Under the pieces are notes generated by a model. That model saw nothing but the letters and a program-made list of their open reading frames with translations. It had not been told where the DNA came from and made no database searches. Positions 1-64,000 of a stretch of 64,000 nucleotides of DNA are shown here, piece by piece. Source of the DNA: Bacteroidota bacterium (lineage in GTDB: Bacteria > Bacteroidota > Bacteroidia > 2-12-FULL-35-15); contig JAOQAE010000005.1 of assembly GCA_025963725.1 (NCBI GenBank), forward strand, positions 1-64,000, read 5' to 3'. Each line of letters begins with the position of its first letter. The first letter of the stretch is position 1. A program made the position numbers and the translations under genes.

Positions 1-1918
1 AGTAGGAATGGAACATGGTCCATACGTCCTTTTCATTAAAATCAAACAAGGGCTTGCCTGTTTTAAATAAGCGGACCACATTCTTATGTTCGATCAAACT
101 GCCTTTGGGCTTGCCCGTGGTGCCGGAGGTATAGATCACATAAGCAAGGTCATGAGGCTTGTTGACTGGCGTTGGATTTTCTTTTTCATAACTGCCTGAT
201 CGTTCTTCAAATTTCTTCAGCTCCCCTGCATCCAGCACTACCTTACAACAGCTGTCTGCGATCATGTATTCGATCCGCTCCTGTGGGTACTCGGGATCAA
301 TAGGAACATACGCCCCACCCGATTTTAACACACCAAGGATGGCAATGATCATCACTTCGCTTCTCTCTACCTTAATTCCGATCAGATCATCCGGCTTTAT
401 CTTATATTCTTTGCGTAAGTAGGATGCAAGCTGGTTGCTCCGCTCATTGAGCTCGCGGTAAGTAAGCGCTGTTGTTCCTGCGGTTACTGCAATATTCTCA
501 GGGTATTTTTTTACCTGCTCTTCAAACAGGTTTATGATCGTCTTTTCAGTCGGATAATTTACCTTCGTATCGTTGAAACCTTCTAATTCCAGCTTTTCTT
601 CCTCGCTTAAATAATCGATCTGCCCGATCGCGGATTCAGGAGAAAGAGCCATCTGCGTAATGACCCGCAGGAAGTGGCTCTCCATCTGCTTCACCTGTGA
701 AGCTTCATACATACAGCTGTTATAGCTAAATTTCAATGTCAGAGCGGCCGATGGTATCACCATGCAGGTGAAATCATAATTATTCTGCTCAAAAGTATCG
801 GATGATAAAAATGATAACTCACCGGCAGTGCCCTTGTCGCTTATACTCTGCTGGATCATTTCCTCCACCGGAAAGTTCTGAAACTGTAATATATGATCGA
901 AGAGGCTTTGTTTTATTTCACTTTGGGATTGAATATCTGCAAGTTGCGTATAATGATGCTCACTTTCCTCTATGGAACGTTGCTGAACCTCTTTCAGAAG
1001 CTGCCTGATCGTAACACCGGAATTAATTTTAACACGCACAGGAATAGTGTTAATGAATAAGCCGACCATTCTTTCAATTCCATCAATTTCACCCGGACGT
1101 CCCGATACAACAGAACCAAAAACAACATCACCTGTATTGTTATATCTGCTAAGCAAAACAGCCCATGCAGTTTGTATAAATATATAATCTGTTATTCCTA
1201 AGGTGCTGCATAATCTCTTCATGGCTGCTCTCACGGAAGGATCCAATGAAACTGAAGTTTCCCCGGGGTGATGTGCTATGCCTTCTTCTTTTACAGGACG
1301 CTTTGGTAAGGGGGTCAATGTATTAAAGCCCGACAGGTATTCTTTCCAATAGCGTAAAGAGCCCGACTTCTCCTTTTTCATCAGCCATTTTATATAGTCT
1401 GAATACGGCCTTACAGTCTCCTGTTTAATTGTGGCACCTCTAACAAGGCTATGATAGATCTGGAAAAATTCATTGATCAGGATGCCGATGCACCAGCCAT
1501 CCATCAGGATGTGATGATGACTCCATATAAATTCATAGGCGTTTTCACCTAACCCTAATAACGTCAAACGGATCTGGGATCCATTATGCAAGTTAAACCC
1601 TTTCTTCCGGTCAGTATATTTATACTCTTCAACAGAAGATTCCACTTCACCTGGAATTTCTTTATAAGTAAAAGCGGGGGGACAATCTTTTATAACAACC
1701 TGGAGCGTGTTATCGGAATACTCACTTGTAAAAAAGGTTCTTAAAACGGCATGCCGCGCCGATAGGATCCTGTAGCTTTCTTCAATTTTATTTATCTCAA
1801 GCGCACCATTAACTCTGCAACTTATCTGATTAAAATAAGCGGAGGCCCCGGGCGCCTCCAGCCAATGATAATAAAACCCCTCCTGTAAGGGAGACAGGGG
1901 ATATACATCTTCTACCAT
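1..1918 (-). CDS. Nonribosomal peptide synthetase, N-terminal part (condensation + adenylation), runs off the left edge
   Basis: The gene reads leftward from an ATG at 1916-1918 and stays open to the window edge, about 639 codons. Residues 1 to about 440 form a condensation domain, which joins two aminoacyl (or acyl) thioesters; its catalytic HHxxxDG motif is present as HHILMDG at residues 135-141. An adenylation domain follows from about residue 455, with core motifs A1 (LTYRELN), A2 (LKSGGAYVPIDPEYP) and A3 (YTSGTTGKPKG, near residue 597). Substrate-specificity residues, carrier protein and later modules lie outside the window, so the product cannot be predicted. Because the protein opens with a condensation domain and no loading module, it must receive its donor from another synthetase or from an acyl starter. 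No partner gene is seen upstream; the next gene, also leftward, is more than 550 bases away. Confidence 0.93.
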   Translation of the reverse strand, partial: MVEDVYPLSPLQEGFYYHWLEAPGASAYFNQISCRVNGALEINKIEESYRILSARHAVLRTFFTSEYSDNTLQVVIKDCPPAFTYKEIPGEVESSVEEYKYTDRKKGFNLHNGSQIRLTLLGLGENAYEFIWSHHHILMDGWCIGILINEFFQIYHSLVRGATIKQETVRPYSDYIKWLMKKEKSGSLRYWKEYLSGFNTLTPLPKRPVKEEGIAHHPGETSVSLDPSVRAAMKRLCSTLGITDYIFIQTAWAVLLSRYNNTGDVVFGSVVSGRPGEIDGIERMVGLFINTIPVRVKINSGVTIRQLLKEVQQRSIEESEHHYTQLADIQSQSEIKQSLFDHILQFQNFPVEEMIQQSISDKGTAGELSFLSSDTFEQNNYDFTCMVIPSAALTLKFSYNSCMYEASQVKQMESHFLRVITQMALSPESAIGQIDYLSEEEKLELEGFNDTKVNYPTEKTIINLFEEQVKKYPENIAVTAGTTALTYRELNERSNQLASYLRKEYKIKPDDLIGIKVERSEVMIIAILGVLKSGGAYVPIDPEYPQERIEYMIADSCCKVVLDAGELKKFEERSGSYEKENPTPVNKPHDLAYVIYTSGTTGKPKGSLIEHKNVVRLFKTGKPLFDFNEKDVWTMFHSY

Positions 1919-2479
1919 AAATAATACTGACTTATAAAAAACAATTTAAACTCAGTGCCCAAAAACACTGTAACCTGGCTGAACAACTTGGAGGCAACGT
2001 CGTTCTGTTACCTGCCTCTGCGTCATTAAAAAATATAAAGCCTGTGTTCTTTATATAATCAGCCCGGTTTGTTAATTACCCATATATCGCACATTTATTG
2101 CCCAACGCAAACTCAAAAATGGTTTGCGCAAGAAGCACAAGTATGCTTTCTACAAATAATGACCGATCAGGTCAGAATAGCGGCGCAGGCCGAATATTCC
2201 TAAAATGAATCAATCAACAACAACACGCATCAAAGTGATAGAAAATAGCTATCCCAGTGAAAAGCGGAAGTTTTCAATGTAGATTATTATCAATAAAAAT
2301 TGAGGGAGTAGCTCAGGGCTAAAATAGAATTTTTTTTTTATAACTGGCAAATGTTTAATTAAAAACACTCAGTATCAATAATATAAATATTTAAATTATT
2401 GCTTTTCAATACACTTTTTACATTCCTTACAATGCATTGGATCGAGCCACCAGTATGTTTTATAGGCAATAAGTTTTTT
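1919..2479. other. Intergenic region upstream of the NRPS gene
   Basis: About 560 bases without a credible gene. The stretch is AT-rich, especially 2320-2420. It must contain the NRPS promoter, but no convincing -33/-7 pair could be picked. A short dyad, TGACC-GATCA-GGTCA at 2160-2174, is the only symmetrical site noticed and could be a repressor operator or chance. No terminator hairpin was recognised for the gene at 2480. Confidence 0.5.
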
Positions 2480-3742
2480 TTATAGTCCGGTGCTGCTGAT
2501 CCTCGAGTTCACCACATTGTTGTATTTTGACCCGAAGCGGTATGTTATTCCTGTGCTCATAGCGAAGATATAGCTTGTTGCTATTTCCTTCCGTTGCAGC
2601 AGCTGCTCATCCCTGCTGGAGCCGCCTTTTACAAGGGATATTTGATCATGAACCATTTCATACCCTACATATATACTGAAATAGAATCCTTTGAAAAGAC
2701 GTATGTCAGTATTAGCTGAAAGCGAAAGGTGATTTTTGTTTACATCATTAAAATAATGCGATCCCAATATTGAAATGCTGGCACTTCCCCATGGCTGTGT
2801 AACCGAAAGCGCTATATTCAGCTTATTCTGGAATACATTCTCGGTGATCATGTCGTAAATTGTTGTATCGGTATATTCATAATGATTGCCGGAAACAAGC
2901 CAGGTAACGGTAAAGCTCTTTTGCTGCGATTCTGAATAAGGGAACAAGTTATACTCCAGGGCAGGAGCGCCGGCAAGATAAAACTTCTGATTATTATACG
3001 TTGCACTTCCCGCCTTCCCGAACATTCCATAAGACCAGTGTTTATTAATGCTTCTTATATATCTCGCATATGCCTGCCGGGTATCGGTAAACGTATTTAT
3101 TGTATCAGTGCCGCTAATAAAACGGCTCGCGGAATAATCCATATTCACTTCGAGATCAACTTTAACCTGATCGGTTGTTTTGTTCACTGAAATTGCCCCG
3201 CCGTAATTCTGATTCAGCGCAGAGCGCTGTCCGTCGATATTTGCAGCTATACTCGTGTTCACAACCCATGACCTCCAGGGATCCACAGTTACAGTGGCAG
3301 TGTCCTGCACTTCATCAATTGCAATCTGTATATGCGGAGCATAACTTGTATGTGAAACATATCTGATAAGGCCCAGCTTTATCACTTGTGCAAGCTCCCT
3401 GCGGGTATCATCCTCCATATTTCCGGACTTCGACAGGTAGGTAAGCGTATCGGAAACTTCAGCAAATTTCTTCATTCCGATAAAGCAAAGGTTATACTTG
3501 GTGTATTCAACACCGGCCATCTGGTTGGTAATGAACAGATCCACATCGGCCGACTGCTTATCACGCACATAATTTACGAATGTGATCTCGGTCTTCAGGA
3601 AGTCTTCATAACAACCATTACAGTTAATAAATACATTCAAAACTCCTTCCTTCCGGCGAGCTAAAGTGTCGGGGGATAGTTGCGCCTCTGCTATTGAATA
3701 GAAAAAACACAAAAAAAGAATAATTCCACATCTGGTTTTCAT
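2480..3742 (-). CDS. Outer-membrane beta-barrel protein with conserved N-terminal FINCxxCxxDF-type domain
   Basis: A 420-residue exported protein of unknown function. Residues 1-20 are a signal peptide ending in AEA. Residues 33-135 form a conserved globular region with the pattern FINCNGC, then FVNYVRDKQSADVDLFIT and, further on, LGLIRYV; this block is known to me from hypothetical proteins of Bacteroidota and Proteobacteria that end in a porin-like barrel. From about residue 150 to the end there are alternating hydrophobic/polar strands closing with an aromatic-rich segment, consistent with an outer-membrane barrel. It is the last gene of a leftward cluster with the membrane protein at 3771 (28-base gap) and the ECF sigma factor at 4731, so it is likely a sigma target or a sensor for that pathway. 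The two N-terminal cysteines could be disulfide-bonded in the periplasm. Confidence 0.75.
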   Translation of the reverse strand: MKTRCGIILFLCFFYSIAEAQLSPDTLARRKEGVLNVFINCNGCYEDFLKTEITFVNYVRDKQSADVDLFITNQMAGVEYTKYNLCFIGMKKFAEVSDTLTYLSKSGNMEDDTRRELAQVIKLGLIRYVSHTSYAPHIQIAIDEVQDTATVTVDPWRSWVVNTSIAANIDGQRSALNQNYGGAISVNKTTDQVKVDLEVNMDYSASRFISGTDTINTFTDTRQAYARYIRSINKHWSYGMFGKAGSATYNNQKFYLAGAPALEYNLFPYSESQQKSFTVTWLVSGNHYEYTDTTIYDMITENVFQNKLNIALSVTQPWGSASISILGSHYFNDVNKNHLSLSANTDIRLFKGFYFSIYVGYEMVHDQISLVKGGSSRDEQLLQRKEIATSYIFAMSTGITYRFGSKYNNVVNSRISSTGL

Positions 3743-3770
3743 AATCGTAGTTATTTAAGGTAAATTGTTA

Positions 3771-4709
3771 TTAATTCTCAATTATAGCTTCAACCTGTCC
3801 ATTTATCAGTATTACATCGCCGGGCTGAGCTTCAGGAAAGAACAGAAAAACATCTATTTGCTGTTTATAGTTCGCTGTGAATTTTTTCGCTTTGAATTCT
3901 TTTCCAAGGTAGGCATCATTTGATATGGCAACAGCTACCGGATGAGATGGCTTGCCGCCCGCCGCATGCGTGAGTGTAATGTTCTTGAATTTGCTTTCCA
4001 GCTGAAGCTGATGGCTTCCTTTCACTGTTATTGTCATCCAGATGGCTTTAACATCCTTAAGGTCAGTACAATTTATATAATCATGCTCGCAATCCATGCA
4101 GTTAACCGAATATGGAAAGCTGGTATTGCGAGGTAAATCACAAAAGCTTTTCACATCCCAGAACTTACACGTTTTAACCTGGAGGAGTTTATTTAATTTT
4201 GATTTGGATGCAGTTGCCTCCTTTTTAGGAATGGTGTTTTTTTCTGCTCGAACGGTTGAATCTTTTACAATTGCCGTTTTTATCTCAGCGCTGTCGTTCG
4301 TGGCTGCCGGAATTGCCTGTTTTGTTACTCCTGCTGTATCAACTGCAGGTTGTGCTTCAGGTGCAGAAGGCATTGAATTGGCTTCAGGCCTTTCATCGTT
4401 GATCGCAATTGGCTGATGGCTACCGGTATCTTCTGGAACTACCATTATGTTATTATCCGGAGAGCTCAGGTCTCCCTCTGTACCGGCCACGGCAGCCTGC
4501 TTATTTTCAGGAGCCCGAAAGTAATTAACATAGACAAACGCAAGAGAGGCTACAAAAACAAGTCCGAGCGATGTTTTGATTAAAAGGGCTTTTAAAAGAG
4601 CCGATTTAACAATAGCCGCATTACTTTTTATTTTATTGAAATCAAGGCCGCTCTGAATTTGCTCGGTTGTAAGCTCCCTCCGGTTCTCAAGTACTTTGTA
4701 ATTTTTCAT
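3771..4709 (-). CDS. Single-pass membrane protein, candidate anti-sigma partner of the adjacent ECF sigma factor
   Basis: A 312-residue protein without a recognised domain name. A charged cytoplasmic N-terminus (residues 1-43) precedes one membrane helix (about 45-65, TSLGLVFVASLAFVYV), then a Pro/Ala/Ser/Asp-rich linker (70-170) and a C-terminal domain (about 175-312) with a cluster of cysteines (CKFWDVKSFCDLP, NCMDCEHDYINC). This short cytoplasmic segment, single helix and extracytoplasmic domain is the shape of many anti-sigma factors, and the gene starts 21 bases after the sigma gene at 4731. The anti-sigma role is inferred from position and topology only. The extracytoplasmic cysteines suggest disulfides or metal binding. 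Alternatively it may be a structural envelope protein co-expressed with the outer-membrane protein at 2480. Confidence 0.65.
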   Translation of the reverse strand: MKNYKVLENRRELTTEQIQSGLDFNKIKSNAAIVKSALLKALLIKTSLGLVFVASLAFVYVNYFRAPENKQAAVAGTEGDLSSPDNNIMVVPEDTGSHQPIAINDERPEANSMPSAPEAQPAVDTAGVTKQAIPAATNDSAEIKTAIVKDSTVRAEKNTIPKKEATASKSKLNKLLQVKTCKFWDVKSFCDLPRNTSFPYSVNCMDCEHDYINCTDLKDVKAIWMTITVKGSHQLQLESKFKNITLTHAAGGKPSHPVAVAISNDAYLGKEFKAKKFTANYKQQIDVFLFFPEAQPGDVILINGQVEAIIEN

Positions 4710-4730
4710 ATCACTTATATTAAATGAAAA

Positions 4731-5309
4731 TTATCTGCTTATTACTTTAGGGTATATACTTTTTAACTTATCAATGACCCTGTATGTTTTAACCTTGGCG
4801 TTATTCTCCGTAATGTTCAGGATCTGAGCCACTTCAACAAAGGGACGTTCTTCAAAATATCTTAGCTCGATGAGTAACAGCTCTTCTTCGGAAAGATAAG
4901 CGAGAGACCTTTTCAGTGAAGAGATCAGTTCCGTTTTTGTGCTTTCTGTTTCATCCTCGAGGTTACGCACTTCCTTCTCATCAAGGCTTATCACCCGCAT
5001 TTTATTTGTATCCCGGTAGAACTGATTGATCTCATTTATAGCAATTCTGTACAGCCAGCTGGAAAAGGGAAACCCATGATCTTTATACTTATGGATATTT
5101 ACCAGCGCCTTTGTAAAAACAGTGGATGTTACTTCCCGGCAATCATCCAGGTTCTCCACTCTTTTATATACAAACTTTAAGATTTGCTCATAATACTTTA
5201 CGTACAATGGTTCAAAACACTGAGCATCTTTTTTAGAAGCGTCTATTTGTTGCTTTTCGATCTCAGGTAACATAGCTTTTATTGCTGTTCTGTATATGCA
5301 ACGGAGCAT
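4731..5309 (-). CDS. RNA polymerase sigma factor, ECF subfamily
   Basis: A 192-residue sigma-70 family protein. Region 2 spans about residues 30-100 (YYEQILKFVYKRVENLDDCREVTSTVFTKAL split into helices, then FSSWLYRIAINEINQ, the -10 recognition helix) and region 4 about 130-190 (LSEEELLLIELRYFEERPFVEVAQIL followed by a helix-turn-helix). It directs transcription of its own regulon, presumably including the two downstream genes. Two starts are possible: ATG at 5309, or ATG at 5273 (MLPEIEKQ). A -7-like TATCTTTC (5316-5323) lies only six bases before the first ATG, which favours the second start or a leaderless message. Confidence 0.9.
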   Translation of the reverse strand: MLRCIYRTAIKAMLPEIEKQQIDASKKDAQCFEPLYVKYYEQILKFVYKRVENLDDCREVTSTVFTKALVNIHKYKDHGFPFSSWLYRIAINEINQFYRDTNKMRVISLDEKEVRNLEDETESTKTELISSLKRSLAYLSEEELLLIELRYFEERPFVEVAQILNITENNAKVKTYRVIDKLKSIYPKVISR

Positions 5310-5498
5310 ATTGCGGAAAGATACAAAAAAGGTGGATTTTTTATTTAAAGAAGAAACAATAGTTATAAAGCCGCGTCAATAAAGGCTTTCATCTATACTA
5401 AATTATTCAGGGAATTATCAATAGAGCCGGCCGGCAGAATTTATATAGTGCAACTGCATCTTATTAAGATAAGCCGGTAGCTATATCTTACCGTTCGT

Positions 5499-6917
5499 TT
5501 ACGCAGATTTAAACAAAACATCCATTTTTAAATCATTCTGCACATTTCCTGCATAGGAATTATCCTGTAAGCCGAAAGTAGTGATCATAGTGAGGAACAC
5601 CGACTTTTTCGTTTTAGTTTCGGTTCGGAAGGCCCCTACCTTATTTCGTAATTCTGCATCGTATTTTTTATCGATGATGAACGGGCTGATTGAGAACTTC
5701 ATTTCGCACAGGTTGATCACCCCATCACGGCGGTCGATAACAAGGTCTATCTGCGCTCCGTCTTTCGGCCGGGCGCTTTTCCAGGAAGATGTTTCTGTTT
5801 CAATACCGCTGATCCCCAGTTCTTTTTTAATTTGGGGGATGTGGGCAAGACAAACCTGCTCGAATGCATAGCCGCTCCATGCCCTGTGCTTCGGGCTATC
5901 GATCATGTGCAGCCAATAGCCTTTATCAACGGTTTTCTGATCCTTCATAAATTTCATATAGAACAGCGAAAAGAAATCGCAGAGCTGGTAGAGGCTGTTC
6001 CGCGACTGCTTGCCAAAGGGCACATATCGCCTGATGAAACCACTTTCTTCCAGTTCATCCAATAAGCCGGTAAGGTTGCCGCCTGTGGGTATTTTACTTG
6101 CCTTGCTGATCTCTTCACGGGTAAGCCCCTTGCTCTTTTTAGCAAGCGCGGCTACAATAGCTTCGTGACGTTCGGCCCTCGCAAATAAAGATTTAAACAG
6201 CTTGCCAAACTCATCTTTAAGCAGGCCGTTCGGTTCAAAGCAAAGCCTGTTAATGATCTGTGGAGCGCTCTGCCCCTTCCTGATGGCATCCCAATAAAAA
6301 GGAATGCCGCCTAAAGCCATGTATAGCTGTATGAGCTGATAAGGCTCCAATGCTATTTTCTTATGCTTCAACAGATCCATGCATTCATGAAGTGTGAAGG
6401 GCTCTATCTTTAACCGTTGGGTTACACGGTTATGCAGGCCTCCCTGGTTGTTAATGAGCTTATTGATCATCCAGGAAGCTGCCGAGCCGCATACAAGCAA
6501 TAAAACATCCTTTCTCCCTGAGGCCCAGCTATTCCAGAAATGTTCCAGCGCCGGGATAAAGCCGGAATGTGCAGTATCAAACCAGGGAAGCTCATCTATA
6601 AAGATGACCTTCTTCTTTTGTCTCGACTTTTCTATCATGCGCTTGATCTGCCGGAAGGCCTCCATCCAGTTCGTCGCATCAGCACGCCCCGCCATAGGAT
6701 GCTGTTCCTGCATGGCCATATTAAAGTTATCGAGCTGCTCCTGTAAGGTTGCCTTTGCGACCCCGGTCAGCCGGAATGTAAACCGGCCTTCAAACACGTT
6801 TCTTACAAGGTATGTTTTACCCACTCTTCTCCTTCCGTAAAGGGCTACAAACTCCGCCTTATCTGAGGCCAGCTTGTCATTTAGAATTTCGATCTCCTTA
6901 TTTCTTCCTATTAGCAT
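5499..6917 (-). CDS. AAA-type ATPase with C-terminal DUF234 (archaeal-ATPase-like family)
   Basis: A 472-residue ATPase. The N-terminus carries a Walker A motif YGRRRVGKTYLV at about residues 27-38, and a Walker B motif KVIFIDELPW near residue 104. A lid/winged-helix segment with GLTREEISKAS follows around 265-300. The C-terminal part (about 330-470) is the DUF234 region, with a nuclease-like core GAQIDLVIDRRDGVINLCEMKFS (written here in two parts: D-x-V-I-D and C-E-M-K), i.e. a PD-(D/E)xK-type arrangement. Such genes are common, mobile and of poorly defined role; some behave like selfish or defence modules. It stands alone between the sigma operon and the polymerase pair. The three-copy inverted repeat at 6953-7027 sits right upstream and probably controls it. 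Length matches the family, and no damage is seen. Confidence 0.85.
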   Translation of the reverse strand: MLIGRNKEIEILNDKLASDKAEFVALYGRRRVGKTYLVRNVFEGRFTFRLTGVAKATLQEQLDNFNMAMQEQHPMAGRADATNWMEAFRQIKRMIEKSRQKKKVIFIDELPWFDTAHSGFIPALEHFWNSWASGRKDVLLLVCGSAASWMINKLINNQGGLHNRVTQRLKIEPFTLHECMDLLKHKKIALEPYQLIQLYMALGGIPFYWDAIRKGQSAPQIINRLCFEPNGLLKDEFGKLFKSLFARAERHEAIVAALAKKSKGLTREEISKASKIPTGGNLTGLLDELEESGFIRRYVPFGKQSRNSLYQLCDFFSLFYMKFMKDQKTVDKGYWLHMIDSPKHRAWSGYAFEQVCLAHIPQIKKELGISGIETETSSWKSARPKDGAQIDLVIDRRDGVINLCEMKFSISPFIIDKKYDAELRNKVGAFRTETKTKKSVFLTMITTFGLQDNSYAGNVQNDLKMDVLFKSA

Positions 6918-6923
6918 AACGTT

Positions 6924-7027
6924 TCATTTTCGCCACAAATATACAAAAAAACATAGTTATGGCGGAAATGAATATCGGTCATTTCCGCCATAACTATATA
7001 AAATTAGTGAGTTATGGCGGAAATGAA
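6924..7027. repeat. Inverted and direct copies of a 16-19 bp operator-like element upstream of the DUF234 ATPase
   Basis: ATAGTTATGGCGGAAATGA (6953-6971) and its exact reverse complement (6979-6997) form a perfect 19-bp dyad with a 7-base spacer. A third copy, GTTATGGCGGAAATGAA, lies at 7011-7027, and a degenerate inverted copy TCATTTTCGCCA sits at 6924-6935, six bases from the ATPase start codon. The set lies between the divergent ATPase and polymerase genes. Either a DNA-binding protein (possibly the ATPase itself) binds here, or the dyad acts as a cruciform or recombination site. Confidence 0.85.
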
Positions 7028-7083
7028 CCTGCCGGGAAACGATTAAATTAATCAACATACTACGATACATAGCCACCATTCGC

Positions 7084-7112
7084 TATTCTTGGTAGTAAAT
7101 TTATAGTAAATT
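7084..7112 (+). promoter_or_regulatory. Possible promoter and direct-repeat operator of the translesion polymerase operon
   Basis: TATTCTTG (7084-7091) matches the phylum's TAnnTTTG -7 element with one mismatch. It is followed by two direct copies of TAGTAAATT (7093-7101 and 7104-7112), 11 bases apart, i.e. one helical turn, ending 9 bases before the dinB start. The repeats could be a damage-response operator; no classical LexA palindrome is seen. Confidence 0.35.
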
Positions 7113-7121
7113 CCAACTGCT

Positions 7122-8312
7122 ATGAACCGCTCCATCATGCACATTGACCTTGACTCCTTCTTCGTTTCCGTTGAACGGCTGATCCATCCCGAACTGATCG
7201 GAAAGCCCTTGCTTGTAGGGGGCGCCAGCGACCGGGGCGTAGTTGCCTCCTGCAGCTACGAAGCCCGCGAGTTCGGCATCCATTCTGCCATGCCAATGAA
7301 AATGGCCAGGCAGCTCTGCCCCGAAGCCCTCGTGGTACGTGGCGATACCGAGCAATACAGCAAATATTCCGGCATCATTACCGATATTATTCAGCAAGAT
7401 GTGCCGGTGTATGAAAAGCCCTCGATCGACGAGTTTTACATCGACCTCACCGGCATGGATAAATTCTTCGGCTGCTTTAAAATGGCCAAAGAGCTGCGGC
7501 AGAAGATCATTAAGGAAACAAACCTTCCTATCTCCTTCGCCCTTTCCACCAATAAAACCGTGGCGAAGGTCGGCACCGGCGAAGCCAAGCCCAACGGCGA
7601 AAAAGAGATCGCTTCCGGCACCGAGAAGCATTTTCTTGCGCCTCTCTCCATCAGGAAGATCCCGATGGTGGGCGACAAAACCTACATGACGCTCCGGAAC
7701 ATGGGCATCCAGCGGATCCACACCGTGCAGGAAATGCCCATGGAGCTGATGGAACAGGTGCTCGGCCAGAACGGCCTGATGATCTGGAAAAAAGCAAACG
7801 CCATCGATAATTCACCCGTAGAGCCTTATTCGGAGCGGAAATCGATCTCCACCGAACGCACCTTCGACCACGATACCATTGATGTAAAAATGCTGAAGGC
7901 GCTGCTGGTAAGCATGACCGAAAAGCTTGCCTTCCAGCTGCGCAGCGAGCAAAAGCTCACCTCCTGCATCACCGTCAAGATCCGCTATTCCGATTTCAAC
8001 ACCTATACCATGCAGGCACGCATTCCCTATACCTCGCTGGATCACACGCTGATGGAAAAAGTAAAGGAACTCTTCGATAAGCTCTACCAGAAACGCATGC
8101 TCATACGGCTCATCGGGGTACGGTTCAGCCACCTCGTACAAGGCAGCTACCAGTATACCCTGTTTGAAGATTCGAGCCAGCAGATCCAGCTGTACCAGGC
8201 CATGGACAAGATCCGCAAGCGTTATGGGAATGATACGCTGATCCAGCGCGCAGCCGGCATGGACATGAAGCACAACAACTTTAATCCCTTCAACGGGCTG
8301 CGAAACCACTAA
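7122..8312 (+). CDS. dinB: Y-family DNA polymerase (DNA polymerase IV)
   Basis: A 396-residue translesion polymerase. The catalytic triad is intact: D9 in HIDLDSFF and D103/E104 in SIDEFYIDLTG; the steric-gate residue is F13. The palm and fingers fill residues 1-170, helix-hairpin-helix motifs of the thumb lie around 170-230 (IPMVGDKTYMTLRNMGI), and the little finger covers 240-350. QYTLF at residues 344-348 fits a beta-clamp binding pentapeptide. Because the triad is present, this is an active Pol IV-type enzyme rather than the inactive ImuB scaffold, even though it sits directly upstream of a DnaE2-like polymerase (10-base gap), the usual place of ImuB. The two are probably co-transcribed and induced by DNA damage. 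Confidence 0.95.
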   Translation: MNRSIMHIDLDSFFVSVERLIHPELIGKPLLVGGASDRGVVASCSYEAREFGIHSAMPMKMARQLCPEALVVRGDTEQYSKYSGIITDIIQQDVPVYEKPSIDEFYIDLTGMDKFFGCFKMAKELRQKIIKETNLPISFALSTNKTVAKVGTGEAKPNGEKEIASGTEKHFLAPLSIRKIPMVGDKTYMTLRNMGIQRIHTVQEMPMELMEQVLGQNGLMIWKKANAIDNSPVEPYSERKSISTERTFDHDTIDVKMLKALLVSMTEKLAFQLRSEQKLTSCITVKIRYSDFNTYTMQARIPYTSLDHTLMEKVKELFDKLYQKRMLIRLIGVRFSHLVQGSYQYTLFEDSSQQIQLYQAMDKIRKRYGNDTLIQRAAGMDMKHNNFNPFNGLRNH

Positions 8313-8322
8313 ACACAACCGC

Positions 8323-11289
8323 ATGCTGCTCAACTGCCATACCTATTACAGCTTTTGCTACGGAACTTTTGCGCCGAAGCAGCTGATGGAGGAAGTCCGG
8401 AAAAAAGGATATTCCTCTTTTGTGCTTACCGACATCAACAATACTTCGGCATGCCTCGAGACGATCAGGATCGCTGAAAAAGAATATGGCCTGGAGGTGA
8501 TCGCCGGCATCGACTTCCGGAATGGCACCGAACAAAAATACGTGGGCATTGCCATGAACAACGAAGGCTTCCGCGAGCTGAACAAGCATCTTTCGGAACA
8601 TCTTCACAGTGCTGAAAGATTTGAAGAAAGAGCCCCGTCCTTAACGAATGCCTTCATCATCTACCCTGCTGCCGCGTACAAAGGCTGGGCGCTGAAGGAG
8701 AATGAATACATCGGTGTGGCCCCGAAGGAGCTGCCGCAGCTGCAATTCCTTCCCGCAAGGCACCAGGAGGATAAGCTCGTGGCCTTGCAGCCTGTCACCT
8801 TCCCGGATAAAAAGCATTTCAATGCCCACCGCCTCCTTCGGGCAATAGATACAAACAGCCTGTTAAGCAAGCTATCGCCGAAGGAACAGGCGGCAGAGGA
8901 TGCGACCATGATGCACAAGGCCGAAATGCATGCGGCTTACGCTTTTCATCCTCGCATTATTTCTAATACAGAGGCGCTGCTGAGTGGCTGCAGCATTGGG
9001 TTTGAATACGATAAAAAGATCTCGAAGAACTTAAAACATTATACCGGCACGGCACAGGGCGACAGGGAGCTGCTGCGCAGCGAATGTGAAAAGGGCCTGG
9101 AATACAGGTTCGGAAAGCCTTCCGACATTGTGCTTCAACGGATGGAAAAAGAGCTGGACATCATCTTTCAAAAAAATTTCGCTTCGTATTTCCTCATCAA
9201 CATGGACATTGTACGCTATGCCGAACACAAGGGATATTATCATGTAGGCCGCGGCAGCGGGGCAAACAGCCTGCTGGCCTACCTTCTGAAGATCACCGAT
9301 GTGGACCCGATCGAGCTTGACCTGTACTTTGAACGCTTCATCAACCTTTACCGCGCCAATGCTCCCGACTTTGATATTGATTTTTCCTGGACCGACCGGG
9401 ACGACATGACCCGCTATATTTTTGACCGGTTTGGGAAGAACAAGGACGGAACCCAAAACCACCGCACTGCCTTGATGGGCGCTTATAACACCTTCCAGCA
9501 TGATGCTGTGGTACGCGAGCTGGGCAAGGTGTTCGGGCTTCCTGCCGGGGAGATCGACAAACTGCAGTCGGCAGGCAGTTCTCCAAACAATGAGCTGGGA
9601 AGGCTGGTGCTGCGCTACAGCGAAGTGTTAAAGGGCTTCCCGAGCCATTTAAGCGTGCATTCCAGCGGGATCATCATTTCGGAAGAACCCATCCATTGCT
9701 ACTCGGCAACCAATCTTCCGCCGAAAGGTTATCCCACCACGCAGTTCAGCATGCTGGAAGCAGAAGATATCGGATTGTATAAGTTCGATATTTTAAGCCA
9801 GCGCGGCTTGGGCAAAATAAAAGATTCGCTGGAGATCATTCAAAAGAACAAGGGTGTAACTATTGACATTCATGATGTTGAGAAATTCAAATCGGATGAA
9901 AAGGTAAAAGAGCTGCTGCGGGAAGCAAAGGCAATCGGCTGCTTTTACGTAGAATCGCCCGCCATGCGCATGCTGCTGGCCAAATTACGGGCCGATGATT
10001 ATTTGCGGCTGGTGGCGGCAAGCTCCATCATCCGCCCGGGCGTGGCCAAAAGCGGGATGATGCGTGAATACATTGTACGCTTCCGCGATGAAGGCGTACG
10101 CGAAAAAGCAAGGGCCAAGCTCCCGGAGCTCTATGAGCTGATGGAAGAAACCTACGGCGTAATGGTGTACCAGGAAGATGTGATCAAGGTGGCGCATGTG
10201 TTTGCGGGCTTAAGCCTTGCGGAAGCTGATTTTCTTCGCAGGGGAATGTCATGGAAGTTCAAGGAGCGGAATGAGTTCTGGAAAGTGAAACAGCAGTTTT
10301 TCGACAACTGCAAAGCACAAAAGCATGATATAAACGTAGTGCAGGAAACATGGACGCAGATCGAAAGCTTTGCCAACTTTGCATTTTCAAAAGGCCACTC
10401 AGCCAGCTATGCCGTTGAAAGCTACCAGGCGCTTTACCTGAAAGCATATTACCCGGTAGAATACATGGTGGCAACGCTTAACAATGGCGGCGGCTTTTAC
10501 CGCAAAGAGATCTATATCCATGAAGCGCGGATGCACGGGGCAACGATCGTAAAGCCCTGCATCAACAACAGCGATGGATTGTGCGCGATAAAAGACAAAA
10601 CAATTTACCTCGGACTGAACATGATCGCGGAGCTGGAGCAGCAGCTCATCTCCGGCATCCTGGAGGAACGCAGGAAAAACGGAAGCTTCTCCGGCCTGCC
10701 CGATTTTGTAAAGCGCGTGTCTGTATCCATTGAGCAGATGCGCCTGCTGGTGCGTGCCGGCACATTCCAGTTCACCGGCAGGAACAAGAAGGAATTATTA
10801 TGGGAGATCCACAGCCTCATTAACCCATTGAAAAAGCAGGAAGCGGTAAAGGAATTGTTTGATGTGACACCTAAAACCTGGCAGCTTCCCGAGCTTTCCG
10901 ATTCCTGGCTCGATGATGCATTTGATGAACAGGAGCTCTTCGGGTTTACCTTGTGTTCTCCTTTTGACCTGCTCCGCGAGCCGGTGACATCCACCATAAA
11001 AGCAAAAGAGCTGAGATCGCGTGTTGGTGAAACACTGAGCATTGCCGCCTATTTTGTAACGGCAAAAAACACAAACACCACTAAAGGCGAACGTATGTGC
11101 TTCGGCACCTTTCTCGATATGGACGGGCACTGGATCGATACCGTGCATTTTCCGCCTTCACTAAAGGCTCATCCGTTCAGCGGGCCCGGCTGCTACACGC
11201 TTACAGGAAAGGTAACGGAAGAATATGATTTTTGCACGCTGGAAGTGAGCAATATGAAGCGGTTGCCGGTGATTGACAGGGAAGGCTAA
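8323..11289 (+). CDS. dnaE2: Error-prone DNA polymerase III alpha subunit (DnaE2-like)
   Basis: A 988-residue C-family polymerase. Residues 1 to about 200 are a PHP domain in which the usual HxH start is degraded (NCHTYYSFCYG), so proofreading or pyrophosphatase activity there is doubtful. The polymerase core holds GRGSGANSLLAYLL (309-322) and the catalytic PDFDIDF (348-354, metal ligands D351 and D353); a later conserved block is FSKGHSASYAVESYQALY. A helix-hairpin-helix region lies near 800, and an OB fold (about 890-980) ends the protein. It is shorter than replicative DnaE (about 1150 residues) and typical of DnaE2, the polymerase of the inducible mutasome. The stop codon overlaps the convergent gene at 11286 by four bases. 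A decayed imuA-like fragment about 800 bases downstream fits the imuA-imuB-dnaE2 theme. Confidence 0.93.
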   Translation: MLLNCHTYYSFCYGTFAPKQLMEEVRKKGYSSFVLTDINNTSACLETIRIAEKEYGLEVIAGIDFRNGTEQKYVGIAMNNEGFRELNKHLSEHLHSAERFEERAPSLTNAFIIYPAAAYKGWALKENEYIGVAPKELPQLQFLPARHQEDKLVALQPVTFPDKKHFNAHRLLRAIDTNSLLSKLSPKEQAAEDATMMHKAEMHAAYAFHPRIISNTEALLSGCSIGFEYDKKISKNLKHYTGTAQGDRELLRSECEKGLEYRFGKPSDIVLQRMEKELDIIFQKNFASYFLINMDIVRYAEHKGYYHVGRGSGANSLLAYLLKITDVDPIELDLYFERFINLYRANAPDFDIDFSWTDRDDMTRYIFDRFGKNKDGTQNHRTALMGAYNTFQHDAVVRELGKVFGLPAGEIDKLQSAGSSPNNELGRLVLRYSEVLKGFPSHLSVHSSGIIISEEPIHCYSATNLPPKGYPTTQFSMLEAEDIGLYKFDILSQRGLGKIKDSLEIIQKNKGVTIDIHDVEKFKSDEKVKELLREAKAIGCFYVESPAMRMLLAKLRADDYLRLVAASSIIRPGVAKSGMMREYIVRFRDEGVREKARAKLPELYELMEETYGVMVYQEDVIKVAHVFAGLSLAEADFLRRGMSWKFKERNEFWKVKQQFFDNCKAQKHDINVVQETWTQIESFANFAFSKGHSASYAVESYQALYLKAYYPVEYMVATLNNGGGFYRKEIYIHEARMHGATIVKPCINNSDGLCAIKDKTIYLGLNMIAELEQQLISGILEERRKNGSFSGLPDFVKRVSVSIEQMRLLVRAGTFQFTGRNKKELLWEIHSLINPLKKQEAVKELFDVTPKTWQLPELSDSWLDDAFDEQELFGFTLCSPFDLLREPVTSTIKAKELRSRVGETLSIAAYFVTAKNTNTTKGERMCFGTFLDMDGHWIDTVHFPPSLKAHPFSGPGCYTLTGKVTEEYDFCTLEVSNMKRLPVIDREG

Positions 11290-11948
11290 AAATCTACAAA
11301 GACCCTGCTTGGCTTCGGCTCGATAATGATTACCGAAGGAGGTACCTGGAATGAAAACGTAAAGCTCTTCTCCGGCTTGCTGACCCGGGAAAAAATTTTA
11401 TAGGTGTTAGCAATCTTCTCTTCCAAAGCTCTGGCATACTCCTTCACTTTCGCACGTCCTGGCTTTTCACCGGTATAGTACATAAGGGGGCTGTCATCAT
11501 AAGCGGCTTCCTGAAAAGCTTTGTATTTTGAATAAATGATTTCCTCTGCTTTTATTCCACGCATGCATTCATCCTCAAACTCAAAATATTCTTTGTTCAG
11601 GCCCACTATTACATTTTCATTCAGCATTTGCTGGCCATCATAATAAATGTATACAGGCAGCTTGCCGCGATAATAGATCTCTTTTATAAAATAGCTGCTG
11701 TCGGCTTTATTGAAGCTTTCCGAAATAAACACATAATTATAATTCAGGGAATCAAGCCGCTTCAGCAGGCCCGAACCTGTCCGTTTGGAAAAAAGGGCCT
11801 TGAACAAATCCTTATCATCCCCCTTTAGCTGGGCTGAACCAAGCTGGCTGAATGCCTTTCTGCAACTCTTTTCATATTGCGAAGCACCCTCCTGCTTAAA
11901 GCTGAAAAGTGCAACTGTGAATATAAAAGCGAAAATGGCCCTGTTCAT
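11286..11948 (-). CDS. Hypothetical exported protein
   Basis: A 220-residue protein of unknown function. Residues 1-19 (MNRAIFAFIFTVALFSFKQ) look like a signal peptide without a lipobox. The mature part is mixed alpha/beta with many Tyr, Lys and Glu residues, and a beta-rich C-terminal strand region (SFTFSFQVPPSVIIIEPKP). No domain is recognised. The gene is convergent with dnaE2 and overlaps its end by four bases, so the two probably share termination signals. Nothing in the context assigns a role. Confidence 0.65.
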   Translation of the reverse strand: MNRAIFAFIFTVALFSFKQEGASQYEKSCRKAFSQLGSAQLKGDDKDLFKALFSKRTGSGLLKRLDSLNYNYVFISESFNKADSSYFIKEIYYRGKLPVYIYYDGQQMLNENVIVGLNKEYFEFEDECMRGIKAEEIIYSKYKAFQEAAYDDSPLMYYTGEKPGRAKVKEYARALEEKIANTYKIFSRVSKPEKSFTFSFQVPPSVIIIEPKPSRVFVDF

Positions 11949-12024
11949 GTCTTGCGTTATTTCCAGATCCTTGATCCTGCCAAAGGTTCCCCGGGTATAT
12001 CAAATATAAGCAATTACATAAATA

Positions 12025-12087
12025 CAAAAAAGCCGGCCCCTTCAGGCTGGTTCATTTTTAAAACAATTTAAAATCTACCATACATCA
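12025..12087 (-). repeat. Copy of the 3' flank of the gene at 17340 (terminator plus last codons)
   Basis: This segment matches 17291-17353 almost base for base: an A-run, a GC-rich terminator hairpin (AGCCGGCC, loop, GGCTGGTT; here with two stem mismatches), the string TTTAAAACAATTTAAAAT and then the reverse complement of GATGTATGGTA, which encodes Asp-Val-Trp-stop in both places. The likeness stops at the coding side, where this copy joins an imuA-like remnant and the other joins the disordered-protein gene. Confidence 0.8.
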
Positions 12088-12211
12088 AAGGCCGCTTCCA
12101 TTTCGCCCAGGCCTATCGTCAGCGGCTCTTCACCCAGCCCTGCTTCCGTTTTTGCAGGTTGATGATCTGCTTTTGTAATTGTTCAATGATGGTTCGGTCG
12201 GCACGCTGCAT
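12075..12211 (-). pseudogene. imuA: Decayed N-terminal fragment resembling imuA
   Basis: Two overlapping minus-strand frames together read like the start of a Bacteroidota ImuA/RecA-like mutasome protein. Frame one (ATG at 12211, stop at 12119) gives RADRTIIEQLQKQIINLQK, a helix typical of that N-terminus. A +1 shift then leads to IGLGEMEAAF, which resembles the family's LGPIEAAFPN segment, but the frame ends at once with DVW-stop (12075). The rest of the gene (about 200 residues, including the ATP site) is absent. The fragment lies about 800 bases from the dinB-dnaE2 pair and in opposite orientation. The assignment is from remembered family sequence and is moderately secure; an unrelated short coiled-coil peptide is the alternative. 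Confidence 0.45.
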
Positions 12212-12486
12212 TCGGAGTAGAATTATAGTAATGTAAAGTTAAGTTATTAGATTGATTTAGGCGGAGGAGCGATGGGATTTATGCTTTGAAATTTGGAGAG
12301 GTAGACATAAAAACACACAAGTAATCAACTACATATCAAGGCATTATAAATATATGTCACAGAAGTGAAAAAGTGTCCAGAGGAATGGTGATTAATTAAT
12401 TCAATTTTGAATTATGGTACTCTTAAATAGTGTGTACAATTTGATAGTCGAACTTATAGTGGACATATACTTTTAGTGTTCTAATT

Positions 12487-13158
12487 ATGCCAATAGAAAA
12501 AACAGATCACAATAAAGACAAAATGAGAAACGATATAAATGATATAAAAGAGGATATTAATGCAGAAAAGGAACTGCTCGAGAAGATTAAACAGAATATT
12601 TCTGATTTAGAAAAACGAAAACAAAAACAAATTGCGTTATTATTAAACTATCTGTCAATAGGAATTGCGATAACCGTGGGAATTACAACGATATTTTTTA
12701 CTGGAGATTTTTTAAATTCCTCAGAAACAAAACAAATATTTGGTTTGGACACTACCGTAATAAATGAAAAAATTAACGTTCTGGAAAAGTCTTTAGACAT
12801 TCTCACTAAAAAGATAAATACTGCATACTTCCAAAATAAGGACAACATCCTCCCCACTAATGTGAATTATCTCGAAATTACTCATATAAAGTCTGAAATG
12901 ACAGACATAAAAAATTCGATCGAAAATTTGAATAAAATCATTCTAGACAATCCGGAAAAAGCAATTTCACTTCCCTTATTGAAACAACAGCTGGCTAACC
13001 AAAATGAACAGAATGATAAAGAATTTAAATATACTAAAGACGAAATAGCGCGGGTTTATGATATTAACAAGTGGATAATAGGACTTGTGTTTGGCATGCT
13101 TGTTAGCATAATTGTATTAAATATTAGCAACTTAATTTCTAAGAACAAAAAAGAATAA
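12487..13158 (+). CDS. Coiled-coil membrane protein of unknown function
   Basis: A 223-residue protein. A charged coiled coil occupies about residues 10-50, a first membrane helix about 54-74 (LSIGIAITVGITTIFF), a long helical, Asn/Lys-rich region 80-190 with further heptad-like spacing, and a second membrane helix about 194-213 (GLVFGMLVSIIVLNI), ending in a short basic tail. With two helices, both ends would be on the cytoplasmic side. No family is recognised. Base composition is clearly AT-rich compared with the genes to the left, as is that of the dGTPase 105 bases downstream, with which it probably forms a unit. Its design recalls membrane partners of defence or stress modules, but that is inference. 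Confidence 0.7.
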   Translation: MPIEKTDHNKDKMRNDINDIKEDINAEKELLEKIKQNISDLEKRKQKQIALLLNYLSIGIAITVGITTIFFTGDFLNSSETKQIFGLDTTVINEKINVLEKSLDILTKKINTAYFQNKDNILPTNVNYLEITHIKSEMTDIKNSIENLNKIILDNPEKAISLPLLKQQLANQNEQNDKEFKYTKDEIARVYDINKWIIGLVFGMLVSIIVLNISNLISKNKKE

Positions 13159-13216
13159 ATAAACCGATCAGATGCAAGTAAACCACAAACGGAATATAAT
13201 GTAATTCGCAATTATC

Positions 13217-13247
13217 TTGGACATTATGTCCTTTAAAACTATCTTTA
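13217..13247 (+). promoter_or_regulatory. Promoter with palindromic operator upstream of the dGTPase gene
   Basis: TTG (13217-13219), a 20-base spacer and TATCTTTA (13240-13247) fit the -33/-7 architecture of Bacteroidota promoters with one mismatch in the -7 element. A perfect 13-bp palindrome GGACATTATGTCC (13219-13231) overlaps the -33 element and spacer, exactly where a repressor would block polymerase. A half site GGACAT also occurs at 12461-12466, upstream of the first gene of the cluster. Confidence 0.5.
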
Positions 13248-13263
13248 CAAAACTCATTATAAA

Positions 13264-14811
13264 ATGAACTGGGAAAAACTTTTATCAACAGCAAGAATTA
13301 GAAAGTCCAACATGAATTCCAAAGATATTCGGAACGAATTTGAGAGTGATTTCGGAAGAATAATATTTAGCCCGGCATTAAGAAGAATGCATGATAAAAC
13401 CCAAGTATTTCCTTTAACAACTGATGACAATATACATTCGAGGTTAACTCATTCGAATGAAGTTATGTCAATTGGTTATACATTTGGTTTAAAACTTTGT
13501 GCCTCAGAAAAAATCCAAAGAAGAACCAACAAAAGCGAACAAGAACTGTGCAGAATCTTGCCTGTAATACTGAAAAATATTTGCTTGATTCATGATATCG
13601 GCAATGCCCCATTTGGTCATTTTGGAGAAACAATTATTTCGAATTATTTTCAAGAGGTTGACAAACGTCAAGAGATTTTTTTTAAAGATTTGGAAGAACA
13701 TCAAAAACGTGATTTTTTTAATTATGATGGGAATGCTCAAGGCCTAAGAGTTTTAACAAAGTTGCAAATTTTGAACGATCGATACGGGCTTAATTTAACT
13801 TTTGCCACACTTGGCTCTTATCTAAAATATCCAAATCAATCAGAGATAAATAAAAAAAGAAAAGAATTGTCAGATGAACAAAAAAAGAAATTGCCAATTG
13901 AAAGCGCCAAACATGGGGTATTTTATTCGGAATCAGATTTTTTTGATTTAATTATTAATGAATGTGGGTTAAAAGTGGGAGAAAAAATTTTGCGACATCC
14001 CTTATGTTATTTAATGGAAGCCGCAGATTCAATTGCATATCTTATAATGGACATGGAAGATGGATTTAACAAAAAACTTTTTCCCATAAAATACATACAA
14101 AGCTTATTCGAGAAAAAAGATGACGCAATATCAAAATCTATAGTAGATATTTGTTCAAATAAGATTCTTGAAGACAATTCGAAAATAGTTTCTATTAGAA
14201 TTTCGCTAATAGATTATTTTGTTGATTTAGCATTTAACGTTTTCATTAACAAACTCGAGGAAATAGAAGCGGGAGAGTTTTCAGCAGAACTTATTGAACA
14301 AGACAATTTAAAGATTTACACTATTCTTAAAGAAATATCTGGAAATATTTTTCAGTCTCGAGAAATAAATTACTTGGAAACTACGGGATATGCTGTATTT
14401 AAAGGACTCTTGGATTACTACACAAAGTTTTTATTTCACGAAAATGAAGATTTTACAAGAAGAGCAAAAAGCTTAATCTCCAAGTCGGTAATTGATTGCG
14501 CAATTGAAGATTCGCTTTCTGATATCTGCAAAAACTATAAGCCAGATATTAAAAAGGGAGATCAAGAGCTTGACCCATCCAAAGTTGCTCAATTCAAAAA
14601 GCTAAATGAAGATCAAATTAACAAGCCGTTATCACGGGAAGAAAAAGATGAATTGTTAACTCTTCGCAATTATATATTATCTACAACTAAACCTCAATTT
14701 GAAGATTTGAGCAATTATTACAAATTAAGAGTTATTATAGATTTTATTTCAGGAATGACCGATCAATTTGCACTAAATCATTTTCAAAAAATCAGTGGAC
14801 AAAAAATTTGA
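13264..14811 (+). CDS. dgt: dGTP triphosphohydrolase-like HD-domain enzyme
   Basis: A 515-residue HD-superfamily protein of the dNTP triphosphohydrolase family, which splits dNTPs (classically dGTP) to the nucleoside and triphosphate. The metal site is intact: H63 (RLTHSNEV), H110-D111 (CLIHDIGNAPFGHFGE) and D255 (MEAADSIAYL). The family motif NAQGLRVLTKLQ is at 157-168. The length equals that of E. coli Dgt (about 505). The gene is AT-rich, lies between a membrane coiled-coil protein and a nucleotidyltransferase-like protein, and its last 17 bases overlap the latter, so the two are translationally coupled. dGTPases are known anti-phage enzymes that deplete nucleotide pools; given the insert-like context a defence role is likely, while house-keeping dNTP control is the alternative. 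Confidence 0.9.
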   Translation: MNWEKLLSTARIRKSNMNSKDIRNEFESDFGRIIFSPALRRMHDKTQVFPLTTDDNIHSRLTHSNEVMSIGYTFGLKLCASEKIQRRTNKSEQELCRILPVILKNICLIHDIGNAPFGHFGETIISNYFQEVDKRQEIFFKDLEEHQKRDFFNYDGNAQGLRVLTKLQILNDRYGLNLTFATLGSYLKYPNQSEINKKRKELSDEQKKKLPIESAKHGVFYSESDFFDLIINECGLKVGEKILRHPLCYLMEAADSIAYLIMDMEDGFNKKLFPIKYIQSLFEKKDDAISKSIVDICSNKILEDNSKIVSIRISLIDYFVDLAFNVFINKLEEIEAGEFSAELIEQDNLKIYTILKEISGNIFQSREINYLETTGYAVFKGLLDYYTKFLFHENEDFTRRAKSLISKSVIDCAIEDSLSDICKNYKPDIKKGDQELDPSKVAQFKKLNEDQINKPLSREEKDELLTLRNYILSTTKPQFEDLSNYYKLRVIIDFISGMTDQFALNHFQKISGQKI

Positions 14812-15541
14812 CATACAGTTTTTTAACGAATCGACTCCTCCATTCTTAAAATATTTATTTACAAACATCGATCATGAAACTAAGCGTTTTCTGGACGATA
14901 TCTCTAGCCATTGTGAAGTGCTAATTTTTAGTGGAATTATTAGAAATTTTTTCATAAAGCATCAGGGAAAATTGCGGGACTTAGATTTAGTTTTAAATCG
15001 GGTGGATGATTTCAAAATAGAGAATTATTTTTCCAATTATGATTTCAGGAGAAATAGTTTAGGAGGTTATAAAGTGTTAATTAAAGATTTGTCCATTGAT
15101 ATTTGGGAACTTGAAAACACCTGGGCATTAAATAATGCGAAAGTTGAAATGGAATTATTTAATGATTACAATTTACCCAATACCGTTTTTTTTAATTTCT
15201 CTGCGATTGCTTTTAACTACAACACACAGAAATTTATTGCGAGCGAAAGTTTTATAAAATTCCTTGAAACTAAAGAAATCGACTTAGTTCTTGAAGAAAA
15301 CCCTTTACCTCAATTATGCATTGTAAACACTATATATTATAAAAGAAAATTTCAACTTGAGATTTCTTCTAATCTCAAAAATTATTATTTGAGAAATTTC
15401 GGTAATTTTTCTGAAAAAGATTATGAAGACATTCAGATTAAACATTTCAAAAATGTTCTTTACTCTTACAATTACCTAAAGACTTGGTCCGACATTTTTA
15501 GTGGAGGTTCAAACACTAAAGATTCCCATAGCCAACCGTAA
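14795..15541 (+). CDS. Pol-beta-type nucleotidyltransferase-like protein coupled to the dGTPase
   Basis: A 248-residue protein that starts inside the dGTPase gene (17-base overlap). Residues 44-64 show a pattern like CCA-adding/poly(A) polymerase-type nucleotidyltransferases: FSGIIRNFF followed by RDLDLVL, giving a D62-x-D64 metal pair, and a third acidic position in LSIDIWELE (D102). The usual GG before the helix is SG here. The rest is helical and Tyr/Asn/Phe-rich without a known domain; the usual C-terminal RNA-binding domains are absent, so it is not a CCA enzyme. It may modify a nucleotide, RNA or the partner protein. The fold call rests on the acidic triad and spacing only. Strong AT bias matches its two upstream neighbours. 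Confidence 0.6.
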   Translation: MDKKFDIQFFNESTPPFLKYLFTNIDHETKRFLDDISSHCEVLIFSGIIRNFFIKHQGKLRDLDLVLNRVDDFKIENYFSNYDFRRNSLGGYKVLIKDLSIDIWELENTWALNNAKVEMELFNDYNLPNTVFFNFSAIAFNYNTQKFIASESFIKFLETKEIDLVLEENPLPQLCIVNTIYYKRKFQLEISSNLKNYYLRNFGNFSEKDYEDIQIKHFKNVLYSYNYLKTWSDIFSGGSNTKDSHSQP

Positions 15542-15853
15542 ATATTAATTTTCAGTCAAACATCAACCAGATCTTTCACTCACAAAACCTTGGCCATATC
15601 CAATTATTCCATTATCCGGCTTTTGTTCTAAATCTCAATTTGTGAATATGACTGCTCCGCGTTAAGAAAAATTACGAGAGAGATTATGTCTCCAAGATAT
15701 ATTTCCGTGATAGCGGGGATTACGGAGAAAAACTTCCCCCCGCTACATTCCATAGCATCCTCTTTGAAATCACCTATTATCTCCGTAAATTTGCATTCTA
15801 AAACCTTCCAACAGCCTTTCCAATAAAGGACTGCAAGGTTCATACTCTACTCC
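15542..15853. other. Intergenic region, right border of the AT-rich insert
   Basis: About 310 bases with no credible gene; base composition changes here from AT-rich to the balanced composition of the exonuclease gene. A short G/C-tract symmetry (GCGGGG near 15713, CCCCGC near 15738) could form a hairpin. No clear direct repeat marking the insert edge was found. Confidence 0.4.
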
Positions 15854-17251
15854 ATGTTTGCAATTATTGACATAGAAACCTGCGGAGGTAAGTTCGAATA
15901 CCGCCGGGGACACGTTATCGAGATCTGTATCCTGATCCACGATGGCTTATCGGTAGTCGATAAGTTCTCCACGCTGGTCAACCCGCAGTGCTATATTCAT
16001 CCTACTTATACCAGGATCTCCGGGATCACCAATGAGATGGTGCAGGATGCTCCCACTTTCGCCGAGATCGCGAAAACGATCTGGGACATGACCGAGAACC
16101 GCATCTTTGTAGCGCATAACGTTGGCTTTGATTACGGGTTCATAAAGGAGGAATTCAAATCCTTCGGCGCTAAGTTCAGGCGCGATACGCTTTGCACGGT
16201 ACGCCTGAGCAGGAAGCTGATCCCCGGCAGGAAATCATACAGCCTGGGGAACCTTTGCGGATCGTTAGGAATCGATAATGAAGCCCGGCACAGGGCCGAA
16301 GGAGATGCCATAGCAACAGCGAAGCTCTTCGACATACTCATGCAGATCAAAAGCGACCATCCCCAGTACAAAACGAAAGGCGTGGATGAGCTGATGGTGA
16401 GAAGGATTGATAAGATCAAAAAATACATCCTCGATAAGCTCCCCGAAGAATGCGGGGTGTATTATTTCCTTGATAAAGACGACAACATCATTTACATCGG
16501 GAAGAGCGTAAATGCCTATAACCGCGCATTGAGCCATTTCAATACCAAGGAGGACAAAGGGAAGAAAATGCTGAACGAGCTGTACAACGTTGATTTTGTG
16601 CTCACCGGCAGCGAGCTCATTGCATTACTGATGGAAGCCCAGGAATTAAAAAAGCACAAGCCGAAATATAACCGCCAGCGCAAGGCTGATACTTTTACAC
16701 ACAGCATCGAGTGGTTTAAAGATGAGATGGACATTGTAAATTTTAAGCTGGTTGATTATTCTGAAGCCCGGAAACCGTTAATGTCGTTCAGCACTTACTT
16801 TACCGCAAGGGAAAAGCTCGAAAGCCTGATAGATGAGAACACGCTGTGCTTAAAGTTCTGCGGCTTAACGGAAGACACTTCCGTTTGTTTCGACCACCAG
16901 ATCAAAAAATGTAACGGCATCTGTGCGAATGAAGAGGAAGTGGAGGTTTACAACAAGCGGGCGAAAGCTGTATTGGAAAATTACATCTTCGGGCATTCCG
17001 ATTTTGTGATCGTTGACAAAGGCCGCGAACCGGGTGAAAAGTCGGTGATCCTTATCGAGAACGAACAGGTGGCCGGTTACGGATACTTCGACATGACGGC
17101 CCAGATAAATTCTCCTGAAGATTTTAAAAGCTTTGTAAAAAAAGCTGAATATTACCCGGATGCGAATGACCTCGTAAGGAGCTATCTAAGGCAGAACCCA
17201 AAAACGAAGCAATATAAGCTCGCTGCCTCAGGAGCGGTTACGGGATTTTAA
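15854..17251 (+). CDS. DnaQ-type 3'-5' exonuclease fused to a GIY-YIG nuclease domain
   Basis: A 465-residue fusion. Residues 1-175 are a DEDDh exonuclease domain: DIET (D6, E8) with the metal pair, FVAHNVGFDYGFI for the second Asp, and RHRAEGDAIATAKLF for the His-Asp pair. Residues about 195-280 are a GIY-YIG domain (GVYYFLDKDDNIIYIGKS) like that of UvrC and Cho, then a C-terminal half with a Cys pair region (CFDHQIKKCNGIC) like the UvrC middle domain. Such fusions are known in Bacteroidota and actinobacteria and are thought to act in DNA repair, possibly as a UvrC-like incision plus resection enzyme. It stands alone, rightward, and ends before the bidirectional terminator at 17297. Confidence 0.9.
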   Translation: MFAIIDIETCGGKFEYRRGHVIEICILIHDGLSVVDKFSTLVNPQCYIHPTYTRISGITNEMVQDAPTFAEIAKTIWDMTENRIFVAHNVGFDYGFIKEEFKSFGAKFRRDTLCTVRLSRKLIPGRKSYSLGNLCGSLGIDNEARHRAEGDAIATAKLFDILMQIKSDHPQYKTKGVDELMVRRIDKIKKYILDKLPEECGVYYFLDKDDNIIYIGKSVNAYNRALSHFNTKEDKGKKMLNELYNVDFVLTGSELIALLMEAQELKKHKPKYNRQRKADTFTHSIEWFKDEMDIVNFKLVDYSEARKPLMSFSTYFTAREKLESLIDENTLCLKFCGLTEDTSVCFDHQIKKCNGICANEEEVEVYNKRAKAVLENYIFGHSDFVIVDKGREPGEKSVILIENEQVAGYGYFDMTAQINSPEDFKSFVKKAEYYPDANDLVRSYLRQNPKTKQYKLAASGAVTGF

Positions 17252-17296
17252 AACAGATGTGGCAGAACTCCGGTTTCAAATAAGACAGCATAAAAA

Positions 17297-17318
17297 AACC
17301 GGCCCCTTCAGGCCGGTT
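17297..17318 (-). terminator. Intrinsic terminator, active on at least the minus strand
   Basis: AACCGGCC (17297-17304), loop CCTTCA, GGCCGGTT (17311-17318) form a perfect 8-bp stem; on the minus strand it is followed by a seven-T run. It serves the leftward gene at 17340 and may also stop the rightward exonuclease gene. A degenerate copy lies near 12031. Confidence 0.8.
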
Positions 17319-17339
17319 CAATTTAAAACAATTTAAAAT

Positions 17340-18002
17340 TTACCATACATCATCATTTCCCCGGGAATTCCTTCTCCTGTTGCCATTATTGTAACGGAAG
17401 TCACGTTCATCATTGTAACGGGAGCCCCTGTCGCCATCGTAGCGGTTTCCGTAATTGCCCACATTCCAACCATCCCCTTCCTGCGGTAACCCGCCGCCGT
17501 AATTTCTTCCGTACCTGCTGTCGTCATCGCCACCGTTCCTGTTATCATCATAATTGGCACGACCGGTTACATTCCTGCCGTATCCTCCGTAATTATCATT
17601 CCTGTTGTTGCCCTGCGAAGCGCGGTAATAGCGCTCGTGCCCGTCTTCATTGTGGTTGATCCAATAATTGTCCATACGGCTGCCCCCGCTGTAATTGCGG
17701 TCATCATCATCGGAATCATAGCCATAGCGCCTTTCATAACGGTTCTCGCCATAGTGATCATACTCATCCTCCATGCGGTTATCATAGCCACGGCCCCGTT
17801 CCCTGTAGCTATTCCCTTCATAGCCGTCATTATAATTGGAATTACCATTCATGTTCCTGCCGGATCTGTTGGAGGAATAGCGCTCACTCCTGCTATCGTC
17901 ATTGTATTGCCTGTCCCATTCCCGGTTTCTTCTTTCCGGAAATGATCCCTCTTCCCGGTTATCTCTCCTGTTGTTATGATAGTTATTGTTTCCTGGTCTC
18001 AT
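17340..18002 (-). CDS. Low-complexity, Asn/Arg/Gly/Asp/Tyr-rich disordered protein
   Basis: A 220-residue protein made almost entirely of N, R, G, D, Y, S and E, without hydrophobic core, signal peptide or membrane helix. Short recurring pieces include RY, YGR, NYGG, SRYGRN and DDD; the mix of Arg, Tyr and Gly recalls eukaryotic RGG/YGG domains that phase-separate or bind RNA. It begins MRPGNNNYHNN and ends NDDVW. Charges are balanced in blocks (acidic YDSDDDDR, basic NRRRNSRG). The gene lies alone between the exonuclease gene and a divergent lipoprotein gene and has its own terminator. Its opposite strand also shows an open frame, but that is a composition artefact. Function is unknown. Confidence 0.7.
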   Translation of the reverse strand: MRPGNNNYHNNRRDNREEGSFPERRNREWDRQYNDDSRSERYSSNRSGRNMNGNSNYNDGYEGNSYRERGRGYDNRMEDEYDHYGENRYERRYGYDSDDDDRNYSGGSRMDNYWINHNEDGHERYYRASQGNNRNDNYGGYGRNVTGRANYDDNRNGGDDDSRYGRNYGGGLPQEGDGWNVGNYGNRYDGDRGSRYNDERDFRYNNGNRRRNSRGNDDVW

Positions 18003-18261
18003 CGTTTCAATTTTTTGGTTATTATAGAAGGCTTGGTCAATCTGTTTCCGTTATTAATGTGCCAGCCGGCAAAAAATAAAGGAAAAGCACCTCCCAAAAC
18101 GGTTGATCATTTTGCAGGCAGCGGAAAGAAAAAGGAGTGAAAAAAATTCCGGCGAAAGGAGCGGTGTGTCCTGTAGATCAGCCAAGGAAGAAAATTCCAC
18201 ATTGCAAAAAGAACGGATGCTGATGGCACTTTTTTTTCGTGACTGTTTGTAAAACAAAACA

Positions 18262-18924
18262 ATGAAAACAAAAACGATCTGTATATTCTTAATCGCAGCA
18301 CTGCTGCAATGCTGCGCACCTTCCACCTACATTACCGGCTCATGGAAAAGCCCGGCACCTCCTGCCCCATATAAGAGTGTGCTGGTGGCTGCCCTCACCG
18401 GAAATACGATTGCAAAGGCAACACTTGAAAATGATATGGTGGCGGCACTCGGCAAAAACATCACTACAACCAAAAGTATCGATGAGTTTCCACCCAACAT
18501 CAGCGGTAGCGATTCCAGCAAAAGGGAAATGATGGATAAGGTGCGTAAAAAAAATGTTGACGCGATCCTCACTATTTCCATTATCAGCAAGGAAACAGAA
18601 TCGAGGTATGTATCCGGCGCCAATCCTTACGACCCATTGGGTTATGGCTATTACAGCGATTTCTGGGGATATTACAATCACTGGTACCCGAGCTTTTACG
18701 GGCCGGGATATTACGAGCAGAACAAAGTGTATTTCATTGAATCGAACCTGTATGATTCAAAAAGTGAAAAGCTTGTGTGGTCGGCACAATCGAAAACCTA
18801 TAGTCCTGACGAACTGCAGCCTTTCTCAAGGGAGTTTGCAAACATCATTGCCGCTAAAATGAGGGAGGATGGAGTGTTGCCGGCGCTTCCTTCTAAAAAG
18901 GATGCTGAGTTTACTCCATATTGA
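18262..18924 (+). CDS. Putative lipoprotein, Tyr/Gly-rich central segment
   Basis: A 220-residue exported lipoprotein: signal peptide 1-17 followed by a lipobox LLQCC (lipid on C17 or C18). The mature part resembles small Bacteroidota lipoproteins in which a Rossmann-like half (KSVLVAALTGN, later DAILTISII) reports on an unknown ligand; around residues 115-155 there is a Tyr/Gly/Trp-rich loop (YGYYSDFWGYYNHWY). Known relatives have no proven role. The 3' end overlaps the convergent gene at 18911 by 14 bases. It starts 260 bases after the divergent disordered-protein gene, so the two could share a regulatory region. Confidence 0.75.
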   Translation: MKTKTICIFLIAALLQCCAPSTYITGSWKSPAPPAPYKSVLVAALTGNTIAKATLENDMVAALGKNITTTKSIDEFPPNISGSDSSKREMMDKVRKKNVDAILTISIISKETESRYVSGANPYDPLGYGYYSDFWGYYNHWYPSFYGPGYYEQNKVYFIESNLYDSKSEKLVWSAQSKTYSPDELQPFSREFANIIAAKMREDGVLPALPSKKDAEFTPY

Positions 18925-20071
18925 GGAACTCATTCACCTTTGTAAATTTTTCAGACACGCAGTACCTGTACAGGCGGTGATCGGAGCCGAGGGATGAGAA
19001 ATCAAAAGGCTCGTATAAAACGGAGTTCGGATATTTTTCAGTGAACAGCTGCTTCAGCGCCGGGATGCAGCCTTTGTAATTGCAGCCCAAGGCCGTGTTC
19101 CCGTATTCCAGCGGGGAAGAAATAATATGCACAGCTCCGAAGTTGTACGACTTTAAAAGCACAAAATCATTTTCATTGTACACGATCCCGAGCCTGTAAC
19201 GATCCTTGGCCTTGTAATCGAACACACCTGTTCTTGAATAATATTCATTGAACACATCGGGGCTGATGGCCGGCTCGATAAGGCAGAGCCGTATGTCCTT
19301 CTGGGCCGGACAGGCCAACGTGCTTTCATTTGCCAAGGCGCCTTTCGAAGCATTGAACAATAATTCGCACCCTGCTTTTGCACCGAGGCTGTGGGTAATG
19401 ATGTTGATGTGATCACACTGAATGGATGGAATGACCTTTCGCAGCTGAAGCCCCACATGCTCCGCATTCGGGATCCCCGCCTGCTCGAACAGCTCGAAGC
19501 CTTTGTATTTGTAGGAGCTGATGGGCGTAATGAACTTGCTGTCCCAGTATACTTCCACAAACAAAACGGATCCTGCTTCTTTCGGCAATACATTTTCAAA
19601 GCTTTGATAATCATCAATGGAGTACGTGGAAACTTTGTCCTTTTTTCCGTACGCCCTTTTCCGGAAACCATGGATCAGCACATCCACGCTGCGGAACAGC
19701 TTTGCCTTCTCATTGATCATCGCGATGTAGCTTGCGGCGATTGAATCATCCAACGCCTCGATCTTTTCATCCACCGGCAGCGCATTGCTTACTTTGTATC
19801 GCTCACAGAGCTGGCTCAGCTTTTTCTCATTCGACTTATACCATTCCTTTAAGCTGCTGCAATTATTCTCAAGCTCCGCATCGGGAATAAATATTTCGGG
19901 ATAATAATAGCCGGATTTATCCATGAAAATCCGGGCTGTATTCGCAGGCGCCGGCGACAGCTGAACGGAGCGTTCACCGAAAAAGGAGGAGCGGTTATTA
20001 TAGCTGCAGCCCGGCTGTGAAAATGCCACAGCAGGAAAACAAAAAATAAAAAGAAGCAGTAATTTTTTCAT
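18911..20071 (-). CDS. Exported alpha/beta-hydrolase (DUF900-like)
   Basis: About 386 residues from the ATG at 20071, which gives a signal peptide MKKLLLLFIFCFPAVAFSQ; a longer frame begins at 20155 but would bury that signal, so the inner start is preferred. The core carries VLIHGFRKRAYGKK, the oxyanion strand, and NIITHSLGAKAGCELL, a nucleophile elbow of type G/T-H-S-L-G with serine as nucleophile. Later acidic and His residues (NENDFV, GSDHRLYRY) can complete the triad. Substrate unknown; relatives of DUF900 include esterase-like proteins. The gene is convergent with the lipoprotein gene and overlaps its last 14 bases. Confidence 0.8.
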   Translation of the reverse strand: MKKLLLLFIFCFPAVAFSQPGCSYNNRSSFFGERSVQLSPAPANTARIFMDKSGYYYPEIFIPDAELENNCSSLKEWYKSNEKKLSQLCERYKVSNALPVDEKIEALDDSIAASYIAMINEKAKLFRSVDVLIHGFRKRAYGKKDKVSTYSIDDYQSFENVLPKEAGSVLFVEVYWDSKFITPISSYKYKGFELFEQAGIPNAEHVGLQLRKVIPSIQCDHINIITHSLGAKAGCELLFNASKGALANESTLACPAQKDIRLCLIEPAISPDVFNEYYSRTGVFDYKAKDRYRLGIVYNENDFVLLKSYNFGAVHIISSPLEYGNTALGCNYKGCIPALKQLFTEKYPNSVLYEPFDFSSLGSDHRLYRYCVSEKFTKVNEFLNME

Positions 20072-20098
20072 AAATATCATCTGTAGGTCACCACTAAG

Positions 20099-20176
20099 GT
20101 CACTTCGTTGCGAAGCGTATCGAGAAGTGGACCTGTTCTCGATACTTTCGCCCAAAAGGCGAAAACTCGAACTGAC
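20099..20176. repeat. Dispersed intergenic repeat with CGTATCGAGAAG palindromic arms
   Basis: Contains GCGAAGCGTATCGAGAAGTG followed by an inverted GTTCTCGATAC and GAAAACTCGAACTGAC. A closely similar unit lies at 49903-50014, and shorter GTCAGTTCGAGCG(A/G)AGTCGAG units occur at 40585 and 48785. These are non-coding dispersed repeats of the kind scattered through many Bacteroidota genomes. Confidence 0.7.
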
Positions 20177-20207
20177 ATACTATCTCAATATATTTTCAAA
20201 CACACAA

Positions 20208-21428
20208 TTAAAACAAGCTCAATTGCTCATTACCCGGCGGCTTCGCTTTTCCAAAAACGGTGCGGCCACCATACTTATACGATTCCGCCCTTTCCTTCGC
20301 GATCACTTTATCGAATGCGCTTTCATCCGGCTCAAAGCTTTGCTCCATCATCTGGGAAACCATTGTGAGGTTCTTGATCGCTGTCTGCTTATCGGAATTG
20401 CCCAGCTTTGCCTTTTCGATCGCGTTATTCAGCAGGGCAATGGTTTCATCGTAAGTATTAACGGGCACGGGGAACGGGTGACCGTCCTTGCCCCCATGCG
20501 CAAACGAAAAACGCGCCGGGTCCGAAAAGCGTGAAGGTGTTCCATGGATCACCTCGCTCACCAGCGCGAGCGACTGGATCGTACGAGGCCCTACTCCTTC
20601 CAGCAGCAGCAGCGATTCAAAATCGCGCAGCTCCTTTTCGTGCGCCAATGCAAGCACGCTGCCCAGGCGCTTCAGGTTTACATCCTTTGCCCTCACATCA
20701 TGGTGCGAAGGCATTACGATCTTCCTGATCTCCGGCAGCATCAGCTGCGGATCTTCCTTCACAATTTCAAGCATCGCCGATTTAGCATCTGCCGCCTGCA
20801 GGTCGGCAAGGTTCAGGATCACCCCTTGGTTCTTGCCATAAATAGAAGTATGCGGATTTTCAACGAATGATTTTACCTGCTCCGAATGCCAGTGGTATCT
20901 TCTTGCCATCCCGGTGGCATCGTTCATTCCCTGCTGCACCACTGCCCATTCGCCGGTATCGGTCACAATAAAGGTATGCAGGTAGATCTGGAAGCCGTCC
21001 TGGATAGCAGTGTTATCCACCTTTGCAGTAAGCCTGCTGGAGCGCACCAACTCGTCGCCGTTGAGGCCGGTCCTTTCGGAAAAGGCGATCAGCTCCGATG
21101 GGGTTTGGCGTGAATATCTTCCTTTGCCGCCGCAGATGTGGATCCCCAGCTCTTTGAACTTCGGGTTCACCGCTTTTTTCAGCGCGCCCATCACGGAGGT
21201 GGTAATGCCCGAAGAATGCCAGTCCATGCCCATTACGCAGCCGAGCGACTGGAACCAGAACGGATCGCTCAGCCGGCTCAGCACTGCCGATTTTCCATAC
21301 TCCATCACGATCGATTCCACGATGGCACCCCCAAGCAGGCTCATCCGCTGGGCAAGCCAGGGAGGAACATGGCCATAATGCAGGGGCAGGTCGGCGTGAC
21401 GGGTATTATTGAAATAAAGCTTCGGCAT
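20208..21428 (-). CDS. DUF763 family protein with helix-hairpin-helix and C-terminal clamp-binding motif
   Basis: A 406-residue protein of the DUF763 family, found in bacteria and archaea, function not established. Conserved blocks are seen at the start (ADLPLHYGHVPPWLAQRM), at GMDWHSSGITTSV (about 70-82), GIHICGGKGRYSR and MARRYHWHSEQVKSFV. Around residue 275-295, LLLLEGVGPRTIQSLALVSE is a helix-hairpin-helix of the DNA-binding type. The protein ends NEQLSLF: QLSLF is a textbook beta-sliding-clamp binding pentapeptide, which suggests action at replication or repair sites. Several His and Asp residues in conserved blocks could form a metal site. It stands alone, leftward, upstream of the repeat at 20099. 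Confidence 0.88.
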   Translation of the reverse strand: MPKLYFNNTRHADLPLHYGHVPPWLAQRMSLLGGAIVESIVMEYGKSAVLSRLSDPFWFQSLGCVMGMDWHSSGITTSVMGALKKAVNPKFKELGIHICGGKGRYSRQTPSELIAFSERTGLNGDELVRSSRLTAKVDNTAIQDGFQIYLHTFIVTDTGEWAVVQQGMNDATGMARRYHWHSEQVKSFVENPHTSIYGKNQGVILNLADLQAADAKSAMLEIVKEDPQLMLPEIRKIVMPSHHDVRAKDVNLKRLGSVLALAHEKELRDFESLLLLEGVGPRTIQSLALVSEVIHGTPSRFSDPARFSFAHGGKDGHPFPVPVNTYDETIALLNNAIEKAKLGNSDKQTAIKNLTMVSQMMEQSFEPDESAFDKVIAKERAESYKYGGRTVFGKAKPPGNEQLSLF

Positions 21429-21597
21429 GAGGCTTTAAATTACGAAAAAATTTACATTGAAATTTGCAGATTCGACCAACACAAAAAAATATTCTTTATA
21501 TTCGTCCCTTGAGTACACAAGGCTGCCGCTGGTGGTTCAATAAGCGCCCGGCACAACCTTTTTATTCATTCAATAACCAATAAAAAAAATACCGATC

Positions 21598-21894
21598 ATG
21601 ACAAAAAATACCGGATTAAGATCACTTTTTGCAGCAGCGGTTGTAGCTGTAAGCCTTTCTGCCTGCCACTGCAGCGCTAACGACAATACTTCAAGGCCGG
21701 GCCAGAATGATGAGCACGGGCGCAATGTAGGGAACAGTGAGATCGAGAAGAACTTCAGCCCCGGAAGCGATTGCAACCCGAATAATGATATGTACGACGG
21801 CATTTACGGCAACAAGCCGGGAGCGGTTCAGTCGGAAGGCGGACATGATGAACACGACGGCGATAACAAGCAGCACGAGGAAGGACACGAGTAA
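21598..21894 (+). CDS. Small acidic, His-rich lipoprotein
   Basis: A 98-residue protein with a signal peptide ending in a lipobox (VSLSAC, lipid on C23). The mature part is short, hydrophilic and disordered, with Asp/Asn/Gly and a C-terminal stretch rich in His, Glu and Asp (GGHDEHDGDNKQHEEGHE), able to bind divalent metal ions in principle. It lies upstream of ribBA, with 76 bases between; no shared function is evident. Confidence 0.65.
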   Translation: MTKNTGLRSLFAAAVVAVSLSACHCSANDNTSRPGQNDEHGRNVGNSEIEKNFSPGSDCNPNNDMYDGIYGNKPGAVQSEGGHDEHDGDNKQHEEGHE

Positions 21895-21943
21895 AACGCG
21901 ACATTTGAAGGACGCGTCCTGAACATCTCCACGGCAAAATTGT

Positions 21944-21951
21944 TATCTTTG
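21944..21951 (+). promoter_or_regulatory. -7 promoter element of ribBA
   Basis: TATCTTTG matches the Bacteroidota TAnnTTTG consensus exactly, 19 bases before the ribBA ATG. No good -33 TTG at the usual spacing is present. A perfect palindrome AGGACGCGTCCT at 21909-21920 lies just upstream and could be an operator. No FMN riboswitch is visible in the short leader. Confidence 0.5.
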
Positions 21952-21970
21952 TACAATCAAATTCAATAAA

Positions 21971-23185
21971 ATGCGATCTGTACTGAATACAATTGAAGAA
22001 GCCATTGCCGACCTGAAAGCGGGAAAAGTGATCATTGTGGTGGATGATGAAGGGCGTGAGAACGAAGGCGACTTTCTTACCGCTGCACGTAATGTTACGC
22101 CCGAAGTGATCAACTTCATGGCAACCCACGGCCGCGGCCTTATCTGCGCCGCTATCACCGAAGAGCGCTGCTCGGAGCTTGGCCTCGAAATGATGGTGAG
22201 CAACAATACCGCCGAGCACAGCACTGCATTTACCGTTTCTGTCGACCTGCTCGGCTACGGCTGCACCACAGGCATTTCCGCATCCGACCGCTCCAAAACC
22301 ATCCAGGCGCTTATCAATCCTTCCATTAAACCGGAAGAGTTCGGCAAGCCCGGACATATTTTCCCTTTAAAAGCTAAAAATGGCGGTGTTCTCCGCAGGG
22401 CCGGGCACACCGAGGCCACGATCGACCTTGCGCGGCTGGCCGGCTTTGAGCCTGCAGGCGCACTTGTGGAGATCATGAACGAGGATGGCTCAATGGCACG
22501 CCTGCCGCAGCTGGTGGAGATCGCCAAGAAGCATAACCTGAAGATCATTTCCATTGAAGACCTCATTGCATACCGCGTAAAAAATGAAACCATCGTCACC
22601 AAAGACGTACAGGTGAAAATGCCTACGAAATGGGGCAATTTCGAATTGGTGGCTTACCGCCAGACCACCAACGACCAGGAGCATCTTGCACTGATCAAAG
22701 GAACATGGCAAAAGGACGAGCCGGTGCTTGTGCGGGTGCATTCCTCCTGTCTTACCGGCGATATCTTTGGATCCTGCCGCTGCGACTGCGGGCCTCAATT
22801 GCAGAAATCGATGGAGATGATCGAGAAGGAAGGCAAAGGTGTGATCGTTTACATGAACCAGGAAGGCCGCGGCATAGGGCTGCTGAACAAACTGAAAGCG
22901 TACAAATTGCAGGAAGAAGGCCGCGATACCGTAGAGGCCAATGAAGAATTAGGCTTTAAGCCCGATGAGCGCGACTACGGAGTTGGGGCTCAAATTATAA
23001 GAGACCTCGGGATCACCAAAATAAAACTGATGAGCAACAATCCGAAGAAGCGTGCCGGCCTGATCGGTTACGGGCTGGAGATCGTTGATAATGTTGCGAT
23101 CGAGATCGAATCAAACGAGCACAACAGGCTTTACCTGCAAACAAAAAGGGATAAACTGGGGCATTCTTTGAAGCTTGATAAGTAG
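21971..23185 (+). CDS. ribBA: Bifunctional 3,4-dihydroxy-2-butanone-4-phosphate synthase / GTP cyclohydrolase II
   Basis: A 404-residue riboflavin biosynthesis enzyme. The RibB half (about 1-200) makes the four-carbon unit from ribulose 5-phosphate; its metal/substrate motif [11 protein letters not shown] and the block [13 protein letters not shown] are intact. The RibA half (about 205-400) opens the imidazole ring of GTP; its zinc cysteines are in [15 protein letters not shown], followed by the GTP-site motif [13 protein letters not shown]. The two activities supply both precursors of riboflavin. The gene stands alone with its own -7 element. The GTP cyclohydrolase residues appear complete, so both halves are probably active. 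Confidence 0.97.
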
Positions 23186-23225
23186 AAGGCTGGAGGCTGA
23201 GTGTTGTGTTCTTTATCAGCAGAAT

Positions 23226-23265
23226 GTCATCCTGAGCGAAATGAAATGCAGCCGAAGGATCTTTT
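23226..23265. repeat. Dispersed GTCATCCTGAGCG-type intergenic repeat
   Basis: GTCATCCTGAGCGAAATGAA and GCCGAAGGATCTTTT are the two halves of a widespread non-coding repeat of bacterial intergenic regions. It lies between the ribBA stop and the convergent tamB end. Confidence 0.6.
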
Positions 23266-23348
23266 TCTTCCGAACCGGAATCCCCGGTAACATTGATGAA
23301 GATGCTTCCTGCGTCAGCATGACAACAGCTTGCAATACAAATCTTGCA

Positions 23349-26300
23349 CTACTGCGGCAGCGGATCCGTATGCTCCGGCTTCTGCTTGTTCTTCTTTCTT
23401 TCGCGCAGATTCCCTAAATAGCGCTGGTACAGCTGCCCGATCGTATCAAACTCTTCCCTGTATAAAATACCTACGCCCTGTGTATACGGACCGGATGTAT
23501 AGATCTGGTTATTATCGTTTGCCTTGTTGAAGGCCTTGATGCGCAGCTTTCCGTCATCCGTGATCTTGTAATCCACATTCACATCGCCCACAATGTTATT
23601 CGTATTCTGGTTGTTATTGTTCACGCCGAGATTTCCATCGATGCTCAGGCGGTCGTCGAACAGCTGCGTGGAAAGCGCCACTCCGAGCTCTTCCTTGCTG
23701 ATCTCATCGCCCGGACGATAATTCACGCCAATATCAAAATCGTTGCTGATCTTGCTGAGCATATTGCTGAGCTGGTTCGATAATAGTTCGCTTGTATTGG
23801 CAAAGCCCGCCGAAGCCACATCCGGCCCGGTACCAGCACCCGTAAGCTGCGGCGGCGTTACAAAGCTGTTTAAGATCAATAAGGAAAACACCTGCCGGTT
23901 CATTTCCGCATCGGTGTTGATGTAGCTCATCACCTGCTGGCGAACACCGGCATCAACGGTTGGGATGTTAATGTCGAAATTGATCTCGGGCGACAGCAGC
24001 TCGTTGCGCATCGCCAGCTTCAGATCCACCGGGTAGCGGCGCTTGTAGGTGCTCGATGAATCACTCGGGAAAAATGGCTTCAAAGATGCCCGCGCCTTGT
24101 AAACGGCATTGATGTTCACATCGGCCTTGTACGGCACGCCGCTCCATTTGATCACGCTTCCCTTTTCAATATCAAAGCGCTTGTTGATGATGTTCTGGAG
24201 CGTGAACAAATAATCGCCATTCTCGATCACGTAATCGCCGTACATTTTAAAATCGCCGGTAGGACTGATCTTCAGCTTGATGTTTCCATCACCCCTCGCC
24301 TTGATCACATCCCCTACCTTCTGGTCGAAGATCAATTGTACCTCTGCATCGGGCGTTACCTCGAGGTCGAAGTTCAGCGCCAGTCCGCCCAGCTTTACGC
24401 GGTAATTGTTTGTTGTTTTTGCGCTGGTATCCTTCTTCACGAAGGTGATGAAATTATTTTCGCTTACTTCCGAAGGCCCCGAAAGCGGAATGAAAATTTT
24501 TGTGATCTCTGTTTTTGAGAGCAGCGACACCTTATCCGATTTATCGTTCGATGTGATCTTCTCTGTTCTTACGCTGGCATCGATGCGCAGCTCATTCTTT
24601 ATAAAGCCGAAAACGTTGATGATCCCCGTTACAAAGGCTTTTCCGTAATACAGCTGGTTATCCGCCTCCGTGGTGTTCAGCACCATGAATTTGTTGGCGC
24701 GGATATCGTAATCCAGCTGAAAATCCTTGAAATTATCGTGGTACACTTTTCCAGTGACAAAGGCTTTGTTATTGTTCGGAATGTCGTACAGCACAAGGTC
24801 TTCCACGCCAAATGAATTGTTCTCGATGATAATGTCGTGCGAAAAGCGGTAGCTCGTATTCAGGTACGACACGGTGATCTTCTTCGCGTTCACGCTGAGT
24901 TTCCCGGCAAGCAAAGGTTTTTTCACGGAGCCTTTTATAGTTACGTTTCCTGAGAACTGTCCCACGAAATCGGAACAAAAATCCTTCACATACGGCTCAA
25001 ATAGTTGCATCCGGATCGCCTGCAGGTTGAGCTCCAGGTCGAGGTTGTCATCCGTTTTCTTCGGATAATAATACCCCGAGAATAAAATATTCGGGATGAT
25101 CCCAAGCGTGAATGTACCATGCAGGTAAAGCGCCTCCTTCGATTTATCCCAGACGCTTTCCACTTCACCGTCGCCGATCTCCTCATCGTTCACAAACAGC
25201 GATTTAAAATTAGTATTGCTCGTGAACACCATGTTGTGGTACAGGTCAAGCACGCTCGACTGCCCGGTGATGTATCCCCTGAGCCTGAGCCCCGAAGGCC
25301 GCGTAAGCACATTCAGGTTGGCAAGGTTAAAATTATTCAGGTCGAGCCGCACCTGGTCTTTCTTATCATTGGAGATTACGCCGTTCACCGCGATCGACTG
25401 GCTGCCGTGCTCGAACATCAGCTCATTGATGGTGATGTGCGATGTATCCACGATCACTTCATTCGTCCTGCTGATATCCCAGAGCGAATCGGCGATCACG
25501 AACTGCGAGGGCAGGATCTTGAACTGCATCACATGATCGGGGTTGAAATGCAGGAAGGCTTTAATATCGCCCTTGTAAAGCTTTGTCTTTGTCTGGTTAT
25601 CCCAGTTCATCGCAAGGTTCACGCTGTCGGCATGAGAGCCGGAGCGCAACGTAAAATCGGTGAGCCAGAGGCTGTCGGTCAGGTAAAACCGCGAGGCGCT
25701 CATCTGCAGCTGCAGCTCCTTGTTGGCTGTCCCCGACTCCACTTTCCAGTCCTGGAACACATAGCCATACAGCCCGAGCCTTGAAGAGCTTCCATCGAGC
25801 ACAAAATCATTCTGGGCGGAATTGTAATTTCCTTTCAGCAGTGTTTGTGGCGCAATGCTGATCTGGGGCGCAAACAGGCGGGTAACGGCTTCCGTTTTTT
25901 TGAAGAGGAAACTGTATTCAAAGTTCTGAACGGGCGTTCTTCCCTTCGAGCGGCTTACATAAGAAGGCAGGTAGTAGCTCAGTACATTCTGCATGGAGTA
26001 CGGCAGCTCGAGGATCTTAAACGTGCCCTTCACTTTGGCATCGCAGAAATCGGAGAAGAGCTTAATTGATTTCACGCCGTTCTCTTCCGCCGAAATAAGG
26101 TTGAACACGCTCAGCTTATACACCTGGTCGTTCTCCTTATAAACCGTATTATCGAAGTTGATCTGCCCGATCAGGTTATCGATGTTGTTCCCGGTAACGT
26201 TGATGATCACCTGCGTGGAAAGATCGGTCTTCTTATCCGTTTTCAGGAAGTGCAGCGCACCGAGATCAGCCTTGTTCACGGTGGTGATAAAATCGAGCGC

Positions 26301-27854
26301 CGGCAGCTTTTTGGAAAAATCCACCTTCCCGATAAAATCGAAATCGATGTTCTCATCCTTCACGGCAAGCTTTCCCTTGAACACTTTTTTGGCCACATTC
26401 CCTTCAATGGCCACATTGCTGTATTCGTAATTATTGAAATAAATGGTGTTGATGGTTCCGCTTAGCTTGGCGGCAACCTCTTCAAGCGTAAACCCTTCGC
26501 CATCCACCTCCACATTGGCGGTTACCCTTCCCAGCAGCGGCGAGCCGAAAAAAGTGCCGATGTCGAAGCTCGTGGAGCGCAGCTTTCCTTTATAGAATTC
26601 CTTGTCCTTGTCGTAATCGTGCTTCACGGAAATATCGGTGGAGAGGCGGCCGAGCAGCGACGAAAAATCGCCATATGCATAAAAGTCATTGTACAGCCCG
26701 GTGAATGTGCCGTGGAAATTGATGGTGCCCAGCTTGGCAATATTATTTGGGAGATCAAGCGTATGATGCTCGGTGAAAGGCGGCAGCGGCAGCGCTTTTA
26801 AGTCGGTGTAATTGGTGGTAAGGCTTTCTACGTTGAGATGGATCAGCGTTTCATCGAAGTTCGGAAGCCCGGTGAATGTAAAATCGCCGATGTAATGTGT
26901 GCTGCCGCCAAGGAAAATATCCATGTTCTTTCCGCGGAGATCGCTTACCCTGCCGCTTACCTGCCCGGTGATGGAAATGCTTTTATACAGCCCTTTGAGG
27001 CCGGGGGCAAAATAAGCAAGGTCGTTCATCTCCAGCTCCGAATGGTCGAACTCGGCGCTCAGCCTTACCTTGTCGATGAAGTCGTTGAAATCCTGGTAAC
27101 GCTTATAGCGGAACGAAAGGTCGGTTGCGATGGTGCTTTCCGGGGTTTTTATTTTCAGCTCATCGAGCTTCACGCCTACCGGGCTCACTTTCACATAGGT
27201 GCTCAGGTTCTTCAGCACAAAGCCGCTTTTCTCGATGGCGGAAAGGTATTCCACCGTGCCGCGGATGGTATCCTGCTCGATCCGGATATCAGAGAACCTC
27301 CCGTTAATATTGGTCGTAACAAGGTCGATGAAATTGATCCCGGTGGTGATCATCGTATCATGCTCATTGCGGTAGGCAAAAGCGGTATTCACACAGGTCA
27401 CTTCGCCGAAGCTGATGTCCCAGGGCGCTTGCTTTGCCCTTTTCGTGGTATCGTGATCGGCAAAGGCATCGAGGATGAACTGCAGGTTCAGGTCATCATC
27501 TTCCCGGTATTTGATGAGCGCAGCGCTGGTATTCAGCAATACGATGTCGCGGATGAAGATCTTATGGTTCCCGAGGTCGAACTCGCCCACATCCACCTTC
27601 AGCTTTTTGGAATAAAGCAGCGTATCTTTATGAAGGTCTTCGATGTACACATCGGTAAGCACAAGGGTTTTAATGAACTCTATATCCACGCTCCCGATCT
27701 CCACCCGGGTATGGAGCTTTTTGGAAAGGTAGCTGGCAGCTTCATGTCCCGCGTAGGTTTGCACGCTTTTTAGCTGGATCAGCAGGAAAAGCACCACCAA
27801 TAAAAATACCAGCGCGGCAACAAAACGGAATAATATGTATGCGAGTTTTTTAAT
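23349..27854 (-). CDS. tamB: Translocation and assembly module protein TamB
   Basis: About 1500 residues. One N-terminal membrane anchor (LAYILFRFVAALVFLLVVLFLLI) is followed by a very long run of beta-strand repeats, which in TamB/AsmA proteins form a lipid-conducting groove across the periplasm, and by the C-terminal DUF490/TamB domain (about 1100-1450), which contains PTGDFKMYGDYVIENGDYLF (in family position) and a NTSELLSNQLSNMLSKI segment. It works in outer-membrane lipid transport or protein assembly. No ATG precedes the anchor: a TTG at 27800 would cut the helix in half, whereas ATT at 27852-27854 gives a natural MKKLAYILFRF start, so I place the start there. It is divergent from tsaD. 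Confidence 0.9.
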   Translation of the reverse strand: MKKLAYILFRFVAALVFLLVVLFLLIQLKSVQTYAGHEAASYLSKKLHTRVEIGSVDIEFIKTLVLTDVYIEDLHKDTLLYSKKLKVDVGEFDLGNHKIFIRDIVLLNTSAALIKYREDDDLNLQFILDAFADHDTTKRAKQAPWDISFGEVTCVNTAFAYRNEHDTMITTGINFIDLVTTNINGRFSDIRIEQDTIRGTVEYLSAIEKSGFVLKNLSTYVKVSPVGVKLDELKIKTPESTIATDLSFRYKRYQDFNDFIDKVRLSAEFDHSELEMNDLAYFAPGLKGLYKSISITGQVSGRVSDLRGKNMDIFLGGSTHYIGDFTFTGLPNFDETLIHLNVESLTTNYTDLKALPLPPFTEHHTLDLPNNIAKLGTINFHGTFTGLYNDFYAYGDFSSLLGRLSTDISVKHDYDKDKEFYKGKLRSTSFDIGTFFGSPLLGRVTANVEVDGEGFTLEEVAAKLSGTINTIYFNNYEYSNVAIEGNVAKKVFKGKLAVKDENIDFDFIGKVDFSKKLPALDFITTVNKADLGALHFLKTDKKTDLSTQVIINVTGNNIDNLIGQINFDNTVYKENDQVYKLSVFNLISAEENGVKSIKLFSDFCDAKVKGTFKILELPYSMQNVLSYYLPSYVSRSKGRTPVQNFEYSFLFKKTEAVTRLFAPQISIAPQTLLKGNYNSAQNDFVLDGSSSRLGLYGYVFQDWKVESGTANKELQLQMSASRFYLTDSLWLTDFTLRSGSHADSVNLAMNWDNQTKTKLYKGDIKAFLHFNPDHVMQFKILPSQFVIADSLWDISRTNEVIVDTSHITINELMFEHGSQSIAVNGVISNDKKDQVRLDLNNFNLANLNVLTRPSGLRLRGYITGQSSVLDLYHNMVFTSNTNFKSLFVNDEEIGDGEVESVWDKSKEALYLHGTFTLGIIPNILFSGYYYPKKTDDNLDLELNLQAIRMQLFEPYVKDFCSDFVGQFSGNVTIKGSVKKPLLAGKLSVNAKKITVSYLNTSYRFSHDIIIENNSFGVEDLVLYDIPNNNKAFVTGKVYHDNFKDFQLDYDIRANKFMVLNTTEADNQLYYGKAFVTGIINVFGFIKNELRIDASVRTEKITSNDKSDKVSLLSKTEITKIFIPLSGPSEVSENNFITFVKKDTSAKTTNNYRVKLGGLALNFDLEVTPDAEVQLIFDQKVGDVIKARGDGNIKLKISPTGDFKMYGDYVIENGDYLFTLQNIINKRFDIEKGSVIKWSGVPYKADVNINAVYKARASLKPFFPSDSSSTYKRRYPVDLKLAMRNELLSPEINFDINIPTVDAGVRQQVMSYINTDAEMNRQVFSLLILNSFVTPPQLTGAGTGPDVASAGFANTSELLSNQLSNMLSKISNDFDIGVNYRPGDEISKEELGVALSTQLFDDRLSIDGNLGVNNNNQNTNNIVGDVNVDYKITDDGKLRIKAFNKANDNNQIYTSGPYTQGVGILYREEFDTIGQLYQRYLGNLRERKKNKQKPEHTDPLPQ

Positions 27855-27873
27855 ACCTTTGGTTTTTAAGAGC

Positions 27874-27896
27874 CGTCCCGCTCTGCAAGCGGGACG
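27874..27896. other. Hairpin between divergent tamB and tsaD
   Basis: CGTCCCGCT (27874-27882), loop CTGCA, AGCGGGACG (27888-27896): a perfect 9-bp stem just before the tsaD start and about 20 bases before the inferred tamB start. It has no T run, so it is more likely a dispersed palindrome or a leader hairpin than a terminator. Confidence 0.5.
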
Positions 27897-27902
27897 AAGT
27901 TA

Positions 27903-28937
27903 ATGATAATGAGCAACACAACCATCATTTTAGGGATCGAATCCTCCTGCGACGACACTGCTGCTGCCGTGATCCGGGATGGCAAATTACTTGCCAACAT
28001 TGTCGCGAACCAGCACATTCACAAAGCTTACGGAGGCGTTGTGCCTGAGCTTGCATCGCGTGCGCACCAGCAGAACATCATTCCTGTGGTTGACCAGGCC
28101 ATTAAGCTGGCGGGCATCAGGAAGGAAGACATCAGCGCTATCGCGTTTACACGGGGGCCCGGACTGATGGGCTCGCTGCTTGTAGGCACTTCCTTTTCAA
28201 AGGCTTTTGCCATGGGCCTCAACATTCCGCTGATCGAAGTAAATCACATGCAGGGCCACGTGCTGGCGCATTTTATTGATACTCCCGAAGATTCGCCAAA
28301 GCATCCTTCCTTTCCTTTTTTATGCCTTACGGTTTCGGGTGGACATACGCAGATCGTTGTCGTGAAGGATTATTTCGACATGCAGGTGATCGGTGAAACA
28401 ATCGACGATGCGGCGGGAGAAGCGTTCGACAAGGCTGCCAAAATTATGGGGCTGCCGTATCCCGGCGGGCCGCTGATCGACAAGCATGCAAAGGCCGGCA
28501 ACCCGAAAGCATTTAAATTCACAAAGCCGCAGATCCCTGAGCTGAACTTCAGCTTCAGTGGCTTAAAAACAGGCTTTATGAATTTCATCAACAACGAATC
28601 GGCGAAGGATCCCGGTTTTGTTGAAAAGCACAGGGACGACATCTGCGCCTCCATCCAGTTCACCATCATCAGCATCCTGATGGATAAGTTGAAAAAAGCG
28701 TCATTGCAAACAGGCATCAAACAAATCGCAATAGCGGGAGGCGTTTCAGCCAACAGCGGCCTGCGCGAAACACTGATGCAGCTGCAAGAGGAACTGGACT
28801 GGGAAGTGTTCATCCCAAAATTCGAATACTGCACCGATAATGCAGCAATGATCGCGATCACAGGATATTATAAATTTTTGAAGCAGGAGTTTGCTTCGCA
28901 GGAAACAATACCTTTAGCAAGGTATGAACTACGTTGA
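27903..28937 (+). CDS. tsaD: tRNA N6-adenosine threonylcarbamoyltransferase
   Basis: A 344-residue enzyme that transfers threonylcarbamoyl to A37 of tRNAs decoding ANN codons, together with TsaB and TsaE. The N-terminal GIESSCDDTAAAV phosphate loop, the metal-binding histidines H115 and H119 in NHMQGHVLAH, and SGGHTQIVVV, PGGPLIDKHA and AGGVSANSGLRE motifs are all present. Length is normal. An inner ATG at 27909 (MSNTTIILGIE) is an equally likely start, as the first two codons add only Met-Ile. It is followed after three bases by the outer-membrane protein gene at 28941. Confidence 0.97.
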   Translation: MIMSNTTIILGIESSCDDTAAAVIRDGKLLANIVANQHIHKAYGGVVPELASRAHQQNIIPVVDQAIKLAGIRKEDISAIAFTRGPGLMGSLLVGTSFSKAFAMGLNIPLIEVNHMQGHVLAHFIDTPEDSPKHPSFPFLCLTVSGGHTQIVVVKDYFDMQVIGETIDDAAGEAFDKAAKIMGLPYPGGPLIDKHAKAGNPKAFKFTKPQIPELNFSFSGLKTGFMNFINNESAKDPGFVEKHRDDICASIQFTIISILMDKLKKASLQTGIKQIAIAGGVSANSGLRETLMQLQEELDWEVFIPKFEYCTDNAAMIAITGYYKFLKQEFASQETIPLARYELR

Positions 28938-28940
28938 GGA

Positions 28941-29654
28941 ATGAATAAGATCCGTCCATATTTCATTTTATTGATTGCCCTGCTCTACAGCTTCAGCGCT
29001 GCGGCTATTGAGACCGATACCATTATCAACAAAAAGCCGGTGAAGAAGGATAATGTGAAGGAAAGGATCTTTGTGCCTCCCATTGTGATCAAAACAAGCC
29101 CAACCGCCCTGCTCTATGGCGCCATTTATCCACCCTTCACTGCCGAATACCGCCTCATGATGGAGATCAGCTCAGGCAAGCGCCAATCGGAGCAGCTGGG
29201 CATTTCGTACCTTGGCGTAAACCTCCTGCTTAATGCAGTGGAAAAGGCAGCCAAAGTGCCTACGAATTATGCTTACAAGGTGCAAGGCTGGCGGATCCAG
29301 TATGCCCACAAGTTCTACTGGATCGGGCGAAGGCATTATGCGCCTTTCGGATTTTATGTGGCGCCTATGATCTCTTACTCGAACGTACGTGTAGCATTAG
29401 GCTTAAAGCGCTATTACCAGGGCGTTTATTTCGATTTCAGGCATTTCAACATCAACGGAATCATCGGCGTGCAGGCCGGTAAAATTAACCGGGTAACCTT
29501 TGATATATACGCCGGCCTGGGCTACAAAACCAACAAAGTGTACTATCGCTCCAGCTCATACAAGATCCTTCCTTATGATACGGAAGACTTCGGGCCGCTC
29601 TACAACTCGCACCTGAACGGGGTTTTCGGGATCAATATAGGTTACGCTTTTTAG
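28941..29654 (+). CDS. Putative outer-membrane protein
   Basis: A 237-residue exported protein. Residues 1-22 are a signal peptide (LLYSFSAAA). From about residue 45 the sequence alternates hydrophobic and polar residues in short strands with aromatic girdles (YAYKVQGWRIQYAHKFYWIG, in two strands) and ends GVFGINIGYAF, a C-terminal Phe as expected for a barrel inserted by BamA. It resembles small Bacteroidota barrels of the DUF3575 type. It directly follows tsaD (three-base gap), so it is probably co-transcribed, and is closed by the terminator at 29662. Confidence 0.75.
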   Translation: MNKIRPYFILLIALLYSFSAAAIETDTIINKKPVKKDNVKERIFVPPIVIKTSPTALLYGAIYPPFTAEYRLMMEISSGKRQSEQLGISYLGVNLLLNAVEKAAKVPTNYAYKVQGWRIQYAHKFYWIGRRHYAPFGFYVAPMISYSNVRVALGLKRYYQGVYFDFRHFNINGIIGVQAGKINRVTFDIYAGLGYKTNKVYYRSSSYKILPYDTEDFGPLYNSHLNGVFGINIGYAF

Positions 29655-29661
29655 CGGGCAT

Positions 29662-29693
29662 AAAAAAACCGCCTCCGTTCCCGGAAGCGGTTT
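29662..29693. terminator. Bidirectional intrinsic terminator
   Basis: AAAAAAACCGC, an inner CTCCG/CGGAAG stem and GCGGTTTC form a hairpin between the convergent genes ending at 29654 and 29713; A and T runs on its sides let it serve both. Confidence 0.75.
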
Positions 29694-29712
29694 CTTCAGA
29701 TTCCTTTATTTC

Positions 29713-32130
29713 TTATTTCATCTTCACGATCTTCACCGGCGCATACGTTTCATTGCCGTTGGTAATGCTCACGAAATAGATGCCTGAGTTAAGAGTGCTG
29801 ATCGTCACCGAGCCTTTCTGCTGGCTGATCCTGCTGCTTTCGATCACTCTTCCGGTGATGTCCCTCACCGTGATCTCAGCGTTAGCCGCAAGCTTTTCCT
29901 TCACATCATAAGAAACCGTTGTTTCGGATGTGAAAGGATTGGGGTAAGCATGAATAGAAGAAGAATTCCCTTCATTCTCTGCAATGCCGATCACATTCCC
30001 TTCGGTGATCATGAACTGGTCAAAGCCAGCTTCCACGAGATGCCCGGGAGCATTGTCGGCCGTCCTCACAATTATTTTCATTGTTGCGGTTGGCGTGATG
30101 AAGCTGGAGATCGGGAATGATTTATAGACCCATGTGGAGTTATTAATAGTGTTGTAACGTGCAAAATCAATCACCACGCTGGTGATCCCATTGTTCAGCA
30201 GGATGGTCAATGAATCGTTTGGAACGCCTGTGCCTCCTGCATTGTAGAACCACCGCGTAAAGCTCACATACGGGTTGGTATAGGTGGAAAGGTCGAATAT
30301 CGGTGAAGTGAGCGTAGTGGAGCCGTTGTCAACATCATCCGAAGCTGCTGCGCCACCTGCATTTCCTGTTACATAGGCTTTGTTGCTGCAATCGAGGCTG
30401 TCGTCAACGCCCGGATTTGCATCCACGCCTGCATTAACCGTTCCTGCCGGAACGCCTCTTTCCCATGCGCCGGTAGCTGCTGTTCCTGTAACGGTCCAGC
30501 CGAAATTAAAAGCGAAATCATCATAATAACCCGCAGAAAGCTGCAATATCATCGGGCCAGCACCATAAGGGATCGTCTGATTCTGCGCACAGTTGGTCAT
30601 GTATCCCCAGTGTCCTGCAATGATCTCATAGCTGTCGGAATACACACCCGGAAGGCTGAAATTACCGGAAGCATCCGTGGTTGCCTGGTAATTGAAGTTG
30701 CTGTTCGCGATAGAAACATTGGCATTTGGGATAGGTGTGCCTGTTCCTGCCGTAACCACCTGTCCGGTTAGCGTAAAGGTAGGGATCGGCGATAAAGCGA
30801 CATCACGGATGGTTACAGCCGCAGCTGCGAGTGAAACTCCCGTTAATGTTTTCGGGTAATAGCCCGCTTTGGAATACGTAACGCTGTAGCTGCCGCCCGG
30901 CGAAGGGATTCCGGTTGCATAGCTTCCCGAAAGATTTGAATTATCGCTTACAGTAGTGGAAAGGATCTGGATAGTGGCGCCGTTGATGGCTAATCCGGTT
31001 ACCGAATCGGTAACGGTGCCTTCTAAGTAACATGCGCGAACATAGGTTGGTGTGAACACGAACAAGCCGTCTTCAATGTTCGAAGCAATGATAGTTCCGG
31101 AAGGCAGGTAAGGATAAACGCCCCAGGTGCCTTCAAATCCTCCGCCGCTTGCAGCGTATGTATCATAGTTTCCTACCTGTACGAGGTTCGTCGGACGGCC
31201 TGCATCCACAATGGTGAACCCATCCTTGTACCAGGAAGTAACGGCGTAATCATTTCCCGCAACACGGATGATATGCGTATTGTGAACAATGGATTGCGAT
31301 CCCGGGTTCGACTGGATCTTGTCGAGCTCAATAATATTGGCCGGGTTGGAAACATCATACGCAGTAAGCCATGAATCATCCACCTCATCGGTTGTGAATA
31401 AGATCCGGCTATTGGTCGACAGCCAGGTATTGTGCGTAAAGTTATTCGGTGTGTTCTGCGTAGCGATCTCAACCGGCGCCGATTTATTTGTAAAATCCAC
31501 GATGGCAAAATAGCCGGAATAGATATGCCCCGCATACAGCGTATCGTTGCGCACATAGCCATCATGCACATAGGCCTGGTTGCCCACGCCTACCTGGTAC
31601 TTACCTGCATAGCTCGGGTTCCATGGATCGGTAAGGTCAACCGCAATGGCGCCGCCGTTGAATAAATTGCTGCCATACAGGTAAGCGAAATGCCCATCGA
31701 TGTGCAAAGCATGGATCGTGTTCAATGTTCCTGCAATGGCACCGTCGCCGGTCCAGTTATGGTAAACAATTCCTGCCGTATCCGGAAGGCTGCTGAGGTT
31801 CACGATCTGTAAGCCGCCGCCGCCTTCGGTTGTAACGTATGCATATTTGCCGTATACTTTTATTTCCTTCCAGAGATTGTCCACATTCGGGATCTGCTTC
31901 ACCTCAACAGGAGTTGCCGGATTTGTAACATTCACGATCGACATGCCGGTTGAAACGCCAACAAGGGCGTATTCATTTCCGAGGGAATCCACATAGCCGG
32001 TAATATTGGCGCAGGTATGGCCGGGGTAGGTTAATTGTGAGCGAAGCGTCACATTCAGGTTTTGCGCAAAAGCACCTGCCGTGCTCATGCAGGCAAGTAC
32101 GGCACAGGCAATTAGTTTTTGTAATTTCAT
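29713..32130 (-). CDS. Secreted LVIVD-repeat (choice-of-anchor B) protein with T9SS sorting domain
   Basis: An 805-residue cell-surface or secreted protein. A signal peptide (1-22, ending AFA) precedes a beta-propeller-like region (about 25-360) with LVIVD-type repeats such as GMSIVNVTNPATPVEV, GGLQIVNLSSL and GFTIVDAGRPTNLVQV. Two carboxypeptidase-regulatory-like Ig modules follow (about 365-450 and 452-530; CYLEGTVTDSVTG and FTLTGQVVTAGTGTPIP), then a jelly-roll-like module (about 540-715), and a C-terminal type IX sorting domain (YPNPFTSETTVSYDV to the final lysines). It is exported by the type IX system. Function likely in adhesion or extracellular processing; unproven. Confidence 0.9.
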   Translation of the reverse strand: MKLQKLIACAVLACMSTAGAFAQNLNVTLRSQLTYPGHTCANITGYVDSLGNEYALVGVSTGMSIVNVTNPATPVEVKQIPNVDNLWKEIKVYGKYAYVTTEGGGGLQIVNLSSLPDTAGIVYHNWTGDGAIAGTLNTIHALHIDGHFAYLYGSNLFNGGAIAVDLTDPWNPSYAGKYQVGVGNQAYVHDGYVRNDTLYAGHIYSGYFAIVDFTNKSAPVEIATQNTPNNFTHNTWLSTNSRILFTTDEVDDSWLTAYDVSNPANIIELDKIQSNPGSQSIVHNTHIIRVAGNDYAVTSWYKDGFTIVDAGRPTNLVQVGNYDTYAASGGGFEGTWGVYPYLPSGTIIASNIEDGLFVFTPTYVRACYLEGTVTDSVTGLAINGATIQILSTTVSDNSNLSGSYATGIPSPGGSYSVTYSKAGYYPKTLTGVSLAAAAVTIRDVALSPIPTFTLTGQVVTAGTGTPIPNANVSIANSNFNYQATTDASGNFSLPGVYSDSYEIIAGHWGYMTNCAQNQTIPYGAGPMILQLSAGYYDDFAFNFGWTVTGTAATGAWERGVPAGTVNAGVDANPGVDDSLDCSNKAYVTGNAGGAAASDDVDNGSTTLTSPIFDLSTYTNPYVSFTRWFYNAGGTGVPNDSLTILLNNGITSVVIDFARYNTINNSTWVYKSFPISSFITPTATMKIIVRTADNAPGHLVEAGFDQFMITEGNVIGIAENEGNSSSIHAYPNPFTSETTVSYDVKEKLAANAEITVRDITGRVIESSRISQQKGSVTISTLNSGIYFVSITNGNETYAPVKIVKMK

Positions 32131-32238
32131 TTCAATTGAGGCGATTTAGTTTTTTTGAGGGATGATTAATACTCTAAGTACGGTATTTTATTCCTTAAAT
32201 ACAAAAAATAAAGATCATCGGTGCCGCTGGGTTTCGTG

Positions 32239-32554
32239 ACTCCTCCGGAGTACTTTATGCTAAGCAGGAATGCTGGTGGAACAGGCCGCTCCTATGGAGC
32301 TTGAAAACATCCCCCTAACAGGCTATTACAAACAGTTCGCTCCTATGGAGCGATCGTCGAGCCGGTCAGATCCACCTTCACTTTCATTCAGACAGCCCCA
32401 TGGGGGCGACCTGTTTATAGCTATGATCCGTCCACTAAGCTATTCAAGCTCCAGAGGAGCGGCCTGTTACTAACTTCGTTTTTAACACGGGCTCCGGAGG
32501 AGCCTGTTATTAATAACGACCTCCACGAAATGTTATAACGCGCTCCGGAGGAGC
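32239..32554. repeat. REPIN-like array 1: seven GCTCC-N3-GGAGC palindromes
   Basis: Seven 13-bp palindromes lie at 32239, 32288, 32339, 32395, 32448, 32491 and 32542, with loops TCC, TAT, TAT, ATG (in GCCCC/GGGGC form), AGA, GGA and GGA. The first three and last three are in opposite orientation around the central GCCCCATGGGGGC, and two of them extend into 26-bp inverted arms (AACAGGCCGCTCC / GGAGCGGCCTGTT). The whole layout recurs at 33838-34163. No gene is present in 32131-32606. Confidence 0.9.
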
Positions 32555-32606
32555 GCATTATTAAAAAACAGGTTGGGAATAAGTGAAAAAGCAAGTCGTT
32601 CGTTAA

Positions 32607-33713
32607 TTAAAAAGAAACTCCGACATTAAATAGCACTTCAAAACGGGAATACGTATTGTCCTCATCCCAGCGGAAGATCTCCTGCGCTTTGTCCATGGTG
32701 ATCTTTCTGCCTTCCAGGCGGATATAGCTGTTATCTGTAGGCTTGTATTCAACGCCAACGGTGGCGCCCCATCCTTTTAAGCCTGTCAGCATAAGGTTCT
32801 TATCGAGGATCACGCCGGATAAGAAGCCTTGGGAATCATTGAACATATCGCCCCTTCCATAAACAAAAACCTTTGTTGCCAACTCGTATTTAAGGCTGGC
32901 AAGTGCGCTGTACATCATCGCACTTTTTTTATTGTCGGTAATATCCGAATGCTCCTGTGTACCGTAGTCCGCTCCTACCTGTAATTTCAGCTTCTTAATG
33001 GCATAGTTGAGGTAAAGGTTGTGCATCATCCGGGTGTGCGAAACCGAATCGCCTTCGGGTGAATCATCCCCGATATAATTACAGTAATTGATATTGCCCT
33101 TATCGCCAAGCGCATAGCTTACCAGCATCCCGAACGACTTTTTATTATTGTTGTCATCGTGCATGTTATAGCCGTTCAGCAGGTAAAGGTTAATTGACAG
33201 CTTTTCGCTGGCATTGTAATTCAGGCGGATGCCGCTTTCATAATAGGGTTCAAGATATGTAGGCACAGAAACAGAGCTTGTAAAATTCTCTTTCGGCAGA
33301 AGGCCTTCGGTCCCGAAATGCGAGCGGAAGAATCCTGCATCGAGCCAGAGCTTTTTAAAAACTCTTATCCCTGCATGCGCTTCCATCAGGTAATTATAAT
33401 TAGCCGACCAGGTACTTTTCGCAAAATCCCCGAAATGAAGCGTGCCGGCTGCTCTTACTTTTTCAGCATCATAGCTGAACGTCAGCTGAAGGGTGTTCAG
33501 GCCAAACTGGTTGCTCTTTGGGGAAATGGAAGGAAATTTCTGGTAGTTACCGGCTCCTGTTGAATCGGTGTAATACGCGTAATATGCATCCGCATAACCG
33601 GTGATGGAAATAGGGATCTTTTTGGGGACAAGAGAATCGAGCGTTTGGGAACGGGAAACAAATGAAAGGCAAATAATGATGCAGGCAAGGGCAGCGTTTT
33701 TTGTCATGGCCAA
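32607..33713 (-). CDS. Outer-membrane beta-barrel protein (porin-like, BBP2 type)
   Basis: A 368-residue exported barrel. The signal peptide spans about 1-22 (ACIIICLSFVSRSQ); the start could also be the ATG two codons later. The mature protein begins ITGYADAYYAYYTD and shows a run of amphipathic strands with Tyr/Trp girdles, including WLDAGFFRSHFGTEGL and YLEPYYESGIRLNYN, and ends FEVLFNVGVSF with a terminal Phe. This matches the Bacteroidota outer-membrane barrel family (OmpL-like/BBP2), probably a channel of unknown specificity. It is flanked on both sides by matching palindrome arrays (32239-32554 and 33838-34163), which may have arisen by duplication around it. Confidence 0.82.
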   Translation of the reverse strand: MAMTKNAALACIIICLSFVSRSQTLDSLVPKKIPISITGYADAYYAYYTDSTGAGNYQKFPSISPKSNQFGLNTLQLTFSYDAEKVRAAGTLHFGDFAKSTWSANYNYLMEAHAGIRVFKKLWLDAGFFRSHFGTEGLLPKENFTSSVSVPTYLEPYYESGIRLNYNASEKLSINLYLLNGYNMHDDNNNKKSFGMLVSYALGDKGNINYCNYIGDDSPEGDSVSHTRMMHNLYLNYAIKKLKLQVGADYGTQEHSDITDNKKSAMMYSALASLKYELATKVFVYGRGDMFNDSQGFLSGVILDKNLMLTGLKGWGATVGVEYKPTDNSYIRLEGRKITMDKAQEIFRWDEDNTYSRFEVLFNVGVSF

Positions 33714-33837
33714 TAAGGGATGTGATTTGTGGCCAAACTTAGAACAATTTAATTGAACAATAACAACGGGCTCTATAAAATAATTCGTTCCTCGGAGCTC
33801 TGCTGATCAAAGGGAGCACATTTGTTATTAATAATTT

Positions 33838-34163
33838 GCTCCTCCGGAGCACAGTGCTGGGTTCGGTACCAGCGAACAGGCCGCTCCTCTGGAGCTTGAA
33901 AACATGCTTATAATAGCAGTGTTACAAACAGTTCGCTCCTATGGAGCGATCGTCGAGCCGGGCATTTGTCTTTAATCCACCTTCACTTTCATTCAGACAG
34001 CCCCATCGGGGCGGCCTGTTTATAGCTATTCCGTCCACTAAGCTATTCAAGCTCCAGAGGAGCGGCCTGTTAAGCGGAATACATTCATCCACAGCCGGCT
34101 CCGGAGGAGCCAATTATTAATAATAAACCGCAGGAACCCATACAGTGAGCGCTCCGGAGGAGC
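33838..34163. repeat. REPIN-like array 2: seven palindromes in the same order as array 1
   Basis: Palindromes lie at 33838, 33883, 33935, 34000, 34051, 34098 and 34151, with loops TCC, TCT, TAT, ATC (GCCCC/GGGGC form), AGA, GGA and GGA. Sequence between them also matches array 1 (for example CCACCTTCACTTTCATTCAG and GTCCACTAAGCTATTCAAG). The two arrays are therefore direct duplicates about 1.6 kb apart, separated by the porin-like gene. Confidence 0.9.
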
Positions 34164-34193
34164 GCATTATTAACCTAACTAATACAAATAAAA

Positions 34194-34217
34194 AAATCCC
34201 GCTCAGCAACGGGATTT
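34194..34217 (-). terminator. Intrinsic terminator of parC
   Basis: AAATCCCG (34194-34201), loop CTCAGCAA, CGGGATTT (34210-34217) directly after the parC stop; on the minus strand the stem is followed by a T run. Confidence 0.8.
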
Positions 34218-34223
34218 GTATTA

Positions 34224-36935
34224 CTAATCAAAATCAAGGGTCAGGTCCTGGCCGTCATCCTTGCCTTTTTTCTTTTTCTTTTTTTCTTCCGATGGCAGCT
34301 TGATCTCGGCATTGATCTGCTGGTCGATCGAGAGCGTCATCTTTTCCTTTACAGGCTCCTGTGCTTTTTTGATGGCTTCCAGCGGCGACATTCCGCTCTC
34401 TTCAAATTCCTCCAGCACATCTTCCTCTATATGCACCTCCACAGGCGGCAGCAGGTTGATCTCTTTTACCTTCGCGTAAGAAAGCTTATTTCCTTTCGCC
34501 TTCAGGCCTTTGACCTCGATGAATTCATTCAGCTTCACCTGCTCATTAGGCAGCTCTTTATCCTTCACCTTCGAAAATTTCACCTCCACCACCGGCAGCT
34601 CTTCTGTTGTCACGATCTCGATGCGTGATCCTTCCGCTTCCGAAATGAACAGCACCTTTTTATCGGTTGGCTCCACCATGAAGCGCTTCACAAAATAGGT
34701 TTTGCTTTCACCATCAAGATAAATGGCAGCCACAGGCCTTTTCGGGTTGAACTTTTCGATCAGCACCATATCCTGGTCGAAATGCGTGGACACATCAAAG
34801 CCGGTCAGCCTGTAATATCCGCCCTGGGTAATAGTAAGGATCTTGTCTTCCGGGCCGAAGCTTCCGAGGAAGGTTCCGCGCTTATCGGTATTGAGGCGCT
34901 GCACGGTATCGTCGAACCAGATATCGCGTGCGCCAAGAGTAGATACTCCTTTTTCTTTTAAGATGATCTTCTTAATGGCATATTTGGTCACCACATTTCC
35001 CATCGAGTTTCTGCCTTTTACGGCCAGCTCGGAGAAGTTGAGGTCCCACTGCACTTTACGCAGTCCCGGCATTGGCTTCAGCTGCACCTCCACAATTTCC
35101 GCTTCCCCGTTCGGGTTGGCAGTAAAGTAAAGCACCTCGGAGCCTTTGGTTCCTTTTGTAAGGTCGTATTGCTTATCGCGTGTTACACCTGTTACAGGGA
35201 AGCGCTTCATGAACACGCTGCCGGATTTCCCGTCGCGGTAGATCATGTTGTACACCGTACGCTCATCGTTCTTTTTGAAAACGGCAATGTGGATCAGGTC
35301 CTTCCCAACAAATGCCTTGTCGGCCACCTTTGAAACCTGCATGGTACCATCCTTGCGGAATACAATGATGTCGTCGATGTCGGAACATTCGCCTACGAAT
35401 TCATCCTTTTTCAGTCCATATCCGGCAAAGCCTTCTTCACGGTTCACGTATAGCTTCTCATTCGCAACCACAACGCTGGTGGCCACAATCGTTTCAAACG
35501 ATTTGATCTCCGTTTTACGCTCACGCCCTGCACCGTATTTCTTTTTCAGGTTCTTGAAATAGTCGACAGCAAAGTCAACAATGTTTGCCAGGTGGTGATC
35601 GATCTCTTTAATGCGTGCATCCAGCGATCGCATTTTCTCATCGGCCTTCGCGGAATCGAAGCGCGTGATGCGGATCATCGGGATCTGTGTCAGCTTTTCG
35701 AAATCCTCGTTGGTGATCTCGCGGATGAACTGCTTCTTGTATTTTGCAAAACGCCCGTCGAGGTAGCCAAACAGGCTTGGCTTGTCGGAGTAATTCTTAA
35801 AGTCGATGTACATCTCATCCTTGATGAAGATCTTCTCCAGGGATGCGAACATGTATGATTCCTGCAATTCAGCTTTCTCTATCTGGAGCTCTTTCTTCAG
35901 CAGGTCAAGCGTTTGATGTGTGGAAAGGCGCAGGATCTCGTTCACGCCAACAAACCTCGGCTTATCATGCTCGATGATGCAGGCATTCGGGGAGATGGAA
36001 ACCTCGCAATCCGTGAAGGCATAAAGCGCATCAATGGTTTTGTCAGGCGAAATGCCCGGAACGAGGTGGATCACGATCTCCACATTTTCGGAGGTGTTAT
36101 CCTCCACCTTTTTGATCTTGATCTTTCCTTTGTCGTTTGCGGCAACAATGGTATCGATGAGCGATCCGGTGGTGGTACCGAAAGGGATCTCGTTGATCAC
36201 AAGTGTTTTTTTATCGAGCTGGGAGATCTTCGCCCTTACCCTTACTTTTCCTCCGCGTAATCCGTCGTTGTAATTGCTGAAATCCGCCATTCCCGCCGTC
36301 GCGAAATCTGGTAGAATATCAGTCCGTTTGCCGCGCAAAATGGCAACCGATGCATCGCACAGCTCATTGAAATTATGAGGCAGCATCTTACAGGCTAACC
36401 CTACCGCAATGCCTTCAACACCCTGTGCAAGCAGCAGGGGAAATTTTACAGGCAGCGTTTCCGGCTCTTTGTTCCTTCCATCGTAGCTCAGCAACCAGGT
36501 GGTGGTTTTCGGGTTGAACACCACTTCGAGCGCGAATTTGGAAAGGCGCGCCTCGATGTAACGCGGAGCTGCTGCCCTGTCACCGGTAAGGATATTGCCC
36601 CAGTTTCCCTGCGTGTCGATCAGCAGGTCTTTCTGCCCGAGTGCAACCAGCGCATCGCCAATGCTGGCATCGCCGTGCGGGTGATATTTCATGGTATGCC
36701 CGATGATGTTCGCCACCTTGTTGTAGCGGCCGTCGTCGAGGTCGTTCATGGAATGAAGGATCCTCCGCTGAACAGGCTTAAGCCCGTCTTCCACGTATGG
36801 AACAGCGCGCTCTAAAATAACATAGGAGGCATAATCGAGGAACCAGTTCTGGTACATTCCCGATACATGGATAATGTTGTGAAGCTCTTCCCCTTCACCG
36901 TTCATCTCTTCATTTATAATTTCGTCGTTACTCAT
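34224..36935 (-). CDS. parC: DNA topoisomerase IV subunit A (type IIA, GyrA/ParC family)
   Basis: A 903-residue DNA breakage-reunion subunit. The winged-helix region with the catalytic tyrosine is intact: Y126 in AAAPRYIEAR, preceded by the QRRILHSMND and HPHGDASIGDALV blocks. A coiled-coil arm follows (about 380-480) and the C-terminal half (about 500-810) is the beta-pinwheel that wraps DNA, with strand repeats such as DDIIVFRKDGTMQVSKVADK. A charged Lys-rich tail (EEKKKKKKGKDDGQ) ends the protein. It relaxes and unlinks daughter chromosomes with ParE. The gene lies 16 bases after a T9SS protein gene that separates it from parE; all three read leftward. Confidence 0.95.
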   Translation of the reverse strand: MSNDEIINEEMNGEGEELHNIIHVSGMYQNWFLDYASYVILERAVPYVEDGLKPVQRRILHSMNDLDDGRYNKVANIIGHTMKYHPHGDASIGDALVALGQKDLLIDTQGNWGNILTGDRAAAPRYIEARLSKFALEVVFNPKTTTWLLSYDGRNKEPETLPVKFPLLLAQGVEGIAVGLACKMLPHNFNELCDASVAILRGKRTDILPDFATAGMADFSNYNDGLRGGKVRVRAKISQLDKKTLVINEIPFGTTTGSLIDTIVAANDKGKIKIKKVEDNTSENVEIVIHLVPGISPDKTIDALYAFTDCEVSISPNACIIEHDKPRFVGVNEILRLSTHQTLDLLKKELQIEKAELQESYMFASLEKIFIKDEMYIDFKNYSDKPSLFGYLDGRFAKYKKQFIREITNEDFEKLTQIPMIRITRFDSAKADEKMRSLDARIKEIDHHLANIVDFAVDYFKNLKKKYGAGRERKTEIKSFETIVATSVVVANEKLYVNREEGFAGYGLKKDEFVGECSDIDDIIVFRKDGTMQVSKVADKAFVGKDLIHIAVFKKNDERTVYNMIYRDGKSGSVFMKRFPVTGVTRDKQYDLTKGTKGSEVLYFTANPNGEAEIVEVQLKPMPGLRKVQWDLNFSELAVKGRNSMGNVVTKYAIKKIILKEKGVSTLGARDIWFDDTVQRLNTDKRGTFLGSFGPEDKILTITQGGYYRLTGFDVSTHFDQDMVLIEKFNPKRPVAAIYLDGESKTYFVKRFMVEPTDKKVLFISEAEGSRIEIVTTEELPVVEVKFSKVKDKELPNEQVKLNEFIEVKGLKAKGNKLSYAKVKEINLLPPVEVHIEEDVLEEFEESGMSPLEAIKKAQEPVKEKMTLSIDQQINAEIKLPSEEKKKKKKGKDDGQDLTLDFD

Positions 36936-36951
36936 ATCCGCAGTAAAATTC

Positions 36952-38475
36952 TTATTGTTTTATGATGATTTGATGCTTTACTCCAGCTTCTGTGGTCACT
37001 TTCAGCACATAACAGCCGCTGGCTATTGCTGTAAGATGGAGGGACACTTCACTTTGTGTATCCAGGTTTTCAGAACTGATCAGCTCCTCACCTGCCATGG
37101 TGAACACTTCAGCCCGGAGCAGTTTATTACCATTGGACCTGACCGATATTTCCGAACTAAACGGATTTGGATATACACCGGGGCCGCTTTGGAAAAAGGA
37201 TGATGACGCCGTTGCCGTTGCAATATCACAGCCGGAAAAAAGCCAGCCGGAATTGTTTCCGAGGTCAGCGCTGTTGCTGCCAGCAAAGTAAACGCCGCTC
37301 CCCAGGGCATGTACGTTTCTTAATTTTAAATAATCAAGGCATAATGAATCGTCAGGCAATAAAAGATAATTGGCGGACGATCCCCAATATTCGGTGATGG
37401 ATATTGTATCTGCGGGGCCGCTGTTTATTTGCAGTACATCGCCTACGGTCAATGTATCGCAGTCAAATGTATAGTCGGAGTTACTTCCAAAACCGGGTGA
37501 AAGGATGTTTTCAAGAAGCAGTGTATCATAAGAAAGCCGTTCACCGGAAGTAGTGTTCGCGATCATCCCACCGGCATAAAATTCCGCTTTATGAATCCGC
37601 CCGCTCATTGTAAATTCCTGGAATGTACCATAACTGACCAGCTTGTCCACTTCACAGTTAATGCCCAACATTCCGGGCGTAGGCGCGAGCGTATCAAGCT
37701 CCACGTAATGGTAATGCTGGTTTACGCCACCGTTGAACACCAAGGCAACATTATCACCTGCGGTAAGTATGATCGAAGCTGAATCGGCGTCGATATAATG
37801 ATTAGATCCTGTCACCTCAAAGCCTCCCCCCGCATCAATCACCTCCACAACCGATGTTCCCAGCATCAGTGACCTGAAAGCTGTTCCCGGAACCTGGAAA
37901 TTATGGGTCCTTACAGGTTGATCCGCCGTAAAGAACCTTCCCCTTTCCATACTTATATAATTCGCATCAAGAGGGCTGAGCAATGTCCATGTTCCGGTAC
38001 CTTTAAATGACACTGTTAGTATATCCAGCGGATCACCCCAAAAAGATCCGGTTATATGCAGATCGATCGTATTGGAAGGGCCGGCGGACATAAATACAAT
38101 GTTGCAAACAAGTCCGAGATCAGGACAGGTTTGAAAAGAACCGTATACAAGCAAAGGCGAGGCGCCGCCGGTTTGATCCGACAAAAGCGGCGATAAGGAG
38201 GCATAGCTGAGACCCGCTGTAAATAGGATGCTATGACACCTTGCTGTGTCATAAAGATCGATCCTGGCATCTATACAGCCCGGATCCACGATTACATTGT
38301 CAGCAGGTCCGGGGATCGAGCCGGGATGAATGCTTCCGCCGGAAGTTGTCACCCAGTTGGATGTATCTGCCCAATCATAATTCAGGGCAGCATAATCCGG
38401 CTTCCAGAAAAAGTTGGCGGCAGGGATAGATCCACAAGTGGTCATTGCCAGAAATAACAAAAGCTTCAGCTTCAT
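36952..38475 (-). CDS. Secreted T9SS-type protein inserted between parE and parC
   Basis: A 507-residue exported protein. A signal peptide (1-20, ending PAA) is followed by a beta-helix-like region rich in short strands and Gly/Asp turns (for example NVIVDPGCIDARIDLYD, SGRIHKAEFYAGGMI), as in G8/pectate-lyase-like adhesins; the start resembles FWKPDYAALNYDWADTSNW sequences common in Bacteroidota surface proteins. The C-terminus is a type IX sorting domain (GVYPNPFSSEISVRSNG ... GCYVLKVTT). It starts six bases after parE and ends 16 bases before parC, so it is inside the topoisomerase IV operon. No functional link to the topoisomerase is evident. Confidence 0.85.
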   Translation of the reverse strand: MKLKLLLFLAMTTCGSIPAANFFWKPDYAALNYDWADTSNWVTTSGGSIHPGSIPGPADNVIVDPGCIDARIDLYDTARCHSILFTAGLSYASLSPLLSDQTGGASPLLVYGSFQTCPDLGLVCNIVFMSAGPSNTIDLHITGSFWGDPLDILTVSFKGTGTWTLLSPLDANYISMERGRFFTADQPVRTHNFQVPGTAFRSLMLGTSVVEVIDAGGGFEVTGSNHYIDADSASIILTAGDNVALVFNGGVNQHYHYVELDTLAPTPGMLGINCEVDKLVSYGTFQEFTMSGRIHKAEFYAGGMIANTTSGERLSYDTLLLENILSPGFGSNSDYTFDCDTLTVGDVLQINSGPADTISITEYWGSSANYLLLPDDSLCLDYLKLRNVHALGSGVYFAGSNSADLGNNSGWLFSGCDIATATASSSFFQSGPGVYPNPFSSEISVRSNGNKLLRAEVFTMAGEELISSENLDTQSEVSLHLTAIASGCYVLKVTTEAGVKHQIIIKQ

Positions 38476-38481
38476 GGGCAG

Positions 38482-40359
38482 TTATAGTGCATTTTTAACT
38501 TCTTTCTCTATTTCTTCCACAAGGTCTTTCTCCACCACGAGGTTATCGATGATAAAATCCTGGCGCTCCTGGGTGTTCTTGCCCATGAAGTAGCCCAGCA
38601 TGTCAATGATGCTCCTGTCCTTGCCAATGATCACAGGATCCTTGCGCATATCCTTGCCGATGAACAATTTGAACTCATCCGGCGAGATCTCTCCCAAACC
38701 TTTGAATCGTGTGATCTCCGGCTTTACGCCTAATCGTGCAATCGCATTTCTTCTCTCTTCTTCGCTGTAGCAGTATACCGTTTCCTTCTTGTTCCTTACC
38801 CTGAACAATGGCGTTTGCAGGATGTACACATGCCCGTTCTTCACCAGGTCGGGGAAGAACTGCAGGAAAAAGGTCATCAGCAGCAGGCGGATGTGCATGC
38901 CATCCACATCGGCATCGGTAGCCACCACAATGTTGTTGTAGCGCAGGTTCTCGATCCCGTCCTCGATGTTCAAAGCAGCCTGCAGCAGGTTGAACTCTTC
39001 GTTTTCATACACGATCTTTTTGGTGAGTCCGAATGCGTTCAGCGGCTTTCCCTTTAAGCTGAACACAGCCTGCACGTTCACATCGCGTGTTTTGGTGATG
39101 GAGCCGCTTGCCGAATCTCCCTCGCAGATGAACAGCGTGGTATCCAGCTTGCGCTCATCGTTGGAGTTAAAGTGCACGCGGCAGTCGCGTAATTTCTTAT
39201 TATGAAGGTTTGATTTTTTTGCACGCTCTCTCGCCAGCTTCTGGATGCCCTGCAGATCTTTGCGTTCCCGCTCGCTTTGCTGGATCTTCTGGAGGATGGA
39301 CTGCGCCACTTCCGGGTTCTTGTGCAGGAAGTTATCGAGCTCCGTTTTCATGAAATCGCCGATAAAGCTCTTCACGGAAGGGCCTTTTGGCCCGATCTCC
39401 TGTGATCCCAGCTTGGTCTTGGTCTGCGATTCGAACACCGGCTCCTGCACTTTTATGCTCACTGCGGCAATAATGGACGTACGCACATCCACTGCCTCAA
39501 AATCTTTCTTGAAAAATTCCCGAATCGTTTTTACCACCGCCTCGCGAAATGCTCCCTGGTGGGTCCCCCCCTGCGTGGTATGCTGTCCGTTCACGAATGA
39601 ATAATACTCTTCACCGTACTGCTGGTTGCTGTGGGTCATCGCCACTTCAATGTCATAGCCTTTCAGGTGAATGGTCGGGTACAGGATCGGGCCGTCGATA
39701 TTCTGCGTGAGCAGGTCAAGCAATCCGTTCTCGGAATGGAATTTCTGTCCGTTGTAATTGATGGTGAGGCCTGTGTTAAGGTACGCATAGTTCCAGAGCA
39801 TCTTCTCCACATACTCATTGATGAAGTGGTAATTGCCGAAAACCGCCTCATCGGGCGTAAAGGTCACCAGCGTGCCCTTGCGTGCCTCCGAAGGCGTGAT
39901 CTTATCCTCTTTCAACAGCTTTCCTTTGGAGAACTCTGCGGATTTGGTCTGGTTATCGCGGAATGCCTGTACGCAAAAGTGGCTTGACAATGCATTCACC
40001 GCTTTTGTACCCACACCGTTCAGCCCGACCGATTTCTTAAATGCCTCCGAATCGTACTTTGCACCTGTATTGATCTTCGATACAACATCTACGAGCTTGC
40101 CCAAAGGGATCCCGCGGCCATAATCGCGCACGCGCACCGTTTTATCCTTTATGGTGATATCGATCGACCTGCCGTTCCCCATTACAAACTCATCGATACA
40201 GTTATCCAGCGTTTCTTTCAACAGGATATAGATCCCGTCATCGGGCGAAGATCCGTCGCCCAGCTTTCCAATGTACATTCCCGGACGGAGGCGGATGTGT
40301 TCGTTCCACTCCAGCGTCCGGATGCTGTCTTCGTTATATTTTACTTCCTTTTCTGACAT
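38482..40359 (-). CDS. parE: DNA topoisomerase IV subunit B (type IIA ATPase, GyrB/ParE family)
   Basis: A 625-residue ATPase/Toprim subunit. The GHKL ATPase site shows [15 protein letters not shown] and [14 protein letters not shown]; the transducer carries [18 protein letters not shown]; the Toprim domain has EGDSASGS and the metal-binding DADVDGMHI. The length fits ParE (GyrB is usually 640-800). With ParC it forms topoisomerase IV. It is the first gene of a leftward operon with the T9SS protein and parC. Confidence 0.95.
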
Positions 40360-40673
40360 TTTATCTGCGAATTACGAATCTTTACTCATTTACGAATTAC
40401 GAATTGTTACTAATTAACGAAATACGAATTTTTACATTCAGTACGTCATTGCGAGGAGGTACGACGAAGCAATCTCAACTACGAATTACGAATCTGTGTT
40501 TGTACGGATCGCGAATCTTTACAAATTTTCGAATCTGTGTTTGCTAGCTCCCTGTTTCACTAACCATAGCTTCTAGTGCGCCTTGTCAGTTCGAGCGAAG
40601 TCGAGAACGTGTGATGGCATTTTAAGTACAATCATCCCCGTCCAACCGTCTACGAACTACAAACTCCGAACTA
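40360..40673. repeat. Intergenic region filled with degenerate short repeats
   Basis: Upstream of parE there are several diverged copies of ACGAATTACGAAT (from 40368 on), then a CGTCATTGCGAGGAGGTACG unit (40444-40477) and a GTCAGTTCGAGCGAAGTCGAG unit (40585-40612), both of types scattered in other genomes. No gene is seen. The parE promoter must lie in the first part. Confidence 0.7.
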
Positions 40674-41774
40674 CTACACGTTAAACCTGAAATGCATCAG
40701 ATCTCCGTCATTCACCACATATTCTTTTCCTTCCACTCCCATTTTACCGGCTTCCTTGCAGGCCGCTTCCGAGCCCAGCTTTACGAAATCATCGTATTTG
40801 ATCACCTCGGCGCGGATAAATCCTTTTTCAAAATCGGTATGGATCACGCCGGCTGCCTGTGGAGCGGTCATTCCCTTGTTGATCGTCCATGCCCTTACTT
40901 CCTTCACGCCTGCCGTAAAATACGTTTGCAGGTTCAGGATGCGGTAAGCCGCCTTGATCAGGTAATTCACACCCGGCTCCGTTAATCCCATTTCGGCAAG
41001 GAACATCTGGCGCTCCTCGTACGTTTCCAGGCTCGCGATCTCCGCTTCCATCTGCGCGGTAATGATCAGCACCTCGGCATGCTCATCCTTCACAGCCTCT
41101 TTCACCATGTCAACATATTTGTTCCCTGTTTTTACAGAGGCTTCATCCACATTGCAGACATAAAGCACCGGCTTCACTGTAAGCAGGTGGCAATCAGCAA
41201 TATATTGCATATCCGTTTCGCTCAGGTTGGCGGCACGTGCCGATTTACCCTGCTCCAGCAGGCTCTTCACCTGGGTCAGCACATCGAACGCTTTCTTTGC
41301 TTCCTTGTCGTTACCCGTCTTCGCCTGCTTCTCCACGCGCTTTAATTTCGCATCCACCGACTCCAGATCTTTCAGCTGCAGCTCCGTATCAATAATTTCC
41401 TTGTCGCGGATCGGGTTCACCGAGCCATCCACGTGGATCACATTATCGTCGTCAAAGCAACGCAATACGTGAATGATCGCATTGGTCTCCCGGATATTCG
41501 CCAGGAACTTATTTCCGAGGCCTTCTCCCTTGCTTGCCCCCTTCACCAACCCGGCAATATCCACGATCTCCACGGTAGTTGGAACCACTCTTTCGGGGTT
41601 CACCAGCTTTTCCAGCACCGCAAGGCGCTCATCCGGCACCGTGATCACGCCTACATTCGGCTCGATGGTACAGAACGGAAAGTTGGCGGCCTGCGCCTTT
41701 GCATTCGATAAGCAATTAAATAAGGTCGATTTCCCTACGTTGGGTAATCCTACAATTCCACACTGTAATGCCAT
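40674..41774 (-). CDS. ychF: Redox-regulated ATPase YchF (Obg-like)
   Basis: A 366-residue P-loop protein of the OBG family. G1 GLPNVGKSTLF (8-18), G3 DIAGLVKGASKGEGLG, and the conserved G4-position CNVDE are present; a coiled-coil helical insert lies around 130-190 and the C-terminal TGS domain (about 275-365) ends MHFRFNV. YchF prefers ATP and binds ribosomes, with roles in stress and translation. The preceding region (41775-42049) holds the divergent transketolase promoter. Confidence 0.97.
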   Translation of the reverse strand: MALQCGIVGLPNVGKSTLFNCLSNAKAQAANFPFCTIEPNVGVITVPDERLAVLEKLVNPERVVPTTVEIVDIAGLVKGASKGEGLGNKFLANIRETNAIIHVLRCFDDDNVIHVDGSVNPIRDKEIIDTELQLKDLESVDAKLKRVEKQAKTGNDKEAKKAFDVLTQVKSLLEQGKSARAANLSETDMQYIADCHLLTVKPVLYVCNVDEASVKTGNKYVDMVKEAVKDEHAEVLIITAQMEAEIASLETYEERQMFLAEMGLTEPGVNYLIKAAYRILNLQTYFTAGVKEVRAWTINKGMTAPQAAGVIHTDFEKGFIRAEVIKYDDFVKLGSEAACKEAGKMGVEGKEYVVNDGDLMHFRFNV

Positions 41775-41945
41775 GTAATTTTTTGATTTTTAGAATTTTT
41801 GATTTTAGAATCTGCCCGGTGATGTTCTCGCTTAAAACTTCCGATCTTTTAAATTGATTTTTAAATCTCCAATTTTCCGTTCAGCCCGCAAATATAACCA
41901 TCTGCAAAGTTTAATAAAACCCTTAATCTCCTTAATTTACCTGAG

Positions 41946-42008
41946 TTTTCAACAATACCCGTATATTTTCAACAATACATGAAAGGCTTGTAAAAAGTGG
42001 TACTTTTG
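41946..42008 (+). promoter_or_regulatory. Transketolase promoter region: direct repeats and -7 element
   Basis: TACTTTTG (42001-42008) is an exact TAnnTTTG -7 element, about 40 bases before the transketolase ATG. Upstream, TTTTCAACAATAC occurs twice (41946-41958 and 41966-41978) in direct orientation with a 20-base period, two helical turns, as expected for an activator or repressor dimer site. No -33 element with standard spacing is clear. Confidence 0.45.
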
Positions 42009-42049
42009 AACGCTTAATCACTAAAAAAGACATTTTAATCAACATACGT

Positions 42050-42901
42050 ATGGCTTCAACAGCAGAATTAGAAAAAATTGTATCGCAGGTGCGGAGAGAC
42101 ATCGTGAGAATGGTTCATGCGGTTAATTCCGGCCATCCCGGCGGATCCCTCGGCTGCGCCGAATACTTCGTTTCCCTCTATTTCGGGGTGATGAAGCACA
42201 ATCCCTCTAAATTCAGCATGGACGGCATAGGGGAAGATGTGTTTTTTCTTTCCAACGGACATATTTCACCCGTATTTTACAGCGTTTTAGCACGTTCCGG
42301 CTATTTCCCGGTGAAAGAGCTGGCTACCTTCCGCAAGCTCGATTCGCGCCTGCAGGGGCATCCTACCACGCACGAAGGCCTTCCCGGCGTTCGGGTAGCT
42401 TCCGGCTCGCTGGGGCAGGGGCTTTCGGTTGCTATTGGAGCAGCACTGGCCAAAAAGCTGAATAACGACGACAGCATTGTTTACACCCTTCACGGCGATG
42501 GCGAGCTCCAGGAAGGACAGATCTGGGAAGCAGCCATGTACGCTGCCGCGAAGAAAGTGGATAACATTATTTCAACAGTGGATATGAACGGGCAGCAGAT
42601 CGACGGCTCCACCGACCAGGTATTGCCGATGGGCAGCCTCCGCGCAAAATTCGAAGCATTTGGCTGGGATGTGCTTGACCTCGAAAAAGGGAACAGCATT
42701 TCCTCTGTTGTAGCCATGCTGAAAACAGCAAAGGAGCATACGGGAAAAGGAAAACCGGTAATGATCCTCATGAAAACCGAAATGGGACATGGCGTGGATT
42801 TCATGATGGGAAGCCACAAATGGCACGGGGTTGCACCTAATGACGAACAATTGGCACAGGCTTTGACCCAGAACCACCTCGAAGATGAAGCTGACTACTA
42901 A
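42050..42901 (+). CDS. tkt: Transketolase, N-terminal (thiamine diphosphate-binding) subunit
   Basis: A 283-residue subunit of a split transketolase of the pentose phosphate pathway. It holds the SGHPGGSLGCAEYFVSLYFG start, the GSLGQGLSVAIG block and the metal/TPP motif GDGELQEGQIWEA with the downstream N residue; the tail ends EMGHGVDFMMGSHKWHGVAPN. The catalytic partner half is encoded at 44402, after a 1.4-kb gene for a von Willebrand A protein. Split transketolases are normal in Bacteroidota, but the two halves usually adjoin. Confidence 0.96.
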   Translation: MASTAELEKIVSQVRRDIVRMVHAVNSGHPGGSLGCAEYFVSLYFGVMKHNPSKFSMDGIGEDVFFLSNGHISPVFYSVLARSGYFPVKELATFRKLDSRLQGHPTTHEGLPGVRVASGSLGQGLSVAIGAALAKKLNNDDSIVYTLHGDGELQEGQIWEAAMYAAAKKVDNIISTVDMNGQQIDGSTDQVLPMGSLRAKFEAFGWDVLDLEKGNSISSVVAMLKTAKEHTGKGKPVMILMKTEMGHGVDFMMGSHKWHGVAPNDEQLAQALTQNHLEDEADY

Positions 42902-42951
42902 ATCTAATTAAAAAGTTTTAAAGTCAAAATTCAAAAGTTAAATACTCTGTT

Positions 42952-44355
42952 ATGCTTCTCAGAAAAAAGCCTGTATATTTCAATAAGTTGAAATTTGTTT
43001 TTCTTCTGACTTTTGCCCTTCTCTCTTCTGGTTTATCCTTCGCGCAGCAAACAAAGCCGCTTACCCGGATCGAGTTCGTATTCGATGCTTCTTTCAGCAT
43101 GTTCGGGCAATGGCAGAGCGGGATGAAGATGGACATCGCCAAAAAGATGCTCACCGAGTTCCTCGACAGCCTCAAAAATGTGAACAACCTCGAGATCGCG
43201 TTCCGCTGCTACGGCCACCAGGTTCCGCTGCGCCCCGAAAGAAGCTGCACCGATACCAAGCTGGAAGTGCCTTTTAAGCCAGACATCCGCGCCAACATTA
43301 CCGCCATCAAGAACAGGCTCAAAAGCATTGTGCCGAAGGGAACAACTCCCATCGCCTATACGCTGGAGCAATGCGGCAACGACTTTCCTACCGCATCCAA
43401 CCCTAATATCCGTAATATCATTATCCTGATCACCGACGGCATCGAGGAATGCGATGGCGATCCCTGCGCCGTATCCCTCGCCCTGCAGAAAAAAGGAATT
43501 GTCCTTAAGCCATTCGTGATCGGCATTGGCCTCGACCAGAGCTACCTCAACTCCTTTGGCTGCATCGGTAAGTTCTATGATGCCTCCAGCGAATCCAGCT
43601 TCAAGAACATCCTGAACATTGTGATCTCACAGGCGCTCAACAATACCACCGTGCAGGTGAACCTGAACGACCAGATCGGCAGGCCTACGGAAACGGATGT
43701 GGACATGACCTTTTATGACGAAGCCACCGGGCTCATCCGCTACAACTACATGCACACGATCAATAACCGGGGCGTGCCCGATACCGTGGTGATCGACCCG
43801 ATCGGGACCTACAAAATGGTGGTGCATACCATTCCGCCGGTTGAAAAAACAGGCATCGAGCTCATTCCCGGCAAGCACAACATTATTGCAGTGGATGCGC
43901 CTCAGGGATACATCAACCTCAAGACCATCGGCGCTAATCCGGCCTGTATCGTAAGGAAGAACGGCGAAATGCAGACCCTGCACCTTCAGCAGTTCAATAC
44001 CACCGAAAAATTCATCATCGGCAAGTACGACCTCGAGATCCTTACGCTTCCCCGCATTAAGCTGAACAAGGTGGATGTGGCACAAAGCAAGACCACCACC
44101 ATCGAGATCCCGCAAGCCGGCAGCGTTACCATTGTAAAGCAAAGTGAAGGCCCCGGCAGCCTGTATGTGGAAGAGAACAATAAGATGGTGTGGGTGTGCA
44201 ACCTCAACAGCAATGTTATACAGGAAACCATCATTCTCCAGCCCGGCCGGTACCGCGTGGAATACCGACCGAGAAATGCAAGGGAGTCCATTTATACCAT
44301 CGAGAAAAAATTCAAGATAGAGTCGGGAATTTCAACCCAGGTAAAATTATATTAA
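42952..44355 (+). CDS. Exported von Willebrand factor type A domain protein
   Basis: A 467-residue protein with a signal peptide (residues 1 to about 27, LLSSGLSFAQQ). The VWA domain (about 35-215) has an intact MIDAS start DASFS (FVFDASFSMFGQ) and the distal IITDGIEECDGDPC; cysteines around residues 85, 130, 160 and 170 may form disulfides in the periplasm. The C-terminal part (about 220-467) is beta-rich, with repeats like those of PEGA-like or carboxypeptidase-regulatory modules (GKHNIIAVDAPQGYINLKTI). Such proteins bind other proteins in the envelope. The gene sits between the two transketolase halves, 50 bases after the first and 46 before the second. Confidence 0.85.
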   Translation: MLLRKKPVYFNKLKFVFLLTFALLSSGLSFAQQTKPLTRIEFVFDASFSMFGQWQSGMKMDIAKKMLTEFLDSLKNVNNLEIAFRCYGHQVPLRPERSCTDTKLEVPFKPDIRANITAIKNRLKSIVPKGTTPIAYTLEQCGNDFPTASNPNIRNIIILITDGIEECDGDPCAVSLALQKKGIVLKPFVIGIGLDQSYLNSFGCIGKFYDASSESSFKNILNIVISQALNNTTVQVNLNDQIGRPTETDVDMTFYDEATGLIRYNYMHTINNRGVPDTVVIDPIGTYKMVVHTIPPVEKTGIELIPGKHNIIAVDAPQGYINLKTIGANPACIVRKNGEMQTLHLQQFNTTEKFIIGKYDLEILTLPRIKLNKVDVAQSKTTTIEIPQAGSVTIVKQSEGPGSLYVEENNKMVWVCNLNSNVIQETIILQPGRYRVEYRPRNARESIYTIEKKFKIESGISTQVKLY

Positions 44356-44401
44356 TATAAAGATCAGCAGGTTACAACCAACAAGCAAACAACTTATTAA
44401 A

Positions 44402-45355
44402 ATGAAAAAATACACCTACACAGAAAAAAAAGACACACGCTCAGGCTTCGGGGCAGGATTATCCGAATTAGGAAAGAGCAACCCTAATGTGGTTGCTTTA
44501 TGTGCCGACTTAACCGGCTCCTTAAAGATGGATGCATTCGCGAAGGATCATCCCGAGCGCTTTTTCCAGGTAGGGATCGCTGAGGCGAATATGATCGGGA
44601 TAGCAGCCGGATTAACCATTGGCGGCAAAATTCCCTTCACAGGAACCTTCGCCAACTTTTCCACCGGCCGCGTGTATGACCAGATCCGCCAGTCGGTAGC
44701 CTACTCCGGCAAAAATGTAAAGATCTGCGCATCCCATGCCGGCTTAACATTGGGTGAGGACGGCGCAACACACCAGATCCTCGAAGACCTCGGGCTCATG
44801 AAAATGCTCCCGGGCATGACCGTGATCAACCCCTGCGATTATAACCAGACCAAAGCGGCCACCATTGCCATCGCATCCCACGAAGGTCCTGTGTACCTGC
44901 GTTTCGGCCGCCCTACCGTTCCTAACTTTACCCCTGCCGACCAGAAATTCGAGATCGGGAAAGCGGTAATGCTGAACGAGGGTACCGATGTTACCATCTT
45001 CGCTACAGGCCACCTCGTATGGAAAGCGATCGAAGCCGGGGAGCAGCTGGCAGCGGAAGGCATCAGCGCAGAAATAATAAACATTCATACGATTAAACCA
45101 TTAGACAATGCCGCCGTCTTAGCTTCGGCTAAAAAAACGCGCTGCATCGTTACGGCCGAAGAGCACCAGATGAACGGCGGGCTCGGCGACAGCATCGCGC
45201 AGCTCCTGGCACGCGAATTACCTACGCCTCTTGAAATGGTGGCGGTGAACGACAGCTTCGGCGAAAGCGGAACTCCTGACCAGCTCATGGTAAAATACGG
45301 CCTCGATGCGAAAAACATTGTAGCTGCAGTAAAAAAGGTGATCAAAAGAAAATAG
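44402..45355 (+). CDS. tkt: Transketolase, C-terminal (pyrimidine-binding) subunit
   Basis: A 317-residue partner of the subunit at 42050. It includes the Glu-bearing block RFFQVGIAEANMIGIAAGL, the pyrimidine-side domain and a C-terminal domain (about 190-310) with VTAEEHQMNGGLGDSIAQLL and DSFGESGTPDQL. Together the pair transfers two-carbon units among sugar phosphates. The sequence is intact. It is followed by a hairpin at 45356 and the next gene, a sigma factor. Confidence 0.96.
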   Translation: MKKYTYTEKKDTRSGFGAGLSELGKSNPNVVALCADLTGSLKMDAFAKDHPERFFQVGIAEANMIGIAAGLTIGGKIPFTGTFANFSTGRVYDQIRQSVAYSGKNVKICASHAGLTLGEDGATHQILEDLGLMKMLPGMTVINPCDYNQTKAATIAIASHEGPVYLRFGRPTVPNFTPADQKFEIGKAVMLNEGTDVTIFATGHLVWKAIEAGEQLAAEGISAEIINIHTIKPLDNAAVLASAKKTRCIVTAEEHQMNGGLGDSIAQLLARELPTPLEMVAVNDSFGESGTPDQLMVKYGLDAKNIVAAVKKVIKRK

Positions 45356-45378
45356 CCTCCCGTCTCTCAGCCGGGAGG
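45356..45378 (+). terminator. Probable terminator after the transketolase genes
   Basis: CCTCCCG (45356-45362), 9-base loop, CGGGAGG (45372-45378), followed by TTTGG. The T tract is short, so termination may be partial, and readthrough into the sigma factor gene is possible. Confidence 0.5.
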
Positions 45379-45402
45379 TTTGGCGAAGGCCGGACAAACT
45401 AT

Positions 45403-45942
45403 ATGGGTGACAAAGAGCTTTTACAACAATTCCGCAACCCCGATACGCGCAACTACGCGTTCAACCTGCTGGTGCGCGAATACCAGAAAAAGCTCTACTG
45501 GCATATCCGCAAGATCCTGATCGACCATGACGATACCGACGATGTGCTCCAGAACGTATTCATAAAGGTATGGCGGGGCCTCGATAACTTTAAGGAGGAA
45601 TCGCAGCTCTATACCTGGCTGTACCGCATTGCCACCAACGAATCCATCACTTTCCTGAACCAGAAGAAAAAGCGTGCCGGTGTACCGATGGATGAGGTTT
45701 CCCATTTTTTAGCGGCGAACCTCGAAAGCGATCATTATTTCAAGGGCGATGAGATCCAGGCGAAGCTCCAGAAGGCTATTCTTACGCTTCCCGACAAGCA
45801 GCGCATTGTTTTTAACATGAAATATTTTGACGAGATCAAATACGAGGAGATGAGCAAGATCCTTGATACTTCCGTGGGCGCTCTCAAGGCATCCTATCAC
45901 CACGCGGTAAAAAAAGTGGAGGAATATCTCAAAACGCATTAA
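45403..45942 (+). CDS. RNA polymerase sigma factor, ECF subfamily
   Basis: A 179-residue sigma factor. Region 2 (about 20-90) has DDTDDVLQNVFIKVWRG and LYTWLYRIATNES; region 4 (about 120-175) has LPDKQRIVFNMKYF followed by YEEMSKILDTSVGALKASYHHAVKKVE as the DNA-binding helix-turn-helix. It is the first gene of a three-gene rightward operon; the next gene, a single-pass membrane protein, is a likely anti-sigma factor and the third a periplasmic Spy-like protein, which suggests an envelope or metal stress response. Confidence 0.93.
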   Translation: MGDKELLQQFRNPDTRNYAFNLLVREYQKKLYWHIRKILIDHDDTDDVLQNVFIKVWRGLDNFKEESQLYTWLYRIATNESITFLNQKKKRAGVPMDEVSHFLAANLESDHYFKGDEIQAKLQKAILTLPDKQRIVFNMKYFDEIKYEEMSKILDTSVGALKASYHHAVKKVEEYLKTH

Positions 45943-45974
45943 ACCTTTTTAAATTAAAAAGCTCAAAGCAGCCA

Positions 45975-46496
45975 ATGAATCCTTATAACAACACAAATCC
46001 CTTCGGCACCGGCCCCGATTATTTCGAAAGCTTCCAGGCGAAGCTCGGCGGGCGCATTGAAGCGTATGAGGAATTGAAAACAGAAGCGCCTCTTTTAAGC
46101 AGCATCCCCAAATACAACCCTTTTGAAGTGCCTGCACATTATTTCGATGAGCTGCCAACGCTCATCCAGGAAAAATGTGCGGCGCCCGAAAAGGTGTCCG
46201 CCTTCGAATGGCTGAAAATGCTGTTCCGCCCCAACTTCGCGGTACCTGTGCTTACAGTGATCCTGATCGCCTTTGCAGGTATCCGTTACCTCGACCACGG
46301 AACGGAAGTCAGCAGCCCCATGGCAGAGGAGATCAGCGTGGAAGAGCAATTACAATCCATTGATGAGACCACGATCATAGAGGCGCTTGCTTCCGCTTCG
46401 GTAAATGAAAGCGAAGCCGACAATGAAAACGAGAACATTAAAGAGTACCTGCTCGACAATCATATTGAAGATATTAACTTGAATTCAGAATTATAA
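45975..46496 (+). CDS. Single-pass membrane protein, candidate anti-sigma factor
   Basis: A 173-residue protein with a cytoplasmic N-terminal part (1-85) that repeats the pattern PDYFESF / PAHYFDELP, one membrane helix about residues 88-106 (FAVPVLTVILIAFAGIRYL) and a Glu/Ser/Asn-rich outer tail. The size, topology and position 32 bases behind an ECF sigma gene suggest an anti-sigma factor; there is no zinc-binding HxxxCxxC motif of the ZAS type, so this stays an inference. It is followed by the Spy-like gene after four bases. Confidence 0.7.
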   Translation: MNPYNNTNPFGTGPDYFESFQAKLGGRIEAYEELKTEAPLLSSIPKYNPFEVPAHYFDELPTLIQEKCAAPEKVSAFEWLKMLFRPNFAVPVLTVILIAFAGIRYLDHGTEVSSPMAEEISVEEQLQSIDETTIIEALASASVNESEADNENENIKEYLLDNHIEDINLNSEL

Positions 46497-46500
46497 CACG

Positions 46501-47004
46501 ATGAAAACAACAACGATCGGCCGCCTACTGCTCAGCGCATTTATCTTTTTATCCGCAGTCTCCTTTGCCCAGCAGGGCTCTCCGCCACCACCACCAAAGA
46601 ATAAGGAACGCCGTGAAGCCAAGCGCGATAACATAGAATCGATGAAGATCGCCTTCCTGACCAAGAAGCTCGACCTTACACCCGAAGAAGCGCAGCTGTT
46701 CTGGCCTGTTTACAACCAATATACCGATAAGCTGCAGGAGCTGCGTAAAAAGCGCCGTATGGACAGCAAGGATGCCAAGCACAACGTGGAGGAAATGAGC
46801 GATAAGGATGTGGAAGCGGCTGTTGACAGCGAAATGGCTTTCCGCCAGAAAGAGCTCGATATTCAGAAAGAGTATCATGCAAAATTCAAGGCGGTGCTTC
46901 CAATCAAGAAAGTGGCCAAGCTGTACCAGGCGGAAGAGCAATTTAAGCGCGTGCTGCTTGATGAATTAAAAAGAGACAAGCCGCCGGTGAAAGAAGGGAA
47001 TTAA
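46501..47004 (+). CDS. Periplasmic Spy/CpxP-like (LTxxQ) helical protein
   Basis: A 167-residue secreted protein. The signal peptide (1-23, AVSFAQQ) is followed by a proline tract and a charged helical domain with the family signature FLTKKLDLTPEEAQLFWPVYNQY (in two pieces: LTKKLDLTPEEAQLFWP and VYNQYTDKL). Proteins of the Spy/ZraP/CpxP group bind unfolded proteins or metals in the periplasm. It ends the sigma operon, so it is a likely sigma target or feedback component. Confidence 0.82.
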   Translation: MKTTTIGRLLLSAFIFLSAVSFAQQGSPPPPPKNKERREAKRDNIESMKIAFLTKKLDLTPEEAQLFWPVYNQYTDKLQELRKKRRMDSKDAKHNVEEMSDKDVEAAVDSEMAFRQKELDIQKEYHAKFKAVLPIKKVAKLYQAEEQFKRVLLDELKRDKPPVKEGN

Positions 47005-47037
47005 ATTAGCGATTGCGGTTGTATTGAAATTAGATAC

Positions 47038-47294
47038 AACACACCCCTAACCCCTCTCAAGAGGGGAACGGATACTGCTGAATGAAAAACATCAGTATTG
47101 ATTGATGCTTACTTGCATACTATAAAAAACGATAACACTTTGTTAGCAGCGCCAATTCCCCTCTCGAGAGGGAAACAGATACTGCTGAATGAAAAACATC
47201 AGTATTAATTAATGCGTACTTGTATACTATAAAAAAACGATAACGCTTTGTGAGCAGCGCCAATTCCCCTCTTGAGAGGGGTTAGGGGTGTGTT
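47038..47294. mobile_element. MITE with perfect 31-bp terminal inverted repeats and internal tandem duplication
   Basis: A 257-bp non-coding element. Its ends (47038-47068 and 47264-47294) are exact reverse complements over 31 bases, starting AACACACCCCTAACCCCTCT. Inside, a unit of about 108 bases (CGGATACTGCTGAATG ... CCAATTCCCCTCTC) is repeated twice (about 47066-47168 and 47174-47275) with a few differences. The CCCCTCT-AGAGGGG core can fold into a hairpin. No transposase is present, so it would depend on one elsewhere. It fills the gap between a Spy-like gene and xerD. Confidence 0.9.
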
Positions 47295-47312
47295 ATCACG
47301 ATCAGTGTATTA

Positions 47313-48212
47313 TCACGACCTCGGATGAAACTGTATGATCGCCGAGCGAAGGTATTCCCTGTCGAGATGCGTATAGATCTCGGTAGTGGTGATGGACTCA
47401 TGTCCAAGCATCTCCTGCACGGCGCGCAGGTCGGCCCCACCTTCGATCAAGTGTGTGGCAAAGGAATGCCGGAAGGTATGCGGACTGATATGCTTCTTCA
47501 ATCCTATTTTAAAGGCAAGGTTCTTAATGATGGTGAACACCATTACCCGCGTAAGCTTTGCCCCGCGCCTGTTCAGGAATAAAACATCCTCGTGCTCCTT
47601 CTTTACAGGCTGATGGATGCGCACTTCATCCTTGTAAATAGTGATCTGCTTAATCGCCACGCTGCCGATCGGCACCAGCCTTTCCTTATCGCCTTTCCCC
47701 GTTACCTTGATAAATTCATCGTTGAAATACAAATGCGAGATCTTCAGGTTCACCAGCTCGCTTACGCGTAATCCGCAGCTGTAGAGTGTTTCCAGCATCG
47801 CCTTGTTTCGTTGCCCTTCGTTGCTGCTCAGGTCGATCGCATTAATGATGTTGTTAATATCGTCCAGGCTCAGCGTATCAGGGAGCTTCCGGCCAAGCCT
47901 TGGTGATTCCAGCAGGGTGGTGGGATCGTTATTCAGCACATTTTCCAGCAGCAGGTATTTGTAAAATCCTTTGATGCCGCTGATCACGCGGGCCTGCGTG
48001 CGTGCGCTCATGCCCAGCTCATTCACCCATACGAGAAATTCCTGAAGGTGCTTCAGCTCCACTTCCTTCGGGGAAAATTCATATTTTTTCGCCTCGAGGA
48101 ACTGCAGCAGCTTCTCCACATCGTGCAGGTATGCCTCCACCGAGTTCTCCGAGAGGGAGCGCTCCAGCTGCAAAAACGATTGGTATCCCTGTATGTATGG
48201 CTTCCAGTTCAA
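47313..48212 (-). CDS. xerD: Site-specific tyrosine recombinase XerD
   Basis: A 299-residue recombinase. The N-terminal SAM-like core-binding domain covers 1-95, the catalytic domain 105-295 with all key residues: R149 (CGLRVSEL), K173 (GKGDKERLVPIG), H245 and R248 (HTFRHSFATHL), H271 (LGHESITTT) and the nucleophile Y280 (IYTHLD). It resolves chromosome dimers with XerC at dif. Length and spacing are standard, so this is the core XerD rather than a mobile integrase, although a serine recombinase and island lie about 5 kb away. It reads leftward, away from aroQ. Confidence 0.93.
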   Translation of the reverse strand: MNWKPYIQGYQSFLQLERSLSENSVEAYLHDVEKLLQFLEAKKYEFSPKEVELKHLQEFLVWVNELGMSARTQARVISGIKGFYKYLLLENVLNNDPTTLLESPRLGRKLPDTLSLDDINNIINAIDLSSNEGQRNKAMLETLYSCGLRVSELVNLKISHLYFNDEFIKVTGKGDKERLVPIGSVAIKQITIYKDEVRIHQPVKKEHEDVLFLNRRGAKLTRVMVFTIIKNLAFKIGLKKHISPHTFRHSFATHLIEGGADLRAVQEMLGHESITTTEIYTHLDREYLRSAIIQFHPRS

Positions 48213-48315
48213 TGTCGCGGGTTTGTGATGTTGTTAAAATTACAAAACGGAATTTTCTTTTACCTTTACAAAACGAATAAACAATTAACAGTGTTGTGTT
48301 ACTTACCTGCAAAGC

Positions 48316-48729
48316 ATGAAGATCATCATCATCAACGGCCCCAACCTTAACCTGTTAGGCACACGCGAAACGAGCGTGTACGGTGCGCAATCCTTCGATG
48401 AGTATTTTGCCGGACTGAAAGCGAAGTATCCGGAAATTCAGCTTTCCTCCTATCAAAGCAATGTGGAGGGAGAGCTGATCAACAAGCTGCATGAAACCGG
48501 ATTTGATGCTGATGGCATCATCCTGAATGCAGGCGGCTACACACATACTTCTGTTGCTTTACGCGATGCCATTGCCGCTATAAAAACACCGGTGATCGAA
48601 GTGCACATCTCCAATATCTTTGCCCGCGAGGACTTCCGCCATACTTCCCTGCTTGCGCCTAAATGCAAAGGCTCTATTTCCGGCTTCGGAATGGATTCGT
48701 ACCGTTTGGCAGTGGAGAGCTTTCTATAA
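48316..48729 (+). CDS. aroQ: Type II 3-dehydroquinate dehydratase
   Basis: A 137-residue shikimate-pathway enzyme, third step. Starts MKIIIINGPNLNLLG; the loop tyrosine Y22 and R17 (GTRETSVYG), the NAGGYTHTSVALRDA block, H98/S99/N100 (EVHISN) and R104 are all present, so it is catalytically complete. Slightly short for the family (about 145) but ends normally. It is divergent from xerD and followed by a dispersed-repeat intergenic region. Confidence 0.96.
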   Translation: MKIIIINGPNLNLLGTRETSVYGAQSFDEYFAGLKAKYPEIQLSSYQSNVEGELINKLHETGFDADGIILNAGGYTHTSVALRDAIAAIKTPVIEVHISNIFAREDFRHTSLLAPKCKGSISGFGMDSYRLAVESFL

Positions 48730-48775
48730 GAGTCGTGAATATTTCTCGCAAAGGCGCAAAGATCGCAGAGTTTTT

Positions 48776-48812
48776 TGCGCGTTGTCAGTTCGAGCGGAGT
48801 CGAGAACGTGGG
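48776..48812. repeat. Short dispersed repeat downstream of aroQ
   Basis: GCGTTGTCAGTTCGAGCGGA and the following GTCGAGAACGTGGG match a unit at 40585 (upstream of ychF) and related ones at 20165; non-coding. Confidence 0.6.
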
Positions 48813-48926
48813 TTGGCTGGGCATCCTCCTGCCTCTGCGAGAAATACCAAATAACCGGAATGAATTTTGTCACCATTAAACCAAACGCCGTTAATTCCGT
48901 CATACCATCAAATTAAACCGCAAGCC

Positions 48927-49832
48927 ATGAAACCACTGAAAAAAATTTGCGCATTGTTCCTGCTTGCCGGCATCAGCGCTTCCGCTTCTGCCCGCGTGCT
49001 TCCCGATTCGCTCGGGCTCCCCGGCGATAACCTCGACCTGTACGGTGTTCTTGAACTTTTCAAAAAAGCCGAGAACCCCGAGGAATTTGAAAAGGCACTC
49101 AACGATCCCAACACCAAGCTGAACAACATCGACCTGAACGGCGATAACGAGATCGATTACATCCATGTGATCGACCGTACCGAAAAGGATGCACATGCCC
49201 TGGTGCTGCAGGTGGCTGTGAACGACAAAGAGGTTCAGGATGTAGCCGTGATCGAGATCGAGAAGAAAGCGGATGGCACCGCCGATGTGCAGATCGTGGG
49301 AGATGAAGACCTGTACGGCAAAAATTACATCATCGAGCCGCAGGATGAAGCTTCCGCGAAAGCACCGGAGAACAGCTCATCAAGAACCAATACAACCGTT
49401 GTAGTGAATGTGTGGCACTGGCCCGCAGTTCAATACATTTACCGCCCGTCATACGTAGTATGGGTATCGCCGTGGGGATGGCATCATTACCCGGGCTGGT
49501 GGTCGCCATGGAGGCCGGTGTATTACAGCGTGTATCACCCGCACTGGCATCCGTACCATTACTACCACCGCCGGGTGTATGCACCGCGCATGACGGTTGC
49601 GCACAATGTGTATTACGGGCACAGGTCGGTTTCCAAAACGGTATACGACAGGCGAAGCAATACTGCCGCGCCTGTAAGATCCACAGCCAAACCGGCAAAA
49701 AGCGGAAGGCGCAATTCAGAAGCGCAGAAGGCTAAGCCACGCTCAGAAAAGGCCGCACCGAGAAGCCAGCCGAGGCAGGAAAAGCCAAGGCAAAGCAATA
49801 AGCAGGGCGGACAAAAGGGAAGAAGAAGATAA
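48927..49832 (+). CDS. Exported protein with His/Tyr/Trp-rich and basic C-terminal regions
   Basis: About 301 residues from the ATG at 48927 (an upstream ATG at 48867 would hide the signal peptide MKPLKKICALFLLAGISASA). The globular part (about 25-130) holds a recognisable but unnamed motif NIDLNGDNEIDYIHVIDRTE. Residues 150-230 are rich in His, Tyr, Trp and Pro (YPGWWSPWRPVYYSV, HWHPYHYYHRR), and the tail (240-300) is a Lys/Arg/Gln/Ala-rich basic disordered stretch. The composition suggests metal or polyanion binding at the cell surface, which is inference. It has its own terminator. Confidence 0.75.
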   Translation: MKPLKKICALFLLAGISASASARVLPDSLGLPGDNLDLYGVLELFKKAENPEEFEKALNDPNTKLNNIDLNGDNEIDYIHVIDRTEKDAHALVLQVAVNDKEVQDVAVIEIEKKADGTADVQIVGDEDLYGKNYIIEPQDEASAKAPENSSSRTNTTVVVNVWHWPAVQYIYRPSYVVWVSPWGWHHYPGWWSPWRPVYYSVYHPHWHPYHYYHRRVYAPRMTVAHNVYYGHRSVSKTVYDRRSNTAAPVRSTAKPAKSGRRNSEAQKAKPRSEKAAPRSQPRQEKPRQSNKQGGQKGRRR

Positions 49833-49835
49833 TAA

Positions 49836-49861
49836 AAAAGGGAAGAGCGATCTTCCCTTTT
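49836..49861 (+). terminator. Intrinsic terminator of the preceding gene
   Basis: AAAAGGGAAGA (49836-49846), loop GCGA, TCTTCCCTTTT (49851-49861): an 11-bp perfect stem with T run. Confidence 0.85.
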
Positions 49862-49902
49862 CTATTAACGGTCAACATGTTATTCTTGTTTTGTTAAAAC
49901 TG

Positions 49903-50014
49903 TGTCACTTCGAGTGCGAAGCGTATCGAGAAGTAGACCAGTTCTCGATACTTTTGCCCACGCTCTTTCTCGATACATCCTTCCCGAAAGGGGAAGGATA
50001 CTCGAAATGACGGC
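49903..50014. repeat. Dispersed intergenic repeat of the CGAAGCGTATCGAGAAGT type
   Basis: TGCGAAGCGTATCGAGAAGT is paired with inverted GTTCTCGATACTTTTGCCCA, then a second TCTCGATACATCC / GGATACTCGA inversion. It matches the unit at 20099-20176 and lies between the terminator at 49836 and the glycosyltransferase gene. Confidence 0.7.
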
Positions 50015-50090
50015 GCACTGTAAAAAGGCGGTCATCCAGATAGCTTTCGGGACAAACTGACATAAACAGTTCTACCATTCTAATAATATT

Positions 50091-51125
50091 CTATTTCATA
50101 AAATTCTCAGGCTGATCCAGCTCCGTGAATGTTCTTTTCTTGCGGAAGTAATAATCGGCCAGGATGGAACGTAGGTACACAGCAGTGGTGGTATGCTTTA
50201 CAATCTCCTGTTTCAGCCCCCTGCGCTTTTTCATTATGGATGAGAAGGAGCCGTAGAAGCTGAAATGAGCCCTTACTATTGCTTTAAAGTGGGCGAATTC
50301 CCCGGATGCAAGGTATTTGGCACCTGCTACCCCATCAAGGATCATTCTCCAGAAGAGCTTCACAGCGAAGTATTCCGGGGGATGATTTTTTGTGATCAGC
50401 GCGAGGTTATTGCGGAAATTAAGATAGGTTTTCTGCGGGCTTGTTTTGTTCAGCGTACCTCCTCCAACGTGGTACACCACCGATGCCGGACAATACATTA
50501 CCTTGTAGCCAAGGTTTTTCAACCGCCAGCAAAGATCGATCTCTTCCATGTGTGCGAAGAAATCAACATCGAAGCCATGAACCCTGTGGAAACATTCGGC
50601 GCGGACAAACATGCAGGCGCCAGTAGCCCAGAACACTTCACGCACATCGTCATACTGCCCTTTGTCTTCCTCCAGTGATTCAAAGATCCTTCCCCTGCAG
50701 AACGGATAGCCGTACTTATCAATGAATCCGCCGGCAGCACCGGCATACTCGAACGATCCTTTATTGTGGAATGCCCTGATCTTGGGCTGGCAGGCAGCAA
50801 TGCTTTTGTCGCCGTCCATGAGGCTGATCACCGAATCGATCCAGCCGGGGGTTACCTCCACATCGGAATTCAGCAGCACATAATATTCGGCATCCACCAG
50901 CTTCAATGCATCGTTGTAGCCTTTGGCAAAGCCGCCGTTCTCAGCGTTCACAATGATCTTTACCTGCGGATATTCCGCTTTTAAAAAAACGAGCGAATCA
51001 TCCGTAGAGGCATTATCAGCGACGATGATCTCTGAAAAGGAAGCATTGCAGGAAATAACGGATGGTAAAAATTTCTGAAGAAATCCTTTTCCATTCCAGT
51101 TTAAAATAACTACTGCAACCTTCAT
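50091..51125 (-). CDS. Glycosyltransferase family 2
   Basis: A 344-residue GT-A fold transferase of the rhamnosyl/glucosyl type. Nucleotide-sugar motifs are present: VAVVILNWNG at the N-terminus, ADNASTDDS (about 36-44) and the metal-binding DxD region in YYVLLNSDVEV (near residue 85). The acceptor side carries GACMFVRAECFHRVHGFDV and WRLKNLGYKV. A hydrophobic C-terminal part with LFWRMILDGVAGAKYL may touch the membrane. It likely builds cell-surface polysaccharide or glycolipid. It follows the GWxTD gene (nine-base gap, same strand), so it is the second gene of a small operon. Confidence 0.92.
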   Translation of the reverse strand: MKVAVVILNWNGKGFLQKFLPSVISCNASFSEIIVADNASTDDSLVFLKAEYPQVKIIVNAENGGFAKGYNDALKLVDAEYYVLLNSDVEVTPGWIDSVISLMDGDKSIAACQPKIRAFHNKGSFEYAGAAGGFIDKYGYPFCRGRIFESLEEDKGQYDDVREVFWATGACMFVRAECFHRVHGFDVDFFAHMEEIDLCWRLKNLGYKVMYCPASVVYHVGGGTLNKTSPQKTYLNFRNNLALITKNHPPEYFAVKLFWRMILDGVAGAKYLASGEFAHFKAIVRAHFSFYGSFSSIMKKRRGLKQEIVKHTTTAVYLRSILADYYFRKKRTFTELDQPENFMK

Positions 51126-51134
51126 AAAGAATGT

Positions 51135-52637
51135 TTAGCGGGGATTTGAAAAGCTGTCGTTGGCATTTCCGCCGAAATGATCGGGTGCTTTATCGGCATC
51201 CAGGTCATTTGTTTGCGTATCACGCGTGTGCAGCTTCAGCTGCCAGTTGGTATTCACGATCTCGCCTTTCGCGGTTGAATGGATCAGCTTGAACTTATTG
51301 GAAACCAGGTCGGGATTGTAGAACACGAACTTTTTATTTGACTGCTTGTTGTTTGGATTGGTGAAGATCTGCTTCTTATCTGTAAGCGTGTAATATTCCC
51401 AGATCTCGTACGGATAAGCGCTTGGCTCATGATCGGACACGGTGCGCTGGTCGGGCGGACCGTATTGCAGGTACACTCTTCCCCTGTCAGTATCATACCC
51501 TTTGAGCCCGTATGTTCCGAATTGCTTGTTCACCTTCTGCACTTCAGCATAATATTCCTGCCAGCTGAGCTCAGGATTCTGAGTGTTGCGCGTTTTCCAG
51601 AACACGTAAAAGAACTGCTGCATCAGCTGGAGGTTTCTCTCTTTCAGCTGGTTCTCTTCAAACTCGATTTCGGAGGAGCTGGAGATCGGGCGCAGGCAGC
51701 GCATGTAAGCTATCAGCGTATCAAGGTTCTGATACTTGCCGGCAAAAGTGTTGCTGATATCAATGGACCTGAGATCTTCGGCGCTAAGCTGAGCCGGCTT
51801 ATTGGTGCGCTGTACAAAGCATTTTTGCTCAGCCTGCAGAAGGTTGTCCTTGTCGCGCACTTCGATCACAAGGTTGTAATTCCCTGTGGGCAGGGATGCA
51901 ATATTGAATTCCGCAAGCACAATGTTCACATCGTTTGCATTCTGTTTTGAAAAAGCACTGTACTCGGTAAGCTTTGTCCTTGTTTCATAATTCTCGATAA
52001 AATAGCTCAGGATCATTTTCTGGCCTTCGCCCAGCACTTTCTTTGCATTGTAAAACTCCGCATAGAATTTCAGCTTTGTGGCATTTTCCGGAAAGTAAGT
52101 GGAAACATAAGGCACGAGGTCGTAGCCGCTTTTTGTAAGCGCTGTTGGCTGAGCAGCTTTTGTATACGATTCAAGGAGCTGGATATCAGAGTTCGAGATC
52201 ACATTCTCCGGGAAGCGGATATTAATGGGCATTTTAGTGACCAATGGCTTATCCGAAGGCACATTTTTATCCGTTATCGTGATCTCCACATCATACATCC
52301 CGTTGGCAAGCGGATAACGCTGCTGGTCGATAAAGTTCGGAAAGCCTTTAGTAGTGTCGGTAAGCTCAGGGCTGTTCAGCGAGTATTTCTGCGCATTCTT
52401 CAGCACGCCGTCCTGCATGAACTGGATGGAAATATCAACCGTTCCCTGGAATTTCCCATTTGAATTCTTAATGAATTTCACGGAATTTCCGATCACGGAA
52501 AGATACGTTTCATAATATGGCCCTTTTCCGGGCACGTTGAAGGATGCGGAGGTCATATACGCCAGTACATTTGCCGCAGCTGTATTATAAACTAACAAAC
52601 AAGCAGTTAGCATACATAAGATCAATAATTTTTTCAT
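51135..52637 (-). CDS. GWxTD domain-containing exported protein
   Basis: A 500-residue exported protein with signal peptide (1-21). The C-terminal domain carries GYDTDRGRVYLQYGPPD, the GWxTD family signature with Tyr replacing Trp, near residue 400; the preceding segment ELSWQEYYAEVQKVNKQFGT also fits. Function unknown; the family is frequent in Bacteroidota and other phyla. It is the first gene of the pair with the glycosyltransferase. Its upstream region ends at the tRNA promoter. Confidence 0.85.
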   Translation of the reverse strand: MKKLLILCMLTACLLVYNTAAANVLAYMTSASFNVPGKGPYYETYLSVIGNSVKFIKNSNGKFQGTVDISIQFMQDGVLKNAQKYSLNSPELTDTTKGFPNFIDQQRYPLANGMYDVEITITDKNVPSDKPLVTKMPINIRFPENVISNSDIQLLESYTKAAQPTALTKSGYDLVPYVSTYFPENATKLKFYAEFYNAKKVLGEGQKMILSYFIENYETRTKLTEYSAFSKQNANDVNIVLAEFNIASLPTGNYNLVIEVRDKDNLLQAEQKCFVQRTNKPAQLSAEDLRSIDISNTFAGKYQNLDTLIAYMRCLRPISSSSEIEFEENQLKERNLQLMQQFFYVFWKTRNTQNPELSWQEYYAEVQKVNKQFGTYGLKGYDTDRGRVYLQYGPPDQRTVSDHEPSAYPYEIWEYYTLTDKKQIFTNPNNKQSNKKFVFYNPDLVSNKFKLIHSTAKGEIVNTNWQLKLHTRDTQTNDLDADKAPDHFGGNANDSFSNPR

Positions 52638-52712
52638 AACCGTCTGTTTTTAATGGATTCAATGGCAATGGGGAGTATTACAAAGTTAAGGAATAAAACT
52701 ATTTTTTTATAG

Positions 52713-52748
52713 TTTTTTGATCATCAAATGAAAAAAATACTACTTTTG
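52713..52748 (+). promoter_or_regulatory. Promoter of tRNA-Ser
   Basis: TTTTTTG at 52713-52719 (-33) and TACTTTTG at 52741-52748 (exact TAnnTTTG -7), with a 21-base gap, five bases before the tRNA begins. Confidence 0.7.
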
Positions 52749-52753
52749 ACCCC

Positions 52754-52838
52754 GGAGAGCTGGCAGAGTGGTCTATCGCGGCAGTCTTGAAAACTGTTGA
52801 CTGTAACAGGTCCTGGGGTTCGAATCCCTAGCTCTCCG
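52754..52838 (+). tRNA. tRNA-Ser(UGA)
   Basis: An 85-nt class II tRNA. The acceptor stem GGAGAGC/GCTCTCC, a long variable arm, the T arm GGTTCGAATCCC, and an anticodon loop CTTGAAA with anticodon TGA at 52788-52790 are all readable. The CCA end is not encoded. It forms the left border of the island: the recombinase gene on the other strand ends inside its 3' end. Confidence 0.93.
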
Positions 52839-53898
52839 CTGAAAGGGACTGATAGCTAAATTGAGCTTTCAGTCCCTTTTCATTTAAAGCAAAATCGCCT
52901 GATAAACAGGCGATTGATTTGATTACGGAATTTATTTTGTCGGTTCGAACTCCCCCTATTTTTCGATCATAGAGTAAACCGGACGGAAACAGTAACTTTT
53001 GCAGAACTGTTTTTACTTCAATATCCCCCGACACCCATATTTTACTGATGTTTCGACAAAATTCGACGGCTCTTTTAAGCATTTCTTTGAGGTTCGAAAT
53101 GTAAACCGAGCATTTATCCTTCTCGCTGGCAATTTCTTCCTGTTCCTGTCCGAACATTCCCATAAAACGCTCGTATGTTTCCTTGCTCATTTCCTTGCGT
53201 ATAAAGTAGCTTTCCTCTGCATTATAGATTTTGGTTTTAAGGTCATTTATACGACCTTCTAAAGCCTTTCCTTTTTCAAGGTTCTCTTTATTGTATTCAA
53301 AGTACGCGTGCTCCAATTCAAACATAATAGGCTCCAAAAGGTCTTCCGCAACCGTATAGCCTCCTAAGAGCTTAATAAACTGTTCATGGAGCTGTTTTGC
53401 GCTCTTATTGGACTTACAGCCAACCGTTCGGCATTTATAGTAATAAAGATTCTTTTTCTTTACCAAATAGCCCGTAAATGGCTGATCGCAATCTGCGCAT
53501 CTCAGAAACACTTTCAGAGGTATATCTTCATTCTCTCTTTTGTGAGAGATTCCGAACCTTGAGGAATTCATGTGAATTTCATTCACCTTCATAAACATTT
53601 CCCGGCTTACCATTTTTTCATGTTTACCCTCAATTACTCTTCCGTTGAGCATACCATGACAAACCATTCCTGCATAAAAAGGATTTTTGAAAATTTTGTG
53701 CATTTGCTGCTTATATACATTTACTCCCTCAGCTCGCATTTTTTTAATGATCTCTTCATTTTGCATACCCTGTATTTTCCACTCCCACGCCTTTCTTAAC
53801 CGTTGACAAATTAGCATCATTTCTTCATTTACACACAGAAGATGTTTTAAAGCGATATACGGACAAAACTTAGCACAACAGGGATTACTACTTAGCAC
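52828..53898 (-). pseudogene. Serine recombinase lacking its catalytic domain
   Basis: The open frame (356 codons) begins with an odd, Cys-rich stretch, after which from about residue 25 (NEEMMLICQRLRKAWEW) it matches the Recombinase domain of large serine recombinases (helical, KNPFYAGMVCHGMLNGRVI), then the zinc ribbon with CADCDQPFTGYLVKKKNLYYYKCRTVGC, a coiled coil (about 210-290) and the C-terminal segment FRNI-type (here IWVSGDIEVKTVLQKLLFP). The N-terminal resolvase domain with catalytic Ser, about 150 residues, is missing, so the protein cannot cut DNA. The last codons and the stop (52828-52830) lie within the tRNA-Ser gene. It probably integrated the island before losing its 5' end. 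Confidence 0.8.
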
Positions 53899-53911
53899 GA
53901 AACGAGAAGAA

Positions 53912-54211
53912 ATGAAAATTGTTATTAAAGCAGACGTTAAACGTTACAGACCAAAAGAATTAGCAGCCCTATACGGTGTAAGTCTAAAAACATTGAACAG
54001 AAACATCAAGGGCATTCGCGAAAAAATAGGAAAACGCGATGGGCAGTGGTATAATATTATTCAGGTGATAACCATTTTCGACCATTTAGACCGGCCTTAT
54101 AAAGAATACGAAATAGACGACAATTGCAGATTGAAATTATTTGAGAGGAGAAACGTCGAGATTAAATTCTATCCTCAGCAAATTATACACGAAAGAAAGC
54201 AAGCGAGTTAA
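53912..54211 (+). CDS. Small helix-turn-helix protein of island type
   Basis: A 99-residue basic protein. Residues 12-36 (YRPKELAALYGVSLKTLNRNI) form a helix-turn-helix like that of excisionase/MerR-type regulators; the remainder is mixed with hydrophobic and Lys/Arg residues. Such proteins commonly lie beside recombinases on mobile elements and control excision or expression. It is divergent from the recombinase remnant with 13 bases between, so the truncated gene must have lost its own 5' region close to here. Confidence 0.65.
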   Translation: MKIVIKADVKRYRPKELAALYGVSLKTLNRNIKGIREKIGKRDGQWYNIIQVITIFDHLDRPYKEYEIDDNCRLKLFERRNVEIKFYPQQIIHERKQAS

Positions 54212-54355
54212 TCACCGACAGATATTTATATCATGGGTATAAATACCCATTTTATCTTTTTTTATTGTGATCATAACTATTTGATTTTACTTTGTTTAAA
54301 AAATAGATTTCTGCAGAAACTAAACATTGTGAAAACAAACCTAAAACAATTCGTA

Positions 54356-56620
54356 ATGAAAAATAAAAAAATTACTTTCCTATTTATTTTTTTATTAACA
54401 ACAGGAATCTCTAAAAGCCAAATTTCTATTACAAGTATTCAGCAACAAGATATACCAACCGCATTAAATCAAATTAATTGGAAGGATTTAAAACCAAATT
54501 ATCAAACAAATCTAATACTTAAAGGTAGCGGTTTTTCGGCTCTACAGTCCATGAATGTTTCTGCTGTTGTCTTAGATAGTATTAAAAATGTACCCAGCAT
54601 AAAAGCAATTGGATTGAAAGAAAAAGAAATGAATTCTTTTACTGTTCAAAATGACGACTATATCAAGATTCAAATTTTTAAGATTATTGATGATAACAAT
54701 TTGGAATTAGCGATAACATTTACTCAGTTCGCAACGACGGGAAAAAAGGTATTACTATTTAACGACAAAAAACTTTTTACTTTTTATGTTATATCTCCAA
54801 ATAAGTTACCTGAATTTCAACCCGTAACAAAAAAAACTCAAATTGCGCTTGGCGATCCACTAACCGCATATTTCCTAATAAATAATATTAATAACTATAA
54901 TGATATATCAATAGGCAAACCTGGCGGAAGTGATTTAAGTGGAATTCAAATTCTTGCCTCACAATTTTATCCAGATCAATCTCAAATAGCTATTACATTA
55001 AAAATAAGTGATCAAAGGTATTTCGATGAAGGATACAGGCTTTATCTAAGTCCAAAAGATAGTATATCTCCAGGAACTCCAAAATATTTACTTATATCTC
55101 AATTATTTGATAAAATAGATATTCCACATTTGGATTTTACATCGGTTAAGTTATATACGGATTATATTCAAGATGTGCTTTTATTGCCATCTCCTCAAAT
55201 TAATCTTTTAAAAGGCGATTATCGATTGAAAAATTTCAACGGTGCTGATTATGATTTAGTCTTTGGATTAGAAAACGGTCAGAAATTTTTAAAAACAAAG
55301 ACTCCTTTATTATTCCCTACGGATAAAGGCTACAACAAATCTTGTGAAATTCTTAAAGTCGAATCAGGAAATACAGAAGTTCCTATCGGCTATTTTGTTG
55401 ACATCGGTATATACAAAAAGGAAGTGTTTTCAAATTTTGAACTTTTTCAGGATAATAAGTCAAAAATTACAACACTATTGATTTCACATGATACTTCAAA
55501 AAACAATTTTTTTATAAAATTTTCCGCTCAAAATTACCCAATTGTCGCCAAACCTTTAGAAGAAAGAATCTATTTAAAGAACAACCTAAATCATATTATA
55601 CCTTTAGAAAAAATAAAATCAACAGTAATAGATGATCAAAAAATTAGCTATTTATTCAAATTTTCGGTCCCTACCGTTTTTGATGAGGGGATATATAAGC
55701 TGTTTTACCTGGATATAAATGATAGAGAAATTGAAATAAGTTCTTATAACCTTAAAGCCTTAAATTCACCTTTAATAAATAATAGTGAAATTCTAACCTT
55801 ATCTTTTCTGTCAAAAGGGAGTATTGTTAATAGCAACCTTACACCAGGTGATACTGTTTTAATGGTTAAGGATATCGACTATAAAAACCCTCAATTAACT
55901 TTAAATGTTGATTTGACTGATAATGATGTTAAAAAGTCCGGAGATCAATATATAAAGTTTGATTTTGAAACTTTTGATGAAAACAATACTCTAATAGATA
56001 AAAAATCACAAGAAGCCTTATTTCAGTCTGGTAAAAAAACATCTATTCCTTTGAATACGATAATATTTACAACATACAAACCTTGGTACTCTATAAAAAT
56101 TTCGGCTTCAATTATAATTAATAGTAATAACTACACAGAAATCCCAAAACTTTTAGTGGGCAAACAGAATTTACCGATTATTCAAGATGAAAAAATTATT
56201 TTAGTAGGAAAATATTTAGAGAAAAGTATTGGTTTGTCTTTCCCATTGCAGCAAAGTATCATCTATTACAATAAGAAAGCAGATATATCCAATAGCGAGA
56301 AAAAATGGGTCGCATCGCCTTTTACTTTATCTGTTGATTTCAATTTGAATTGGCGTGATTTAAAAAAACCAAAAACGGAGTATCGGTGGTATATGGGAGG
56401 CATTTCGTTATTAGGAAACACAACTAAATTAGCCGAAGCTGATAATTACTACGTCGGTTTATTACCATTCTTTGGCTGGCGCTTCCAAAAAGGAAGAAAA
56501 ATAATTCCAAATGTTGTTATAGGAGCAGGTGCTGCATACCACCTTGTTCCTTCTACTAATTTCAGTCAAATTGTTCCGCAAGTCGCATTTAGGTTTGGAT
56601 TTGATATTTCTAATCAATAA
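54356..56620 (+). CDS. Large exported protein with C-terminal outer-membrane-like domain
   Basis: About 754 residues from the ATG at 54356 (MKNKKITFLFIFLLTTGISKSQ signal peptide); the frame is open back to an ATG at 54233 but that would give a non-signal start. The body is a series of beta-rich repeats with no recognised domain (for example YDLVFGLENGQKFLKTKTPLL, in strands, and later YLKNNLNHIIPLEK), like chained Ig-type modules. The last 120 residues (KKWVASPFTLSVDFNLNWRD ... QVAFRFGFDIS) show barrel-like strands ending in hydrophobic residues. It sits 11 bases before a trypsin-like protease gene, and both are secreted, so they may act together on the cell surface. Function unknown. Confidence 0.65.
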   Translation: MKNKKITFLFIFLLTTGISKSQISITSIQQQDIPTALNQINWKDLKPNYQTNLILKGSGFSALQSMNVSAVVLDSIKNVPSIKAIGLKEKEMNSFTVQNDDYIKIQIFKIIDDNNLELAITFTQFATTGKKVLLFNDKKLFTFYVISPNKLPEFQPVTKKTQIALGDPLTAYFLINNINNYNDISIGKPGGSDLSGIQILASQFYPDQSQIAITLKISDQRYFDEGYRLYLSPKDSISPGTPKYLLISQLFDKIDIPHLDFTSVKLYTDYIQDVLLLPSPQINLLKGDYRLKNFNGADYDLVFGLENGQKFLKTKTPLLFPTDKGYNKSCEILKVESGNTEVPIGYFVDIGIYKKEVFSNFELFQDNKSKITTLLISHDTSKNNFFIKFSAQNYPIVAKPLEERIYLKNNLNHIIPLEKIKSTVIDDQKISYLFKFSVPTVFDEGIYKLFYLDINDREIEISSYNLKALNSPLINNSEILTLSFLSKGSIVNSNLTPGDTVLMVKDIDYKNPQLTLNVDLTDNDVKKSGDQYIKFDFETFDENNTLIDKKSQEALFQSGKKTSIPLNTIIFTTYKPWYSIKISASIIINSNNYTEIPKLLVGKQNLPIIQDEKIILVGKYLEKSIGLSFPLQQSIIYYNKKADISNSEKKWVASPFTLSVDFNLNWRDLKKPKTEYRWYMGGISLLGNTTKLAEADNYYVGLLPFFGWRFQKGRKIIPNVVIGAGAAYHLVPSTNFSQIVPQVAFRFGFDISNQ

Positions 56621-56631
56621 TTTATAATACA

Positions 56632-57423
56632 ATGAATAAATACGTGTTGATTTTCTCGTTTTTAATAATTACTAAAGTTTATGCAACAGATGGTGACACA
56701 TGTAGACTTTATGCATCGGAAATTGAAATTTCTTCTCAAAAATTAGAAATCCCATACAATTTAATTTGTCACGTAAAAACATTCCGAAAGAATAAATTTT
56801 GGTTCGGAGGAAAAGAAGATTATTCAACTTTTACATTTATTTCACCAAGAATTCTTATTGGTGCCTACCATGCGTTAGCAGAAAACGCAAGCACAATTCA
56901 AAGCATTGAGGTGGATATTTATGCTCATGAGGAAAACGGAAAACTCGTCATTCTCAGAACATTGCATTTTAGTAAAAAGGAATTCTCCATTATTAAACCA
57001 TTTCATAATAGCGGAATTGAGAATGACTGTGGTTTAATTGTTTTAAATAAATCAGTTTCGGGATTGCCTACTTCATTTCCAAAATTGGTAACCCTTAATT
57101 CTGCTAAATCGAAATCTAGCTCTTTTCGAATTAGCGGTTATCCTTATGATAAGGATATTTCATTCTTTAATGGTCAAAAGCTTTGGGAGCGAAGATTATC
57201 TTTTCAAAACACCGTTGCTCTAGACAGTATTGTTTACTATCCTTGCACAAGAACATCCGTAGGAGACAGCGGCGGGCCATTGTGGTTCATTAATGGTGAT
57301 CAGTTATTTTTATTTGGGACTCATGTAGGGGGCAATAAAGACAATTTCAATAACTTATGGGGTGAATGTTTTAATGAGAACAAAATAAGAATTCTAAACG
57401 AAATATTAGAAAACAACAAGTAG
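56632..57423 (+). CDS. Exported trypsin-like serine protease
   Basis: A 263-residue chymotrypsin-fold protease with a signal peptide (about 1-18, YVLIFSFLIITKVYA). The catalytic triad is complete: His in ILIGAYHALAEN, Asp in ENDCGLIVLN and Ser in SVGDSGGPLWF, with the S1-site GG. Cys residues near the N-terminus, in YPCTRTSVGDSGG and in LWGECF may be disulfide-bonded. It probably acts outside the cytoplasm on a partner encoded next door (the 754-residue protein, 11 bases upstream). A hairpin terminator follows. Confidence 0.88.
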   Translation: MNKYVLIFSFLIITKVYATDGDTCRLYASEIEISSQKLEIPYNLICHVKTFRKNKFWFGGKEDYSTFTFISPRILIGAYHALAENASTIQSIEVDIYAHEENGKLVILRTLHFSKKEFSIIKPFHNSGIENDCGLIVLNKSVSGLPTSFPKLVTLNSAKSKSSSFRISGYPYDKDISFFNGQKLWERRLSFQNTVALDSIVYYPCTRTSVGDSGGPLWFINGDQLFLFGTHVGGNKDNFNNLWGECFNENKIRILNEILENNK

Positions 57424-57506
57424 TTTGCTATTTATTAGTTTCACAATATGAAATGCACCGCTTTTTAGGAGATATTGCTATGATATGCAATTAAGCCTTT
57501 AAAGGG

Positions 57507-57530
57507 AAAAAGCGGATAAATCCGCTTTTT
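57507..57530 (+). terminator. Terminator after the protease gene
   Basis: AAAAAGCGGA (57507-57516), TAAA loop, TCCGCTTTTT (57521-57530): a 10-bp stem with T run, ending the secreted pair and isolating the SIR2-like gene from it. Confidence 0.85.
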
Positions 57531-57625
57531 CTTTTACTGTAACAGCTGAAAAGAACAAATATCCATGTTTTCACTTAAAAAGATGTAAATTTATATATTA
57601 TAGAGCACTTCAGAGTTGCGAGTTT

Positions 57626-58714
57626 ATGGCCGACCATTTACCTGAAATCAGGAACAAACATATAACTTCAAAGGCAATTGTACCATTAGTTGGTGCCGGT
57701 ACATCTATGCTGTTAAAAATTCCGGGATGGGATGAATTAGTGAAAATGTATCATACTGCAGTAAACTCACACCTGAATTTTGAAGAGGAGTGCAGGATTT
57801 CGGATAATGACATGCCGAAAGTAACCGATAGGATATTTAATGAAACAGGTCGAAACTTTCAAGCCTATTGGGAATTTTTGAGGGCCAAGGTAAGGCCACG
57901 AGAATCTGGTTTCCATGAGCTACCCGGTCTTCTTGTAAAACACTTCGATCAAATTATTACAACAAATTTTGATAGCGTTTTTGATGCAGCACTTGATTTT
58001 TTAGAACCAGAAGTTCGGCATCGCGACATTATTTATCCAAATATAAATGCGATAGATTTTAATAACAAGGTTATTGTTTATATCCATGGAAAAGCTATCA
58101 ACGATAATGTTGTCTTTAGATATGAAGAATATGAGAATGCATACGGAATAGTTGCTATAAAAAATCTCCTTACAGAAGTAATAAAAAGAAAGTCTTTACT
58201 ATTTATAGGTTTCAGTTTCCAGGATAAAGTATTTCGAGAGAATTTGTTGCAAATAATTACACGCATTCGCAGTGATTATGAAAGAACATTAAAGGTTCAT
58301 GGCCACGCTGATCCAGAAACAAATGTTCAAGATATGTATGTAATACTTCATAAGAAAGATGTTATTACTGAAATTAAAGTTGATACGGTAACTAAGATGG
58401 GAATTACCGAGAGATTAATGGAGTTTTATGATGTAGAGGGAGAAAACCTCATATTGAAAAACAGTGTTGTTCCTCAACAAATGTATTTATCCTTGAATGA
58501 TACAATAGGCTCTGAAAGCACTCTCAAATTTCAAGAGTATGTCGAGAAAACATCTTCAAATAAAATTAATCAGGAGTACTTTCATAAAGCAGGGATTAAA
58601 GTAGTCGAATATGATGGGGAGAGAATTGAAATTAACGAATACATAAAACAGATAACCCGACCCGAACCAATTGCTTCTGCGGGTGATTTATCGTCAGCAA
58701 GTACAACAAAATGA
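57626..58714 (+). CDS. SIR2-like (NAD-hydrolase type) protein
   Basis: A 362-residue protein with an N-terminal SIR2-like domain (about 1-235). The NAD-binding motif reads LVGAGTS (21-27), followed by ITTNFDSVFD with N114 and D116, the HG pair VYIHGKA (H154), and FIGFSFQD (194-200). These are the residues used by bacterial SIR2 effectors to destroy NAD+ in phage defence. The C-terminal part (about 240-362) is unrecognised. Its stop overlaps the start of the downstream gene by four bases (ATGA), so the two are translationally coupled. The role as toxic effector is inferred from family precedent. Confidence 0.9.
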   Translation: MADHLPEIRNKHITSKAIVPLVGAGTSMLLKIPGWDELVKMYHTAVNSHLNFEEECRISDNDMPKVTDRIFNETGRNFQAYWEFLRAKVRPRESGFHELPGLLVKHFDQIITTNFDSVFDAALDFLEPEVRHRDIIYPNINAIDFNNKVIVYIHGKAINDNVVFRYEEYENAYGIVAIKNLLTEVIKRKSLLFIGFSFQDKVFRENLLQIITRIRSDYERTLKVHGHADPETNVQDMYVILHKKDVITEIKVDTVTKMGITERLMEFYDVEGENLILKNSVVPQQMYLSLNDTIGSESTLKFQEYVEKTSSNKINQEYFHKAGIKVVEYDGERIEINEYIKQITRPEPIASAGDLSSASTTK

Positions 58715-61425
58715 TAGTACACGAACTAAATCAAATAAGAGATTACACTTCGGCCCCTACTGCAAAGGGACTAAAAAGAATTTCTCCTTTTATAACTGGA
58801 GGGGTAGGCGAAGAGTATTTCTTATTGGAATCTTCACGCGAAAATAGTGAAGCTATATATTTACAGTTAATTAAATTTCAACCCGATTACTTCAAAAATA
58901 AGATTGACAATATTTTTGAGGGCAAATACACAAACGCAGAATTTCAAACCTTCCGTTTTCTAATCTCGGTGGCGAAAGCGAATGGAAAAAGTATTAATTC
59001 AATTATTAAACAAGTCGATTATTTTATATCCCAATCAAAACGCCAAAATTCCAATGAGGTTCTTAATAGCCAAATTACTTGGTTTGTTTCTGAAATTATA
59101 ATTAGCTTTCCTATTGATAAAATAAGAAAGAAACATTTACACTTTATTCAAGAGTTTGCTTCCCATGATTCGTTGGTGTCCCATGATATTAAGGACAAAC
59201 TAATTCCTAAAGTCATTGAAGAAAAACGCAGCTCCTTTTTATTGGTAGTTCTAAATGATTTAATTTTTAAGTTTAATCGAAAAGAAAGTCATTTTGGCGT
59301 GCATACACATTTTGACAAATATTATTTAAACGAACTAATTACGGAAGAGAATGTTTCAGAATTTGTTAGGATCACCCACCCAGATAGGCTATTGAAATTC
59401 TCAATAAAAAAGCTAAAAAAAGCTCTTTTAATTGATGCTTATTACTTTTCTTCAATTAGTTTGCCTTCAATAGAGGACACAGACCAAATAATGGATAAGG
59501 GAACACTTGAATATTCTTTAATGAAGTTTGTTAGAATTCAATTAGAACAAAATTTGTATGAAGACAATTTTATTATAAACGAGTTTATAAAGTCCAAACA
59601 CGTTTTATTCAAACGCTTAGGAGTTCACTACATTGCTAATCATTATGATTTAAAGAAACATCTTTTTTGGAATCTCGACTCTAACCCTCTTGATTACGGT
59701 TATTTGAAGCACGAAGTTTTTATTTTATTACAAACCAATTCTTCCAAAGTTACTCAAAGAGAATTGAATATCTTATTTGGTTGGATTGATAGTATCAAAT
59801 TAAAAAAATGGAATCCAAAAGCCTCGAAAGCTGACGTCAATAGAGCAAGAGCAATTGAAGCAAAAGAATACCTGATCGCCTTAAATGAAGTTGCGGATTC
59901 ATTTAAGCAGCAGATTCTGGCCAAGAAGGAAGAATTAGATAAAATTAACAATAAAAACAGCGACCATCCAGGATTCAATTCTTATTTCTCTTTTACAACA
60001 TCGCCACCATTAAACTATGATATGATCGACCAAGATTATATTAAGGTTAAAGAATTGATTGATGAGTTAATCAAAGATATGTCCGGGGTAGATGTGAAAA
60101 AACGAAAGCTCCGCGTTAAAGAAATATTAGATTTTAGACCTGAACTCCTTGATAGAGTTGAAAAATTAAGAACGGTTAATCTAAGTTCTTTAAATGACAT
60201 CATAAGAGGGTTTCAGCAAAGATGGGAAGGCAACTCGGAGGATTTTGACTGGACGGCTCTTTTAAATATTCTTTGGTTAGTAATCGAGTCCCCCGATTTT
60301 AAAGCTAACAAAGGAAAGTCTAACTTTTTAGCTTATTGCAGTTGGCTAATACGTGCGGGGACGCAAGACGATAATCATGCAATTAGCGGAGAGGATTTGG
60401 AATATGCAAAGGACTTCTGTTTGAAAATGCTTTCATTTAAAGTAGAGAGCGAGCTTCTGAATAAAGATCCATTCTTTGATATTTTAAACAACACTGACGG
60501 TAAAATTTTCGATGCCACCTTAAATGTCCTTTTAAGGAATGCTCGAATAAACAAAACAGAAGCTGCAGATAAATGGTACCCTGAAATTAAGTCTTTTTAC
60601 ACGAACGTTTTAGAAAACGAAAATCCAACAAAGGCATTCTTATGGAACGTTGCTGGATCTTTGCCGCAGTTTGGCTATCTTGATATTGATTGGGTTGAAA
60701 GAATGATCGATAAAATTTTTCCACCAGAAGAGGAAATCTGGAAATTCTCAATGTTAATGTATCATAATCGCGTTCACACAGTTTACAAGAATTTATTTGA
60801 CATTTTATTCTCAAAAGGTTATTATGATAGAGCTTTAGACAGCTATTCCGGAACTGAAAAAGAAATCCCTGAAATTTGTCATCATATTATTCTTGCATGT
60901 TTGGCAGAATGGAAGAATCAGGAAATAACGAGCCCAGGAAGCTTATTTAATAAAATTTTAGAAACACAAAATTTACCCTTTTTAAAAGGGGTAATTGGTT
61001 ACTTTATCACTAATAAAAATTATCCGATTTCTAAAATGTTAGATGTATGGGAAAGAATTATTGATAAAATAAGTAGAAATGTAGAGGAGATTTCGCTGGA
61101 GTTAATAAAGTTAGCTGATCGCATTGACATTTATGATGAGAGGGCTTTTAGGATTGTGGATAAAACATTGAGTAATGTAAACAAAATCCAACGGCCTTAT
61201 CAATTATATAAAAAACTCACTTCAGTAAAAACAGAAGATATGGAAATTCGTGCAAAATTACTTATGAAAGCAGCTGATGAACCATTAAGTAGTTTTGTGG
61301 CACCACTAATAGATTTCACAAAAAAACTCTATACGGTAAATAAACCTCTGGCTGACGATTTTGTAATAGCATTGCTACAAAAAAGGGCCTACCCCCTTTT
61401 GCCGATTTATAATGAATTTAATTAA
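58711..61425 (+). CDS. Large alpha-helical protein coupled to the SIR2-like protein
   Basis: A 904-residue protein that is almost entirely helical, with hydrophobic-charged periodicity throughout and no catalytic motif recognised. It contains no signal peptide or membrane helix. Repeating helix pairs such as FLISVAKANGKSINSIIKQV, LEYSLMKFVRIQLEQN and LWNVAGSLPQFGY suggest HEAT- or TPR-like solenoids, a design seen in phage-sensing partners of effectors. Residues about 385-440 carry Lys/Glu-rich coiled coil. Start overlap with the SIR2 gene means the two are made together, most likely in one complex: this protein as sensor or regulator, SIR2 as effector. Confidence 0.7.
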   Translation: MIVHELNQIRDYTSAPTAKGLKRISPFITGGVGEEYFLLESSRENSEAIYLQLIKFQPDYFKNKIDNIFEGKYTNAEFQTFRFLISVAKANGKSINSIIKQVDYFISQSKRQNSNEVLNSQITWFVSEIIISFPIDKIRKKHLHFIQEFASHDSLVSHDIKDKLIPKVIEEKRSSFLLVVLNDLIFKFNRKESHFGVHTHFDKYYLNELITEENVSEFVRITHPDRLLKFSIKKLKKALLIDAYYFSSISLPSIEDTDQIMDKGTLEYSLMKFVRIQLEQNLYEDNFIINEFIKSKHVLFKRLGVHYIANHYDLKKHLFWNLDSNPLDYGYLKHEVFILLQTNSSKVTQRELNILFGWIDSIKLKKWNPKASKADVNRARAIEAKEYLIALNEVADSFKQQILAKKEELDKINNKNSDHPGFNSYFSFTTSPPLNYDMIDQDYIKVKELIDELIKDMSGVDVKKRKLRVKEILDFRPELLDRVEKLRTVNLSSLNDIIRGFQQRWEGNSEDFDWTALLNILWLVIESPDFKANKGKSNFLAYCSWLIRAGTQDDNHAISGEDLEYAKDFCLKMLSFKVESELLNKDPFFDILNNTDGKIFDATLNVLLRNARINKTEAADKWYPEIKSFYTNVLENENPTKAFLWNVAGSLPQFGYLDIDWVERMIDKIFPPEEEIWKFSMLMYHNRVHTVYKNLFDILFSKGYYDRALDSYSGTEKEIPEICHHIILACLAEWKNQEITSPGSLFNKILETQNLPFLKGVIGYFITNKNYPISKMLDVWERIIDKISRNVEEISLELIKLADRIDIYDERAFRIVDKTLSNVNKIQRPYQLYKKLTSVKTEDMEIRAKLLMKAADEPLSSFVAPLIDFTKKLYTVNKPLADDFVIALLQKRAYPLLPIYNEFN

Positions 61426-61449
61426 GGAAGATTAGGGACGTAAAATGAA

Positions 61450-61474
61450 AAAAAGGCTGACTTTTTGCCTTTTT
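61450..61474 (+). terminator. Probable terminator of the SIR2 operon
   Basis: AAAAAGGC (61450-61457), nine-base loop, GCCTTTTT (61467-61474), about 25 bases after the 904-residue gene's stop. Confidence 0.7.
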
Positions 61475-61572
61475 TCCATTCAAGCTTGATTTTGTTCAAT
61501 TTCTCGGGAAGGATAAGTTCGCTCCACAAAATCGTATAGATTTCTTAAAAAAGAGGGTATTTTGCCCCTTTT

Positions 61573-61740
61573 CTATCCAGCCTCTTTATGCTCTGCCAAG
61601 GTAACATCCACCTCATAATAATACCGGATAAGGAAATTGTTAATAGCCAATAAGTCCTGTACAAAATCGTCCGAAATCAACTTCTTAAAATTCAGAACCG
61701 AAATGCGTTCTTTTAAGTCAGTGGAGTTCAATGAATTAAG
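61573..61740 (-). pseudogene. Possible gene remnant without a start codon
   Basis: The minus strand stays open for about 55 codons before a TAG at 61573-61575, reading for example LKERISVLNFKKLISDDF and VQDLLAINNFLIRYYYEV near the end, which has the look of a helical protein C-terminus. No in-frame ATG exists, and the frame merges into the GC-rich repeat at 61779. It may be the tail of a lost gene. Confidence 0.25.
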
Positions 61741-61778
61741 GGTCGAAAAGTTCGAAATTCGTCCCTTTCTCTCCGCCT

Positions 61779-61817
61779 TCGGTCGCCGAAGCGACCTTCG
61801 GCGGACAAAGTCCGCAG
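61779..61817. repeat. GCGACCTTCGGCGGACAAA repeat, copy 1
   Basis: TCGGTCGCCGAAGCGACCTT and the following CGGCGGACAAAGTCCGCAG recur, slightly changed, at 62212-62249. Both copies lie beside the island's right end and may form hairpins (GGTCGC/GCGACC). Confidence 0.7.
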
Positions 61818-61860
61818 CAGGTTGCGAAGGAGACCTTCGCTCAAAGAGTGAAAAAACAAA

Positions 61861-61888
61861 AAAACCGGCTACTAAATAGTAGCCGGTT
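61861..61888. terminator. Strong intrinsic terminator hairpin
   Basis: AAACCGGCTACTA (61861-61873), AA, TAGTAGCCGGTTT (61876-61888), followed by further T residues. A 13-bp perfect stem before the GIY-YIG gene, on either strand a possible stop. Confidence 0.8.
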
Positions 61889-61906
61889 TTTTTATATCTG
61901 TGTTTT

Positions 61907-62149
61907 ATGTGGACGGTTTATATATTAAAATGCTCTGATAGTACTTATTATGTGGGCTGTACGGAAAACATGGAAGACCGTATGAAAAGACACAGGAATG
62001 GGAATGTTTATTATACATCCTCAAGACTTCCCTTTCAGATTGTTCATCAATCAGTATTTTTTGATAAATATAAAGCATACGAGTTTGAGAAATATTTAAA
62101 ATCCGGATCAGGACGAGCTTTTGCTATAAAGAGACTCCATAGTTTTTAA
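61907..62149 (+). CDS. Small GIY-YIG domain protein
   Basis: An 80-residue single-domain GIY-YIG nuclease-like protein of the common YhbQ/UPF0213-like type: MWTVYILKCSDSTYYVGCTEN holds the VYILxxxDxxYYVGxT core in which Tyr and Gly form the active site, then MKRHRNG with the conserved Arg/His, and an acidic EKYLKSGSGRAFAIKRL tail. Such proteins are thought to cut or bind DNA, with no clear role. It lies near the right edge of the island after a strong terminator. Confidence 0.9.
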   Translation: MWTVYILKCSDSTYYVGCTENMEDRMKRHRNGNVYYTSSRLPFQIVHQSVFFDKYKAYEFEKYLKSGSGRAFAIKRLHSF

Positions 62150-62211
62150 ATAGCAGTTTGCTTGTTTCATTTTCCAAATGGGAGAAATGGGATCATTGAA
62201 AAATAATCCCC

Positions 62212-62249
62212 TCGGTCGCGAAGCGACCTTCGGCGGACAAAATCCGTAG
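62212..62249. repeat. GCGACCTTCGGCGGACAAA repeat, copy 2
   Basis: Partner of the copy at 61779; TCGGTCGCGAAGCGACCTT and CGGCGGACAAAATCCG. It adjoins the gene remnant at 62253 and marks about where the composition changes back. Confidence 0.7.
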
Positions 62250-62252
62250 TGA

Positions 62253-62357
62253 ATACATCTCAAAAAATTTGACGAAACAGGTTACCAGGTGTTTAAGAAT
62301 ATCCTGGCATATACTTATTACAAAAAGAAGCGGTTCGGGAAGAAGGCGCTGGTGTAG
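62253..62357 (+). pseudogene. 3' end of a lost gene
   Basis: An open frame of about 34 codons with no start, preceded by stop codons, ends TAG at 62355-62357 and reads KKFDETGYQVFKNILAYTYY then KKKRFGKKALV. The regular composition and Lys/Tyr-rich C-terminus look like real coding sequence cut by the island's edge. No family is recognised. Confidence 0.35.
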
Positions 62358-62386
62358 CAGAAAAAAGGAATTTAATAAACATATCC

Positions 62387-63400
62387 ATGGATAAACAAAC
62401 TGTAGCCTATTCTATTTTAGAACTTGCCATTGTATCGCAAGGCGACACTATAAAACAAACGCTGAATAATTCTTTATCATTGGCAAAGGCAGCGGAAGAC
62501 AATAACTATAAGCGAATTTGGTTTGCGGAGCATCATAATTCAGACAATATCGGCAGTTGCGCAACCTCACTTCTCATCGGTTACGTTGCAGAAAACACCG
62601 GGAAGATCCGATTAGGCTCAGGAGGCATAATGCTTCCTAATCACTCTCCCCTGATCATTGCTGAACAATTTGGAACGCTGGCTCATTTATATCCTGGACG
62701 CATCGATTTAGGGCTGGGCAGGGCACCGGGCACTGACCAGCAAACAGCACAAGCCATACGCTCAGATTTTATGAAGGCGGCACAGTCGTTTCCTGAAGAA
62801 GTTGCTAAAATTGAGCAATATTTTTCCGTAGAAAACAAAAAGTCCAACGTTAGGGCACCCATTGCCGAAGGCACAGATGTGCCAATTTATATTTTAGGGT
62901 CGAGTACAGACAGTGCGCATTTAGCAGCGAAGAAAGGCTTGCCATACGCGTTTGCCAGCCATTTCGCATCAACACACTTATTCGAAGCACTAAAAATCTA
63001 CCGGCAGGAGTTTCAATCTTCCGGAATCCTGAAACAGCCGTATACAATGGCGGGGATCAACGTGTATATTGCCGATACGGATGAAGAAGCCCGGCAACTG
63101 TTCACCAGCCTGATCAGAATGTTTGTGGGTGTATTAACCGGGGCCAGGGAGCCGTTACAGCCCCCTACGGAAATGACTGATGAGTTAGAAGGAATGTTGC
63201 AACATCCCAGTGTATATCAAATGCTGAAGTATTCTTTTGTTGGAAGTAAACAAACCGTAAAAAAGCAACTGGAAGCATTTATCAGGCAAACCGGGGTAAA
63301 TGAATTAATCGCTGTTTCCGCGATGTATAATCTAAACGACCGAATAAAATCAGCCCGGTTATTTGCAGAGATCATGAGCCAACTAAACGCAGATCAATAG
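62387..63400 (+). CDS. LLM-class flavin-dependent oxidoreductase
   Basis: A 337-residue bacterial-luciferase-like monooxygenase. It begins YSILELAIVSQGDTIKQTL, then has WFAEHHNSDNIGSCATSLLIGYVAENTGKIRLGSGG (in parts; the WFAEHH and RLGSGGIMLPNHSPL blocks bind flavin), PGRIDLGLGRAPGTDQQT and ILGSSTDSAHLAAKKGLPYAFASHF, all typical of the alkanal monooxygenase alpha-like family. It oxidises an unknown small molecule using FMNH2. It stands alone on the plus strand right of the island. Confidence 0.93.
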   Translation: MDKQTVAYSILELAIVSQGDTIKQTLNNSLSLAKAAEDNNYKRIWFAEHHNSDNIGSCATSLLIGYVAENTGKIRLGSGGIMLPNHSPLIIAEQFGTLAHLYPGRIDLGLGRAPGTDQQTAQAIRSDFMKAAQSFPEEVAKIEQYFSVENKKSNVRAPIAEGTDVPIYILGSSTDSAHLAAKKGLPYAFASHFASTHLFEALKIYRQEFQSSGILKQPYTMAGINVYIADTDEEARQLFTSLIRMFVGVLTGAREPLQPPTEMTDELEGMLQHPSVYQMLKYSFVGSKQTVKKQLEAFIRQTGVNELIAVSAMYNLNDRIKSARLFAEIMSQLNADQ

Positions 63401-63417
63401 GTGCTGAAGAGTGGCCA

Positions 63418-63606
63418 TCAATGCCTCCCCTTCCTCTGAACCTCCGGACACGGCACCGATCCGTACGAGCAGAATACACAGCAATCCTCGTTCTTTGCTT
63501 TGAGCGTTGCATTGCATTCAACGCATTCGTATAGGATCTGGCAGGAGTCTGCGGGCATTTTTTCTTCCTTTTTGTATTTACAGATCGGGCATTTGATCAC
63601 CGACAT
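63418..63606 (-). CDS. Small Cys-rich GDCCVFCSYG-type protein
   Basis: A 62-residue protein from the ATG at 63606 (an ATG at 63630 is possible, but the conserved family starts at MSVIKCPICKYKKEEKM). Cysteine pairs KCPIC, YECVEC, and EDCCVFCSYGSVPC resemble zinc-ribbon-like folds, and the C-terminal block is that of a family common in Bacteroidota. Metal binding is likely; the function is unknown. It reads leftward next to the partial gene at the window's right end. Confidence 0.8.
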   Translation of the reverse strand: MSVIKCPICKYKKEEKMPADSCQILYECVECNATLKAKNEDCCVFCSYGSVPCPEVQRKGRH

Positions 63607-63644
63607 ATATTTAATAGATCTGATGGGCATAAATCCTCCTTCTT

Positions 63645-64000
63645 TTAGGCAACAATGAAAGCAAGGAGATGATCTTCGATACTTTTGATATTAGCTCGTA
63701 TATAATAGGTCCGCAGGATATTCCTGCTGCTTACCAGCACGTACCTGATCTTGTGGTTTACACCACTCCAGGTGTTACGATCCGACTCGGCGATCTCCCG
63801 CTCTGTCCTGAAGATCTGCCCCTTGATCCTACCGAAAATATGGATCCTGAACTTGCCGGTACTGAACCTGCAGATGTAGATATTCAGACGTCCCTCATCC
63901 GTGGGAGCGTCCTTATAATCGATTTTGATCGTCTCTGCCTGCGTTGATATGTATTCATCAACCACATCAATTTTACGCTCTCTTATCGCAGGCGGCGATA
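63645..64000 (-). CDS. Unknown protein, 5' part beyond the window
   Basis: The minus strand is open from the stop at 63645 to the window's right edge without interruption; a GTG at 63965 could be read as a start, but codons upstream of it (PPAIRERKID) continue in the same frame, so the gene most likely begins outside. The visible 118 residues are basic and mixed (YICRFSTGKFRIHIFGRIKG, RYVLVSSRNILRTYYIRANI), with no recognised domain. Nothing can be said of its function. Confidence 0.6.
   Translation of the reverse strand, partial: SPPAIRERKIDVVDEYISTQAETIKIDYKDAPTDEGRLNIYICRFSTGKFRIHIFGRIKGQIFRTEREIAESDRNTWSGVNHKIRYVLVSSRNILRTYYIRANIKSIEDHLLAFIVA

Follow-up and report, generated by a model that had tools for sequence, protein, structure and literature searches.

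Among the described repeat systems closest to the arrays analyzed here is that of REPINs and their RAYT (TnpA-REP) transposases, the REPtron of Pseudomonas and E. coli, with which they share short intergenic palindromes in around 100 copies, inverted sets able to form long hairpins, a single transposase gene flanked by inverted copies and a hairpin specific to its own transposase. They differ from REPIN-RAYT pairs in the transposase itself, which here is an IS200-like protein of subclass 1.2 and not a RAYT of subclass 2.x, in the lack of a GT[AG]G foot, and in their 5-bp stems, same-strand doublets spaced by ~51 bp, (C/T)TA(C/T) tetranucleotide at position -13 and nested arrays of two types. 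IS200/IS605 elements (IS608, ISDra2) also have a HuH/Y1 transposase, one-strand hairpins and a tetranucleotide upstream of the hairpin, which in IS608 resembles TTAC, whereas in the present system tnpA is surrounded by inverted sets, each locus has many hairpins, and near-identical IS copies are absent from the genome. The tandem REP clusters of P. fluorescens SBW25 (PMC3116915) are comparable as ordered tandem arrays that insert into existing elements, but they are spaced by 72 or 112 bp, against ~51 bp here, and differ as well in transposase class and in nested mirror symmetry.

Our comparison with RAYT groups rests on Quentin et al. (2018, PMC6006769), in which subclass 1.2 of the TnpA-Y1 transposases is presented as related to IS200 but without IS properties and is entered as 'no' for REPs in Table 1; the automatic REP search of that work accepted only hairpins with a GT[AG]G foot and a basal stem no shorter than 7 nt. 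The transposase reported here resembles subclass 1.2 in its WQ and Y...Q..HH motifs, its length of ~150 aa, its single copy and its occurrence in Bacteroidota. Unlike the subclass as described in 2018, with no REP partner, it has cognate hairpin arrays, as do 68 of its best 80 relatives. Our literature search, which covered a collection of open-access papers, returned no earlier description of such arrays in Bacteroidota.

The window, a stretch of 64,000 nt from a Bacteroidota genome, carries two inward-facing hairpin arrays (array 1, 32239-32554; array 2, 33838-34163), and the preliminary description was right in placing two ordered arrays around a porin gene (Table 1). Exact GCTCCN3GGAGC palindromes occur 11 times in the window, against 0.03 expected from shuffles, and GCCCCN3GGGGC twice. 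Each array comprises seven hairpins with a 5-bp stem and a 3-nt loop, as previously counted; their arms, however, are not uniformly GCTCC as had been stated, since array 1 opens with ACTCCTCCGGAGT (window sequence, 32239-32251). Hairpin order is identical in the two arrays, and the loops read TCC, TAT, TAT, ATG, AGA, GGA, GGA in array 1 and TCC, TCT, TAT, ATC, AGA, GGA, GGA in array 2, so that the order first proposed as common stands but the loops diverge at one base in B and at one in the GCCCC hairpin. The latter had been taken for the array centre, a reading that we reject: it is C', the first hairpin of the right half and the mirror of C, and the two halves meet at the unique spacer that separates C from C', which is the actual centre. 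The 26-bp inverted arms already recognized in that description consist of AACAGGCC, a hairpin and TTGAA, together with their mirror, and show identities of 100% and 96%. The predicted single-stranded folding of both arrays is much stronger than that of shuffles (z of -7.6 and -13.9), and an Rfam search of positions 32000-34400 returned no match.

Table 1. Hairpin units of the two arrays and the gene between them (window positions).
Feature	Position	Strand	Basis
Array 1, outer type-II hairpin, A-like, ACTCC-TCC-GGAGT	32239..32251	+	sequence; inverted pairing with A'
Array 1, type-I unit B, AACAGGCC-hairpin GCTCCTATGGAGC (32288-32300)-TTGAA, left 26-bp arm	32280..32305	+	
Array 1, unit C, TTAC (32326-32329) exactly 13 nt upstream of hairpin GCTCCTATGGAGC (32339-32351)	32326..32351	+	
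Array 1, unit C', hairpin GCCCCATGGGGGC (32395-32407), reverse-strand CTAT (32417-32420)	32395..32420	-	
Array 1, unit B', TTCAA-hairpin GCTCCAGAGGAGC (32448-32460)-GGCCTGTT, right 26-bp arm	32443..32468	-	
Array 1, type-II unit A2', hairpin GCTCCGGAGGAGC (32491-32503), reverse-strand TTAT (32513-32516)	32491..32516	-	
Array 1, type-II unit A', hairpin GCTCCGGAGGAGC (32542-32554) plus GCATTATTAA	32542..32564	-	
Array 2, type-II unit, GTTATTAATAATTT plus hairpin GCTCCTCCGGAGC (33838-33850)	33824..33850	+	
Array 2, unit B, left 26-bp arm, hairpin 33883-33895	33875..33900	+	
Array 2, unit C, TTAC (33922-33925), hairpin 33935-33947	33922..33947	+	
Array 2, unit C', hairpin GCCCCATCGGGGC (34000-34012), reverse-strand CTAT (34022-34025)	34000..34025	-	
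Array 2, unit B', right 26-bp arm, hairpin 34051-34063	34046..34071	-	
Array 2, type-II unit A2', hairpin 34098-34110	34098..34127	-	
Array 2, type-II unit A', hairpin 34151-34163	34151..34173	-	
BBP2-type beta-barrel porin gene between the arrays; neighbour, outside the element	32607..33713	-	PF07642, E 6e-55

The same organization extends to the whole genome (4.79 Mb in 7 contigs), which contains 103 GCTCCN3GGAGC hairpins against none for the reversed control. These are grouped in ~24 arrays that follow a fixed grammar of four recurring unit types, A-A2-B-C, a unique centre and C'-B'-A2'-A', of which partial forms are common. In the type I doublet, B (AACAGGCC-hairpin-TTGAA) is followed ~51 nt on by C ((C/T)TA(C/T)-AAACAGGTC-hairpin), and in the type II doublet A (TTAATAATTC-hairpin-TC) is followed, again after ~51 nt, by A2 (CTATTAATAAT..hairpin); type I, with an AACAGG foot, is often nested within type II, with a TTAATAAT foot. 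Neighboring hairpins lie 48-54 bp apart in 48 of 71 same-strand cases, and all 14 opposite-strand neighbors face inward. The arrays are intergenic at 24 of 24 positions (16 between tandem and 6 between convergent genes, none between divergent genes and 2 at contig ends). With this order fixed genome-wide, the arrays are more regular than REP clutter, as initially suggested, and the census revealed nothing like a random scatter of palindromes without conserved order. Being multicopy, intergenic and composed of inverted hairpin sets whose members fold together into one long hairpin, they can be termed REPIN-like in a broad sense. Contig C3 starts and contig C5 ends inside or beside an array (loci L018 and L025); hence, the arrays probably break the assembly and the copy number is a lower bound.

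An IS200/IS605-like transposase gene, which the preliminary description had marked as something to look for, is indeed present. The sole Y1_Tnp gene of the 4.79-Mb genome (G000, contig C6, 383923-384378; 383920-384378 with the stop codon) starts 9 bp from an array, which in this genome is found on the 5' side only. Its product (P0001, hereafter TnpA) is intact, single-copy and 152 aa long, carries the motifs DHTH, WQ and YILNQAEHH, and agrees with subclass 1.2 (WQ, Y...Q..HH, ~148 aa, low copy), its HuH motif being DHTH rather than DH[IV]H. Its relatives of known structure in the PDB are, by sequence, IS200/IS605 transposases, and near-identical copies of a complete IS are absent from the 4.79 Mb, which hold one Y1_Tnp gene. 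TnpA scores 66.5 bits against the IS200 model NF033573, above the cut-off of 55, and 35.6 bits against the REP-associated tyrosine transposase model (REP_Tyr_transpos, NF047646), below the cut-off of 80; its signature is Y..NQ..HH instead of Y..NP. On these grounds, its identification as a classical RAYT is rejected, and the original suggestion of a non-autonomous element driven by a RAYT is upheld as to an IS200-type transposase partner but not as to the RAYT.

These results also bear on the simplest alternative, namely that the arrays are ordinary REP/BIME clutter of a classical RAYT of subclass 2.x, which we regard as quite improbable. Intergenic, multicopy palindromes in inverted pairs, with a transposase flanked by inverted copies, are what has been reported for RAYTs (PMC2817692, PMC3116915), and RAYT-like genes of another subclass (Y..NP) do occur in relatives, some of them with their own hairpins. 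Nevertheless, no RAYT-type gene was found in the genome, the lone Y1_Tnp falls short of the REP_Tyr_transpos model, and GT[AG]G within 0-2 nt of the hairpin foot was seen at 0 of 131 hairpins in the genome and at 1 of 368 at tnpA loci. Moreover, 5-bp stems, same-strand 51-bp doublets and a tetranucleotide at -13 fall outside the REP rules of PMC6006769. The classical REPs of RAYT subclasses 2.2, 2.4, 2.5, 2.7 and 2.8 are therefore set apart on two defining tests, the foot and the protein family, both of which the classical REP/RAYT assignment failed. The RAYT-like (Y..NP) genes of related genomes (L229-L248) have hairpin families of their own, with arms TAGCG, AGGCG, GAGCG and TAGGC; such RAYT-like Y1 loci proved unsuitable as a hairpin-free control, since several bear their own hairpins with other arms.

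A profile search of ~85,000 genomes returned many relatives of TnpA, of which the best 80 tnpA loci were kept. At least two hairpins with the same arm lie within 900 bp of tnpA at 68 of these best 80 loci, all in other genomes, a figure to be read in the knowledge that the 80 are the best matches to a profile built partly from hairpin-bearing members; 20 shuffles of each locus gave a maximum of 1 hairpin. In a second, less selected sample the same was seen at 7 of 20 loci, which indicates that the link between tnpA and hairpins is strong yet not universal. The arms vary among loci (GCTCC, ATCCC, ACCCC, GCCCC, GCACC, GTCTC, GCAAC and others), while loops and ~50-bp spacing remain constant and a CTAYAA-like hairpin flank is found at most of them. 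The TnpA tree requires 26 changes of arm, compared with 43.5 +/- 1.4 after shuffling (minimum 40 in 200 shuffles). Hairpins are oriented one way upstream of tnpA (50 vs 6) and the opposite way downstream (41 vs 9), so that, as in REPINs, the gene is flanked by inverted copies of the same hairpin. Copy number behaves similarly: GCTCC hairpins are more numerous in genomes with a GCTCC-armed TnpA (p 3e-5; 1.5e-4 on adding two further genomes), ATCCC copies are likewise higher in genomes with an ATCCC-armed TnpA (p 0.008), and GTCCC copies are present in relatives with a GTCCC-flanked TnpA and missing from the genome analyzed here. Given the genome-wide order, the adjacency to tnpA and arms that follow the protein, the best reading is that the arrays are REP/REPIN-like non-autonomous clusters belonging to an IS200-type HuH/Y1 TnpA of subclass 1.2, and we consider this likely.

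A candidate cleavage site emerges from the same hairpins. For 155 of 331 hairpins, a [CT]TA[CT] tetranucleotide starts exactly 13 nt upstream, whereas any other offset accounts for 3-21, and the site is present at 56 of 85 loci. Within the genome the site is a property of the second hairpin of each doublet (C, 28/42; A2, 18/27) and is mostly absent from the first (B, 2/40; A, 3/22), a pattern that would suit an outer border at B and A. By analogy with IS200/IS605, we infer that (C/T)TA(C/T) at -13 may be where TnpA cleaves and that blocks of ~50 nt can be excised and re-inserted. The building block is a small hairpin (5-bp stem, 3-nt loop) with (C/T)TA(C/T) 13 nt upstream; blocks of like orientation follow one another at ~51 nt in the doublets B-C and A-A2, two sets being opposed across the unique centre. 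In the most probable mechanism, TnpA would bind the hairpins on single-stranded DNA (the lagging-strand template), cleave at the upstream tetranucleotide, and excise and re-insert one or more blocks of ~50 nt, and re-insertion of this kind might give rise to head-to-tail blocks and to insertions into existing arrays. Near-perfect tandem blocks of ~50 bp are seen at L110 (Desulfonema magnum; 10.4 and 11.9 copies), L073 (6.0) and L143 (5.6). At L143 (2625-3712), the two sides of tnpA differ, one bearing tandem GCTCC blocks and the other tandem GCCCC blocks.

The surroundings of the two window arrays can be followed in sister genomes, where, in line with the synteny comparison initially proposed, zero or one array is found at the locus. 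G028, whose topoisomerase IV A is 94% identical, has 165 bp between the LVIVD and topoisomerase IV A genes, with neither porin nor array. In G018 (topoisomerase IV A 96%), the same interval contains amt, the porin gene and one array, which is the counterpart of array 2. The ammonium transporter gene amt (PF00909) is absent from the entire genome analyzed here, and array 1 (32239-32564) occupies the place of amt in G018 (L181, 9321-10544). The B..B' cores of arrays 1 and 2 (32280-32468 and 33875-34071) are 93% identical to each other and ~79% identical to the G018 core, and the flanks on either side drop to ~70-75%. These comparisons indicate that array 2 is inherited and that array 1 is a younger local copy of its B..B' core. 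As array 1 is missing from G018 and sits at the amt place, the porin was not carried between paired ends, and the capture of the porin between copies, as first suggested, is rejected by the porin and single array of G018, next to amt.

For the same reason, a composite mobile element carrying the porin and bounded by the two arrays is highly improbable: two near-identical direct copies do flank one gene, and the porin is missing from this position in G028, G009, G032 and others, but the state of G018, with the porin and one array only, beside amt, contradicts it unless array 1 was secondarily lost there. Array 1 is also younger than the porin at the site; furthermore, the two arrays are repeated directly, and a second copy of the array-porin-array arrangement was not encountered. 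The origin of array 1 is less one-sided: it could stem from a B..B' unit that moved, or from recombination or gene conversion. We rate as an even chance that the duplication around the porin reflects homologous recombination or gene conversion between arrays, which would also have removed amt, and not transposition. Array 1 lies in the place that amt has in G018, and the shared tract stops where the sequence common to all arrays stops, at the B and B' hairpins; the tract, however, ends exactly at AACAGGCC and GGCCTGTT, which would equally be expected had a B..B' unit moved. Arrays 1 and 2 are the sole pair with a near-identical centre, as would befit recombination; genome-wide comparison yielded no other, and there is therefore no sign of recent whole-array movement.

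Other sites include arrays that are absent from G028 and G009, or that are of a different type in G018, the closest of the relatives available, where the two sites examined hold other array types (L024, L033); array 2 and further arrays are common to this genome and a sister species. It counts against the preferred reading that no clean insertion was seen at base-pair resolution, the intergenic DNA of the available relatives being too diverged. The GCTCC-flanked tnpA of G018 (C36, 81203-81643; L217) is interrupted by an internal TAA, which probably makes it a pseudogene, although the arrays of that genome remain, and G032, a 98%-complete genome, has 69 GCTCCN3GGAGC hairpins and no detected subclass-1.2 TnpA; hence, arrays outlive their transposase. 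Under the preferred reading of non-autonomous clusters belonging to TnpA, the arrays would now be mainly old and inherited, array 1 being the younger exception.

Such persistence lends itself to another interpretation, in which the arrays are mainly host-function elements under selection, either mRNA 3'-end stabilizers or gyrase/nucleoid sites like the BIMEs of E. coli, and the adjacent transposase is a relic. It would accommodate the intergenic position of all 24 arrays, none between divergent genes, their strong folding, the arrays common to a sister species and the hairpins that remain in G032 without TnpA. We nonetheless hold it to be unlikely, in that arms change along the transposase tree and array content at one site differs between sister species, and it leaves unexplained the cognate arms around tnpA in unrelated phyla. 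A host role and mobilization by TnpA are not mutually exclusive.

A broader proposal, which we put forward as a tentative possibility, is that the TnpA proteins of subclass 1.2 constitute, across several phyla, a hairpin-array system of their own, in which the enzyme would excise and re-insert ~50-nt single-stranded blocks at (C/T)TA(C/T) sites 13 nt upstream of the small hairpins, arrays would grow block by block in the manner of a tandem array and not through movement of REP doublets, and arm and enzyme would co-diverge as a recognition code. On the preferred reading, a subclass set apart in 2018 as lacking IS properties and REPs would gain DNA partners, with a common anatomy in Bacteroidota and, as database records label them, Verrucomicrobia, Ignavibacteria, Desulfonema and others. 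The many natural enzyme/arm pairs would provide material on how HuH transposases read hairpins and on how REP-like repeats spread, and the array in place of a lost ammonium-transporter gene hints that arrays may contribute to gene loss.

Several further loci deserve mention. In the relatives G030, G003 and G008 (L185, L186 and L187), the topoisomerase IV B and A genes are separated by a subclass-1.2 tnpA and its GCTCC arrays, at a site (compare window 34224-40359) that adjoins the place of the two window arrays and may reflect shared ancestry or an insertion hotspot. At L056 (1396-1950), hairpin sequence is in frame upstream of the usual start, pointing to a possible N-terminally extended TnpA, and the possible extension holds two APEG-type motifs. 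Finally, L114 belongs to a genome (G066, recorded as a Verrucomicrobiota MAG) with 315 GCTCCN3GGAGC hairpins, three times the number in the genome analyzed here.
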